A stretch of 42,444 bases of DNA, from IMG/VR virus record IMGVR_UViG_3300043470_000543, positions 1 to 42,444 of that record; one strand, given 5' to 3'. This DNA comes from a virus. The notes beneath the pieces are model-generated. The model was not told the origin of the DNA. It saw only the letters and a list, made by a program, of their open reading frames with translations, and searched no databases. The position numbers and the translations under genes are program-made. Below are positions 1-42,444 of this stretch, piece by piece (position 1 is the first letter of the stretch; each line of letters begins with the position of its first letter).

Positions 1-123
1 TTCATCTGTGGCTTCTACTCCGTCAATCTCGCATCTTAAAATATAAGCGTCGCAATAGTCAGGAGCATCGTCGTGAAATACATCGTCAAACTCGATGTCT
101 GTAATTTTAGTGAAGTCTATCAT
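1..123 (-). CDS. Partial copy of small conserved phage protein (N-terminal 41 codons)
   Basis: The reading frame starts at the ATG at 123 and runs off the left edge. Its 41 codons match the first 41 codons of the complete 62-codon gene at 37752-37940. The product is acidic and rich in Asp (MIDFTKITDIEFDDVF at the N-terminus), of unknown function. It is truncated only by the end of the sequence, and the break falls inside the gene where the two ends of the molecule would join. The start context is SD-less and A-rich, as for its neighbours. Confidence 0.7.
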   Translation of the reverse strand, partial: MIDFTKITDIEFDDVFHDDAPDYCDAYILRCEIDGVEATDE

Positions 124-177
124 AATTCTTTAGTTTTAATTTAGTGCAATATAGCACTTTAGTTTTGATTTTGCAAG

Positions 178-564
178 TTAATTTTTTAATAATTCAGTGT
201 TTTCGTAGATGTTGCCAATTATACTACAATATTTTTTTAAATAACCATCTAATGGAGTTATTTTATTGTGAATATAAATTTTTGCGTGAAAAGCACAATT
301 TATTTCATCTCCGTAATCATCTGAATTTTCAGAAATATAAATAATTTCACAAGTTAAATTTTCTCCAACTTTCAGAATATCTCCCTCATAAATCTCTTTA
401 CCGTTTTTATCTTTTAAACCTGTGTATTCACGAACATAAGCAATAGGCAAAACATTCCAAACATCGCATTTATCTTTTATGCTTGGTATTTCGTGTAAAT
501 GATATACTTTTTTTACTATACCGTTTACAGAACTAAATCCGTATTCAAATTTAATTCCTCTCAT
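178..564 (-). CDS. YopX-family protein
   Basis: 128 residues. The central segment REYTGLKDKNGKEIYEGDIL and the C-terminal IIGNIYEN are the hallmarks of the YopX family, small proteins common in phages of Firmicutes and Bacteroidota. No biochemical role is established for the family. The gene is missing from the right arm, where the matching slot holds an unrelated 50-residue gene (37976-38128), so it is one of the exchanged cassettes. The ATG at 564 is preceded by an A-rich leader. Family assignment is firm; function is unknown. Confidence 0.85.
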   Translation of the reverse strand: MRGIKFEYGFSSVNGIVKKVYHLHEIPSIKDKCDVWNVLPIAYVREYTGLKDKNGKEIYEGDILKVGENLTCEIIYISENSDDYGDEINCAFHAKIYIHNKITPLDGYLKKYCSIIGNIYENTELLKN

Positions 565-568
565 AATC

Positions 569-706
569 TTAGCTTTTAAATTTATAGTTAAACGTTTTTA
601 ATCTCGGATTCGCTGTTCTTTTTTCAGTCGTTTCTTTTTCGACTATTGTAGCCACGCAAGAAGATAGCTTTATCTTTTCTTGCCATTCGGGAAATGTTTG
701 TTTCAT
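569..706 (-). CDS. Hypothetical small protein, 45 aa
   Basis: An ATG frame of 45 codons (MKQTFPEWQEKIKLSS at the N-terminus, Lys/Thr-rich C-terminus) ending with TAA. Its ATG overlaps the TGA of the upstream gene 703-939 in an ATGA arrangement, and the gap to the YopX gene is 4 bp, which argues for a translationally coupled real gene. No domain is recognised. Confidence 0.6.
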   Translation of the reverse strand: MKQTFPEWQEKIKLSSCVATIVEKETTEKRTANPRLKTFNYKFKS

Positions 707-939
707 AGTTTTGCAATTTCTTGTTTTACTTCTTGCCAATATTTAAAAGGTAAATTTTCAACTCCATAATTAAATTCAGTTTCTTTTAATTCTTTTATAA
801 TCTCATCAACTGATATTAATGCGCATTTAACCGCATTAATTCGCATTCTTTCACGTTGTGTAAAAATATCGCATTCTTGATAGTCTGAATATTGCTCAAA
901 ATTTTCTACTAACTCTAAAGCCTTTTCTTTCGCTGTCAT
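703..939 (-). CDS. Hypothetical small phage protein, 78 aa
   Basis: Begins MTAKEKALELVENFEQYSD, a style of short helical protein frequent in flavobacterial phages. It is predicted to be mostly helical and acidic with no membrane segment. It is coupled by ATGA overlap to the 45-codon gene downstream. It is absent from the right arm. Function unknown. Confidence 0.7.
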   Translation of the reverse strand: MTAKEKALELVENFEQYSDYQECDIFTQRERMRINAVKCALISVDEIIKELKETEFNYGVENLPFKYWQEVKQEIAKL

Positions 940-941
940 AA

Positions 942-1109
942 TTAATAATTTTTAGTTAATGATTCAAGTGTTTGCTCAAAGTGATTCCAATGGTGGTCTA
1001 TTTTAAACGGCTTATCCGCTTTGATTTCGATTACCTTTGCCTTTGGTAAGCTGTTGATAAAGTTGGCTAAGGTAATCATTCCTTTTGGTAGTGGTGTTAG
1101 TGGTTTCAT
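942..1109 (-). CDS. Hypothetical small protein, 55 aa (paralogue at 38131-38298)
   Basis: ATG at 1109, TAA at 942. N-terminus MKPLTPLPKGMITLANFINS; a basic middle segment (PKAKVIEIKADKPFKI) is followed by HHWNHFEQTLESL. An equally long, nearly identical frame lies at 38131-38298, and the shared open frame across many synonymous-looking changes supports coding. Its ATG overlaps the TGA of the upstream gene (ATGA). Function unknown. Confidence 0.65.
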   Translation of the reverse strand: MKPLTPLPKGMITLANFINSLPKAKVIEIKADKPFKIDHHWNHFEQTLESLTKNY

Positions 1110-1285
1110 AGTTCGTTAATTAGTTTGTTTAATTTAGTTTCTTTTTTTCTTAGTTTTATTTGTTGGTCAGTCGTTAAACCGCCCATAAAACTGAACATTG
1201 CACTTAATTCTTTTAATGTTCCAATTTGTTGGTTTAGCTTTTTAATCTTTGCTATTTTTTCCGATGCTATTACGTGAGAATTCAT
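1106..1285 (-). CDS. Hypothetical small coiled-coil protein, 59 aa (paralogue at 38295-38474)
   Basis: A Lys-rich helical protein (MNSHVIASEKIAKIKKLNQQ; C-terminus KKETKLNKLINEL) with heptad-like spacing of hydrophobic residues. It overlaps the next upstream gene (1242-1457) by 44 bp in another frame and the downstream gene by 4 bp. The homologous frame in the right arm has the same length with a handful of substitutions, which supports it as real despite the overlap. Confidence 0.6.
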   Translation of the reverse strand: MNSHVIASEKIAKIKKLNQQIGTLKELSAMFSFMGGLTTDQQIKLRKKETKLNKLINEL

Positions 1286-1457
1286 TTTCTTTTAGTTTTT
1301 TAGTTAATAATTTAATTTGATTTTCTAAGTCGTTGATGTAGATTTCTACTACTTCGGGTATTTCGTTTTCGCTTGCGTATTGGTCGTAAAGTTCTTCGTT
1401 TGTGTATTCCTTTACTGTTTCGTATTCGTTAGTCGGGTCGTTTTTGTACTTATCCAT
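1242..1457 (-). CDS. Hypothetical acidic small protein, 71 aa (paralogue at 38446-38646)
   Basis: N-terminus MDKYKNDPTNEYETVKEYTN, rich in Asp/Glu/Tyr, followed by a helical segment (YINDLENQIKLLTKKLKENE). The right-arm copy is five residues shorter because a base change creates an earlier TAA. The 3' end overlaps gene 1106-1285 by 44 bp. The leader is the recurrent SD-less type, AAATTAAAACACAGAAATT before ATG. Confidence 0.7.
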   Translation of the reverse strand: MDKYKNDPTNEYETVKEYTNEELYDQYASENEIPEVVEIYINDLENQIKLLTKKLKENEFSRNSIGKNSKD

Positions 1458-1490
1458 AATTTCTGTGTTTTAATTTGATAGGTTAAAAAT

Positions 1491-1514
1491 GTGCGTTACA
1501 GTCGCACCCCTGAT
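1491..1514 (-). repeat. 24-bp repeated hairpin element (copy 1; copy 2 at 27295-27318)
   Basis: The 24 bp are identical to 27295-27318. On the minus strand the element reads ATCAGGGGTGCGACTGTAAC then GCAC, folding as GTGCG-ACTGTAA-CGCAC (5-bp stem, 7-nt loop) and followed by ATTTTTAA. It lies between the stop at 1524 and the start at 1457. It could be a weak terminator, an attenuator or a protein-binding site. Confidence 0.55.
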
Positions 1515-1523
1515 GTTTTTATT

Positions 1524-1667
1524 TTATTGATTTTTTATTAAATATTTCGCAAACTTTCTGACTTCCTCTAAAGTCCAACCATCATTTTCTAAATCTTTTT
1601 GCTCTTGTTCAAAATCAAACATTTCGTTAAATTCTTTGCTTTCTAAAATTTCGTTTAAAGTTGTCAT
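1524..1667 (-). CDS. Hypothetical acidic small protein, 47 aa
   Basis: ATG at 1667 to TAA at 1524. N-terminus MTTLNEILESKEFNEMFDFE, acidic throughout with a helical C-terminus (WTLEEVRKFAKYLIKNQ). It sits directly downstream of a promoter-like element (1698-1740) and is replaced in the right arm by a different 57-residue gene (38650-38823). Function unknown. Confidence 0.6.
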   Translation of the reverse strand: MTTLNEILESKEFNEMFDFEQEQKDLENDGWTLEEVRKFAKYLIKNQ

Positions 1668-1697
1668 AATTTTAAAGTTTTTGTTATTATTATGATG

Positions 1698-1740
1698 TAA
1701 AAATAATGCGGTTCGTTAAAACCGCAAAATAAAATCGATG
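1698..1740 (-). promoter_or_regulatory. Promoter-like element with upstream TCGAT box and palindromic spacer
   Basis: On the minus strand TTTG (1725-1728), 19 bp, then TATTTTTA (1698-1705), close to the Bacteroidota TTTG-N19-TAnnTTTG form with the last base A. An ATCGAT box on the plus strand starts at 1734, five bases beyond the TTTG. The spacer contains an inverted repeat, TGCGGTT/AACCGCA (1707-1726), which could also serve as terminator stem for the gene ending at 1770, because TTATTTTTA follows it. Confidence 0.5.
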
Positions 1741-1769
1741 AATGACACAAAAAAACGACAAACTACACT

Positions 1770-2258
1770 TTAAACGTATTTTTCAACGTATTTTTTATAA
1801 AATCTATAAATCAAAACCAGCAAAATGAGTAGTAAGATTATCCAAAGGTAACTCCAAAAAGATACGGCTTCTTTATCCGTTTGCTTAGTTTGCTGTTTAA
1901 CTGTTTGCTTTGCTTTTGTTTTACCTACTTTTGAGGCGTTTTCAGCTACTTTAGTTTCAGTATCAACACTTTTATTTACTTGCGTTTGTTTGCGCTTAAT
2001 TTTAGCATTAAAATACGTTTGTTTGTTTCCGTTGCTATCTACAACCTCAATAGCTTTCGTAGTGTCTATTGGTGTAATTTCTAACTCGTCGGTAAAACTA
2101 AATACTTGTTCTCTTTTTTTTGTTTCGGAAACTTTAGAAGTCGTATCTTTTACCGTTGTAGTTACTTCGGTTTTAACTTCGGTTTCTGACTTTTGTACTT
2201 TGCGAGCGCTACAACTAACCAAAGTCAGTGCTGATAGAAAATATACTGTTTTTTTCAT
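1770..2258 (-). CDS. Lipoprotein with C-terminal membrane segment, candidate unimolecular spanin
   Basis: 162 residues. A type II signal peptide ends in a lipobox, LTLVSC (Cys16), and is followed by a long polar helical region rich in Lys, Thr and Glu. Near residues 134-152 is one hydrophobic segment (SYLWIILLLILLVLIYRF) and a basic tail. An N-terminal outer-membrane lipid anchor plus a C-terminal inner-membrane helix is the layout of u-spanins, which disrupt the outer membrane at the last step of lysis of Gram-negative hosts. The right-arm homologue (39525-40019) keeps both anchors while the sequence between them has changed. It lies about 2.7 kb from the endolysin, so the role is inferred from topology only. 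Confidence 0.65.
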   Translation of the reverse strand: MKKTVYFLSALTLVSCSARKVQKSETEVKTEVTTTVKDTTSKVSETKKREQVFSFTDELEITPIDTTKAIEVVDSNGNKQTYFNAKIKRKQTQVNKSVDTETKVAENASKVGKTKAKQTVKQQTKQTDKEAVSFWSYLWIILLLILLVLIYRFYKKYVEKYV

Positions 2259-2260
2259 AT

Positions 2261-2482
2261 CTACATATTTGTAAAGTTAATAATTTCGTTTTTGTCGCCT
2301 TGCGTATCTACTCCGTAGCTTTCTTTAAATGCAATTAATTCCTCAAGTAGTTTGATTGCATCGGCTTTGTGTTCCATTTTAATAGTAGGCTTTCTACACC
2401 TATTAATCTCGTCTTTGATTGACATTAAGCGACGGTAATAGTCCTCGCAAATTGTTTTAATTTCGTAGTCTCTGAACTCCAT
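2261..2482 (-). CDS. Hypothetical small helical protein, 73 aa (paralogue at 40021-40242)
   Basis: I place the start at the ATG at 2482 (MEFRDYEIKTICEDYYRR). The frame opens further upstream only from a TTG at 2536, but that extension would lie over a consensus promoter (2507-2537), so the shorter form is preferred. Helical and charged, with KPTIKMEHKADAIKLLEELI in the middle. The stop is TAG here and TAA in the right-arm copy, showing that TAG ends translation in this phage. One bp separates it from the spanin-like gene. Confidence 0.7.
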   Translation of the reverse strand: MEFRDYEIKTICEDYYRRLMSIKDEINRCRKPTIKMEHKADAIKLLEELIAFKESYGVDTQGDKNEIINFTNM

Positions 2483-2506
2483 ATAAATAGTTTTAAAATT
2501 ATTTGT

Positions 2507-2550
2507 CAAACTTAGTTTATTACTTTGATAGTACAAAAAAAAATCGATTA
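2507..2550 (-). promoter_or_regulatory. Consensus Bacteroidota promoter with upstream TCGAT box
   Basis: Minus strand: TTTG at 2534-2537, exactly 19 bp, then TAAGTTTG at 2507-2514, a full match to TTTG-N19-TAnnTTTG. An ATCGATTA box on the plus strand (2543-2550) lies five bases beyond the -33 element, and a second CCGATTA is at 2564-2570. Expected transcription start is near 2501, giving a leader of about 20 nt before the ATG at 2482. It drives the small gene and the spanin-like gene. The same promoter is present at 40267-40310. Confidence 0.75.
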
Positions 2551-2592
2551 AAAACTAATTTAACCGATTAAATGCATTTTGTAACTTTTATG

Positions 2593-2769
2593 TTACGTTA
2601 ATTTGTTAAACTCTATTTTCGCATTTTCGTAGTTTGTAAGCAACTCTTTTGCTCGGATGATACCGTTTAAGCTGTCTATGTTTTTCTCGTTGTTTAAAGT
2701 CATAAAGCAATCGTATAACTCTACTTTCAACGCTTTTATGATTAAGGCTAATTCTTCTTTTCGGTTCAT
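2593..2769 (-). CDS. Hypothetical small helical protein, 58 aa (paralogue at 40353-40529)
   Basis: ATG at 2769, TAA at 2593. N-terminus MNRKEELALIIKALKVELYD; the rest is helical and charged. The right-arm copy differs at only a few residues. Its ATG overlaps the TGA of the upstream gene 2766-3110. The stop codon overlaps a small palindrome (GTAAC/GTTAC) that is extended to a perfect 16-bp palindrome in the right arm. Function unknown. Confidence 0.65.
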   Translation of the reverse strand: MNRKEELALIIKALKVELYDCFMTLNNEKNIDSLNGIIRAKELLTNYENAKIEFNKLT

Positions 2770-3110
2770 TCTTTTATTGTTAATTCTTCGTTAGTTAATG
2801 CAAAGTATAGGTTTTGGAGTTGGTGGAGGTATTTAACTTGTAAATCACCATAAGTAAAATAAAATTCATTTTTTACTATGTTAATTGTAAATACTGATTG
2901 TAATTCTCCATAATTAATAAGCATAGCGGGTGCATTATATCTTCTTTTAAACCCAAACTTCAACAACCATTCTTCTGTTAGTGGGATTGGTTGTAAATCA
3001 AAACCCATAGCCGTACCATCATAAACATCTACAAAAAACAAAGTGTCTACAATGTAGTTACTTCCGTTTTTCAATATACAATTCCCAATTCTTAGTTCTT
3101 TTGCTTCCAT
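2766..3110 (-). CDS. Conserved hypothetical phage protein, 114 aa
   Basis: Contains ELRIGNCIL near the N-terminus, LQPIPLTEEWLLKFGF in the middle and KYLHQLQNLYFALTNEEL at the C-terminus. I recognise this pattern from conserved unknown proteins of Bacteroidota phages and prophages. No catalytic motif is evident. The gene is in the same frame as the upstream metallophosphoesterase, separated by its TAG and seven sense codons. The right arm lacks it. Function unknown. Confidence 0.75.
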   Translation of the reverse strand: MEAKELRIGNCILKNGSNYIVDTLFFVDVYDGTAMGFDLQPIPLTEEWLLKFGFKRRYNAPAMLINYGELQSVFTINIVKNEFYFTYGDLQVKYLHQLQNLYFALTNEELTIKE

Positions 3111-3131
3111 AATTTTTAATTTAAGGTTATA

Positions 3132-4238
3132 CTAAAATAAATGTGTTATTCTCATTATTTGCCCGTGTTCTTTGTGGTGTACAAATGCCTCAACTGCTTT
3201 CGGAGCGTGTTCGTAACCATTCCTATGATGCCAACTATCTGTACCGCTCGGACTTCTTAAACTCTCGACACAAACGCTCATATAATCTTTGCTTATTTTG
3301 TGGTGGAAATGATGTATGTAAAAATACTTGTGTTTGCAATTAACCCAATCTTTACTTTCGTTAGCCATTAGCAAAGGTAAGTCTTGTTGTTTTGCACCGT
3401 CCCCGTGTGTAGTTCCGATAAGGTTATTAAAGTAAGTGAAATATTTACGATGTGAAATTCCACAGTCAAAAGTTACGTTTTTACAGTTTCTGAAATGCGT
3501 TTCAATAACTTGCGCTAAAAAGAAGCCGTTAGTGTAGTCGTGGTTGCTTGGGTTAAATACCACTTCAACGTCAGCAACGCACATTAGTTTTTCGATAATA
3601 TCAACGTATAACTGTTTAGCTATTATAAAATTACTGTGCCACATTCCGTCCGTGTCTTGAGGCGTTCCGCTTGTGGTTGTTCTTCTCGGATTGTCGATAT
3701 GTAAAACATCGTTGCCAATAACAAAAAGTATCTTATCGATATTCAAACTACTTACTTTGTCAAGTATTCCACTAACACCGTTCAAAACTCTATTAACCGC
3801 TATTTGGTTGTTATAGCTTTCGCCAACTTCAAAAGCACTACACAATTTACCTATGTGTATGTCTGCTGGGTCAATAACTAACAAATGAGCGTCTTTTTGC
3901 TTTTCCCTAACGTAAGTGTTGTATTTCGGAGAATAGTCTTTTAAATCGGCTAAAATTACTTGGTGTAATTCCTCAATAGATTTTTGTTCGGGTGTTTTAA
4001 ATAGCGGGTTGGTAACTCTTACGCTTTCGTTCTTTGTTTTTAACCAAAGCATCGGTGAGTTTTCAGGTTTCACTCCAACGTTTTGGCACGCTTCTATAAT
4101 TCCCAAATTTTGTAGTGATTTCAGTTCTTTAAACTGTTGCTCTTTTTGACTGTTTAGTCTATACCTTTTTTTAGCATTTAATTCTAAACCCAATAAATTA
4201 GCTAAGTCGTCGCTAATATAAAATCTTTTATTCCCCAT
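3132..4238 (-). CDS. Metallophosphoesterase (calcineurin-like)
   Basis: 368 residues. The dinuclear-metal motifs appear in order: DPADIHIGK (Asp126, His128), IGND (near 175-177), PSNHD (near 231-234), THGDG and the His cluster YIHHFHH. These match calcineurin-like phosphoesterases, a fold covering nucleases and protein phosphatases, so the substrate (DNA, nucleotide or phosphoprotein) cannot be chosen. Residues 1-110 are a separate helical region without a known signature. It has its own promoter (4261-4291) after a terminator. The right arm has a metallophosphoesterase of a different subfamily at the same locus, suggesting that the activity is selected. The stop is TAG. Confidence 0.85.
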   Translation of the reverse strand: MGNKRFYISDDLANLLGLELNAKKRYRLNSQKEQQFKELKSLQNLGIIEACQNVGVKPENSPMLWLKTKNESVRVTNPLFKTPEQKSIEELHQVILADLKDYSPKYNTYVREKQKDAHLLVIDPADIHIGKLCSAFEVGESYNNQIAVNRVLNGVSGILDKVSSLNIDKILFVIGNDVLHIDNPRRTTTSGTPQDTDGMWHSNFIIAKQLYVDIIEKLMCVADVEVVFNPSNHDYTNGFFLAQVIETHFRNCKNVTFDCGISHRKYFTYFNNLIGTTHGDGAKQQDLPLLMANESKDWVNCKHKYFYIHHFHHKISKDYMSVCVESLRSPSGTDSWHHRNGYEHAPKAVEAFVHHKEHGQIMRITHLF

Positions 4239-4260
4239 AAAGTTAAAGTTTTGGTTTACA

Positions 4261-4291
4261 CAAATTTAGTAAAGTATTTGATATAAACAAC
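4261..4291 (-). promoter_or_regulatory. Promoter of the metallophosphoesterase gene
   Basis: Minus strand GTTG (4288-4291), 19 bp, TAAATTTG (4261-4268). It fits the Bacteroidota TTG/TTTG-N19-TAnnTTTG form and leaves a leader of about 20 nt before the ATG at 4238. The element is conserved at 41555-41585, in front of an unrelated metallophosphoesterase gene. Confidence 0.7.
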
Positions 4292-4316
4292 AAAAGCCCC
4301 TAAAAAATTAGAGGCT
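4292..4316 (-). terminator. Rho-independent terminator
   Basis: Minus strand stem AGCCTCTAA/TTAGGGGCT with a short T loop, followed by TTTTGTTG. The U-tract merges into the -33 element of the next promoter, so termination and re-initiation are packed together. Conserved at 41586-41610. Confidence 0.7.
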
Positions 4317-4353
4317 GTTATCGATTAACCAAACTAAAACTAATTATGAAGCT

Positions 4354-4386
4354 CAAATATAATACTTTATTTTTAATTATAGCAAA
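4354..4386 (-). promoter_or_regulatory. Candidate promoter immediately upstream of a terminator
   Basis: Minus strand TTTG (4383-4386), 21 bp, TATATTTG (4354-4361). Transcription from it would reach the terminator at 4292-4316 after about 55 nt with no open frame, so it could make a very short RNA or an attenuated leader. The box and the terminator are conserved in the right arm (TATATTTG at 41653-41660). Confidence 0.45.
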
Positions 4387-4499
4387 CTATTTTAAATATT
4401 TATTATTAGATATAGCGATGCTTTTATGCTACATTAACCAATTACCTTAAATAATCAAATTAATAAAGCATTTATAAAAGACCCTTAAACAATTATAAA

Positions 4500-4685
4500 G
4501 CTAATATCTACACTTCCGAGCTACGACCATTTCTTATTTATTCAGTCTTTCGACTTTGGCTTTTTCGTTCGGTAATTAAAATAACTCTTTCGAGAATGTA
4601 GCACCCGTTAACAAGCTAAGTTAGAGCGGGATTTTTTATTACCGTTAGATATAACTTTTTGCATTACTGCACCGCCTACTATTTA
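4500..4685 (-). ncRNA. Candidate structured RNA with three GNRA hairpins
   Basis: No gene fits here. Minus-strand helices found by eye: hairpin TGCA-GTAA-TGCA (4660-4671); P1 ATATCTA (4652-4646) with TAGATAT (4510-4504); inside it P2 CGGTAAT (4644-4638) with ATTACCG (4576-4570); inside P2 a CCCG/CGGG hairpin (4604-4630) and CTC-GAAA-GAG (4594-4585); then P3 GCCA (4560-4557) with TGGT (4529-4526), enclosing AGTC-GAAA-GACT (4555-4544). GCTAC (4602-4598) and GTAGC (4524-4520) could form a crossing helix. Three hairpins have GNRA loops on this strand. A promoter (4692-4721) points into it. I cannot assign it to a known RNA family. It is absent from the right arm. The CCCG hairpin has a T-run on the plus strand (4632-4637), so an antisense reading is not excluded. 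Confidence 0.5.
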
Positions 4686-4691
4686 ATCACT

Positions 4692-4721
4692 CAAATATAC
4701 GGTTCTTATTTTACAGTCAAG
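4692..4721 (-). promoter_or_regulatory. Candidate promoter for the structured RNA
   Basis: Minus strand CTTG (4718-4721), 18 bp, TATATTTG (4692-4699). It lies between the terminator at 4749-4794 and the folded region 4500-4685, with no open reading frame of useful length downstream until 4238. This supports a dedicated non-coding transcript. Confidence 0.5.
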
Positions 4722-4748
4722 AGGTAAAACTTTTTTGGATAAGTCTAT

Positions 4749-4858
4749 AAAAGAAAAATCCCTCAATCAAGTGCGTGGAGGACTTAATTAAGGGTTATCT
4801 TTTTCTATCAATCTTTACTTAGAAGCGGATAATCAAATCCGTTTCCACGCAGATTGAT
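4749..4858 (-). terminator. Lysis-operon terminator with possible loop pseudoknot
   Basis: Minus strand: a 13-bp stem CCCTTAATTAAGT/ACTTGATTGAGGG (4794-4782 with 4772-4760, two G-U pairs), loop CCTCCACGC, then ATTTTTCTTTT; a strong terminator after the M15 peptidase gene. Upstream are helix AATCAATCT/AGATTGAT (4858-4851 with 4814-4807) and an inner hairpin CGGAT/ATCCG (4826-4841). The segment GCGTGGA (4850-4844) is perfectly complementary to TCCACGC in the terminator loop (4779-4773), so a seven-pair pseudoknot is possible. The terminator itself is confident; the tertiary element is inference. Confidence 0.7.
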
Positions 4859-4913
4859 TAAGTCAAAGATAATTATTTATTTTCTATTTACAAAAAAAAA
4901 TTGCACTTTTTAA

Positions 4914-5342
4914 TTAAATTTTACTTAACTGAAAATGCATACCGTCTTTACGTTGCCAAGTACCACCCCAATCAAAACCGTTATCGGTAAAGCATTTTAC
5001 AAATTCTTTGCTTAATTTGGGCGTTTGACCTAATCCGTTCTCAAAGGCGTTAACATCGATAGCAACCCCCCAACTATGTAAAGATTGACTGTTTAAGCCT
5101 CGTTTTTTTCGAATATTAAAGCAACCGTCCCACGTCTTTAATTCGTTTACACAACCCGTCGAAATCAATTCGCAAAAGGCTTTTGTTAACGGCTCAATCA
5201 TTGCTTTATTGCAGTATATCCTTTTAGGTATAACTCCAATTTCTAAATGACTTGGAACGTCCCACATAACCATATATTTGCCCTCGTCGTGTGTTGTTAA
5301 GGGGTCGCCCCATTTATCAAAGCATTGTTTACTTGTTACCAT
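4914..5342 (-). CDS. M15-family peptidase endolysin
   Basis: 142 residues. The zinc-binding signature of VanY/M15-type peptidases is visible: SLHSWGVAIDV (His89, Asp96) and GMHFQL (His136). These phage enzymes cut peptide bonds in peptidoglycan stems or cross-links. There is no signal peptide, so export would depend on a holin, and candidate membrane proteins lie just upstream (5344-6578). The gene is followed by a terminator and starts one base after the TAG of its neighbour. In the right arm the same slot holds a GH24 lysozyme. Confidence 0.85.
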   Translation of the reverse strand: MVTSKQCFDKWGDPLTTHDEGKYMVMWDVPSHLEIGVIPKRIYCNKAMIEPLTKAFCELISTGCVNELKTWDGCFNIRKKRGLNSQSLHSWGVAIDVNAFENGLGQTPKLSKEFVKCFTDNGFDWGGTWQRKDGMHFQLSKI

Positions 5343-5343
5343 A

Positions 5344-5673
5344 CTATAAAGAGAATAATTTTTTTACTACTAATCCTAAAGTTACAAAAGCTACGCCCGA
5401 AGCACCACGCCCCCAAAACTTAATACTGTCTAAGTCTTTTTTTATTAGCTCGTTTTCTTTGTCTATTTTATCTACTTTCTCCTCAACGGCTTCCATTAAT
5501 TTAATAAAGCCTTTATGACCGTTTAAAGCAGTACCGCCTAATAGTATTTTAATTTCTTTTATGCCGTCCCTTACATCGGAAACATCTGTTTTATAAACCT
5601 CAAAATGGCTTCTTAAACGTCCGACTTCGTGCTTTATTTCAATTATATCTTTTTGCTCTTGTGATAGGCTCAT
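5344..5673 (-). CDS. Coiled-coil protein with C-terminal membrane segment (lysis-associated)
   Basis: 109 residues. A long helical region with heptads (GIKEIKILL, MEAVEEKVDKIDKENELIKK) is followed by one hydrophobic C-terminal segment (residues about 88-107, GVAFVTLGLVV then KKLFSL). The layout resembles XhlA-type haemolysin/holin-partner proteins, but no sequence signature confirms it. It overlaps the upstream putative holin gene by 4 bp and abuts the endolysin, so a lysis role is likely from context. Ends with TAG. Confidence 0.6.
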   Translation of the reverse strand: MSLSQEQKDIIEIKHEVGRLRSHFEVYKTDVSDVRDGIKEIKILLGGTALNGHKGFIKLMEAVEEKVDKIDKENELIKKDLDSIKFWGRGASGVAFVTLGLVVKKLFSL

Positions 5674-5894
5674 TCTTGTACTGTGGTATTTTCGTTTAAC
5701 TTTTGTGTTCTAAACAGCGACCAACCGCCTACACCTAAAAAGCCTAAAAATACAAATTCCTGAACTACAAAAGTCGGAATAAACAAAGGTAAAAAACCGT
5801 AAATAGTAGCCACCCAAAAAGAACTAAAAGTCATAATTCTTTTTTGCGACCATTTTCCGTTAACCTTTAATGTATCTTTAAGTAGCACAATCAT
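5670..5894 (-). CDS. Putative holin (two membrane segments), 74 aa
   Basis: I use the ATG at 5894 (MIVLLKDTLKVNGKWSQKR), one base after the stop of the upstream gene; a longer frame would need a TTG. There are two hydrophobic segments (FWVATIYGFLPLFIPTFVV and FVFLGFLGVGGWSLF) between charged ends, the size and topology of class II holins. A GGAGG sequence precedes the start, but it encodes Gly-Gly of the upstream protein and may be accidental. Assignment rests on topology and position before the endolysin. Confidence 0.6.
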   Translation of the reverse strand: MIVLLKDTLKVNGKWSQKRIMTFSSFWVATIYGFLPLFIPTFVVQEFVFLGFLGVGGWSLFRTQKLNENTTVQE

Positions 5895-5895
5895 A

Positions 5896-6345
5896 TTAAT
5901 ACCCTCCAAATAATATACATTGCAACCCGCTTTCGTTGGTGTAAATGCCTATGTGTGTAACGTCTGTTTTCTCGATTGCTAATTTGTGCTTATCGCTGTT
6001 TAAATAAGTCAATAAATAGTTTTCTGCCGTGTGTTTGTGCGTGCAAATAACTTCCGCAAAAGCCTTAGCGTTGGCTTTAAATTGCCTATCCACAAAACCG
6101 TAATGACTTATTTCGTTATCCGCCATCCAATTAACGTGACTTTCGGCTATTTCTGTTAGGTTTAAAGCACCTTTTAACTCGTTTAGTCCGATTATAAGCC
6201 TATGTTTGTTTATCTCGTTAAAAACGTCTAAATCTAAGCCGTCAAAATCAATAGGGTAAGGCGTGGCGAAAGTGTCTTTTTTAATTGGATTGTAAGAGAT
6301 AGCCAACCAAACAAAAAACGCTATGAATATAATTATAAGAACCAT
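5896..6345 (-). CDS. Membrane-anchored CAP/SCP-domain protein
   Basis: 149 residues from the ATG at 6345; the frame extends eight codons to a TTG that I do not favour. An N-terminal membrane helix (VLIIIFIAFFVWLAISY) precedes a CAP-like domain: FNEINKHRLIIGLNEL, IAESHVNWMADNEISHYGF, AFAEVICTHKHTAENYLLTY and HIGIYTNESG. CAP-superfamily proteins are usually exported and their bacterial roles are mostly unknown. Here it sits between two membrane proteins in the lysis cluster, facing the periplasm if the helix is a signal anchor. The start overlaps the upstream gene by 13 bp. Confidence 0.7.
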   Translation of the reverse strand: MVLIIIFIAFFVWLAISYNPIKKDTFATPYPIDFDGLDLDVFNEINKHRLIIGLNELKGALNLTEIAESHVNWMADNEISHYGFVDRQFKANAKAFAEVICTHKHTAENYLLTYLNSDKHKLAIEKTDVTHIGIYTNESGLQCILFGGY

Positions 6346-6578
6346 AAAATCAATATCGTAATTAAACAACCCGCAATAGTTCGTATGGCGTCGAATTTAT
6401 CCTCTTTCGAGCCGTTATACATAGCCCAAAACCATTCCCAACCAAAGCCGATTGCGGTTGAAAATATACCGCCTAAAGCTAAACGAGCAAACAAAGGCAC
6501 ACCGTTAAAAGTTAGATTAAGCAAATATCCCAAAGTAATGCCCGCAAAGACGTGCAAAAAATCTCTAAAGTTTTTCAT
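6333..6578 (-). CDS. Small membrane protein, 81 aa (lysis cluster)
   Basis: Three hydrophobic stretches: FLHVFAGITLGYLLNL, LALGGIFSTAIGFGWEWFWA and AIRTIAGCLITILILWFL, with a short charged loop (YNGSKEDKFD) between the last two. It may be a holin or a membrane anchor; the next gene (5670-5894) is the other holin candidate. Overlaps the tail-fibre stop by one base (TAATG). Confidence 0.6.
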   Translation of the reverse strand: MKNFRDFLHVFAGITLGYLLNLTFNGVPLFARLALGGIFSTAIGFGWEWFWAMYNGSKEDKFDAIRTIAGCLITILILWFL

Positions 6579-8038
6579 TATATCGTTGTTTTAGCTTTTA
6601 AATGAGTAATATAGCAAAGCGTTTGTTTAAAGCTGTCAGAAGGGTTATTCGGTTGAATAGCTATGATAATATAATTATCTACCGTAGGGTTAAAAGCGGT
6701 GTTGCTAATAGATGCAGTCGAACCTACCTCGTCAGTTGTTGCCGTTGAACCAACGGGGAACGATTCTAAAGTATTGCCCGTTTTTAAAGTATAAGTTCTG
6801 TCAAGCGAAAAGTATATGTTATTCGATGCTGGTACTACTAAGGCTAACGAACTTGCGCCCGTTAAAGAAGCGGAAGTGTTTGTGTAAATTCTAAAGTTAG
6901 CCGTTGCGTTTGTTCCCGTCTTTGAACATACCGTCTTTATATCTAAAGTATCGCCAACCGCTAAAGTGTTTGCGGGAACTAAGTAGGATTTTATAATTGT
7001 ATTCGCTACCGTTCCCGTAATAGCTGAACTGTCGACGTTATCGTTTAATAGCGTTCTAACTCTTAAATCCAACTGCGTTTGCGCATTGCTTGTTAAGCTA
7101 TTGATATATTGAAACTCGGTATTACTTACGCTACCATCGGCAAGTTTAACCGCATCGATTCCGCTCGCTACTTTTGCGTTACTTACTACTCCGTTATCAA
7201 TAGTCCAAACAGTACCGCTTGAACTAACTGTAATATCGCCTTTGTCTCCGTCTGAAACTCCGCCCGTAATATCCGCTAAAGTTGCTATTTGTGAAGATAC
7301 GCCCGTTGGTAGCGGGTAATCGATACCGTTTACTATTAATTTGTCTTTAGCATAATAAACCTCATCTGTTCCATCCGTAAAATAAACATAATTTTTATCT
7401 AATAAAGCCTGATTTGTTCCGCTTAAAACCTCAACCCCCGTTTTTGATAATCTTGTATTATCCGTTAAATCAGCATAAAGTAAACTGTCAAAAGCTAATA
7501 GGGCTTGCTCATCAGAATATAAAATTTCTAAACTTGACGGATTTAAATAAAGCGTATAAGTTCCATCCGTAATAGTATTTCCCTCATCCGTTACAGCTTG
7601 TAAGTCAGGAGTGCCACCACCTCCCGAAGCGTAGATATTGGCTAATGCGTCGTTTAATTCAGCGGTTGTAGAAGTCGTTGGGTCGGTTACGTCTATATTA
7701 TCGCCATCAACAACAACCGCACCGGTTAAGCCGTTCACACTTGCAACGCCCGTAACTTCTCCATCACGTAAAAAAGCTGGATAGCCTAAAGTTTCTAAGG
7801 TAGTAGATAAATCAACAATAGACGTAAAACTCTCATAAGTTGTGTCTGTCGTTTCATCATAAACGGTAATATCTGCAAAGTTGTATTTATTTCTTTTGCT
7901 TTGCCCTAATTCAACGATTTGAAAAAAATCACCGTCAATAGAAAATGTAAACTTACCTATTATAAATTGTAATTCATCACTCGGTTCGTGTAGCCAAGTC
8001 TTTGTTGATTTTTTTGTTATTAATAACGTTTTTGCCAT
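6578..8038 (-). CDS. Tail fibre / receptor-binding protein
   Basis: 486 residues. The N-terminal 90 residues form a distinct domain (MAKTLLITKKSTKTW start), followed by the fibre-type motif VASVNGLTGAVVVDGDNI, a glycine hinge (YASGGGG) and a long Thr/Ser/Asn-rich beta-type region typical of trimeric fibres. It is the last structural gene before the lysis cluster, where receptor-binding proteins of siphoviruses often lie. No endosialidase or chaperone domain is seen. Receptor unknown. Confidence 0.7.
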   Translation of the reverse strand: MAKTLLITKKSTKTWLHEPSDELQFIIGKFTFSIDGDFFQIVELGQSKRNKYNFADITVYDETTDTTYESFTSIVDLSTTLETLGYPAFLRDGEVTGVASVNGLTGAVVVDGDNIDVTDPTTSTTAELNDALANIYASGGGGTPDLQAVTDEGNTITDGTYTLYLNPSSLEILYSDEQALLAFDSLLYADLTDNTRLSKTGVEVLSGTNQALLDKNYVYFTDGTDEVYYAKDKLIVNGIDYPLPTGVSSQIATLADITGGVSDGDKGDITVSSSGTVWTIDNGVVSNAKVASGIDAVKLADGSVSNTEFQYINSLTSNAQTQLDLRVRTLLNDNVDSSAITGTVANTIIKSYLVPANTLAVGDTLDIKTVCSKTGTNATANFRIYTNTSASLTGASSLALVVPASNNIYFSLDRTYTLKTGNTLESFPVGSTATTDEVGSTASISNTAFNPTVDNYIIIAIQPNNPSDSFKQTLCYITHLKAKTTI

Positions 8039-8874
8039 TATCTCATTAATTTAAAATTATAAATTCCATCAGGCTCAGGCGTATGGCTTCCCCCGCTATG
8101 GTTGTGGATAACAAACTTAACTTCGTTCATTGCTGTAACTAAAGGTACTCCAACTTCAAGACCTAAATCAATTAATTCACTTGGATATTTCATTAGTACA
8201 TAGCTTCGGGTTGCGTCGTTTGGATTTGCACCCGTTAAACTTGCCGTAATAGTTACAGTTGAATTACTTCCTATTGTGCCTACCGTAATAGTGTTTTCTT
8301 CTTCATAAACCGTTAACGGTGCTTCGGTGTATATTGTTGGGTAGTCTATTCCTTTATCGTCTAATTCTAACTTAAAACGGTCGAATAGTAAATAACAAGC
8401 AGTTGTATCGCTTTGAGCGTAAAAGTTAAAGGTAACTACATCGCCATATTCTAACGGGAACGATTGAAAGTAAACATTCCATTGATTTTCAGTATAACCG
8501 CTACTAAAGTAAAGGTTTTGCGTTATTGTGTGTGTTACTACATCATTCACCAACACTTCAACTGAAAAGTTAATATCGCTAAACTCATCAGACTTATAAA
8601 AAGCATAAGACAAAATATAATTTCCGTCTTTACCTATAACCGTGTTCAGGCTATCGTCACCCGTGTTAAACTTTACTTCGCCATTTGCTAAAAAGTTAAT
8701 CTTACAAGCCCCTATTCCATAATAAGCGTTGTTTGCTCCAACTGTATTTAATACGGTTGCGTTTGCGCTACCTATTGGAATATTCCAAGACCTAACCTCG
8801 TTAAAGTTTGCGCTTTCAGGTAATACGTTATTACTCGCAATCGCTCTTTCTTGCGTACAAATTTGTCCTTCCAT
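8038..8874 (-). CDS. Tail-tip structural protein, 278 aa
   Basis: Predicted beta-rich, with a carbohydrate-binding-like middle part (residues about 55-175) and a C-terminal domain containing a His cluster (VIHNHSGGSH) followed by a short tail (DGIYNFKLMR). His-rich tips are known to bind metal in some phage spikes, which is only an analogy here. It overlaps both neighbours by one base. Specific role not assigned. Confidence 0.6.
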   Translation of the reverse strand: MEGQICTQERAIASNNVLPESANFNEVRSWNIPIGSANATVLNTVGANNAYYGIGACKINFLANGEVKFNTGDDSLNTVIGKDGNYILSYAFYKSDEFSDINFSVEVLVNDVVTHTITQNLYFSSGYTENQWNVYFQSFPLEYGDVVTFNFYAQSDTTACYLLFDRFKLELDDKGIDYPTIYTEAPLTVYEEENTITVGTIGSNSTVTITASLTGANPNDATRSYVLMKYPSELIDLGLEVGVPLVTAMNEVKFVIHNHSGGSHTPEPDGIYNFKLMR

Positions 8875-9323
8875 TAGTCTTTTACTGTGTAATTTCCGTT
8901 AAAGAAAAACTTAACATCTTTCGGTGCTGTGCCTACTATTTCAATAGAATTACCTACTAAAGATAAAAAGATTATCAACCCACTTTCGCTTATTGCTGGT
9001 ATTCTATGATTAACTACTAAAGCATCTGTTCTGTATTCTGTATTTGTAATATCAGCTAACTTTTGGTTAGATATTGCACTTTCTGTGTCGTTAGTGAAAC
9101 TTCCGCAAATATTAACTAAACGCCCTATTTTAGTTGTTTTAATATCATAAATAAAATCATCGTCCGCCTTAGTAAATATCGTAGTTGTTGAGTTTGTGTC
9201 ATATACTACCGTAGGGTAAACGTTATCCAATAAAGTACTAAATGCACTTCTTACTTTAGCAACGCTTACTAAAGACGTTATGAATCCGTTAATTGTTGAT
9301 GTTATACTTGATTTTGTTGCCAT
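8874..9323 (-). CDS. Tail-tip structural protein, 149 aa
   Basis: A short N-terminal helix (SSITSTINGFITSLVSVAKV) is followed by a beta-rich domain. The layout resembles the 151-residue protein at 17717-18172, which also has an N-terminal helix and a beta-rich body, so the two may be related. Translationally coupled to both neighbours by single-base overlaps. Function inferred from position between baseplate genes. Confidence 0.55.
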   Translation of the reverse strand: MATKSSITSTINGFITSLVSVAKVRSAFSTLLDNVYPTVVYDTNSTTTIFTKADDDFIYDIKTTKIGRLVNICGSFTNDTESAISNQKLADITNTEYRTDALVVNHRIPAISESGLIIFLSLVGNSIEIVGTAPKDVKFFFNGNYTVKD

Positions 9324-10483
9324 TATATTAAAAATTCGTTTGTAAATTCTGTACTGTCAAATTCCGCTCCTACTATTGAGAAATTCCAATCCGTGCTATT
9401 TGCTACGCCTTCCCAAACTTCACCTAATATACTTTGTATTTTATCAGCATCAACTAAAATATAATAGTCTGCCACGTCAAAAGTATATGTGAAAGGAATG
9501 TTTAAAACGTTATCCAAAACAGTAGGCGTAACGCTTTCAACTAAAGTACCGTTTCGATATAGATAAGCCAATACTGAACTATCTACTATCTCTATATCGT
9601 TGCTGAAAGTAGCTGTAAAAGGTGTTGCAATATCTACTGTGTAACTTTCGTTATCTGTCGGGAATAAACTTTCTAAATTAAGCGGTGTAAATATTTGGAA
9701 TTGTGGTGTAAATTGTTCATTGTAGTTAATAGCGATTTTAAAATCTAAACTAAACCAATTTGTATCACCTACTCTGTCGCCTGATTGATTAACTACTTTA
9801 TCAGTCATTCTAACACCGTTGACATATATAACAGAGTTAGTAAGTAATTTGTTTAGTCTTTGATAAGTAAAAGCGTCTATTTTATCAAATACAAATTTGT
9901 GGTAATCCGTTTGGATAAGCCTTGAAACTACTTTATTACCGTCTATTTGCGTGTATTCCTCTGAACTGCTTTCGGCATCAGGTAAATCAAAATAACAAGC
10001 CAATCTAATAGATTGGTAGCAATTTGCAATATTATAAGCAGTTCCATAGAAATCTTTGTAGCTACGATAATCAAAGCGGGTTGTGTTTTCTTTTCGGTAT
10101 GCTGTTATACAAATAGGATTTGAATACCAAATAGCGTTTGAAACCGTATGAATAAATTTAAGTAATACGGGTTTCTTATAGAAGTCAACTCCTAAATTAG
10201 CTAACTCAAATTTAATTTGTGGCAAGCCGTTATTATCGGTAAATTGCTCAATAGCTACGTTTGAAGTAATATCAGCTAATTGAGTTTCATTGCAGTCTAT
10301 TACCAAAACTTGGTAATTACCGTCAAAAGCTATGCCGTTAGGTGTGTTTGTAATTTGTAGATAGACTTCATTCGGCAATAGCTGTATAATATCAGAAATA
10401 TGAATAGTTGAAACGGGGCTATCCCCTAAAGTGAGTGCCTTCTGTAAGGTCGTACTAAGCCGAATGAATGAATAATCTACCAT
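9323..10483 (-). CDS. Baseplate / tail-tip protein with C-terminal Ig-like domain
   Basis: 386 residues, mainly beta. Residues about 285-375 (DNESYTVDIATPFTATFSND onward) look like a bacterial Ig-like repeat with a Thr/Val-rich pattern. First gene of a tail-tip and lysis transcription unit: it has its own promoter-like box (10517-10524) and a 5' leader with a GUGA-loop hairpin that is mirrored in front of the portal gene. Confidence 0.6.
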   Translation of the reverse strand: MVDYSFIRLSTTLQKALTLGDSPVSTIHISDIIQLLPNEVYLQITNTPNGIAFDGNYQVLVIDCNETQLADITSNVAIEQFTDNNGLPQIKFELANLGVDFYKKPVLLKFIHTVSNAIWYSNPICITAYRKENTTRFDYRSYKDFYGTAYNIANCYQSIRLACYFDLPDAESSSEEYTQIDGNKVVSRLIQTDYHKFVFDKIDAFTYQRLNKLLTNSVIYVNGVRMTDKVVNQSGDRVGDTNWFSLDFKIAINYNEQFTPQFQIFTPLNLESLFPTDNESYTVDIATPFTATFSNDIEIVDSSVLAYLYRNGTLVESVTPTVLDNVLNIPFTYTFDVADYYILVDADKIQSILGEVWEGVANSTDWNFSIVGAEFDSTEFTNEFLI

Positions 10484-10494
10484 ATTTTAAAACT

Positions 10495-10524
10495 ACGTTT
10501 CACAACGTTATTTCTACAAAAATA
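10495..10524 (-). promoter_or_regulatory. Promoter box and leader hairpin before the tail-tip operon
   Basis: Minus strand TATTTTTG (10517-10524) matches TAnnTTTG, though no clear TTTG is found upstream. The leader then forms ACGTT-GTGA-AACGT (10508-10495), a five-pair stem with a GNRA loop. The leader at 23906-23919 has the same hairpin with the fourth pair changed from T-A to C-G. Confidence 0.5.
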
Positions 10525-10549
10525 ACAATTTATTTTAAACTTACTTTGT

Positions 10550-13147
10550 TTATTCAATTAAATTTTGTATTGCATCTGAAAAATCTATTACATCTGTGTA
10601 ACTCGTTCCGTTTACGCTTACTTTCGTGTAGTGAATAGGGTTGTTTAGCCTTATATCGTTCACATCGTAAAACACAACGAAATCACTATTTAATTCAAGG
10701 TTAGACAATCCAATTTTTTGTGTATATCCTACTTCATTAATGTAAATTACCCCGTCACTTTCTGTAATTGTCATAAAATCACTTTCAAATTTTTCTTCAA
10801 GTTTTACGTTTAGTTTTGCAGTAGTCCATTCATAGTCTAGCATTTGCGGATAACCTTTAACTACTTTACCGCTATTAAGCATAACTCTTATAAAACCTTT
10901 ATCAGTTACTACTTTATCTACCAAATCAATAGCATCTGAATAGTCACAATATACCGTTATATCGTGAATAACTGGGTTTAATACTTTTTGAGTACTTATT
11001 GCGGTTGTACTTATATCAGCGTTATCAACTACGTTTGCACTTTCACCTATAAATCTAGTTACTAAGTTCCCGTTAGGCTCAAAAGAAGTATTTGTTATAA
11101 ATTTATCTTGTACGTATTTTGTAGCCGTTGCAAAATACGGATACCATCTTTGCATTATTCGCTTAACAGAATAAAGTAAATTACTGTAGTTTGTTGGATT
11201 TTCTACACCTTCAACTACTGAAAATCCCTCGTTTGTTCTATTTACAAAAGCTACATCAGTTAAGAAGTATGAAACTTCGATAAATGCCTCACCCGTAAAA
11301 GAAGCGGAAACAGTCATCGGGAATAACTCTAAAATGCTATCGGTTATACTCCAAACTTGCCACGTCCCTACATTTTCGCCACTATCAATAAAGAATTGCG
11401 CGCCTACGCCAAACCCTAATAAACCCCAATTAAAGTTGCCTAAAGTGCCGTCAGTATTGTTGTTTAGTATTTGTAAGTGTCCGTTGTCAAGTTCATTCAT
11501 TAGTAGAACCGCACCGAAACCACCTTTTGCACTTGGCGATAAACTTACTACATCCAAAAGGAATAGTTTACTATCGTTCTGCAAAGAAGTAGTTTTATCG
11601 GTGTTAGTCGCTAACCTACGGGCTTCCTCAATTAAAAATGCACTTCGGATATGGTCTAACTCTAACTTTAAGTTTCCGTCTGCTTTTGTGTTTGGGTATT
11701 TCCATTGGGTTGTACCGTGTACATCGTCAATAGTGTTTTGTCCGTTTGTTTCACGGTTTTTTGATGAGTTTTTAAACCCAATATCTGCCGTGTTAAGAAA
11801 GTAACGCTTGTTAAAAGTTGTTGTGCTTTCGTGGTCAGGTAATTCAATAAATGCACCTATCTCGTTGTTAGCGTAATAGTCGTAACTTGGTAATATCTCT
11901 ACTTCACTTGTGTTGATTTGGTAGTCTTGGAATGTTTCGGGCAAAATATCCATCAAGTCTTTAAACTTGTTGTTAAATTCTTTATCTGTAATTTGCCCTA
12001 TAAGATAACCATTAAAAGCAAATGTATCATAATAAATACCGCCTACATCGTAAAGAGGCGCAATAGTATTTAAACCGCTTGCGCTTTTAATATTATGTTT
12101 GATAACATCAATTAAGCGCACTCCCTTAATAACACTATCAATACCAATAGAAGTAGCCGTTATTTCTATATCCATTGAATTAAAAGAAATATTCAGTTGA
12201 TTTGGGTCTAAAGCCTGAAAATATATATACAAATAAGTGCCTATTTGCAAAGTTGGCAAATCAAATTCATAAGTGCTTTCAAATTGATTTGGATAAGTAA
12301 TTGTTGTAAAGCTTATAGCGTTTATTAAAGTACTTCCATCTCCATATCCTACAATTAATCTTAAACGAGCTAAAGAACTTGGAAATTGAACTCCGGTTAT
12401 TTGCACATTTAAATTGCTTATTTTTAACTTACCGTTTGTCAATGTGGTATTTGCAAACAAATATCTAAATTTATTTGGAGCTTGCACTCCTTGAATGTAA
12501 GATAATGTATTTTGGATATCAGACTTTATAACATTATTTGCATAGTTAAAAGCTTGAAAACTACCTACTGTTAATTCTGTAGAATCATCAAACCCATAAA
12601 TCCATTTACTTTGTTGACTTATCGGCTTTGCTTTTAAAAGTATATTAGTAGTAGTACAAGGTGTTATTGCGTTACCGTCTAAATCTTTGTCGTTAAAAGC
12701 ATCAACAAAAGTATCAGCGTTTCTTTTTAGCTTTTCCCTTGCGCTGTCTTGAATTATTTTAAACTTAATACTATCGTTGCCTATAACAGCCGTAAAGTAG
12801 TCAAATATACCTTGAGTGAACGTTACACCGTCTTTTTCTAAAATGTACTCGACTGAACTTTCCCAACCGTATAACTCAAACAACTGCATAAGATAATCCC
12901 AACCTTGCGAAGCGTGGTTTATTTGCGTTCCATCGGGTAAAGTTTGATAGGTATTTAATCGATCGAATTGTTCACGGGTAAATTCTAACTCTATTTCCTC
13001 GTTAGCCTTAAAAACGTCACGGCCGAACCTTTTACTATCTTGTTCAACTTTAAAGCTACTACCATCAAACCCGAACGGCTCGGAAATCTGAATAGTTCCG
13101 ATTTGCGGTAAGTCTAAAAAGTTTAAATAATGCTTAAAATTATACAT
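10550..13147 (-). CDS. Large tail-tip / baseplate hub protein, 865 aa
   Basis: Directly downstream of the tape measure gene, where siphoviruses encode distal tail and tail-associated hub proteins. The N-terminal 60 residues (FKHYLNFLDLPQIGTIQISE) could contact the tail tube. The rest is mixed alpha/beta without a peptidase or lysozyme signature that I can identify. It overlaps the tape measure gene by 8 bp. Role inferred from size and position. Confidence 0.65.
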   Translation of the reverse strand: MYNFKHYLNFLDLPQIGTIQISEPFGFDGSSFKVEQDSKRFGRDVFKANEEIELEFTREQFDRLNTYQTLPDGTQINHASQGWDYLMQLFELYGWESSVEYILEKDGVTFTQGIFDYFTAVIGNDSIKFKIIQDSAREKLKRNADTFVDAFNDKDLDGNAITPCTTTNILLKAKPISQQSKWIYGFDDSTELTVGSFQAFNYANNVIKSDIQNTLSYIQGVQAPNKFRYLFANTTLTNGKLKISNLNVQITGVQFPSSLARLRLIVGYGDGSTLINAISFTTITYPNQFESTYEFDLPTLQIGTYLYIYFQALDPNQLNISFNSMDIEITATSIGIDSVIKGVRLIDVIKHNIKSASGLNTIAPLYDVGGIYYDTFAFNGYLIGQITDKEFNNKFKDLMDILPETFQDYQINTSEVEILPSYDYYANNEIGAFIELPDHESTTTFNKRYFLNTADIGFKNSSKNRETNGQNTIDDVHGTTQWKYPNTKADGNLKLELDHIRSAFLIEEARRLATNTDKTTSLQNDSKLFLLDVVSLSPSAKGGFGAVLLMNELDNGHLQILNNNTDGTLGNFNWGLLGFGVGAQFFIDSGENVGTWQVWSITDSILELFPMTVSASFTGEAFIEVSYFLTDVAFVNRTNEGFSVVEGVENPTNYSNLLYSVKRIMQRWYPYFATATKYVQDKFITNTSFEPNGNLVTRFIGESANVVDNADISTTAISTQKVLNPVIHDITVYCDYSDAIDLVDKVVTDKGFIRVMLNSGKVVKGYPQMLDYEWTTAKLNVKLEEKFESDFMTITESDGVIYINEVGYTQKIGLSNLELNSDFVVFYDVNDIRLNNPIHYTKVSVNGTSYTDVIDFSDAIQNLIE

Positions 13148-16088
13148 CGAATTTACCTATTTTTAATCGGGTGTTTAACATTTGCTGTCTTGTGCCGTTT
13201 TTAACTTTGAATATCTTTTCACCACGAATATCACGGCTAACCAATAAAGTATCTTTATTCTCAATTGCTTTGGCTATTTTGTCAAGTTTTGCATTTGTAA
13301 GGCTGTTATCAACGTTTATATTAACTTTTGGCATTGAAATACCGTTTGATGTTAATATTTCATTTAATCCGTTATCAAACATTAAGCTTGATTGTTCGGC
13401 CGTGTAAACCTTATCACCTTTATTTAAGTAAGTAATTTCAGCTCCTTTATTACTACCTAAACTCTTAATTTTACCGTTTTTATCTGTGATAATCTCCGCT
13501 CCTTTTTCCTGAGTGTATGCCCATCCTTCAGGCGCATTGTCAGTCCCTTTGTAAAACTGTGGTATTTGTTGAGAGGCAATCATAGCTGTTTGGATAGCTC
13601 CTAAAGCACCGATAACAATTGCTAAAGGAATACCTGTTGGCCCTAATGCTAAAGCACTTGTAACCCCTTGTGCTGTATTTACTATCGAGTTAAATATAGC
13701 TAATTTCTTTTGGCTTTCCGCTTGTCTTCTTTGTATAGCACGTCTACGCTCTTCATATTGTCTTTCGATTTCTTCACGTGCTGTAGCACTTTCTCCGGCA
13801 AATAACAAAGCAATATCACGCTCTTGTTCTAAACGTTGGAATTGTTGGTCGTATTGCGCTTGTTGTTGCTGATTGATAAACTCAAAAGTTTGTTTAGCTA
13901 CATCACCGATATATTTCATTCCAACCGCAAACTTCTCATTAAAAGTGTTTGCCGTTTCCCACATTTTGTTAAAAGTACCGTCAAACATTGGGATAAGGCT
14001 ATCCATTCCAAAAGAGGTTAAAGCTCCGTTTGCTGTTGTTTGGAATAATGATTTTAAAGCTTCATCTAATTCTTTTGTTTTGTCAGATGCATCTTTTGAA
14101 TTATTAGAATAACGCTTCATAAACTCGTCAACTCCAGTTTGAGTAATAGCTTTGGAGGGGTCTACAATTAAATCAATAGATTGCTGTAACCCGTCAATAA
14201 CTTTCTGATAGTTTTTAAATTCTGTGCTATTGCTTGATACCTGTGCTTGTAACTCTTCAAAAGCCTGCTTTTGTTCTCTTAATTTTTTAAGAAAACCATC
14301 ACCAGTTACGCCTTTTTTACCTATATCATATACTTTTGTTTCCTCTAAATATTGTTCACGCAATCTTAAAATTAATTCTCTTCTTAATCGCTCTTCTTCC
14401 CTTAATTGTGCCTTTGTTTTTTCTTTTACTGGATGTCCTTTTTTTTCACTTTCAATCATTTTTAATTGAAAGTCGGTCAACGCTCTAATTTCACCGCTAT
14501 ATTTGTTATTTAATCTTCTTAATGATTCAATTTGTAATTTATTTGCTTCGTATTCTTTTTTTAGCTTTGGTTGATTTGAAAAGAAATTACCAAAAGATTT
14601 CTTTAATACTTCGTTTCTTTCTTCTAACGCTTGCGCTTGTTTCTCATTATCGTCAATGTCTTGTCTGTAATAATCACGCATATCTTTAAAGTACTTTTCG
14701 TTTAAGTCCTTTTTAGACTCCAAATATTTGTACTGTTCGGAATATCCTTTTTCATATTGTTCTTTTGCTATTCTGTTTTGTTTTTCATTTTCGCTTTCAA
14801 ACAATAAAGTTACTCCTTTTAAAATATCCGAAAATACATTTAATGTTTTTGTTAAAAATGCGCTTAACTTATTCCCGTCTTTATCTAAACTTGCAACAAA
14901 TTCAGTCCAAGCATTTGTAAGCCTTGTTTGTGCAGATGCTATATTGTCAATTCTTTGTACATTCTCAATACCGTAGGCTTTTTCTAGTTCTTTTGCAAAT
15001 TTAGGCAATACCTCAGATGCCAAAACATCACCTGCTTTCATCATATCTTGCAATTCCTTTTCAGTCACCCCGATAGCTTTTGCCATAATTCCAAAAGCGC
15101 CAGGTAAAGCTTCGCCTAATTGCCCCCTCAACTCTTCTGCTTGAACCGTACCCTTTGACATCATTTGGTTTAGAGCTAAAAACGCTCTTTCTTGTTGGTC
15201 TACACTTAAACCCATAGATGAAGCCGCTTTAGATACGCTTTCAAATATTTGCTGTATTTCTGCTCCGCTTATCTTGTCTTTTGCACTTACGTAGAATTGC
15301 GTAAATTGTTTAGTTAAACCTTTTAATTCAAGTCCGTATTGTTCCGCTATTCTGCTTAAAAATGTTTGTTGCTGTACAAAATTTTCTTGCGTCCCAGTGA
15401 CCAATTGTAAAGCCTTGTCTAAAGATTGAAGTTCTTTTGTTGTTTGGAATATATCACGTGAAATTGTTGCAAACAAAGTAACACCTCCCACAACCCCAAA
15501 TGCACCGATTAAGTTTTTTATAAATCCAATAGAACGCTCTCCAGTTCTATTCCATTTACCAACTGCTTTATCAGCTTCTAATATTTTGACGTTTAATTGT
15601 TGAAATTCATTTTTAGCGTTTTTCAACTCTCTGTTGTATTGTCTTTGTGTTTGCTCGGCTGTTTTGCCTCTAACTATTATATTTTGATAATTATCAGAAG
15701 CTCTTTTTAATTTTTCAGAAAGTTCAGCATAAGCCCCATTTAAAGCTTTTAAAACTGATTTTTGAGTATTTAGTGTTATTGCGTTTTGAGAGTTAGAAAG
15801 TTGTATTTTTGCATTTACTTTTGCTAATTCGTTTTTTAACCTAATTTCCTCCTTTTCTAAAGCTATTTGTTCAATAGTTTTATCTTTTATTTTTTGTATT
15901 GCTTTTTCTTGTTCTTGATAACTTTTAGTTAAGTTTTTTACAGCGTTATCTACACCGCTAGGAGCGTTTATCCCTTGCATTTTTTGGTTAACTTTATCTA
16001 CATTGGCTACTAACTTAACAAATTCATTGTTTGCTAATTGAAGCTCTTTTAATGCATTTTCAGATAAAAATTCTACAAATTCTGCCAT
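13140..16088 (-). CDS. Tail tape measure protein
   Basis: 982 residues. An N-terminal coiled-coil region (1-190) is followed by the conserved tape-measure N-terminal domain (about 215-375; includes LQSLDKALQLVTGTQENF and QAEELRGQLGEALPGAFGIM). Long helical stretches follow, then hydrophobic segments near 800-850 (IPLAIVIGALGAIQTAMIAS) and a small C-terminal domain. Its length suggests a tail of roughly 140-150 nm by the usual 0.15 nm per residue rule. The start overlaps the previous gene by one base. Confidence 0.9.
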   Translation of the reverse strand: MAEFVEFLSENALKELQLANNEFVKLVANVDKVNQKMQGINAPSGVDNAVKNLTKSYQEQEKAIQKIKDKTIEQIALEKEEIRLKNELAKVNAKIQLSNSQNAITLNTQKSVLKALNGAYAELSEKLKRASDNYQNIIVRGKTAEQTQRQYNRELKNAKNEFQQLNVKILEADKAVGKWNRTGERSIGFIKNLIGAFGVVGGVTLFATISRDIFQTTKELQSLDKALQLVTGTQENFVQQQTFLSRIAEQYGLELKGLTKQFTQFYVSAKDKISGAEIQQIFESVSKAASSMGLSVDQQERAFLALNQMMSKGTVQAEELRGQLGEALPGAFGIMAKAIGVTEKELQDMMKAGDVLASEVLPKFAKELEKAYGIENVQRIDNIASAQTRLTNAWTEFVASLDKDGNKLSAFLTKTLNVFSDILKGVTLLFESENEKQNRIAKEQYEKGYSEQYKYLESKKDLNEKYFKDMRDYYRQDIDDNEKQAQALEERNEVLKKSFGNFFSNQPKLKKEYEANKLQIESLRRLNNKYSGEIRALTDFQLKMIESEKKGHPVKEKTKAQLREEERLRRELILRLREQYLEETKVYDIGKKGVTGDGFLKKLREQKQAFEELQAQVSSNSTEFKNYQKVIDGLQQSIDLIVDPSKAITQTGVDEFMKRYSNNSKDASDKTKELDEALKSLFQTTANGALTSFGMDSLIPMFDGTFNKMWETANTFNEKFAVGMKYIGDVAKQTFEFINQQQQAQYDQQFQRLEQERDIALLFAGESATAREEIERQYEERRRAIQRRQAESQKKLAIFNSIVNTAQGVTSALALGPTGIPLAIVIGALGAIQTAMIASQQIPQFYKGTDNAPEGWAYTQEKGAEIITDKNGKIKSLGSNKGAEITYLNKGDKVYTAEQSSLMFDNGLNEILTSNGISMPKVNINVDNSLTNAKLDKIAKAIENKDTLLVSRDIRGEKIFKVKNGTRQQMLNTRLKIGKFDV

Positions 16089-16684
16089 TATTTCTTATTC
16101 TTTTGTTGTTCAATCATTTTTTTTGCTGACTTTTCGCAAGCCATATAAACCGCTAACGTCATTTCCTCCTTTACTAAGGAGTTACCTTGTAAAATGTTTC
16201 CAAGTCCTACAACCGCCTCATAGTAATTAAAGTCTTTGCTTTGTGATTTTTTAATCATTTTGCTAAACTCAATTTCGGCTATTGCTAAATCATTCTCAAT
16301 TAATCCTACTTCTAAAGTTAAAACTCGTTTAACCTCTTCGGCAAAGTCCGCTTCTATGTCAAATATAATACCGTAACCATCTTTTAAGGCTTTTATAAAG
16401 TCCTCACGCATTTGCTTAGTGGTTTGGTTGTAATAGTAGAAATGTACCGCTTGTTTAAGCGTTGCGATTTTGTATTTATAAAAAGAAATATCCTTTGTAA
16501 GGCGTAAATATTCTTTTGCCTCGTAATTGTCCGAACCGATAAAGAAATCGTCGTAAATAGCCATAAAAACAGCCTCTAAGCCTTTTTCACTTGGTTTAGG
16601 CTTTAGTAATTGATAGTTTTTCGTTTTTAGTATTTCGAAAAAAGTTTTTGCGGGTATGCTTTCTACTGAATTATACTTTGGCAT
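16088..16684 (-). CDS. Putative tail assembly chaperone
   Basis: 198 residues, helical, lying immediately upstream of the tape measure gene, the usual place of the tail assembly chaperone pair. I see no slippery-site frameshift into a second frame, and no sequence signature, so the call is positional. A stretch of aromatic residues (AVHFYYYNQTTKQMREDFIK) is notable. It is preceded by a terminator hairpin and a TATATTTG box (16695-16752). Confidence 0.45.
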   Translation of the reverse strand: MPKYNSVESIPAKTFFEILKTKNYQLLKPKPSEKGLEAVFMAIYDDFFIGSDNYEAKEYLRLTKDISFYKYKIATLKQAVHFYYYNQTTKQMREDFIKALKDGYGIIFDIEADFAEEVKRVLTLEVGLIENDLAIAEIEFSKMIKKSQSKDFNYYEAVVGLGNILQGNSLVKEEMTLAVYMACEKSAKKMIEQQKNKK

Positions 16685-16694
16685 TTCTTTAATT

Positions 16695-16752
16695 TAAAAA
16701 GGCAGTACCAAAATTAATTGATACTGCCCATCCTTGTCGTTTTACAAATATA
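16695..16752 (-). terminator. Terminator hairpin downstream of a TATATTTG box
   Basis: Minus strand stem GGCAGTA/TACTGCC (16728-16722 with 16707-16701) followed by TTTTTAAA. A TAnnTTTG-type box (TATATTTG, 16745-16752) lies about 17 bases before the stem, without a convincing -33 element. Either the hairpin ends the upstream unit or it attenuates a transcript started at this box. Confidence 0.6.
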
Positions 16753-16770
16753 GTAATTATTTCAATGCAA

Positions 16771-16995
16771 TTACTTTTTGTTTAGTATTTTTCCGCTTAT
16801 TAATTTATACATCAATTTTAAATCTTCAATATTATTTATTTTTGTTTTAATAGCATAATCTTCATTTGGACAATCGCTACCACAAATATATAAAGCACTA
16901 TTATAAAACCACAAAGAATCAAATTCATTAATAGTCAATTCAATTCCGTATGTTATTTTTTTAAAACCATAATCCAACAATTCCTCTTCTTTCAT
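16771..16995 (-). CDS. Hypothetical protein, 74 aa
   Basis: MKEEELLDYGFKKITYGIEL start; mixed alpha/beta, acidic, no known motif (IYICGSDC-type Cys pair in the middle, residues about 36-42). It lies four bases after the start of no other gene and before the chaperone-like gene, separated from it by a terminator. AT-richer than the structural genes around it, so it may be an inserted small gene. Confidence 0.6.
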   Translation of the reverse strand: MKEEELLDYGFKKITYGIELTINEFDSLWFYNSALYICGSDCPNEDYAIKTKINNIEDLKLMYKLISGKILNKK

Positions 16996-16999
16996 TACT

Positions 17000-17452
17000 C
17001 TATTTTTTGTTAAGTATTTTTTGTATGTCTTGGCTTAAAACCAATCGATAAATATTGTTTTGGCGTTCGTTAAACCAATCTTGGTTAATTCCCATAATCT
17101 CAATGCCGTATTTTCCTTTTAGCATTTCAGTTTTACTGTCTCGGCTATCAAACAAAAAACCTTCTCCATAAGGTCTGACAAATAAACCGCCAGCGAATTG
17201 GCGAGTTAGTAACAAATCGACGTAACCGTTTGCACGAGGGTTAATTGAATCTTTGAAAATAGCATATTCAGCGTCTCGATACGTTCCTATTTTACTTCCA
17301 TCAGGTCTTAACCCTTGCTCAAACTCATCAATTTTTTGCTCTTTTAGGTTTTTTTGGTCGCTTAGCACTATTTCCTTCACTTGGTTCTGCAACCACGATT
17401 TCTGTGCTACTATCTGCAACCTCGATAGCATTTGCTTTGCTGATACTCTCAT
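17000..17452 (-). CDS. Head-tail or tail morphogenesis protein, 150 aa
   Basis: Contains FEQGLRPDGSKIGTYRDAEY and LLLTRQFAGGLFVRPYGEGF, a pattern I associate with a conserved morphogenesis protein of Bacteroidota phages, but I cannot name the family. It sits between tail tube and tape measure genes. Its first 41 codons overlap the end of 17328-17645 in another frame; later ATG codons would shorten it only slightly or remove most of it. Confidence 0.65.
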   Translation of the reverse strand: MRVSAKQMLSRLQIVAQKSWLQNQVKEIVLSDQKNLKEQKIDEFEQGLRPDGSKIGTYRDAEYAIFKDSINPRANGYVDLLLTRQFAGGLFVRPYGEGFLFDSRDSKTEMLKGKYGIEIMGINQDWFNERQNNIYRLVLSQDIQKILNKK

Positions 17453-17645
17453 TTTTCTTGTGATTATTACCGCATCCTATACAACAACCGTCAACCTCTT
17501 TGTGTGGATTTTCTAAAAAATCGTTAATTAAGGCTTCATTTTGTTGGTTCGTATGTTTCTTTATCCAACTTATTTTATTCTCTCTTGTAAGGTCTAAAAA
17601 CGCTTTAAAATCGTCTTTTGCCAATAGTTTATTAAATATTTGCAT
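17328..17645 (-). CDS. Hypothetical protein with CxxC motif, 105 aa
   Basis: The N-terminal part is helical (FNKLLAKDDFKAFLDLTREN), followed by DGCCIGCGNNH, a possible metal-binding Cys cluster, and a basic Lys/Pro tail (AKRPKKPKRAKN). The last 41 codons overlap gene 17000-17452. It ends in tandem TGA codons. The start is preceded by a terminator and a TACATTTG promoter box (17659-17666). Function unknown. Confidence 0.6.
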   Translation of the reverse strand: MQIFNKLLAKDDFKAFLDLTRENKISWIKKHTNQQNEALINDFLENPHKEVDGCCIGCGNNHKKNESISKANAIEVADSSTEIVVAEPSEGNSAKRPKKPKRAKN

Positions 17646-17658
17646 AATATATTTTTAT

Positions 17659-17696
17659 CAAATGTACAAAAAAAGCGGTAACTATTACATTACCGC
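17659..17696 (-). terminator. Strong terminator followed by promoter box TACATTTG
   Basis: Minus strand stem GCGGTAA/TTACCGC (17696-17675) followed by seven T residues (17674-17668), a classic intrinsic terminator after gene 17717-18172. It runs straight into TACATTTG (17666-17659), matching TAnnTTTG, about 13 bases before the ATG at 17645. No clear -33 box is visible. Confidence 0.75.
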
Positions 17697-17716
17697 CTTG
17701 AAATTATTAATACAAT

Positions 17717-18172
17717 TTAATTGTAGACTCTTATTTCAATAAATGAATCTGTAATTACGCCATCTGTTGCAGTGGTTGCGTTATAAGTTTCAAGTGTAAA
17801 AAACTGAGCGCCTATTGAATACAAATACATTCTTGAGTTGCTAAAAGAACCGTTTGTATTAATTGAATATGAAACTGCTGTTTTGTCTACTGTAAAAACA
17901 TCAGATGATGCGGTTATCAAATAATTACCAGCTGAACTTCTTGAAAAACTAAATGTAACACCTAAATTGTTTTTTAAAACTTTAGCCGTTGGTGCAGATG
18001 TCCCTGACTGTGATATTAAAGCGGAATATACTTTATACCCTTGTGCCTCTTGGTCTACATAGTCAACAATATCAACTAAATTAGTAGATACGTCTGAACG
18101 GGAGATACTATTTGGTGTTGTCTTTGAAGTAATATCAGCGTTAATATTGTCTTTTATTTGTGTACTTGTCAT
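17717..18172 (-). CDS. Structural protein of the tail region, 151 aa
   Basis: An N-terminal helix (MTSTQIKDNINADITSKTTP) is followed by a beta-rich, Ser/Thr-rich body (residues 50-151). Lies just after the tail tube gene and is enclosed by terminator hairpins on both sides, which suggests an independently expressed, perhaps decorating or fibre-like, protein. Resembles 8874-9323 in overall layout. No known domain identified. Confidence 0.55.
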   Translation of the reverse strand: MTSTQIKDNINADITSKTTPNSISRSDVSTNLVDIVDYVDQEAQGYKVYSALISQSGTSAPTAKVLKNNLGVTFSFSRSSAGNYLITASSDVFTVDKTAVSYSINTNGSFSNSRMYLYSIGAQFFTLETYNATTATDGVITDSFIEIRVYN

Positions 18173-18189
18173 ATAAAAATGTTTTTTAA

Positions 18190-18213
18190 AACCGCCCCAA
18201 TTAAGAGGCGGTT
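18190..18213 (-). terminator. Terminator-like hairpin after the tail tube gene
   Basis: Minus strand stem AACCGCC/GGCGGTT with loop TCTTAATTGG, followed by only a short T run (TT then AAAAAAC). A second inverted repeat, GGGCA/TGCCC, lies closer to the stop near 18231-18258. Probably reduces readthrough from the highly expressed tail tube gene. Confidence 0.55.
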
Positions 18214-18261
18214 AAGATTACTCAAATTGTTGGGCAAATTCCGTTGAGAAAATGCCCGTTA

Positions 18262-19194
18262 CTAGTTTCCCGTTACAGCTTCGTTAGATGTTCCTTTGTA
18301 GAATTTACTTCCTACCTTAGCACAAGCCACACTTTCTGCTGAATCGTACAATTGAACTACTACTTTGTCACCCGCTCCAAGTGTTGCAGTTGGTTCAAAA
18401 CTGTATTCTTTTGTTACGCTGTCCTGAGTTAAAGATAATGCTGTGATAGTATCAACTACTCCATCAATAGTACATCTTAAATTGGCAATAGCTAAACCGT
18501 TCAAAGAGTAAGCCTCGTTCATTGCAAACTTAGCAAAGAAATATACTTTATTTTCCGAAGCGTCAGCACGTGCGGTTAAAGTAATATCTGTAATAGGTAA
18601 CAAATCAGTATTAGGGTTGAAATCTAATACGTCAGGAGTTAAAATAGCTACTTGACTATTGTATTGGTCTGCATTGATTAACTGCATTGTTACCGTTACG
18701 CTAGCTTGTGTTGAACCATCGGTAAACATATAAGTACCGCTGTTTAACATTCCTAAATCGAAACCGCTAAATACTGTTCCGTTAGTTGCTCCAGCTACTG
18801 CTCCGTTTTCAAACGCCAACAAAATATCGAACGCTTGGTAAGAGTTCCAAGTGTATAAAGCACTTGCGTATTTCCAACCACCTTTCCAAAATTTGAAAGA
18901 GAATTGAGGTAATCCGTTACGAACTACCGACATAATTCCGCCTTGTGCTTCTTCGGTTGTTGGTTCAGGCGTGTTATTTGTGAACTCTACAGCACCCATA
19001 ACAGGGACAAAGTTCCCTAATTGGATTTGCTCATCACAGTAAGCCTTATCGAAAGTGTCAGTTTCTAAGTTGATATTCCAACCTTTAGGCACAATGATAA
19101 AGCCTCTTGGAATACCTACCTCAACAATACAGTCAGGAAGTCCTAAGTTTTTTCGAGACGTTGCGCAGTCTCTTTGATTTATTAATACACTCAT
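18262..19194 (-). CDS. Major tail (tube) protein
   Basis: 310 residues, beta-rich, located between connector genes and the tape measure gene, the usual place of the tube protein. The C-terminal part (about 200-300, ITDITLTARADASENKVYFF onward) looks like an added Ig-like domain, as in many siphovirus tube proteins. Ends in TAG TAA and is followed by strong hairpins, as expected of a highly expressed gene. Family assignment is by position and size. Confidence 0.65.
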   Translation of the reverse strand: MSVLINQRDCATSRKNLGLPDCIVEVGIPRGFIIVPKGWNINLETDTFDKAYCDEQIQLGNFVPVMGAVEFTNNTPEPTTEEAQGGIMSVVRNGLPQFSFKFWKGGWKYASALYTWNSYQAFDILLAFENGAVAGATNGTVFSGFDLGMLNSGTYMFTDGSTQASVTVTMQLINADQYNSQVAILTPDVLDFNPNTDLLPITDITLTARADASENKVYFFAKFAMNEAYSLNGLAIANLRCTIDGVVDTITALSLTQDSVTKEYSFEPTATLGAGDKVVVQLYDSAESVACAKVGSKFYKGTSNEAVTGN

Positions 19195-19216
19195 TTTGTA
19201 TTTACTTTTTTAATTG

Positions 19217-19723
19217 TTAAAATTTAATTTCTGATAAACAACTTGTATGGTTGTTAAATGTTATTTCTGCTTTTAAAACTATGGCATTACAGATATAAAC
19301 TAAACTTTTATCTACTTCACGCATTGAATATTTAGTTATCCTTTGCGTTTTTACGCTGTCTTGTTTATAGTTTGAAATTCCGCTATTTTGTAAAGCTGTT
19401 AAAAGATTATCTGCGATAGGCTGTAAGATAAGGCTAAAATCATATTGGTATTGATACGGGTTAAATTCGCTCGGTGCTTGCGTTTCGTTTAAGATAACTA
19501 TTCGAGCGTTTCGGGTTACTGTACCGCCGTAAACATTATGATTGTCCTCTCCATCTTCTAACCAAATCAAAGGAAAACTTCTCTTTTGGTTTAGGGTTAA
19601 ATACTCCGTTAAAACGTTAGCAGTACCCCAATTGTAGTTTATTGTAAAATCATTATCGTTTGCATCTGTGATAGGTGGTAAAACACCAACTAAACGCCCT
19701 AATTGTTCCTCAAATACTATCAT
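19217..19723 (-). CDS. Tail completion / terminator-like protein, 168 aa
   Basis: Mixed alpha/beta (FPLIWLEDGEDNHNVYGGTV, ARIVILNETQAPSEFNPYQY) with the size and position of tail-terminator proteins, between a connector and the tube gene. Start overlaps the upstream gene by 4 bp (ATGA). No firm signature. Confidence 0.55.
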   Translation of the reverse strand: MIVFEEQLGRLVGVLPPITDANDNDFTINYNWGTANVLTEYLTLNQKRSFPLIWLEDGEDNHNVYGGTVTRNARIVILNETQAPSEFNPYQYQYDFSLILQPIADNLLTALQNSGISNYKQDSVKTQRITKYSMREVDKSLVYICNAIVLKAEITFNNHTSCLSEIKF

Positions 19724-20367
19724 ATACCAAAACTGTTTTGTCCTTCGTACGTTCTGAACTTGGTTAAATCAAAGTTTTCAAAGTCAGCTTGTTTATCAAC
19801 TAAATATTGATATAAGCTAATCTCTAAATCTTCGTTACAACCAAAGTAATCTACAAACTCTATACCGTCTATATCGTAAACATTTGGATAAGGTAAATAT
19901 CCATTTTGATAACCTTTTAAAAATGCTTGTGATGCGTTGGCTATCTTATACAATGGTGATACGTTTACAGACTTTTCAGAACTTCCCTGAACAGTTCCTA
20001 CACCTGACAATCTTGTGTTAGTTTCGGTAAGGAATACTTCGTAAACTTTGAATGCGATTAAACTAAGTTCATAATTTAAGCCATTCCAAACTTTATCGTC
20101 GTATTCCTCGCCCTCAACCAACTTTTTATAAGAAGCGTATATCGGATTTGCGAACTCATCCGATAACGCTAATTGGAGTGTGTTATAAGTCAATAATCCT
20201 AAAGCATTAACCAAAATAGACTTTTCAACCCTTGTAATCAAATCCGTTAAATACGTTGTTTCATTTGGCGTTTGCATCGAAGCGTTAGCAACGGGTGCAG
20301 AAACACTCAAAGGAATGTTTAAAACGTTTGGATTTTGAAAGTATGTTAAGTCTATTATATTTGGCAT
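19720..20367 (-). CDS. Head-tail connector / head completion protein (DUF6712-like)
   Basis: 215 residues, helical core (TDLITRVEKSILVNALGLLT and LNYELSLIAFKVYEVFLTET), with a Tyr/Pro-rich C-terminal part (NGYLPYPNVYDIDGIEFVDY). This resembles conserved Bacteroidota phage head-completion proteins of the DUF6712 type, from memory. Coupled to neighbours by short overlaps. Likely forms the connector ring between portal and tail. Confidence 0.6.
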   Translation of the reverse strand: MPNIIDLTYFQNPNVLNIPLSVSAPVANASMQTPNETTYLTDLITRVEKSILVNALGLLTYNTLQLALSDEFANPIYASYKKLVEGEEYDDKVWNGLNYELSLIAFKVYEVFLTETNTRLSGVGTVQGSSEKSVNVSPLYKIANASQAFLKGYQNGYLPYPNVYDIDGIEFVDYFGCNEDLEISLYQYLVDKQADFENFDLTKFRTYEGQNSFGI

Positions 20368-20525
20368 TATTCTTCTGTTTTATCTTCTTTTTTTACCTTT
20401 GCTTTTTTTTCTGAGTACAACTTAGCAACCCCTTTTTTAATTAAAGCAGAACCGTGAGAAGCGTCTAAGTTTGCCACGCTACCTTTTTTGGAGTTGCCAA
20501 AGTCGGTTGTAAATTCTACTTTCAT
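20367..20525 (-). CDS. Small post-capsid protein, 52 aa
   Basis: ATG at 20525, TAA at 20367, both overlapping neighbouring genes by one base. Sequence MKVEFTTDFGNSKKGSVANL, then GSALIKKGVAKLYSEK and a Lys/Glu tail. Short proteins of this shape (KGxxxxLxxxxAxxLIxxGxA) often follow the capsid gene in tailed phages. Probably a head or connector accessory; no function proven. Confidence 0.7.
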   Translation of the reverse strand: MKVEFTTDFGNSKKGSVANLDASHGSALIKKGVAKLYSEKKAKVKKEDKTEE

Positions 20526-21742
20526 TATGCTGGTACTGCGATATCAGCTAAAGCTTGGTCAATATCATCAACTAACACAAAAGCACCAGTTTCATTAGAA
20601 GAAACATAAAGCGCAATCGGTTGTTCAGCTAAGATAGTTCTCAAGTTTTTAGTGAAATCATTTCCGTCTAAGTTAATAGATACTTGAATGTCTTGATTGT
20701 AGCAGTAGTTAGCTTTTGTAAAGTCCCCTACTAACAACTCATCATCTGTAAATTCGTTAGACGCTACTACTCTAACACCAGCTACTACTCTATTATCTAA
20801 AGTTGAGAATGGAGGTAATACATAGTGTCCGTCAGAAGCTTTTTTCAAATCCATATCAGCTAATCTCTTGTGAGATAAGATAACATAGTTCGGTACAAAG
20901 TCATCAGCATTTTCAGAAATCAAGCCAACTACAACACGGATAAGGTCGTTTAAGTTTGGCTCAATTACGCTATCGGCATAAGCACCAGCAGAGAATGCAG
21001 TAGCCCACTCTTTAATACCTTTGATTGCCGGAGCAGTTCCGTCACCCGCTAATAATTGAGATTGTTTTTTCAATTCTAATTTTCTTAACAAACGAGTTCT
21101 TACGGCATCAACGATGTAAGATGGTTGTCTTAACATTTTAGTAGATACTTTGATGAAGTGAGTAACATTTTGTAGTGCAATAGTGCGCTCTACATAATCA
21201 ACGTCTGATTGAGATTTTGTACCACCCTCAGAAGTCATTCCGGCATCACCTTCACCAGCTACTTCGTCAATGTAAGTGATTGTGTCTAAGTCAACACGCA
21301 TACCGTTCATAATGCTTTCAGCAAACAATCTGTTTTCAGGCGTAGCATAAAGTTCTCCAGTTGATTGTGTCATAGCTACAATATTGCCACCTGCTTGAGA
21401 GGTAACGTTTGTAGTTAATACTGGACCAACTGCTTTTAATGTGATGTTAGCAATGTTACCTTGTGTTTTTTGAGCTTTGATAACATCAGCTTTGTCTACT
21501 AACAATTGCTCTAATTCAGCAAAAGGGGTTTCTTTTGTTGCGTTTCCTTTTGTTTTCATTTCTGTAAATTCAAGACCTAATTCGTCTAATTTAGATACTA
21601 AAGCGTCGATGGCTGATTTCTCAATACCATTGGCTTTTAAATCTTCTAATTGTGTTTTTAAAGCATCATAATCAGCTTTAGAAACTGTTTCATTTTTGAA
21701 GGCATCGATTTTATCCCCCAATTGTTTAATTACTTCTTCCAT
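20525..21742 (-). CDS. HK97-fold major capsid protein
   Basis: 405 residues. An N-terminal coiled-coil delta domain (residues 1-70) acts as scaffold and is usually removed by the prohead protease, which is the next gene upstream (21748-22575). The remainder fits HK97-fold capsids: GELYATPENRLFAESIMNG, TSEGGTKSQSD (E-loop area) and KLELKKQSQLLAGDGTAPAI, with LTNAN/ADFVPNYVILS-type A-domain strands. The cleavage point cannot be fixed by eye; it is likely between 75 and 110. Confidence 0.88.
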   Translation of the reverse strand: MEEVIKQLGDKIDAFKNETVSKADYDALKTQLEDLKANGIEKSAIDALVSKLDELGLEFTEMKTKGNATKETPFAELEQLLVDKADVIKAQKTQGNIANITLKAVGPVLTTNVTSQAGGNIVAMTQSTGELYATPENRLFAESIMNGMRVDLDTITYIDEVAGEGDAGMTSEGGTKSQSDVDYVERTIALQNVTHFIKVSTKMLRQPSYIVDAVRTRLLRKLELKKQSQLLAGDGTAPAIKGIKEWATAFSAGAYADSVIEPNLNDLIRVVVGLISENADDFVPNYVILSHKRLADMDLKKASDGHYVLPPFSTLDNRVVAGVRVVASNEFTDDELLVGDFTKANYCYNQDIQVSINLDGNDFTKNLRTILAEQPIALYVSSNETGAFVLVDDIDQALADIAVPA

Positions 21743-21747
21743 TTTTG

Positions 21748-22575
21748 TTAATTAAATTTTTTTAATAATTCTTTTAATTGTTGTTCATTCAGAGTGTCAA
21801 TCAACGGCTCTTCTTTGTCTGTTGGAGTGTCTTTAACGGCTTCAACTGATATTGTTGGAGTTGCAAAGTTAGAACCTTTTACAACTGCGCTTCCTTCTAT
21901 AATTTTGGCTTCGGTAACCGCCCAAAAATAACCTTGTTCATCGGCTACTTCTTTGTTTACTATTTCTGAATAGTATTTATCCCATACGGCTTTTTCTTCT
22001 TCATCATACTTGCTATCTGAGTTAATAGCTAATTCAAGTTTAACGTAACGCATCCCCACAGAATGCTCTTTTACGTACCCTTTTGAATATTGCTCAAACA
22101 TAAACGGATTACGCTCTTTTGATATTTCAGCATTAAAAGTTAGAGCGTCTGTATCTCCTTTGTAGTTATAGCCTAAATCTGCCCATTTCATTGTATTTAC
22201 AGATACATTTACATTATCTGTTATGATATGGTCAAAAGTCATTTTATGCTCTTGTAAAAGCAATATATTTTTTTGCTCTTTAGCTGACTTATTCCAAATT
22301 CCTTTTATATGAACATCACCGTGAGAATCTAAAATACCAGTTGTATTAATTACTAACTTTGCATTAATCTTATTCACATCTGATAGGTTAATGCTTTCAG
22401 CTTTTACCGCTTCGCCTTTGCCATTGTCAACGCTAACATAATGCAACATTGCATCGGCTTCTTTAGTAATCATTTTCTTTTGAGCTATTAAAGTAGATTT
22501 ATTCTCTTTTAACGCCTTAAAAAGCTCTTCTTTAGTGGCAAACTCTTTATTTGGAAATTCTTTAACTACTATCAT
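21748..22575 (-). CDS. Prohead maturation protease (HK97 / S78 family)
   Basis: 275 residues. Typical prohead protease features: GILDSHGDVHIKGIW near 80-94, LLLQEHK (candidate catalytic His110), VKEHSVGMRY (candidate catalytic Ser172) and EGSAVVKGSNFATP. Processes the capsid delta domain and itself during assembly. Placed between portal and capsid genes as in HK97-like phages, with an ATGA overlap to the 38-codon gene upstream. Confidence 0.85.
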   Translation of the reverse strand: MIVVKEFPNKEFATKEELFKALKENKSTLIAQKKMITKEADAMLHYVSVDNGKGEAVKAESINLSDVNKINAKLVINTTGILDSHGDVHIKGIWNKSAKEQKNILLLQEHKMTFDHIITDNVNVSVNTMKWADLGYNYKGDTDALTFNAEISKERNPFMFEQYSKGYVKEHSVGMRYVKLELAINSDSKYDEEEKAVWDKYYSEIVNKEVADEQGYFWAVTEAKIIEGSAVVKGSNFATPTISVEAVKDTPTDKEEPLIDTLNEQQLKELLKKFN

Positions 22576-22688
22576 TTTTCTATTACTTTACCCTCTTTCA
22601 AGGCTTTATTCTTTTCTTTTACTAAGCGTTCCTTTTCTTCTTTGCTTATTTGCTTGTTTATCTCAGGTAAACTTAATTTCGTACTCAT
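22572..22688 (-). CDS. Hypothetical small basic protein, 38 aa
   Basis: MSTKLSLPEINKQISKEEKE start, Lys/Glu-rich helix throughout. It fills the whole gap between portal and protease genes with ATGA overlaps at both ends, the best evidence that it is translated. Function unknown; a head-assembly accessory is possible. Confidence 0.6.
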   Translation of the reverse strand: MSTKLSLPEINKQISKEEKERLVKEKNKALKEGKVIEK

Positions 22689-23896
22689 AACCCTAATTTT
22701 ATTTTAAAGTCGTCGCTCATTTTCTTTGCTTCGGCTTCCGTTAGTGTTTTATTTTCTAAACCTATCTTAATAGTCTCTTGCATCTTTTTAAATGAATCAA
22801 TCTTTTCATTCATTACTGGTTGCATTATATTCAAGTGGTCGTAAGAAGCTACTAACTTTTCGCCACGTTCAAATAATCCCCACTGTTGGCTAAACGAGTT
22901 CATTGTGTTGTTAGCAGTAGTCATAATTGAATTTTGCAAGTATCTTAACTCGCCTTTCTCTTGGTTTTCAAATGTACTTCCGCCCGCTCCAAAGAAGTTT
23001 AAAACATCTTTGTTCATATCGTAAGCTAATAAACACTTTAAAGCGTCTTGACTGAACTGCTCGTCTAAGTATAAACGTTTAAAGTCGCTAACCAAATGCT
23101 TAACGTCAACGTTTGCGTTTGTCAACACCAAAGATTTAGAACCAATTTTACTTTCTATTGATTTTCTGTCACCGTCTTGTATTTGCGCCTCGTTACCGTT
23201 TGATTGGTTAAGTCCTATATACTTTTGAGACATTTGCAAGTTTACATTCTTAGATTTAAGATTTTGCTCAATGTTTTCCAAAACCTTAGAAATACCTTTA
23301 ACACGACTTGGCGAACTAATAAAAGCGTTTGGCTTTAGTCCGTTTGATAAGTCGTAAAAAGGAATTAAGTCTTTAATCGAAATCTTATAAGTTTGATTGT
23401 CTAACTTGTACTCGATTTGTCTATCGCCAAAAGCCTTTTTATCTTTATCTGTTACAATAAAGTTTTTAACCTTGTGTTGGTCTTTGAAGTCAATCTCACT
23501 CGGAATAAGGTTGTATAAGGCTTTTGGTATATCGTTGCTGAATGCTTTGATTTGGTAAGTATAGTCAACACCTACAGCGGACATAAACCACATTTGCTGA
23601 AATAGGAAATCTTCACCCGACTGAAAGTAGTTAGGCGATTTAAGCAATTTAACGTAAGGTGAGTTTTCAATAATTTGACCTTGTGCGTTGTAGTGTTGTA
23701 TATCCATCTGAGAATATATCTTTGCACGCAAGGCGATAATGGTCATTAACACTGGGTTTGTTAACGACATATCTAAGTACTTTTCGGAGTTTACAAAGTC
23801 GCTACCGTTAAAGAATTCGTAAGTAAACTGTCCGTTTCTGTTACGCTCGACTCTAAATATTTCTCTACCGAATAAAGAAAATGATTTTTCTACCAT
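22685..23896 (-). CDS. Portal protein (HK97-like)
   Basis: 403 residues with the usual portal layout: PVLMTIIALRAKIYSQMDIQ near residue 50, SPYVKLLKSPN and GEDFLFQQMWFMSAVGVDYT, then FISSPSRVKGISKVLENIEQ and a helical C-terminus. Forms the dodecameric ring through which DNA is packaged. First gene of the head operon with its own promoter and a structured leader (23906-23962). Confidence 0.85.
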   Translation of the reverse strand: MVEKSFSLFGREIFRVERNRNGQFTYEFFNGSDFVNSEKYLDMSLTNPVLMTIIALRAKIYSQMDIQHYNAQGQIIENSPYVKLLKSPNYFQSGEDFLFQQMWFMSAVGVDYTYQIKAFSNDIPKALYNLIPSEIDFKDQHKVKNFIVTDKDKKAFGDRQIEYKLDNQTYKISIKDLIPFYDLSNGLKPNAFISSPSRVKGISKVLENIEQNLKSKNVNLQMSQKYIGLNQSNGNEAQIQDGDRKSIESKIGSKSLVLTNANVDVKHLVSDFKRLYLDEQFSQDALKCLLAYDMNKDVLNFFGAGGSTFENQEKGELRYLQNSIMTTANNTMNSFSQQWGLFERGEKLVASYDHLNIMQPVMNEKIDSFKKMQETIKIGLENKTLTEAEAKKMSDDFKIKLGL

Positions 23897-23905
23897 TTAT
23901 TAACC

Positions 23906-23962
23906 ACGCTTCACAGCGTTATTGTGTTTGCTACAAATATACAAAAATATTTAATATGCAAA
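23906..23962 (-). promoter_or_regulatory. Head-operon promoter and leader hairpin
   Basis: Minus strand TTTG (23959-23962), 17 bp, TATATTTG (23934-23941). The leader contains ACGCT-GTGA-AGCGT (23919-23906), a GNRA-capped hairpin that matches the one at 10495-10508 with a compensatory pair change. Flanks are also alike: AATA before the stem, GTT and ATGGTAGA after it. Confidence 0.6.
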
Positions 23963-23986
23963 CTTTTTTGTAATTATTTTTTACTG

Positions 23987-25180
23987 TTAACTTAAATAAC
24001 GGGTTTTACTGTACCATTTAATCACGTACTTTGATGCATCGATTAAATCCTCTCTCGTTTCTTCGGGAATATCCAACTGAATACCCTGATAAACTTTCCA
24101 GCTATAATTTTCGTAGTTTTCTTCTAAGTTATAACTCGAGCGTGTGTAGTAGATTTTAGACTTCTGCATAGTCTCAATAGCTGACACAACAGAACCTTGT
24201 CCCTTTTGCGCAAATATAACGTTAAAACCGCTATTCTTTAGTTTACGCCCTTCTGATTGGTTTAATTCATTCCCGCTATCGCAAATTATTTCAATGTGCT
24301 TAGGAATGCCTAAACGGGTTAACTCATCAGACAAAGTGCCTTCTATTTCGTTTAATGGCTTGTACAAACGTTCTTTTAAAAAATATGTCCCGTCTCCGTC
24401 TGTTTTCATTTCTACTATTGCAGTAGGAGCTGACATACCGAAATCTAAACCATAGTAGCTTGGATAAGGCAACATTTTGAACTCGTCATCTTCAATGATT
24501 TTCCACCCTTTAAATATTCTGTTTGGCTTTTCGGCTTTTAACCCTAAGCCGTAAACATTCCACATATAAGCGTTTGCGGTTCCTTGTCTTTCATTTTCTT
24601 GCGTCGGCTCATAAGACAAAATCTTTTTCTTTTGCTCTAAAGGACAAAACGGATTGTCTTTAAAAGTTGAGTGAATAAGTATGCTATTGTCTTGTTTAAT
24701 CAAGTCATCACTCCATAACTTCCCAGTAGGGTTGTAGTCCATAAACACAGCGGTAGTACAACGCATATCTAATTGGTCGAATACTGATTTAGGGATTTTA
24801 TAAACCTCGTTAAACCATAAGTAATCCGAATGGTAACCGTGAACTTTTAAATCGTCGTCAGTACCCTCAATACAAATAGTCGAACCGTTAGGAAAAGTCA
24901 AAACACTTTCAGTCTTGTTGTAGCTTACATTTTGCCAACCTTCTAAAGTTGGGTAGTATTTGAGCATATCTTGTAAAACCGTATCTTTAGTGTCTTTTTT
25001 AGTATTACGGAATACCGCCAACTTAGTACGTGGTTTACTCCACGCCAATATCCAAAATATCTGTAAAATAGAAAAAGTCTTACTCGAACGAGAAGACCCT
25101 GAGTTGATAATGTATTTATATTTTCCGCTATTTAAAGCATCCCAATTATTCTGAAATACTTGCGTCGCCTTTAGCTTCAT
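23987..25180 (-). CDS. terL: Terminase large subunit
   Basis: 397 residues. ATPase: Walker A GSSRSSKT (28-35), Walker B YLWFNE (120-125) with the catalytic Glu. Nuclease: GLDFG (Asp246), CDSGNE (Asp301) and EDLIDASKY (Asp378 and Asp381). It packages DNA into the prohead with TerS. The start overlaps TerS by 35 bp. Resembles PBSX-type large subunits, in keeping with a headful or cohesive-end mechanism that cannot be chosen from sequence alone. Confidence 0.92.
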   Translation of the reverse strand: MKLKATQVFQNNWDALNSGKYKYIINSGSSRSSKTFSILQIFWILAWSKPRTKLAVFRNTKKDTKDTVLQDMLKYYPTLEGWQNVSYNKTESVLTFPNGSTICIEGTDDDLKVHGYHSDYLWFNEVYKIPKSVFDQLDMRCTTAVFMDYNPTGKLWSDDLIKQDNSILIHSTFKDNPFCPLEQKKKILSYEPTQENERQGTANAYMWNVYGLGLKAEKPNRIFKGWKIIEDDEFKMLPYPSYYGLDFGMSAPTAIVEMKTDGDGTYFLKERLYKPLNEIEGTLSDELTRLGIPKHIEIICDSGNELNQSEGRKLKNSGFNVIFAQKGQGSVVSAIETMQKSKIYYTRSSYNLEENYENYSWKVYQGIQLDIPEETREDLIDASKYVIKWYSKTRYLS

Positions 25181-25577
25181 TTGCTTTGACTATTTCAATT
25201 TGAATAGCTTGTGGTTGGTTTATCTTTTCGCCTTGCGTTGTTACGTCTACTTTATCTCCGAACAACTTAGCATACATTTTAGCCATTTTCCACTTTAACG
25301 TATTAACTAAGGCGTTATAAGTAGGGTACTCGATTTCCTTAGATAATAACATAGCCCTTAAATCGTCTATTTCATTCTCTAATGCAATAGCTTTATCTTG
25401 TTGGCTGTTCACGTACAACGTGCGTAATTCTTCGTTATTATTTTTCCAACGTCTAAAAGTAGTCCAGTCAGGGAATCTGTTATCGCTGTTTAAAGTTTCG
25501 ATAACGTTTCGACCTTTAGCGATTTCGTCGCATATCTCAACACATAAATCAAAATTATATTCGCTTGGTCTTGCCAT
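25146..25577 (-). CDS. terS: Terminase small subunit
   Basis: 143 residues. An N-terminal helix-turn-helix-like region (MARPSEYNFDLCVEICDEIA, FPDWTTFRRWKNNN) resembles small terminases of the bacteriophage terminase small subunit group, followed by a helical oligomerisation segment. It recognises the packaging site on phage DNA. Immediately upstream of terL with an overlap. Confidence 0.82.
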   Translation of the reverse strand: MARPSEYNFDLCVEICDEIAKGRNVIETLNSDNRFPDWTTFRRWKNNNEELRTLYVNSQQDKAIALENEIDDLRAMLLSKEIEYPTYNALVNTLKWKMAKMYAKLFGDKVDVTTQGEKINQPQAIQIEIVKANEAKGDASISE

Positions 25578-25855
25578 TACTTTAAACTTAATTTAACAAC
25601 ATTTGTAGTTAAGTCTTTTACAAAATCATCATCGCAATAATTACTATTAATCTCTACTTTATTTAAATTTCTAAGCCTATAGTTTTTATACAATGACTCT
25701 TTAGCAATATTAACTAATCTACTCCAATATAAATCATTATTCCAATGAATTATGTTTGAAACTTTTTCAGAACAATAAAATTTTATTTTACCTGTCCTTA
25801 ATCCGTTTTTAGTTCTTATAAATATTAGCTTTCTATTCTTTTGGTTGTTTTTCAT
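25577..25855 (-). CDS. Hypothetical basic protein, 92 aa
   Basis: MKNNQKNRKLIFIRTKNGLR start; Lys/Arg/Asn-rich with scattered aromatic residues (IIHWNNDLYWSRLV). It could bind nucleic acid by charge, but no motif is recognised. Its stop overlaps the start of terS by one base. Confidence 0.6.
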   Translation of the reverse strand: MKNNQKNRKLIFIRTKNGLRTGKIKFYCSEKVSNIIHWNNDLYWSRLVNIAKESLYKNYRLRNLNKVEINSNYCDDDFVKDLTTNVVKLSLK

Positions 25856-25862
25856 AATTAAT

Positions 25863-26087
25863 CTAATTCGGAAACATTAATCTTTTCATCTGCAAACATT
25901 CTTTTAAACGTTCGTAAACTTTGCCGTCATAAACGCAAGGGTATTCTGTTCCGCCTATTACTATTTGCATTATCTCTTCGCTACTTAGATACATCCCGTT
26001 AACTGACCACTCGTAAAAGTGGAATGGTACTTCTGAAAGTTCAAGTTCGTCATCGCCTAAGAATATTTTTAATAGTACTGTTTGCAT
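25863..26087 (-). CDS. Hypothetical protein, 74 aa
   Basis: I use the ATG at 26087 (MQTVLLKIFLGDDELELSEV); the frame opens further, but a consensus promoter (26093-26124) occupies that part. Acidic and mixed alpha/beta. With the promoter box ending six bases before the ATG, the mRNA would have almost no leader. Confidence 0.65.
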   Translation of the reverse strand: MQTVLLKIFLGDDELELSEVPFHFYEWSVNGMYLSSEEIMQIVIGGTEYPCVYDGKVYERLKECLQMKRLMFPN

Positions 26088-26092
26088 AAAAA

Positions 26093-26124
26093 CAAAGTTA
26101 AACAATTACTTTGAACTTTGCAAA
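26093..26124 (-). promoter_or_regulatory. Consensus promoter upstream of the terminase operon
   Basis: Minus strand TTTG (26121-26124), 20 bp, TAACTTTG (26093-26100): full match to the Bacteroidota form. It starts the unit 26087-23987 (two small genes, terS, terL). The next start codon follows after only five bases, implying a leaderless or nearly leaderless transcript. Confidence 0.7.
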
Positions 26125-26125
26125 T

Positions 26126-26191
26126 TTATTTCTTTTTATATTGTTCAAACCATTCTTCAGCACTCATTAACGGCTCTTTTTTATTTTCCAT
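26126..26191 (-). CDS. Possible micropeptide, 21 aa
   Basis: ATG at 26191, TAA at 26126. MENKKEPLMSAEEWFEQYKK and one more Lys. It overlaps the end of 26181-26399 by 11 bp. Very short AEEW-containing peptides are seen in flavobacterial phages, but there is no stronger support. Confidence 0.35.
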   Translation of the reverse strand: MENKKEPLMSAEEWFEQYKKK

Positions 26192-26399
26192 TGCTTTCAG
26201 TTTTAAATTTATCGTTGTAGTATTGCTCGGCTAACTCTTTTTCGTTTGGTATTTCGTCGGTGTTCATAAAATCAATAGAAGCATCAATTATCTGTTGCTT
26301 AAATAGTTTTTTGGCTCTTTCAAAATCTTCAGGGCTAATATAACCTTTTAATGCTATATTTTCTAAATACTGTACTGCACTTTGTTGTTTATCGCTCAT
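26181..26399 (-). CDS. Hypothetical small helical protein, 72 aa
   Basis: MSDKQQSAVQYLENIALKGY start; helical with DFERAKKLFKQQIIDASIDF in the middle, acidic C-terminus. The pattern is familiar from small conserved proteins of Bacteroidota phages, without known function. Overlaps the micropeptide frame at its 3' end. Confidence 0.65.
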   Translation of the reverse strand: MSDKQQSAVQYLENIALKGYISPEDFERAKKLFKQQIIDASIDFMNTDEIPNEKELAEQYYNDKFKTESNGK

Positions 26400-26411
26400 T
26401 TTTATTTTGTT

Positions 26412-26900
26412 TTAGTTTTTAAATAATTCCTCTTGTTTAATATCAAATTTGCTTATCAAATCCTTTGCTGTGGTTATAGATTCGGAGCGCTCTGTGTTGA
26501 TTTTGCGGGCGTATTTGTAATAACTAGAACTAGAAGTATTTTTACTCCAAGTTATAAAATATTTTCCACAAGTAGATTTTGCAACAAACTGTCTTGTACT
26601 TTTTGGTTTAAAATCTCCATTATCACTAAACTCATACTCTTGACCGTAAATAAATTCTTCTTCTAAAAAATCTGTGGCGGGTAGGATGGTGTAGCCTTCG
26701 GATTTATAATAACTCCCGCCTGCGTAACCGCCTGTGCCGTTACGTGAATGCGAGTTGTAACAAGTGGTCTCTTTATTATCATCCCAAAAAAGGTCTTTAC
26801 AATTATCACTCGGATTAATCTCTCTACGTCTTAGCTATAATTCATAAGTTGGGAAATGAATAGCTATCTTTTGTCCTTCAAAGTCTTTTAATTTTTTCAT
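26412..26900 (-). pseudogene. Gene interrupted by an in-frame TAG at codon 22
   Basis: Starting at the ATG at 26900 (MKKLKDFEGQKIAIHFPTYE), the frame meets TAG at 26835-26837 and then stays open for 140 codons to TAA at 26412. The downstream part has no ATG to restart and looks like a normal protein: CYNSHSRNGTGGYAGGSYYK, IYGQEYEFSDNGDFKP, FVAKSTCGKYFITWSK. Such proteins are conserved unknowns in Bacteroidota phages. Either a recent nonsense mutation, a sequencing error, or readthrough; TAG acts as an ordinary stop in other genes here. Confidence 0.7.
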
Positions 26901-26917
26901 AATGTTTGTGTTTTAAT

Positions 26918-27286
26918 TTATAATTTTCTTCTTTTTAAAATATTGCTTTGACTTTTAAAAATATCAAGCTTTTCTGAATCACTTAAAAATTCAAAGTTAT
27001 CGCTTTCTTTTTCCATAAAAGACCACCATTTTGCAAAATCAAAAATAATATTATTATGCAATTCATTAATTAAATCAACCTCATCTTTAAAAACAGTAGG
27101 TTCAAATCCAAAAACTCCCAAAACAATTTTTATACCAAAACTTTCATAAATATATTCGGTTTCTCCGCAATACCTACAAACATTCTCATATTTTGTAGCC
27201 TTTAAAAATCTATGTTTGCAACTATCTTTTAATAAGTTTTTTTTGTTTTCAATAAAACTATCTTCTAATATGTTTTTTCTATCCAT
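26918..27286 (-). CDS. Hypothetical protein with Zn-ribbon-like Cys/His, 122 aa
   Basis: SCKHRFLKATKYENVCRYCGE (residues about 22-42) gives C-x-H...C-x2-C, a possible zinc knuckle. The rest is helical and acidic. Immediately downstream of the 24-bp hairpin repeat (27295-27318), eight bases from its ATG. Function unknown. Confidence 0.65.
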   Translation of the reverse strand: MDRKNILEDSFIENKKNLLKDSCKHRFLKATKYENVCRYCGETEYIYESFGIKIVLGVFGFEPTVFKDEVDLINELHNNIIFDFAKWWSFMEKESDNFEFLSDSEKLDIFKSQSNILKRRKL

Positions 27287-27294
27287 TTTAAAAA

Positions 27295-27318
27295 GTGCGT
27301 TACAGTCGCACCCCTGAT
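27295..27318 (-). repeat. 24-bp repeated hairpin element (copy 2)
   Basis: Identical to 1491-1514. Minus strand GTGCG-ACTGTAA-CGCAC followed directly by TTTTTAAA and the ATG at 27286. The preceding gene ends at 27324. The U-run after the stem suggests a weak terminator or attenuator built into the leader. Confidence 0.55.
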
Positions 27319-27323
27319 TATGT

Positions 27324-27476
27324 TTAAAAATTTATTTTTCCAGTACCATTTATAAGCGATATACAAATACAATTAATAACTTTTAATTTTGCTTCTTTTA
27401 TGTTTTTAGCCATTACATAAACTTCTTGAGCTTCTTTTAAGTCTAGATTGTAAGATAATGCGATGTAATTCTTCAT
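27324..27476 (-). CDS. Hypothetical small protein, 50 aa
   Basis: ATG at 27476, TAA at 27324. MKNYIALSYNLDLKEAQEVY then VMAKNIKEAKLKVINCICIS; mixed beta/alpha. It follows a promoter-like element with a TCGGT box (27503-27545) and uses the recurrent AAATTAAAAC leader. Function unknown. Confidence 0.6.
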   Translation of the reverse strand: MKNYIALSYNLDLKEAQEVYVMAKNIKEAKLKVINCICISLINGTGKINF

Positions 27477-27502
27477 AATATTTCTGTTTTAATTTGTTGA
27501 TG

Positions 27503-27545
27503 TAAAACTACTTTAATAGTTTTGATTTAGAAAATAAAATCGGTG
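27503..27545 (-). promoter_or_regulatory. Promoter-like element with upstream TCGGT box
   Basis: Minus strand TTTC (27530-27533), 19 bp, TAGTTTTA (27503-27510), and plus-strand ATCGGTG starting at 27539, at the same 29-base offset from the -7 box as at 1734 and 2543. Drives the small genes 27476-26412 if functional. Confidence 0.45.
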
Positions 27546-27563
27546 AAATGCAAATAAATCCGA

Positions 27564-28049
27564 TTAAATGCGTTTATTTAGTTCTTTTAGAATAAAATCA
27601 CGCCTTTTTATTGCGTCATTAATATCAACAAAAGTACCAAATGATTTTTTAACTCCATTTATTCTCATTCTAACCAACCACTTTAAGTGATTTTTATAAA
27701 TATTAAAATGACCACTTGAGCTATTCTTGTCTTTATAAGAATTATATCTATTAGATATTATTTGTAAATTATCTAATCTATTATTTAATTTATTATTATC
27801 TATGTGGTCAACTACCCTTTCGAATTTACAAGGCTTATGATTTAAAAAAGCTATTGCCATAATTTGATGTATAGTAGTTGTTTTACCTTTTTTGTTTTTA
27901 TACAAATTAACAAATGGATAACCGCTTGTATTGATATGTTTTTTTAATTTTTTATTAGACTTTATACTAAAAACTTCTCCTAAATTACTTACTTTGTAAA
28001 TGCCTTCATAATCTTTTACGTCTTTCAAAATTTCTATTTCTGTATTCAT
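27564..28049 (-). CDS. HNH homing endonuclease (NUMOD4/HNH_3 type), copy 1
   Basis: 161 residues from the ATG at 28049. N-terminal NUMOD4-like motif (IEILKDVKDYEGIYKVSNLG), then the HNH core: HQIMAIAFLNH, VVDHIDNNKLNNRLDNLQII, and a C-terminal AP2-like part (KNHLKWLVRMRINGVKKSFG). It is a free-standing mobile endonuclease that nicks or cuts DNA to spread its own gene. Its 102-bp leader is shared almost perfectly with the second HNH gene (38908-39414), although the proteins differ greatly. Confidence 0.85.
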   Translation of the reverse strand: MNTEIEILKDVKDYEGIYKVSNLGEVFSIKSNKKLKKHINTSGYPFVNLYKNKKGKTTTIHQIMAIAFLNHKPCKFERVVDHIDNNKLNNRLDNLQIISNRYNSYKDKNSSSGHFNIYKNHLKWLVRMRINGVKKSFGTFVDINDAIKRRDFILKELNKRI

Positions 28050-28148
28050 AAAATTAAAAACCCGCAAATCAATAGGTGGACGTCTATATCATTGCGGGAA
28101 TTTATTTAATATTGCTAATTAGGCGTCCACTCCTATAACACAAATATA
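28047..28148 (-). promoter_or_regulatory. Conserved 102-bp HNH leader with pseudoknot and U-tract hairpin (copy 1)
   Basis: 101 of 102 bases equal 39412-39513. Minus strand order: TATATTTG box (28141-28148); ATAGGAGTGGACG (28136-28124); CCCGCAA (28098-28092); CGTCCACCTAT (28082-28072); TTGCGGG (28067-28061); TTTTTAATTTT and ATG. CCCGCAA/TTGCGGG plus the T run makes a terminator-like hairpin. ATAGG-AG-TGGACG pairs with CGTCCA-CCTAT in its loop, giving an H-type pseudoknot of 11 pairs with a 2-nt bulge. Probably regulates expression of the endonuclease. Confidence 0.65.
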
Positions 28149-28154
28149 GGTATT

Positions 28155-28766
28155 TTATAAATACATTCCTAATCTTTCATTGTATTTTTTACGCAATTCT
28201 AATCTTATTTTTGGCGGGTATTGTAAATCTAATTTTTCAAGTTCACGAACTATTTTTCGGGCTTCGGCTATTATTGGTTTATACTCAAATAGTTTTAACT
28301 TTAGTATAGGGTATCTTTGTGGCAATTCAAACTTAACATACTCCCAATATTCTTTGCCGTATCTTTCAATCAATCCTAAATCGTAGTTGATTATATTTGC
28401 CGACTTCCAATTATTACAGTTGAAATCTTGTAAGTGTATATTGTCTAAGTTAAACCGAATACTTCCATTTGCTTTTACACTTGCGTAATGACCGCCAGCG
28501 GGTGTTGTATGACCACCGCAAGATATACAACCGCTACCTTTATCTATAAGCCTTGCAATTTTATTTATTTCAGCTTCTAAATCCTTTTGCCAATCTGTAA
28601 GCGTTTTCAGCCCCTCTCTCGTCTTTTTGTCCTTTGCTCTTTGCTGTTTAGCTTTTACTTCTTTTGCGTGGCTTAGAAAGGCTGTAATGCAGTCGTCTGT
28701 TTCTAAGCAGTACTTTTGCAAAAATTTTTTAGGAACGAATTTTGTTTTGCAGTGTTTACAGCGCAT
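28155..28766 (-). CDS. ninG: NinG-like recombination protein
   Basis: 203 residues. N-terminal zinc-binding region (CKHCKTKFVPKKFLQKYC) and a second Cys pair (GCISCGG) followed by GGHYASVKANGSIRFNLDNI and LQDFNCNNWKSANIINYDLG, the hallmarks of NinG/Rap, a nuclease of lambda-type phages that acts on recombination intermediates. Fits with the annealing protein, exonuclease and SSB encoded upstream. Immediately follows the HNH leader. Confidence 0.87.
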   Translation of the reverse strand: MRCKHCKTKFVPKKFLQKYCLETDDCITAFLSHAKEVKAKQQRAKDKKTREGLKTLTDWQKDLEAEINKIARLIDKGSGCISCGGHTTPAGGHYASVKANGSIRFNLDNIHLQDFNCNNWKSANIINYDLGLIERYGKEYWEYVKFELPQRYPILKLKLFEYKPIIAEARKIVRELEKLDLQYPPKIRLELRKKYNERLGMYL

Positions 28767-28768
28767 TG

Positions 28769-29182
28769 TTAGAAGTATTGTAAAATTTCATTTTCTATTT
28801 TTTCGTTATCTATACCTAACCAACGGCTTATTACATTCTTAACCGCTTCGTAAATTTCGCTAAATTCGGTTTCGTCCATCGAACTAAAGGAAATAGACTT
28901 ATGTACTTTTGTAACTTCGCCAGTTATTAAGTTTATATGTTCGTCGTAATAACCCGCAACGATAATTAAATCCTTTCGCATTTCGTCTAAGTTACGATAA
29001 TCTTGTTGATTTTCAAAGGCTAATTTAAACAAAGCAAATGCCTTGCGATGAAATTTTATATTGCGCCTTTTTACATACTCAATTTCAAACTCTTCCCCTA
29101 AAGGTATTTTAGCATAATTATCAAAATCACTTTCGTATAACGGTTTTAATCCGCTTGGTGTTTTTTTGACTAATATTTTCAT
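28769..29182 (-). CDS. DUF1367-like protein
   Basis: 137 residues. KRRNIKFHRKAFALFKLAFE, GYYDEHINLITGEV and KSISFSSMDETEFSEIYEAV match the DUF1367 pattern, a family encoded next to NinG-like genes in many phages and probably linked to recombination. Overlaps the methyltransferase gene by 4 bp and lies 2 bp before ninG. No activity known. Confidence 0.75.
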   Translation of the reverse strand: MKILVKKTPSGLKPLYESDFDNYAKIPLGEEFEIEYVKRRNIKFHRKAFALFKLAFENQQDYRNLDEMRKDLIIVAGYYDEHINLITGEVTKVHKSISFSSMDETEFSEIYEAVKNVISRWLGIDNEKIENEILQYF

Positions 29183-29856
29183 TCAAACATATCTATTTGT
29201 TTAACATCTTTTTTGTTTACTATTCCAAGTGCGATTTCAAAAATAGTTTTACCTGCTTCGTAGTCAACTAAATTGCGGGCAATTTTATTTAATGGCTGTT
29301 GCCCTTTGTATTTTCTAAAATCGTAATCGTGAAATTTAGAAAGTTGGTTTACTTCATCTCTCATTTCACATAAAATACCACCTAATTTTCTTTCGTTAAT
29401 CTCAGTAGGCAAATTAAAGTTTGTCCAGTATAAATGCCTTCCTCTTTTTTTTGCGGATATTAATGGCTCATAATAAGGGGTTACATTTTCAACTACATAT
29501 TTACCATCAAAAAAATTATCTAAAAATATAACCTCTTCATATAATTTCATATCCGGATAAATGAATTTAAAATTATCTCTATTTTTTTGTGTTATTCTAA
29601 CTTTACTATGACTTGGACAGGGTGGAGAACTCCAAATAAAATCAAACTCTTTAAAGTTTTCTAATAGATACTGGTGCGCATCTGTTACTATTACATTATC
29701 ATTTGGAAAACGCTCTTGATATAGCTTAGCTAATTCTTCATCCCATTCCACAGCCGTAACTTCTAATTCTACATTAGCTTGTTTTGCTACTTCATCCCAC
29801 TTATAACGGTTGCCACCAAGACAAGCGTATAAATTTAATACTTTTACTGTTTTCAT
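29179..29856 (-). CDS. C5-cytosine DNA methyltransferase
   Basis: 225 residues. Motif I VLNLYACLGGNRYKW (residues 6-20), motif IV SSPPCPSHS (catalytic Cys80) and motif VI VVENV (residues 121-125) identify a SAM-dependent cytosine C5 methyltransferase. It is short, with little room for a target recognition domain (about 130-200). No partner restriction enzyme is encoded, so it is likely an orphan that protects phage DNA from host restriction. ATGA overlaps on both sides. Confidence 0.85.
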   Translation of the reverse strand: MKTVKVLNLYACLGGNRYKWDEVAKQANVELEVTAVEWDEELAKLYQERFPNDNVIVTDAHQYLLENFKEFDFIWSSPPCPSHSKVRITQKNRDNFKFIYPDMKLYEEVIFLDNFFDGKYVVENVTPYYEPLISAKKRGRHLYWTNFNLPTEINERKLGGILCEMRDEVNQLSKFHDYDFRKYKGQQPLNKIARNLVDYEAGKTIFEIALGIVNKKDVKQIDMFE

Positions 29857-30098
29857 TTCACTTCTTTGTTTAAGATATAGTTAATTTTGCTTTCAATAAT
29901 TTTAAAAGACGTCGAACGCCTTACGTCTTCACTTTGATAAAATCTTTCAAGTACGGGTTCTAAAATGCTTTGTAGTTCACGTGCTTTGTCTTGAATTTCT
30001 TTTGTTTGCTTTGTCGGTGTTCGAGTCGGTTCGTCTATTTCATCTACTAATAGCGATGTTAAAACAAATATACGGGTTAATTTTTGTTGAGTAGTCAT
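29853..30098 (-). CDS. Hypothetical small helical protein, 81 aa
   Basis: MTTQQKLTRIFVLTSLLVDE start, helical, with a Thr/Pro linker (PTRTPTKQTK). The style is frequent next to replication genes in Bacteroidota phages. Overlaps the methyltransferase start by 4 bp. Function unknown. Confidence 0.65.
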   Translation of the reverse strand: MTTQQKLTRIFVLTSLLVDEIDEPTRTPTKQTKEIQDKARELQSILEPVLERFYQSEDVRRSTSFKIIESKINYILNKEVK

Positions 30099-30101
30099 AG
30101 T

Positions 30102-30962
30102 TTAAAAAGGTGTATTATTTTTTTTTGGTAACTCTGGATTGCTAATTTCGTAAGGTAACCAATTTTGTTTGTTAACATCAAAGTAAATTGTTTCAAAAGG
30201 AATATTTCTGCTGTATTCACATTTTGCGCTTGTTATTCCATTTTCGCTTTCTATAAATACAACCGTTTCGGCTTTCTTTAAAACGCTACTTCCAACGTGT
30301 CCAACTGGTTTTGATGTTCCAAAATTCTTATGCAAAATACCCGTACAATGAAATTTACCTTTAGCAGTCCATTCAAGTAGCTTTTCAGTCAATCCCGTTG
30401 CTTGTTCTAAACTGTTAAAATCAGTAACTAAATCAACGTAACCGTCAATACTCATTAAGCCTATTTGGTTTTTAAATTCGCTTTCATAAATTAACCAATC
30501 GACAAACTCAAAACGCTCTTTAGGATTGTATTGTCGTAATGAAAAAGTTTTATAATAGTCATACTTTGCGCCAACCATTTCTAAAACTCTCCTTTGAACT
30601 CTTTGCGTGTGAAATTTACTTTGCTCAGTATCAAGTGATATTATAAACTTATCTTTACTTTCGTGACCTTTAAAACTCGGACAATAAATATTGCTATCTC
30701 CACCAATATAACCAGCCTCAACCATTGACTTAAAAAAAGTTTTTCTTGACTTTGAAGCCCCAACAATACAACTGAAATCACCATAACTTCCAAAAGGTAT
30801 TGGATAAAGTGTTTGTTTATATTCGGTTGTTCCTAAACTAATTGCTATTGGTTGCGGTTTTATTTCTTCTGCGGGGTCTATATAGCTTTCAATAAGTAAC
30901 TTTTGAAAATCTATTTTATCGGTTTGCTCTTTAACCTCTTCAATTTTTATTGGTTCAAACAT
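30102..30962 (-). CDS. RecA-fold ATPase / replicative helicase-like protein
   Basis: 286 residues. Walker A GASKSRKT (68-75), ISLDTEQ (109-114) as in AAA_25/RepA-type ATPases, Walker B-like GLMSIDG (Asp173), and a sensor-like GILHKNFGTSKPVGHVGSS. It resembles hexameric helicases or RecA-like ATPases used in phage DNA replication. Follows a replication-initiation-like gene pair (30955-32090). Confidence 0.8.
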   Translation of the reverse strand: MFEPIKIEEVKEQTDKIDFQKLLIESYIDPAEEIKPQPIAISLGTTEYKQTLYPIPFGSYGDFSCIVGASKSRKTFFKSMVEAGYIGGDSNIYCPSFKGHESKDKFIISLDTEQSKFHTQRVQRRVLEMVGAKYDYYKTFSLRQYNPKERFEFVDWLIYESEFKNQIGLMSIDGYVDLVTDFNSLEQATGLTEKLLEWTAKGKFHCTGILHKNFGTSKPVGHVGSSVLKKAETVVFIESENGITSAKCEYSRNIPFETIYFDVNKQNWLPYEISNPELPKKNNTPF

Positions 30963-31449
30963 TTTTAAATTTATTTAAGGTTAAAGTAATTAGCCAATTT
31001 AACTGCATTTCGTTTTCATCAGTCTCTAAAATCCCTTTAGCGTACATTTCCCAATCTTTATGATTTGTTAGCTCTTTGTTGTGTGCTTCTTCATCTTTGT
31101 TGTATTGTAACGGGTGTTTTTCGCTAAGTCCTTTTTCGTGTAAAAAGTTGTTTAAGGCTATTGCATTAAAACTCATTCTAAAGTTTTCGTATAAATCAAT
31201 TAAAGGCTGTTTTAAAACATCGTTTATTTTGGCTTGGCTCATATCAACATCTCCTTTATAAAATATCACTTCATTAAAAAGCAAATAAACGTATAATTTT
31301 GCAAACATTTCATTTTCATTAACTTCTCTTTTTATGTTGCTGTTTAAGTACTCTAAAATTTTGTTTAGTGCTTCTGCATCTGTTGCGTTAGGTTTATTTT
31401 GTTTTGAAACCGTAAACGATAATCTTTGTATTGCTTCTTTTAGTTTCAT
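30955..31449 (-). CDS. Hypothetical replication-region protein, 164 aa
   Basis: Helical, charged; MKLKEAIQRLSFTVSKQNKP start. It overlaps the ATPase gene by 8 bp and the initiator-like gene by 4 bp, so the three are co-translated. A helicase loader is possible from context, without any sequence signature. Confidence 0.65.
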   Translation of the reverse strand: MKLKEAIQRLSFTVSKQNKPNATDAEALNKILEYLNSNIKREVNENEMFAKLYVYLLFNEVIFYKGDVDMSQAKINDVLKQPLIDLYENFRMSFNAIALNNFLHEKGLSEKHPLQYNKDEEAHNKELTNHKDWEMYAKGILETDENEMQLNWLITLTLNKFKNV

Positions 31450-32090
31450 AGTCTGTCGCTTTTTTGTGGTTTAAACTTAACATCATTTTTTTTCCAAGTT
31501 TCTAAACGCCTTTCAATATTAAACGATGTTTGTTTTTCGGCTCTAAATTTTTTATCTTTTTCACCGTGTTCAGTCCAATATCCGTAAAAGTCGTTTAACA
31601 TATCTTTACCGTAAATAGATAAATAAGGTTTTAGTGAGTCAGCAAACTTTTGTTTGCGCTCCTCTATATTATTAATACTTACACTTACATTAACACTATC
31701 ATTAACAGCGACGTTTGCGACCTTTTTTGTCGGGGTACTATCGGGTAGCGATGCTTTGCGATGCCTTGCGACTTCTTCCGCTTCTTCTAAAGTCATTTCT
31801 TTAGCTTCAACCTTAGTAAATAAGTCTAAATTGTAACGCTTTAAATTACCCATACGCCCGTTAATACTTCTGTCTGTTAAGGTTTTCTCCCACTTATCCA
31901 AATCCCTTTTTAAAATAGCCTTAATAGGGTTAAAAGCTATTTGAATATTACGGTCTTCGGCTATTGGATTTAAGTCGTTAACGTATCTAAAAAAATGTTT
32001 TATTAGTTTGCCAGCTTCTTCATCGGTAAGAAACTCAAAGTGTTCTATCCAATCAGCGTAAACAATAATAGATTTTTTATTTTCTGCCAT
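31446..32090 (-). CDS. Replication initiation-like protein (DUF6291-type)
   Basis: 214 residues. The N-terminal part IIVYADWIEHFEFLTDEEAG, LIKHFFRYVND and the IAFNPIKAILKRDLDKWEKT region fit the DUF6291 pattern of phage replication proteins. A variable linker (110-150) is followed by a C-terminal module (LNDFYGYWTEHGEKDKKFRA, KQTSFNIERRLETWKKN) shared by several Bacteroidota phage proteins. Probably DNA binding and helicase recruitment. Confidence 0.75.
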   Translation of the reverse strand: MAENKKSIIVYADWIEHFEFLTDEEAGKLIKHFFRYVNDLNPIAEDRNIQIAFNPIKAILKRDLDKWEKTLTDRSINGRMGNLKRYNLDLFTKVEAKEMTLEEAEEVARHRKASLPDSTPTKKVANVAVNDSVNVSVSINNIEERKQKFADSLKPYLSIYGKDMLNDFYGYWTEHGEKDKKFRAEKQTSFNIERRLETWKKNDVKFKPQKSDRL

Positions 32091-32094
32091 AACT

Positions 32095-32295
32095 TTATAA
32101 ATAAGAAATTTGTAGTTTTAATTCCTTTACAAGTTTTACGGCTGTAGGTTTATCTAAACAAATAAAACTTGGACAATTATTATCCATTTCAATGCATAAA
32201 TAAATCTCTCGATTTGTGTTTGCATAAGCTACAAGTTCGTGCTCTTCTGTTTTGCTTTGTTCAGTGCCTTTAAATACTAATTTTATGTTTGCCAT
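32095..32295 (-). CDS. Hypothetical small protein, 66 aa
   Basis: MANIKLVFKGTEQSKTEEHE start; predicted beta strands then a helix (TAVKLVKELKLQIS). Follows a leader with hairpins and a possible pseudoknot (32322-32418), five bases before the initiator-like gene. Function unknown. Confidence 0.6.
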   Translation of the reverse strand: MANIKLVFKGTEQSKTEEHELVAYANTNREIYLCIEMDNNCPSFICLDKPTAVKLVKELKLQISYL

Positions 32296-32321
32296 AATAT
32301 AACGGTTTTAAGATTACCGAC

Positions 32322-32418
32322 AACTGTTAATAAAAATGCCTCAATAGTTTCGAGGTGGTGGCTCTAATCCTATTAAGGCTTTAAAAAAATTCGTTTACAG
32401 TTAAATCAAATCCACCAC
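32322..32418 (-). promoter_or_regulatory. Structured leader with terminator-like hairpin and possible pseudoknot
   Basis: Non-coding 158 bp (32296-32453) before gene 32095-32295. Minus strand: GTGGTGG (32418-32412) with CCACCAC (32361-32355); directly after it hairpin CCTC/GAGG (32355-32339) and CATTTTTATT; AACTGT (32402-32397) with ACAGTT (32327-32322), which crosses the first helix. An attenuator or other regulatory RNA is plausible; all by eye. Confidence 0.45.
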
Positions 32419-32453
32419 AGATGACTAACTTTTGCTAAGTTACAAAATAATAT

Positions 32454-32570
32454 CTACTTTGCAAACTTTTTAGCGATTATTTTACGATAAATTTTATTGA
32501 CGGATTCTTTTGACACCCCTCTCTTTTCGTAAAATGTAAGTATGCGTTTTATTCTTTGTAATTCGCTCAT
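32454..32570 (-). CDS. Hypothetical small basic protein, 38 aa
   Basis: ATG at 32570 in an ATGA overlap with the exonuclease stop; MSELQRIKRILTFYEKRGVS then KESVNKIYRKIIAKKFAK. Strongly basic and helical, possibly nucleic-acid binding. Ends with TAG. Confidence 0.55.
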   Translation of the reverse strand: MSELQRIKRILTFYEKRGVSKESVNKIYRKIIAKKFAK

Positions 32571-33301
32571 AGTTCTATTTTATTAAAGTCAATATTAAAG
32601 TTTTTAAATATATCTACGCACTCAATTAATTCATATTTATCTTTTGTTATATGAACTAAAAACAAACCTTTAATATCTTTATCAAACATTTGTTTGTAAA
32701 TACTTAACTGTAAAGAATAATTGTAAAAAGTGCTATCTGGAATGTCTTTAAAAATACCTTTTAAATTTTTACCATACGAATTAACTTCAATTTTTTCATT
32801 TGTTTTAAAGTCTAAAATGTAATAATTGTCTTTTTTGTCTTTACAAATTAAATCAACTTGACCAGCTAAAAAATCATTGTGTACAATATATTCGGTATAA
32901 ATCGGTATAAGCCTTTCAGATAAAAAAAAGTCTTTAATGAACTGTATTGATACTTTTGATTTTGGTAAAAATTCAGCTAAATATTCAAGCTCTAAATCAA
33001 CAAAATCAATATTAATTTCCTCTCCTATTATTGAAAAATTACCTTCAATATATTCCTCAAATATTTTATGAATAGCCGTTCCAATTTCACAAGATTTTTT
33101 AGCCTTATCGCTCCATTCTTTTAAAATTTCATCTTGTGTTTTGTTGTCTCGTAAGGCTATTTTTTTTGACCAATAATCGCTGTCAAATTTGTTTTTAAAC
33201 TTTGATATAAAAGAAGTAACCGAAGTTAGTTGTTTCCCATTTTTAAAATAAGTGTGGTTAACACTATCGAAAACCACACTTTTATCTAAGCTATATTTCA
33301 T
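32567..33301 (-). CDS. PD-(D/E)XK exonuclease (Cas4/RecB-like)
   Basis: 244 residues from the ATG at 33301; a second ATG at 33313 is equally possible, both inside the end of the ParB-like gene. Nuclease motifs: GTAIHKIFEEY, AGQVDLICKD (metal-binding Asp), YYILDFKT (DxK) and YSLQLSIYK (QxxxY motif). Such enzymes resect DNA ends to supply the annealing protein (37203-37739). It ends in an ATGA overlap. Confidence 0.83.
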   Translation of the reverse strand: MKYSLDKSVVFDSVNHTYFKNGKQLTSVTSFISKFKNKFDSDYWSKKIALRDNKTQDEILKEWSDKAKKSCEIGTAIHKIFEEYIEGNFSIIGEEINIDFVDLELEYLAEFLPKSKVSIQFIKDFFLSERLIPIYTEYIVHNDFLAGQVDLICKDKKDNYYILDFKTNEKIEVNSYGKNLKGIFKDIPDSTFYNYSLQLSIYKQMFDKDIKGLFLVHITKDKYELIECVDIFKNFNIDFNKIEL

Positions 33302-33941
33302 TTCCGTTTTCATACATTTCAGCTTCCCAAGCCTGACTAAATTCTTTATCTGAAAATAACTCAACAAGTCCACCTATTTGACAAAGCCTTAAAACTTCAT
33401 CTTTATCCATACCTAAGTTTTTAGCTATTTTTTCATCACTCCAATTACGTTTTTTTAAATCAATAACAATATCACTCATAGCTTCGATTTTATGCTTACC
33501 TCTTGCCCTATTATGTCTAATTGTTGAAGCCATTCTATCGTTAATCTTTGTTCTATCTTCATTAATGGTAACTACGGGTAAATATCCGTGTACCCTGCTT
33601 TGTATTTCGGCACATTCTTTTCCTACTCTATTTCTGTGAAATCCGTCAATAACCTCTCTTGTATTTCCGTCTTCCTCTAACATTGACACAATAGGCTGTG
33701 TGTAGCCATCTGCGCTAATTGATAGCCTTAATAATTCCATTTCAGGCGGTGCAACACTATTAGGGTTGTAATCGTTTGCGTGTACACTATCATTTTTAAC
33801 CCATAAAACACAATCAACAGGTTCTGTTTTCATAGGGCTAATACTGTGCATCGCTAATTTAATTTCATTCAAAGCGTTTACTCTGCTGTCAATGTCTAAG
33901 TTTTCTAATTCTTTGATTAATTCAATGATTTTAGTTGTCAT
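33291..33941 (-). CDS. ParB-like N-terminal domain protein
   Basis: 216 residues. Contains a ParB/Srx-type core: VHANDYNPNSVAPPEMELLR, ISADGYTQPIVSML, REVIDGFHRNRVG and the helical SEKIAKNLGMDKDEVLRL-type HTH near the C-terminus (WSDEKIAKNLGMDKDEVLRL). Adjacent to a PAPS-reductase-like gene, like the IbrB/IbrA pair of E. coli. ParB/Srx domains bind CTP or ATP or act as nucleases; the substrate here is unknown. Stop is TAG. Confidence 0.78.
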   Translation of the reverse strand: MTTKIIELIKELENLDIDSRVNALNEIKLAMHSISPMKTEPVDCVLWVKNDSVHANDYNPNSVAPPEMELLRLSISADGYTQPIVSMLEEDGNTREVIDGFHRNRVGKECAEIQSRVHGYLPVVTINEDRTKINDRMASTIRHNRARGKHKIEAMSDIVIDLKKRNWSDEKIAKNLGMDKDEVLRLCQIGGLVELFSDKEFSQAWEAEMYENGNEI

Positions 33942-33945
33942 AATT

Positions 33946-35160
33946 TTATAGTTTAAAGTTATTTAATTCTCTTTGTTCTTTTTTTAGTTTTAAATATTTG
34001 TTATAAGCCTCTGTTTTGTGCTGTGTAAATCCTAAGCCTTTACACCAATAATCGTTTCTTAATAAAGACTTACAAATTCTTCTCCAACTTGGCGCAACTC
34101 TTTCACTTTCTAATATACTTGGCGCTTCATCAGGAAGTCCGTCAATATAACCTCTTTCTTCCCACCACTTTATAAAAGTAAATATTTTATTTTTATAATG
34201 CTCTGCTGTTACTTGAGGTAAAGTATTTAATATTAATTCTGAAAATGATTTCCAAGTGTGGTGCATTGGTTTTGTTATTTTACCATATCCATTAATATTT
34301 CCAGTATCTTGAACGTATAAAGCGCCACTATTCGCGCCCTCTACCCTCGCAACTACTTTTGCCCAAGTTTCTGGCTCAATTAAATGAAACAAATACAAGC
34401 CACGTCTTTGGTCGTCACCATATGGTTGGCAAATTCTTTGCAAGTGAATAGACAAACCTGCTTTTTGCATTAAATCATATAAGTGATTATGTCTTTTATC
34501 CTTGTTTTTGCCGTGATAAATCCAAATATCATCTGTTTTCCAATCATAAATAGGGTAAACATTAAAAACATTATCTGTAACTTTTGTTGTCCATTGCTTA
34601 CCGTTAAATGTTATTTTTTTATCACTTGCAATAGTTCTGAAACGATTTAAACTTTCGTCTGCTCTAATACCTACTAAACAAGCGCAAGTCTTTCCTTGCG
34701 AATACCATTCTCCAAATTCTGGGACAAACTCCTCAAACTCCATACCGTCACGGAAAAACGGAAAATAGTTTTCATCTGTAATGCCTAATTTCGGAACTTC
34801 TCTAATCCAATCGTTTTTAACCTCTTTGTCCCAACATTTCCAAAATGGTTTAAAAACAGAAACCGCATTTCTTAGATGTATAGGCAAACAAACCCAATAA
34901 ACATCTAAATTATCTTTATATTGCTCAACACAAGCCGTCATATGCTCAATAGTTAATTTATACTGTCCCTCTAAATCAACTATTAACAAACCTATTTTGA
35001 CATTTCTTTTAATGGCTTCATCCATTACTAAATGTAACATAACGGTACTATCCTTACCAGCAGAAAAAGAAAGATATATTTTTTCAAAGTTATCAAAAGT
35101 GTATTTTATCCTTTCAACACTCGCTTCGTAAACGTTTTTATTTAAATAATGTTTAGGCAT
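33946..35160 (-). CDS. PAPS-reductase-like PP-loop protein (DUF3440 / IbrA-type)
   Basis: 404 residues. PP-loop SFSAGKDSTV (31-40) for ATP or adenylyl binding; LLIVDLEGQYKLTIEHM; TCACLVGIRADESLNRF; VYPIYDWKTDDIWIYHGKN; ICQPYGDDQRRGLYLFHLIE. This matches the DUF3440 group of phosphoadenosine phosphosulfate reductase-like proteins found in phages and in the Ibr pair. It may activate or transfer sulfur or an adenylyl group; a role in DNA or nucleotide modification is inference. Confidence 0.85.
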   Translation of the reverse strand: MPKHYLNKNVYEASVERIKYTFDNFEKIYLSFSAGKDSTVMLHLVMDEAIKRNVKIGLLIVDLEGQYKLTIEHMTACVEQYKDNLDVYWVCLPIHLRNAVSVFKPFWKCWDKEVKNDWIREVPKLGITDENYFPFFRDGMEFEEFVPEFGEWYSQGKTCACLVGIRADESLNRFRTIASDKKITFNGKQWTTKVTDNVFNVYPIYDWKTDDIWIYHGKNKDKRHNHLYDLMQKAGLSIHLQRICQPYGDDQRRGLYLFHLIEPETWAKVVARVEGANSGALYVQDTGNINGYGKITKPMHHTWKSFSELILNTLPQVTAEHYKNKIFTFIKWWEERGYIDGLPDEAPSILESERVAPSWRRICKSLLRNDYWCKGLGFTQHKTEAYNKYLKLKKEQRELNNFKL

Positions 35161-35528
35161 AATTGTTTGTTTTTAGTTTCGTATTTTTTAATGATTTTTT
35201 CAGCTATTTCACAAGCAATATTTCTTTTATCTTCATCAACAAAACGCCAATTTTCCATTGTTATCGTATAAGGTATTTTAGCATACAAGCAACAAGCGGA
35301 TTGACCAAGCCACGCAACTCTATTTAGAGAAATATTTGTTAAATTATGTTCACACGAATAATGCCATTCATCAATAACCTTATTCATATATTTTTCTGTT
35401 AATTCTGAATTGCTAAAAAGTTCAACAACCTTTTTGCCTAATTCTTTTTTTTCTTCCCCAGAAACATTTCTAAAAAATCCACTTTTGTAACATTCCCAAT
35501 ATTCGTATCTGTGGTAAATTCTTTCCAT
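35142..35528 (-). CDS. Conserved partner of the PP-loop protein, 128 aa
   Basis: RYEYWECYKSGFF start region, then KVIDEWHYSCEHNLTNISLN, RVAWLGQSACCLYAKIPYTI: conserved-looking Trp, His and Cys residues. Overlaps the PP-loop gene by 19 bp, which points to joint function. I have seen similar short proteins next to such genes in phages but know no function. Preceded by a promoter (35555-35595). Confidence 0.65.
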   Translation of the reverse strand: MERIYHRYEYWECYKSGFFRNVSGEEKKELGKKVVELFSNSELTEKYMNKVIDEWHYSCEHNLTNISLNRVAWLGQSACCLYAKIPYTITMENWRFVDEDKRNIACEIAEKIIKKYETKNKQLCLNII

Positions 35529-35554
35529 ATTTTATAAATTTAGTTTAAAGTTCA

Positions 35555-35595
35555 AATCTAAAAAAACGGTTTTACCTAAAAAAATAAAACCGATT
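35555..35595 (-). promoter_or_regulatory. Promoter of the PP-loop/ParB operon
   Basis: Minus strand TAGATTTG (35555-35562), a full -7 match; the -33 region is T-rich without exact TTTG. Plus-strand ACCGATTA begins at 35589, 27 bases beyond the -7 box, the degenerate form of the ATCGATT box. An inverted repeat CGGTTTTA/TAAAACCG (35569-35592) spans the spacer. Confidence 0.55.
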
Positions 35596-35620
35596 AAAAG
35601 CGTAAAAAATCGTTTAAGTG

Positions 35621-35836
35621 TTACTCCTTAATTTTAGTCGTTCCTATTTCCTTTAAAATATCTACTTTTACTATTTCATAGTCTTTAAAGCGTTTTAAGA
35701 AACTTTCGCCTACTATTGTATTGTCTTTATCAACTTTTATTACAAAGTTGATTAAATCGACTAAAACGGTTTTGTTTTTGACTTTGTGAGATAGTTGTAT
35801 GTTGGCTGTTACTATTCTATATAAATCCGTACCCAT
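35621..35836 (-). CDS. Hypothetical protein, 71 aa
   Basis: MGTDLYRIVTANIQLSHKVK start; mixed beta strands, charged C-terminus. Overlaps the upstream gene by 20 bp. No motif recognised. Confidence 0.6.
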   Translation of the reverse strand: MGTDLYRIVTANIQLSHKVKNKTVLVDLINFVIKVDKDNTIVGESFLKRFKDYEIVKVDILKEIGTTKIKE

Positions 35837-36041
35837 CGTTTAATTTTTTAGTTTGATTTTTAGGTGCTACTAACACCATAGTTTTACCATCTTGAGACAT
35901 CCAACGCCAATTATCTTTTATTCTTTGCGCTTCGATTTCGTGAAGTTTAGGAAGTGACTTTTGCGCCTTTGTTTTAATTTGGTGTTCGATTTCCCAAATA
36001 GTGAGGCTTTCCTCTTTTGGTTTTTCTTTTAGGTTTCTCAT
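35817..36041 (-). CDS. Hypothetical protein, 74 aa
   Basis: Charged and helical (MRNLKEKPKEESLTIWEIEH start, HEIEAQRIKDNWRWMSQDGK in the middle). Coupled by a 4-bp overlap to the wHTH gene upstream and a 20-bp overlap downstream. Function unknown. Confidence 0.6.
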   Translation of the reverse strand: MRNLKEKPKEESLTIWEIEHQIKTKAQKSLPKLHEIEAQRIKDNWRWMSQDGKTMVLVAPKNQTKKLNDGYGFI

Positions 36042-36319
36042 AGGTTAATTTTTGATTCTAATATCATACATTGTGATTTTAAACAATACCAACTATCTAA
36101 CTTTCTTATTGGCTTAGGCTGTTTCTTATGCCCGTTAATTTCAAACCGACTTTTAATTGCATCAAGTTGTATTTTAGAATAATGGTAACGTTTAGTGTTA
36201 TGGTGTTGTCTAACTTCAACGGGTTTTATTTTCATTATTCTTATCCTATCCCTTATAGTTGTTGGCGGAATAACTAAGATGTTTGAAATATCCCTTAAAG
36301 TAAATGTTTCTGATTTCAT
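36038..36319 (-). CDS. Winged-helix / MerR-like DNA-binding protein, 93 aa
   Basis: TFTLRDISNILVIPPTTIRD then RIRIMKIKPVEVRQ looks like a MerR/excisionase-type helix-turn-helix (residues about 5-35), with a basic wing (HHNTKRYHYSKIQLDAIKSR). The only candidate transcription regulator in the window; it may act on the TCGAT-box promoters, which is inference. It starts directly after a strong terminator. Confidence 0.65.
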   Translation of the reverse strand: MKSETFTLRDISNILVIPPTTIRDRIRIMKIKPVEVRQHHNTKRYHYSKIQLDAIKSRFEINGHKKQPKPIRKLDSWYCLKSQCMILESKINL

Positions 36320-36322
36320 AAT

Positions 36323-36350
36323 TTAAAAAGAAAGCCTACCGAAGTAGGCT
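36323..36350 (-). terminator. Intrinsic terminator with UUCG loop
   Basis: Minus strand AGCCTAC-TTCG-GTAGGCT (36350-36333) followed by TTCTTTTTAA. A C(UUCG)G tetraloop on a seven-pair stem. Ends the SSB-containing unit; the next ATG (36319) is only four bases beyond the T run, so downstream expression needs readthrough. Confidence 0.8.
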
Positions 36351-36372
36351 ATCGGTTAGTTGTGTTGATGGT

Positions 36373-36738
36373 TTAGAAAGGTAATCCGTTGTCGTCTTGT
36401 TCTATGTTTTCTAAATTAATAGGCGCATCTTCGCTAAATACGGGTTCGCCTTGTGATTCTGATTTGCTAATTTTCCAAGCCGATAACGTTGTGTAATATT
36501 TCCCGTTGTACTCGTTGCAGTTAACGTTGAAATCAACTGTAACGTCACTACCTACTTTGTTGTACTTGTTGAAGTTTTCTACTTTATCAACCCCGAATAC
36601 TTCAAAGCAATAAAGGTTGTTGTATTGGCTTCCGCTATCTAAAATAAACGATTGCTTTTGCCATTCTGCGCCCGCTTTAGTTTGCCCGCTTTCTAACGGT
36701 AATACTTTTGTGATTTTTCCACTGATTTGTAAACTCAT
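36373..36738 (-). CDS. SSB-like OB-fold protein (DUF3127)
   Basis: 121 residues. LQISGKITKVLPLESGQTKA, WQKQSFILDSGSQY and FNKYNKVGSDVTVDFNV fit DUF3127, an OB-fold family of Bacteroidota phages. The acidic tail ends in DDNGLPF, like the SSB tip that recruits partner proteins. Binds single-stranded DNA during replication and annealing. Confidence 0.82.
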   Translation of the reverse strand: MSLQISGKITKVLPLESGQTKAGAEWQKQSFILDSGSQYNNLYCFEVFGVDKVENFNKYNKVGSDVTVDFNVNCNEYNGKYYTTLSAWKISKSESQGEPVFSEDAPINLENIEQDDNGLPF

Positions 36739-36742
36739 AATT

Positions 36743-36967
36743 TTACTTTTTTAAATTGTTTTCTGTTATTAATTCATTTAAAACATTAAAAAAAGACATT
36801 TCAAATTTTGTAAAACCTAATTTAATAAATTTAGACTCTTCTTTTTTTATTATTTTATGTGGAACATTGAAATTATGATACAAATTACATAATTCTTGTT
36901 CTGATTCAATACAAATCTCTATTTTTATAGGTTTGAATTTTTCTTCTTTTTTCACATTTATTTTCAT
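36743..36967 (-). CDS. Hypothetical protein, 74 aa
   Basis: MKINVKKEEKFKPIKIEICI start; basic N-terminus, then EQELCNLYHNFNVPHKIIKK and a helical C-terminus. Lies between the SSB-like gene and a small conserved gene. Function unknown. Confidence 0.6.
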   Translation of the reverse strand: MKINVKKEEKFKPIKIEICIESEQELCNLYHNFNVPHKIIKKEESKFIKLGFTKFEMSFFNVLNELITENNLKK

Positions 36968-36969
36968 AT

Positions 36970-37200
36970 TTATTTGTTTTTAGTTATTGAATGCCTTTTG
37001 TTATAAAGGTACGTTTGTAATTCTTTTTTAGCTTCTTTTTCCGCTTTCTTTAGTTTGCAGTAAATAGGGTCGTTTCTGTGAGTTTCCCACTCGTTGGATT
37101 CCCTTACTTCAATATGACTAAATTGTTGGCGCATTTCTGAGGGTATTTCGTTAAATAGTTCCTCACGAATAATAGCGAATATTTCTTTACTTCGTTCCAT
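36970..37200 (-). CDS. Hypothetical small protein, 76 aa
   Basis: MERSKEIFAIIREELFNEIP start; helical and charged (CKLKKAEKEAKKELQTYLYN). The sequence style is familiar from recombination clusters of flavobacterial phages, without known role. Two bases from the annealing-protein gene. Confidence 0.65.
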   Translation of the reverse strand: MERSKEIFAIIREELFNEIPSEMRQQFSHIEVRESNEWETHRNDPIYCKLKKAEKEAKKELQTYLYNKRHSITKNK

Positions 37201-37202
37201 AA

Positions 37203-37739
37203 TTATTTTCTAAAAGTTCCCCAATTAAATCTAACTTTTCCGTTTTGGTCTTTACAAGCCAAAGCATTAAGTTTTCCATTCTCATCAAACTGACTGCCCC
37301 AAACCCAATCTTTTAACTTAAAATAAAAAGTTGGATAGGCTTTATCGTTTTTAATTTCAAATTCGTTAGGTTCTAATTTGATTTGTATAATAGGGTAGTC
37401 ATAAAGTTCACGTCCTATACCTAAGTTAAAACACGCTCTTTTAAATGCGTCAGAGGCTTGACCTTTTTCTTTTTCGGTATTACTTTCTGTTCCTACATCC
37501 ATTTTCCAAATCCATTCTTTTATGGTATCATTCCAAATACCAACTGAACAAAACAAGTTACCGTCAATAAGTTCATACTTTTTTTGCCAACCGTAAACCC
37601 CGTAAACAGCATCAAGTCTGTTCATATCAACACGGGCATCTTTATAGGCCAATATTGTAGCGTAACCACCTTTGTTAATTGACTGTACTCTAAAGTCAAT
37701 TTCGTTAATAGCCAAAGGCGTATTAATTTTTGTTTCCAT
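37203..37739 (-). CDS. Rad52-like single-strand annealing protein
   Basis: 178 residues. INKGGYATILAYKDARVDMN, LDAVYGVYGWQKKYELIDG and GQASDAFKRACFNLGIGREL (93-112) match the Rad52/Sak group. It anneals complementary strands in phage recombination, probably with the exonuclease at 32567-33301 and the SSB-like protein. Start in the SD-less AATT-ATG context. Confidence 0.85.
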   Translation of the reverse strand: METKINTPLAINEIDFRVQSINKGGYATILAYKDARVDMNRLDAVYGVYGWQKKYELIDGNLFCSVGIWNDTIKEWIWKMDVGTESNTEKEKGQASDAFKRACFNLGIGRELYDYPIIQIKLEPNEFEIKNDKAYPTFYFKLKDWVWGSQFDENGKLNALACKDQNGKVRFNWGTFRK

Positions 37740-37751
37740 AATTCTTTAGTT

Positions 37752-37940
37752 TTAATTTAGGTAATCGAAAAGTTTTTCGTGTACAAAATCCGAGTTTTCG
37801 TTAATCTCGTTAAGTTGTTCATCTGTGGCTTCTACTCCGTCAATCTCGCATCTTAAAATATAAGCGTCGCAATAGTCAGGAGCATCGTCGTGAAATACAT
37901 CGTCAAACTCGATGTCTGTAATTTTAGTGAAGTCTATCAT
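37752..37940 (-). CDS. Small conserved phage protein, 62 aa (junction gene)
   Basis: MIDFTKITDIEFDDVFHDDA start; acidic, with DYCDAYILRCEIDGVEATDE and ENSDFVHEKLFDYLN. A recurring small protein of Bacteroidota phages, function unknown. The window begins at the base equivalent to 37818 inside this gene, so it marks where a circular genome would close. Confidence 0.7.
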   Translation of the reverse strand: MIDFTKITDIEFDDVFHDDAPDYCDAYILRCEIDGVEATDEQLNEINENSDFVHEKLFDYLN

Positions 37941-37975
37941 AATTATTTAGTTTTAATTTAGTGCAATATAGCACT

Positions 37976-38128
37976 TTAGTTTTGATTTTGCAAGTTAAAT
38001 CGATAGTTTTCTTTCTTTAAATTCTCTTTGTCAAGTTTTGCAAATGCTTTCATCATAGCATTGTTGTTAGCATAGTGAACGGATTTTACTTTTGTTCTCA
38101 TCCATTCTGCAAAATTTTCTGCTTTCAT
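37976..38128 (-). CDS. Hypothetical small protein, 50 aa
   Basis: ATG at 38128, TAA at 37976. MKAENFAEWMRTKVKSVHYA then a Lys/Asn-rich helix. Occupies the slot that holds three genes (178-939) in the left arm. Two bases after the stop of the upstream gene. Function unknown. Confidence 0.55.
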   Translation of the reverse strand: MKAENFAEWMRTKVKSVHYANNNAMMKAFAKLDKENLKKENYRFNLQNQN

Positions 38129-38130
38129 AA

Positions 38131-38298
38131 TTAATAATTTTTAGTTAATGATTCAAGTGTTTGGTCAAAGTGATTCCAATGGTGGTCTATTTTAAACGGC
38201 TTTTCCGCTTTTATTTCGATTATCTTTGCCTTTGGTAAGCTGTTGATAAAGTTAGCTAAGGCAATCATTCCTTTTGGCAGTGGTGTTAGTGGTTTCAT
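38131..38298 (-). CDS. Hypothetical small protein, 55 aa (paralogue of 942-1109)
   Basis: Same length and nearly the same sequence as 942-1109 (MKPLTPLPKGMIALANFINS, one visible change in this stretch). ATGA overlap with the upstream gene. Function unknown. Confidence 0.65.
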   Translation of the reverse strand: MKPLTPLPKGMIALANFINSLPKAKIIEIKAEKPFKIDHHWNHFDQTLESLTKNY

Positions 38299-38474
38299 AG
38301 TTCGTTAATTAGCTTATTTAATTTAGTTTCTTTTTTTCTTAGTTTTATTTGTTGGTCAGTCGTTAAACCACCTATAAAACCGAACATTGCACTTAATTCT
38401 TTTAATGCTCCAATTTGTCGGTTTAGCTTTTTAATCTTTGCTATTTTATCCGATGCTATTACGTGAGAATTCAT
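38295..38474 (-). CDS. Hypothetical small coiled-coil protein, 59 aa (paralogue of 1106-1285)
   Basis: MNSHVIASDKIAKIKKLNRQ start; same length as its left-arm copy with several substitutions. Overlaps the upstream gene by 29 bp in another frame. Confidence 0.6.
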   Translation of the reverse strand: MNSHVIASDKIAKIKKLNRQIGALKELSAMFGFIGGLTTDQQIKLRKKETKLNKLINEL

Positions 38475-38646
38475 TTTCTTTTAGTTTTTTAGTTAATAAT
38501 TTAATTTGATTTTCTAAGTCGTTGATGTAGATTTGTACTACTTCGGGTATTTCGTTTTCGCTGGCGTATTGGTCGTAAAGTTCTTCGCTTGTGTATTCCT
38601 TTACTGTTTCGTATTCGTTAGTCGGGTCGTTTTTGTACTTATCCAT
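38446..38646 (-). CDS. Hypothetical acidic small protein, 66 aa (paralogue of 1242-1457)
   Basis: MDKYKNDPTNEYETVKEYTS start. Five residues shorter at the C-terminus than the left-arm copy because an AAA codon has become TAA-containing in this frame. Function unknown. Confidence 0.65.
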   Translation of the reverse strand: MDKYKNDPTNEYETVKEYTSEELYDQYASENEIPEVVQIYINDLENQIKLLTKKLKENEFSRNSIG

Positions 38647-38649
38647 AAT

Positions 38650-38823
38650 TTATTTTATTAAGGTTAATTTTCCATTTAATTTATAAAGCTCAAGTCTTTC
38701 TTTAGGTACATAAAACAAAGCTCCATCTTCAAAAGTAAAAATAAAACAATTATCTATTAAATAGCCACAGTATGTAATTACTTCCGATTTTAATTCTGAT
38801 ATTCTTAAAGTATATTTTTCCAT
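38650..38823 (-). CDS. Hypothetical small protein, 57 aa
   Basis: ATG at 38823, TAA at 38650. MEKYTLRISELKSEVITYCG then DNCFIFTFEDGALFYVPKER: predicted beta strands. Replaces the 47-residue gene of the left arm (1524-1667), under the equivalent promoter element (38854-38895). Function unknown. Confidence 0.6.
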   Translation of the reverse strand: MEKYTLRISELKSEVITYCGYLIDNCFIFTFEDGALFYVPKERLELYKLNGKLTLIK

Positions 38824-38853
38824 AAAAAAAAGTTTTTGTTGTTATTAATGATG

Positions 38854-38895
38854 TAAAAGTAAAACGATTCTATTTCTTAAAAAAATAAAATCGAT
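38854..38895 (-). promoter_or_regulatory. Promoter-like element with upstream TCGAT box
   Basis: Minus strand TACTTTTA (38854-38861), a T-rich -33 region (38881-38884), and plus-strand ATCGATTA at 38889-38896, 28 bases from the -7 box. An AT-rich inverted repeat (CGATTCTATTT with AAATAAAATCG) spans the spacer. Confidence 0.45.
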
Positions 38896-38907
38896 TAATA
38901 ACACATT

Positions 38908-39414
38908 TTAACGACAAACTACATTATTTTGTATAAATTCAACATATTTTAAATGCGCATCATATTCATTTTTAAAAGAACCCAAATATTTAGTTTTGCC
39001 TTTATAATGGAATTCACATTTCCATGTTTTTGTTTTCTTATTATAAGAAACACCAGTATATTTACTTGATGATTTTAAATGCTTTTTGTTGGTGTTTTCT
39101 CTTGTAGTTACTATTTCTAAATTATCAAGCCTATTATTTAATTTGTTAAAATCTTTATGATTTACAACTAATTCATAACCGCATGGTTTGTGGTTTAAAA
39201 AAGCCATTGCTACAAGTTTATGTATTTTAAAGCTTTTGGTTTTACCAAATTTGCACAATACAACACCTTTGTAACCGCATTTTGAAATGCTATATTTTAA
39301 TGTTTTTTCTTCACAACTTCTTCTATAACTTAAACTTTTAACCCTGCCTAAATTACTAACTTGGTAATTTTCATAATTAGGTACATCTTTCCAAATTTCT
39401 ATTTCTGTATTCAT
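38908..39414 (-). CDS. HNH homing endonuclease (NUMOD4/HNH_3 type), copy 2
   Basis: 168 residues from the ATG at 39414. NUMOD4 motif IEIWKDVPNYENYQVSNLGR, HNH core HKLVAMAFLNH and VVNHKDFNKLNNRLDNLEIV, then an AP2-like C-terminus (YNKKTKTWKCEFHYKGKTKY). The protein is well diverged from copy 1, yet the 102-bp leader is 101/102 identical. The left arm has no HNH gene at the matching place, so this is an insertion. Confidence 0.85.
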   Translation of the reverse strand: MNTEIEIWKDVPNYENYQVSNLGRVKSLSYRRSCEEKTLKYSISKCGYKGVVLCKFGKTKSFKIHKLVAMAFLNHKPCGYELVVNHKDFNKLNNRLDNLEIVTTRENTNKKHLKSSSKYTGVSYNKKTKTWKCEFHYKGKTKYLGSFKNEYDAHLKYVEFIQNNVVCR

Positions 39415-39513
39415 AAAATTAAAAACCCGCAAATCAATAGGTGGACGTCTATATCATTGCGGGAATTTATTTAATATTGTTAATTAGGCGTCCACTCCTA
39501 TAACACAAATATA
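39412..39513 (-). promoter_or_regulatory. Conserved 102-bp HNH leader with pseudoknot and U-tract hairpin (copy 2)
   Basis: Same elements as 28047-28148: TATATTTG (39506-39513), ATAGGAGTGGACG (39501-39489), CCCGCAA (39463-39457), CGTCCACCTAT (39447-39437), TTGCGGG (39432-39426), T run, ATG. The single difference lies in the linker between helices, so all pairings are kept. Confidence 0.65.
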
Positions 39514-39524
39514 CAAAATATTAT

Positions 39525-40019
39525 TTAATTTTCTCTCGGTTTAACGTACTTTATATAAAATCTGTAAATCCCCACAAGCAAAAGTAAAAGTAGTAAAATC
39601 CAAAAGTAATCCCAAAAAGATACAGCTTCTTTATCCGTTTGTTTAGTTTCTTGTTTAACTGTTTGCTTTGCTTTTGTTTCACCTACTTTTGAGGCGTTTT
39701 CCGCTACTTTTATTTCAGTATCAACACTTTTATTAACTTGCGTTTGTTTGCGCTTGATTTTAGCGTTAAAATACGTTTGTTTGTTTCCGTTGTTGTCGAT
39801 TACCTCAATAGCTTTTGTAGTGTCTATTGGTGTAATTTCTAACTCGTCGGTAAAGCTAAATACTTGTTCTCTTTTTTTTGTTTCGGAAGCTTTAGAACTC
39901 GTATCTTTTACCGTTGTAGTAACTTCGGTTTTAACTTCGGTTTCTGACTTTTGCACTTTGCGTGCGCTACAAGACAAAAGCGTAAATACTAAGGCTGATA
40001 ATATTAGTTTATTTTTCAT
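39525..40019 (-). CDS. Lipoprotein with C-terminal membrane segment, candidate u-spanin (paralogue)
   Basis: 164 residues. Signal peptide with lipobox FTLLSC, then the same polar helical region as 1770-2258, and a hydrophobic C-terminus (YFWILLLLLLLVGIYRF) followed by a basic tail. Signal peptide and membrane helix differ in sequence from the left-arm copy but keep their type, as expected if topology is under selection. Inferred to span periplasm in outer-membrane disruption. Confidence 0.65.
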   Translation of the reverse strand: MKNKLILSALVFTLLSCSARKVQKSETEVKTEVTTTVKDTSSKASETKKREQVFSFTDELEITPIDTTKAIEVIDNNGNKQTYFNAKIKRKQTQVNKSVDTEIKVAENASKVGETKAKQTVKQETKQTDKEAVSFWDYFWILLLLLLLVGIYRFYIKYVKPREN

Positions 40020-40020
40020 C

Positions 40021-40242
40021 TTACATATTTGTAAAGTTAATAATTTCGTTTCTGTCGCCTTGCGTATCTACACCGTAGCTTTCTTTAAATGCGATTAATT
40101 CCTCAAGTAGTTTGATTGCATCGGCTTTGTGTTCCATTTTAATAGTAGGCTTTCTGCACCGGTTAATCTCGTCTTTTGTTGACATTAAGCGACGATAATA
40201 GTCATCGCAAATTGTTTTGATTTCGTAGTCTATGAACTCCAT
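40021..40242 (-). CDS. Hypothetical small helical protein, 73 aa (paralogue of 2261-2482)
   Basis: ATG at 40242 (MEFIDYEIKTICDDYYRRLM); same promoter-based start choice as its left-arm copy. Ends in TAA where the copy has TAG. Function unknown. Confidence 0.7.
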   Translation of the reverse strand: MEFIDYEIKTICDDYYRRLMSTKDEINRCRKPTIKMEHKADAIKLLEELIAFKESYGVDTQGDRNEIINFTNM

Positions 40243-40266
40243 ATAAATAGTTTTAAAATTATTTGT

Positions 40267-40310
40267 CAAACTTAGTTTATTAGTTTGATAGTACAAAAAA
40301 AAATCGATTA
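40267..40310 (-). promoter_or_regulatory. Consensus promoter with TCGAT box (right-arm copy)
   Basis: Minus strand TTTG (40294-40297), 19 bp, TAAGTTTG (40267-40274); plus-strand ATCGATTA starts at 40303, 29 bases from the -7 box. Same as 2507-2550. Confidence 0.75.
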
Positions 40311-40352
40311 AAGACTAATTTAACCGATTAAATACACTTTGTAACTTTTAAG

Positions 40353-40529
40353 TTACGTTAATTTGTTAAACTCTATTTTCGCATTTTCATAGTTCGTAAG
40401 CAACTCTTTAGCTCGGCTTATACCGTTTAAGCTGTCTATGTTTTTCTCATTGTTTAAAGTCATAAAACAATCGTATAACTCTATTTTCAACGCTTTTATA
40501 ATTAAGGCTAATTCTTCTTTTCGGTTCAT
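40353..40529 (-). CDS. Hypothetical small helical protein, 58 aa (paralogue of 2593-2769)
   Basis: MNRKEELALIIKALKIELYD start, few changes from the left-arm copy. One-base overlap with the metallophosphoesterase stop. A perfect 16-bp palindrome, GTAACTTTTAAGTTAC, covers its stop codon. Confidence 0.65.
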   Translation of the reverse strand: MNRKEELALIIKALKIELYDCFMTLNNEKNIDSLNGISRAKELLTNYENAKIEFNKLT

Positions 40530-41533
40530 TATACTATTTTATAATCAATTATTCTAATGTTCTTAACTTGGTAGTTACCTTCTTTGTCTGTTACAACGTG
40601 TGCAAATCCGTGATTGTATTTGTTATAAGGGTTGTACTCAGGCTCTAAACCGCTTAAACAACCCGTTGACCAACAAGTAGTGATTTTACCGCCTAAACTC
40701 TTTTCCGTGTGTTCGCTTGTTGTATGGTGGTGACCGATTAAACAACTTTCTTTTGCTTTTAGGAATAGACCACGTGCAGGATTAACGGGCGGAGCAAATC
40801 CCGCAAACCATTCGTGACCGTGCATAATTGGTAATTTACCAACGTAGCCAATTTGTTTATCTTTAATTAGGTTAACGCCAAACTCTCTAAACCTTAAAAT
40901 CTGCTCTAGGTTAAAGTCGTCAATTCCTAAAAGTTCGGGGGCTTTTAATCTCAAATAATCTTCCCATCGTTTCTCGTGGTTGCCTAATTTAAAATAAATC
41001 GGACAGTTAAACGTATCTTTTAGCGATTTTAAAAACTGTCTTGTTAGTTCAAGTTCTCCCGCTAAATCTCTTAATCGTCTGTCTTTAATAAATCGGCTAC
41101 CTTGATACATATCGATAGTATCACCGTTTAAGTAGATTGCATTTACTTTATGTTCTAAACCGTAATTTAAAGCGATTTCTAAGGCTTTATTGTCTTGATA
41201 CGGTATATGTATATCCGACAATACTAATACGTTATTTTGCCCTTTAGGAATAATGTAAGGCTCTACTTTTTGGTAGTCACTTTCAGGTAAATCAAATTTT
41301 CGTTTCATAAATTGTTTTTTGGTTAATTCATTTCTATAAAAGGTTTTGTCTTTTGAGTTTTTGTTTCCGTGTTCGCCTCGGTAAGTCTGCGCTAAACCAC
41401 GTGCGCTTGTTTCTGTAAAGTCTAAAGGGTACTGTGTGAATATCATTCGAGCGATTGCCCGTGTTGATGCTTTAGGAAATTTTTGCAGAAAGTCTTGTAC
41501 AATTTCTGCTTTGTAGCTTTGTTTTCTCCCCAT
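40529..41533 (-). CDS. Metallophosphoesterase of a second subfamily
   Basis: 334 residues. N-terminal helix-turn-helix-like region (KASTRAIARMIFTQYP, residues 21-36), then the metallophosphoesterase motifs VLSDIHIPY (Asp107, His109), YLNGDTID (Gly-Asp 137-138), KLGNHEKR (184-191), MHGHEW and IGHHHTT. Not alignable by eye with 3132-4238 outside the motifs, but it occupies the same locus with the same promoter and terminator. Substrate unknown. Confidence 0.85.
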   Translation of the reverse strand: MGRKQSYKAEIVQDFLQKFPKASTRAIARMIFTQYPLDFTETSARGLAQTYRGEHGNKNSKDKTFYRNELTKKQFMKRKFDLPESDYQKVEPYIIPKGQNNVLVLSDIHIPYQDNKALEIALNYGLEHKVNAIYLNGDTIDMYQGSRFIKDRRLRDLAGELELTRQFLKSLKDTFNCPIYFKLGNHEKRWEDYLRLKAPELLGIDDFNLEQILRFREFGVNLIKDKQIGYVGKLPIMHGHEWFAGFAPPVNPARGLFLKAKESCLIGHHHTTSEHTEKSLGGKITTCWSTGCLSGLEPEYNPYNKYNHGFAHVVTDKEGNYQVKNIRIIDYKIV

Positions 41534-41554
41534 AAGTTAAAGTTTTAGTTTACA

Positions 41555-41585
41555 CAAATTTAATAAAGTATTTGATATAAACAAC
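41555..41585 (-). promoter_or_regulatory. Metallophosphoesterase promoter (right-arm copy)
   Basis: Minus strand GTTG (41582-41585), 19 bp, TAAATTTG (41555-41562), as at 4261-4291. Confidence 0.7.
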
Positions 41586-41610
41586 AAAAGCCCCTAAAAA
41601 AATAGAGGCT
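41586..41610 (-). terminator. Rho-independent terminator (right-arm copy)
   Basis: Minus strand AGCCTCTA/TAGGGGCT hairpin with a T loop, followed by TTTTGTTG. A TATATTTG box (41653-41660) with GTTG 18 bp further upstream (41679-41682) precedes it, as in the left arm. Confidence 0.65.
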
Positions 41611-41697
41611 CTTATCGATTAACCAAACTAAAACTATGAAAACTATGAAAGTCAAATATAATACTTTATTTTTAAATACAACTTATGAAATATAATT

Positions 41698-41772
41698 ATT
41701 ATACCCTATGTGTTATAAAAAACGATTATTCTTAACATATTATACCCTATCGGTTAAAAAAATGCGATTATT
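41698..41772. repeat. Pair of about 33-bp direct repeats after the lysozyme gene
   Basis: 41698-41730 and 41739-41772 share ATTATACCCTAT, then GTTA, an A run, and CGATTATT. On the minus strand each contains ATAGGGTATAAT, which includes a TATAAT hexamer, and AATAATCG. This 250-bp gap (41534-41780) otherwise holds only the promoter and terminator. Could be a protein-binding site pair or a second type of promoter. Confidence 0.55.
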
Positions 41773-41780
41773 TATACATA

Positions 41781-42230
41781 TTACTTTGTGAAATAAATTG
41801 CACTTTCTTTAATTCGCCTATTTGTTAAGCCTTGAACAACTCGACCACCCGCTTTATTCCACCGCATAAACTCCTTAGCGATGTTTGCATCGTTCGGATT
41901 GTTGTTGACTAACTTCAATAAAGTAGATACTTTTAAGGCACTTACACCAACGTTAAAAGCAAAAGAAACGAGTGCATTAAATTGATTTTGTGTAACGGGT
42001 TTAGTAATTAAAACCGCTACTCTTTCAGCAAATTTATCGGCTGTATTTTTTAAAAGTTGTTCCGCTCTTAATTTAGTAATAGGCATATCGGTTAATTTTA
42101 CCTTACTGCCGTTTTCGTAAAACGTCGAACCATATCCGATTGTTGGAACTCCCGCACTACATAAGTAAGGTTTAAGGCGTAAACCCTCAAAATTAGCTAT
42201 TAAATCAAGTCCTTTTTCATCTAATTTCAT
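41781..42230 (-). CDS. GH24 lysozyme endolysin
   Basis: 149 residues. FEGLRLKPYLCSAGVPTIGY gives catalytic Glu15, Cys24 at the T4 Asp20 position and Thr30, with T4-lysozyme spacing (9 and 6); Cys in place of Asp is known in other phage lysozymes. C-terminal VSFAFNVGVSALKVSTLL and FMRWNKAGGRVVQGLTNRR are typical. Hydrolyses the glycan strands of peptidoglycan. No signal peptide. Takes the place of the M15 peptidase in the left arm. Confidence 0.88.
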   Translation of the reverse strand: MKLDEKGLDLIANFEGLRLKPYLCSAGVPTIGYGSTFYENGSKVKLTDMPITKLRAEQLLKNTADKFAERVAVLITKPVTQNQFNALVSFAFNVGVSALKVSTLLKLVNNNPNDANIAKEFMRWNKAGGRVVQGLTNRRIKESAIYFTK

Positions 42231-42444
42231 TTACTCGCTTTTTTATGTTTGTCAAAATCCGCTTTTAACTTTTCGTAAAGCCCTTTTAACTCGTCGTAAT
42301 CACGTTCTAAAACCATATACTTAGCCGTCAATTCTCGGTGTAACTTCTCCCAATTCTGAGAGCGTTCGACTTCCTTTGCGTAGTCGAGTTGTATTTTGTT
42401 AAATTGCGTTTGTAATTCTCGGTTATGGTCTTTGACAAAGTTTA
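42227..42444 (-). CDS. Partial coiled-coil protein upstream of the lysozyme
   Basis: The frame enters from the right edge and gives about 72 codons ending in TGA within an ATGA overlap with the lysozyme start. Lys/Glu-rich helix (ERSQNWEKLHRELTAKYMVL, DYDELKGLYEKLKADFDKHK), no membrane segment in this part. It takes the position of 5344-5673, whose C-terminal membrane helix it lacks. Confidence 0.6.
   Translation of the reverse strand, partial: NFVKDHNRELQTQFNKIQLDYAKEVERSQNWEKLHRELTAKYMVLERDYDELKGLYEKLKADFDKHKKASK

Follow-up and report, generated by a model that had tools for sequence, protein, structure and literature searches.

Phages have few known structured noncoding RNAs, and the majority of these are without a function. 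The put RNAs of phage HK022 are cis-acting antiterminator leaders of about 65-70 nt, folded into two stem-loops. The GOLLD and ROOL RNAs of phages and prophages are much longer (~660 to over 800 nt), structured, non-protein-coding and without established function (PMC12286853). In flavobacteria, chromosomal small RNAs such as Rfp18 are independent short transcripts with strong structure (PMC9723704).

The locus described here, on the minus strand of a phage genome, would encode a cassette of two RNAs, RNA-1 and RNA-2. Like the put RNAs, RNA-2 would be a structured RNA heading an early transcript, as judged by the layout in L200, but it is larger and branched. With GOLLD and ROOL it shares the features listed above, differing from them in its length of ~280 nt, in having no tRNA genes nearby, in its place at the lysis/early junction and in being paired with a second, terminated RNA. 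The probable host group and the promoter type recall the Rfp18-type RNAs, which RNA-1 also resembles when compared by layout only; the latter are however chromosomal, whereas the cassette is in a phage. RNA-2 appears, by sequence comparison, to be a new family among structured noncoding phage RNAs, the unusual part being the paired, mobile two-RNA arrangement.

Genomic Setting of the Cassette

The sequence examined was the IMG/VR record IMGVR_UViG_3300043470_000543, whose whole length of 42,444 bases is here termed the window. All the genes read in it are on the minus strand and are typical of a tailed phage, including those for tape measure, head and portal proteins, terminase, NinG, SSB, Erf and two lysins; cultured Flavobacterium phages are among the relatives of the gene at 3132-4238. 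A first-pass annotation had reported a candidate structured RNA in a gene-free stretch at 4500-4685, and this interval is indeed contained in an inter-ORF gap of 675 nt (4239-4913), flanked on one side by the gene for a phrog_704 'DNA repair exonuclease' and on the other by that for an M15-type endolysin (Pfam PF13539). Between RNA-2 and the next gene, the window has an additional promoter, terminator and leader (4385-4239).

The annotation had also linked the RNA to the lysis cassette of a single variant. This is correct within the contig, where the cassette is preceded by the M15 endolysin and is absent from the variant at the right end (variant B, 41.5-42.4 kb), but not in general, as in the closely related record L165 it follows a GH24-type lysozyme (assigned by eye; the window's own copy of this lysozyme matches the phrog_7 endolysin) and in L198 and L200 an unrelated M15 endolysin, plus a 66-aa gene. 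Being found after three different lysis genes, the cassette is not bound to one lysin. Directly downstream, L200 carries an 82-aa gene and then NinG. The cassette is located after the lysis genes in every carrier and marks the boundary between these and the replication/recombination (early) genes; it is absent from the record L163.

Homologues in Two Phage Groups

L165, detected by an exact 21-mer scan, is ~97% identical to the window over a 375-nt block (4769-4395) and 100% identical over 4669-4570, most of the genes common to the two being 74-86% identical. A 17-mer scan led to the identification of a second lineage (lineage 2: L196, L198, L200 and the partial L199), which nhmmer confirmed, the full copies (L196, L198 and L200) having E-values of 1e-47 to 1e-49. 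The known copies, that of the window included, come from only two lineages, with five full sequences that are effectively of three types. The best proteins shared by the window and lineage 2 are an HNH endonuclease (53%), NinG (31-33%) and SSB (29%); the strongest DNA match between the lineages is the RNA cassette itself (74%, E 1e-52 to 1e-57). The carriers are two phage groups infecting Bacteroidota, barely related otherwise, and the cassette appears from these comparisons to have moved between unrelated phages. As the best-conserved DNA between such groups, kept at a fixed genome place, it probably has a strong selected role and perhaps a conserved host partner. HNH endonuclease genes were observed at 27564-28067 and 38908-39432; the first, together with the cassette, makes up the main DNA-level similarity to lineage 2.

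Relatives of the endolysin, blastn matches to their loci and relatives of the exonuclease carried no RNA-2, only the leader repeat at 4239-4406. No credible match to the cassette was found in INPHARED and PLSDB, and none to the RNA-2 DNA in 295 Bacteroidia genomes. Some candidates were discarded, namely three 18-mer matches in genome contigs, limited to the anchor and apparently in coding sequence, a weak 79-nt match of model R1 in 395 Bacteroidia genomes (about the number expected by chance) and a weakly matching viral record (L208), in which the match is inside a methyltransferase-like ORF.

Structure of RNA-2

All the helices and hairpins named in the first-pass annotation are present on the minus strand (Table 1): the two nested 7-bp helices (in P2 and P3), the 4-bp helix CCCG/CGGG of P4, the three GNRA hairpins (one with GTAA and two with GAAA) and both sequences of the crossing helix (GCTAC/GTAGC). 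The extent proposed there, on the other hand, is too short, taking in roughly two thirds of RNA-2 and none of RNA-1.

Table 1. Features of the two-RNA cassette (positions in the window; RNA features are predicted).
Feature	Position	Strand	Description
RNA-1 promoter-like site	4864-4893	-	TTG (4893-4891)-N19-TATCTTTG (4871-4864); inferred start ~4859
RNA-1	4749-4859	-	stem-loop H1, then intrinsic terminator; z -6.0
H1 (RNA-1)	4858-4851/4814-4807; 4845-4837/4830-4822	-	outer AUCAAUCU/AGAUUGAU; inner
RNA-1 intrinsic terminator	4794-4782/4772-4760	-	9-nt loop 4781-4773, tail ATTTTTCTTTT
RNA-1 loop-to-internal-loop pairing (pseudoknot)	4773-4850	-	GCGUGG 4850-4845 with CCACGC 4778-4773
RNA-2 promoter-like site	4692-4720	-	TTG (4720-4718)-N18-TATATTTG (4699-4692); inferred start ~4687
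RNA-2	4410-4687	-	~278 nt structured RNA; nhmmer homologues, L165 block identity, covariation
P1' (closing helix, uncertain)	4412-4682	-	AUAGU 4682-4678/GCUAU 4416-4412 and GC 4675-4674/GC 4421-4420; RNAalifold consensus
Hairpin UGCA-GUAA-UGCA	4660-4671	-	same in 6/6 sequences
P2	4497-4658	-	AAAGUU 4658-4653/AGCUUU 4502-4497; AUAUCUA 4652-4646/UAGAUAU 4510-4504; U bulge
P3	4570-4644	-	CGGUAAU 4644-4638/AUUACCG 4576-4570
P4 hairpin	4598-4630	-	CCCG 4630-4627/CGGG 4607-4604; UAAC 4623-4620/GUUA 4612-4609; then GGGUGCUAC
Hairpin CUC-GAAA-GAG	4585-4594	-	lineage 2: CC-GAAA-GG (loop kept, shorter stem)
P5a enclosing P5	4526-4560	-	P5a GCCA 4560-4557/UGGU 4529-4526; P5 AGUC-GAAA-GACU 4555-4544
Possible pseudoknot	4520-4602	-	GCUAC 4602-4598/GUAGC 4524-4520; both strands invariant
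P6, 3' hairpin	4426-4471	-	AUGCU...AGCAU, long upper stem

Three GNRA hairpins of at least 3 bp each were rarely matched in 1000 dinucleotide shuffles (P = 0.002), and a nested pair of 7-bp helices was matched less rarely (P = 0.048), both features having been chosen after being seen. The minimum free energy of the stretch was no better than that of shuffles (z +0.65), as was mostly the case for other windows of 160-230 nt (z +0.4 to +1.4) and for the full 281 nt (z -0.9). For this reason stability was not used in support of RNA-2; the fold is unproven by thermodynamic stability alone, and the comparative evidence is decisive.

A comparison of the helices between the lineages was made by hand, independently of any model-fitted alignment. 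P2, P3, P5, P5a and P6 keep their pairing in lineage 2 with different sequences: P2 becomes a continuous helix in a shifted register, with U-A replaced by A-U and A-U by G.U; P3 is CGGUUGUA/UACAACUG, with unchanged offsets (35 and 103) relative to the RNA start; P5a shows a G.U to G-C change; P5 occurs as AGUC/GACU, as AGC/GCU (L165) and as UUCC/GGAG (lineage 2), always around GAAA; and P6 is rebuilt from other sequence (AUGUUA/UAGCAU and UUAGGG/UCCUAA). Within the first lineage, P6 of L165 carries G.U to A-U and U.G to U-A changes, and its P5 has lost both partners of one base pair with the GAAA loop kept. The pairing-preserving changes, located in P3, P5, P5a, P6 and the outer part of P2, include G.U/G-C and G.U/A-U swaps, which mean nothing for DNA and thus point to selection at the RNA level. 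Taken by themselves, the substitutions within a lineage count for little (P 0.21), whereas two deletions striking both partners of one pair have a P of 0.002. In the alignment A8, 95% of the paired cells could pair, against 32-41% with the partners slid, and the covariation score of 0.138 was not reached in any of 500 shuffles; since this alignment (five rows in two clusters) was itself fitted to the structure, both the 95% and the 0.138 lean towards the fold. No variation is seen in P4, the GTAA hairpin or the pseudoknot, which hence carry no covariation information, the P4 core UCCCGCUCUAACUUAGCUUGUUAACGGGUGCUACAUUC (38 nt) being identical in six of the six sequences. No long ORF is shared among the homologues, and RNA-2 is apparently noncoding, as any long frame would be disrupted by the 2-nt change in P5 and the 4-nt insertion at P3.

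The proposed pseudoknot is plausible. Its strands are longer in L200 (UGCUAC/GUAGCA), and UGCUACAUU has an alternative partner in AAUGUAGCA (4435-4427). The conformer containing this alternative (conformer B, the minimum free energy structure of the window) is disfavoured, as L165 breaks one of its helices and keeps P6. P1' is compatible with the GTAA hairpin and has one pair broken in L196 and L198. An alternative 8-bp P1 (4676-4669/4421-4414) was rejected, since in lineage 2 it contains two mismatches and it cannot form together with the unvarying GTAA hairpin. Read on the plus strand, P4 becomes a terminator-like hairpin (4604-4640, CCCGTTAAC..GTTAGAGCGGGATTTTTT).

The search of Rfam 15 with the window and L200 found no family at the gathering threshold, the best sub-threshold match being at chance level. 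The GOLLD and ROOL covariance models, both in Rfam, matched neither sequence. ARAGORN found no tRNA or tmRNA in the window, no Rfam model of a group I intron or known self-cleaving ribozyme matched, and RNA-2 is not within a gene. The earlier statement that the RNA fits no nameable family was thus borne out, and none of the refuting checks that were run went against it or against its being a new structured RNA, the helices surviving sequence change among homologues. RNA-2 is almost certainly a real structured RNA.

RNA-1 and the Promoter-Like Sites

The layout of RNA-1 is repeated in L165 and, with different sequence, in lineage 2; at the top of the terminator stem a U-A pair is C-G in L165. 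Six bases of the terminator loop are complementary to six bases on the 5' side of H1, in three fully complementary versions: GCGUGG/CCACGC in the window (shuffle P 0.0006), GGGUGG/CCACCC in L165 (0.0016) and GGGUGC/GCACCC in L196, L198 and L200 (0.009). A promoter-like site of its own and an intrinsic terminator accompany RNA-1 in both lineages, the layout of an independent small RNA, and it would be a short transcript that stops at this terminator. It shares with phage attenuators and intrinsic terminators this kind of 3' end, differing from them in the upstream pairing of the terminator loop, with its three covarying versions, and in the promoter-like site just upstream.

The -7 box of flavobacterial sigma-A promoters is TAnnTTTG (PMC9723704). 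The RNA-1 box TATCTTTG, at -12 to -5, fits it and is kept in L165, and L196 has TTG-N18-TATATTTG at the matching place. For RNA-2, the minus-strand promoter that had been described as pointing into the stretch was found as TTG-N18-TATATTTG; its -7 box is partly conserved (TATATTTA in L165, TATATTGA in L200, TACGTTGA in L196 and L198) and off consensus in L165 and lineage 2. Four of the 14 minus-strand TTG-N17-21-TAnnTTTG sites of the 42 kb fall within the 675-nt gap, where no host-type promoter was found on the plus strand.

Proposed Function and Alternatives

We propose that RNA-2 (about 4687-4410) and RNA-1 (about 4859-4749) are the halves of one cassette. RNA-2 would be transcribed from a promoter of its own as the first part of the early transcript, fold into a compact, GNRA-docked structure and act as RNA, most likely by binding the host transcription or translation machinery, with the invariant P4 and GGGUGCUAC core as the putative contact site. 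It might work in cis, as a put-like leader of the early operon, or, after processing, as a free RNA. To this proposal as a whole, a two-RNA cassette with a real RNA-2 that acts as RNA on host machinery, we assign a probability of about 0.5. The layout of lineage 2 makes us lean towards the leader role: RNA-2 fits the 5' end of the early transcript in L200, and fits it less well in the window, which has the additional promoter, terminator and leader. Antitermination of the put kind gets no support, since no minus-strand terminator was found among the early genes of L196.

RNA-2 could possibly be instead a stand-alone ornate noncoding RNA, by analogy with GOLLD and ROOL, that is processed out and acts in trans or as an oligomer, its neighbours being irrelevant. 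This comes close behind the leader role owing to the window's additional promoter and terminator, which cut RNA-2 off from the next gene. The cassette is moreover an all-or-none unit (missing from variant B and L163), the three conserved GNRA loops suggest a compact tertiary fold, and the invariant core is long; yet RNA-2 is far smaller than its models, has no tRNAs close by and lacks a 3' terminator of its own, continuing in L200 straight into the 82-aa gene.

It is rather unlikely that RNA-2 is a switching leader, i.e. a riboswitch or attenuator of the downstream gene. In lineage 2 it is indeed followed at once by an ORF, and alternative pairings are available (UGCUACAUU with GUAGC or AAUGUAGCA; 5' and 3' partners for UAGAUAU), but the downstream genes are unlike between the lineages (phrog_704 exonuclease and 82-aa unknown gene), the 3' end has no conserved expression platform, and conformer B is weakened in L165, while P6 ties up a strand that would have to compete.

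A DNA element (replication origin, recombination or attachment site) with inverted repeats mimicking RNA helices would suit an intergenic, AT-rich and horizontally shared site between late and early genes, but is very improbable given the G.U-compatible and loop-preserving stem changes, which are RNA signatures, the absence of a GC-skew switch at the site and of an integrase among the proteins scanned (a subset of the ORFs), and the near-identical phages without the cassette. Equally hard to credit is selection for a short leader peptide (MQKVISNG..., ATG at 4664) starting at the invariant GTAGGCGGTGCAGTAATGCAAAA. Its ATG and eight codons do persist between lineages apart from two synonymous changes (AAA to AAG, GTT to GTA), but both changes fall in P2 with pairing kept, the peptides later diverge (18 aa and 10 aa) and conservation extends far past them. 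The short ORF in question (MQKVISNGNKKSRSNLAC, ~4664-4608, minus strand) stops in lineage 2 at MQKVISNGCK.

Returning to the two-RNA cassette acting on host machinery, its boldest version, a mobile protein-free cassette whose two RNAs cooperate at the late-to-early junction to seize the RNA polymerase or the ribosomes of the host, is unlikely; if true, it would be a noncoding counterpart, without described precedent, of the phage 'moron' gene. RNA-2, compact and with a fold supported by covariation, is a small and testable target for structural and functional studies.

Other Features of the Contig

A leader repeat is present at 4240-4406 and 41534-41702 (87% identical), ahead of the exonuclease-like and a metallo-phosphoesterase gene, respectively. 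It comprises a promoter (TTG..TATATTTG), a terminator (AGCCTCTAA-TTTT-TTAGGGGCT) and, close to the start codon, an inverted repeat (AGTTTTAGTTT/AAACYAAAACT); both copies are strongly structured (z -5.0 and -8.4), and the repeat is possibly an attenuator. The same regions recur in diverged form at the two contig ends (1-5909 and 38283-42444), as would result from two phage variants assembled into one record or from a circular genome with alternative lysis/early cassettes. Direct repeats ATAGGGTATAATA, possible operators or phage promoters, follow the GH24-type lysozyme gene at 41700-41770 and, in L165, at ~7600, and are conserved in L163 and L165.
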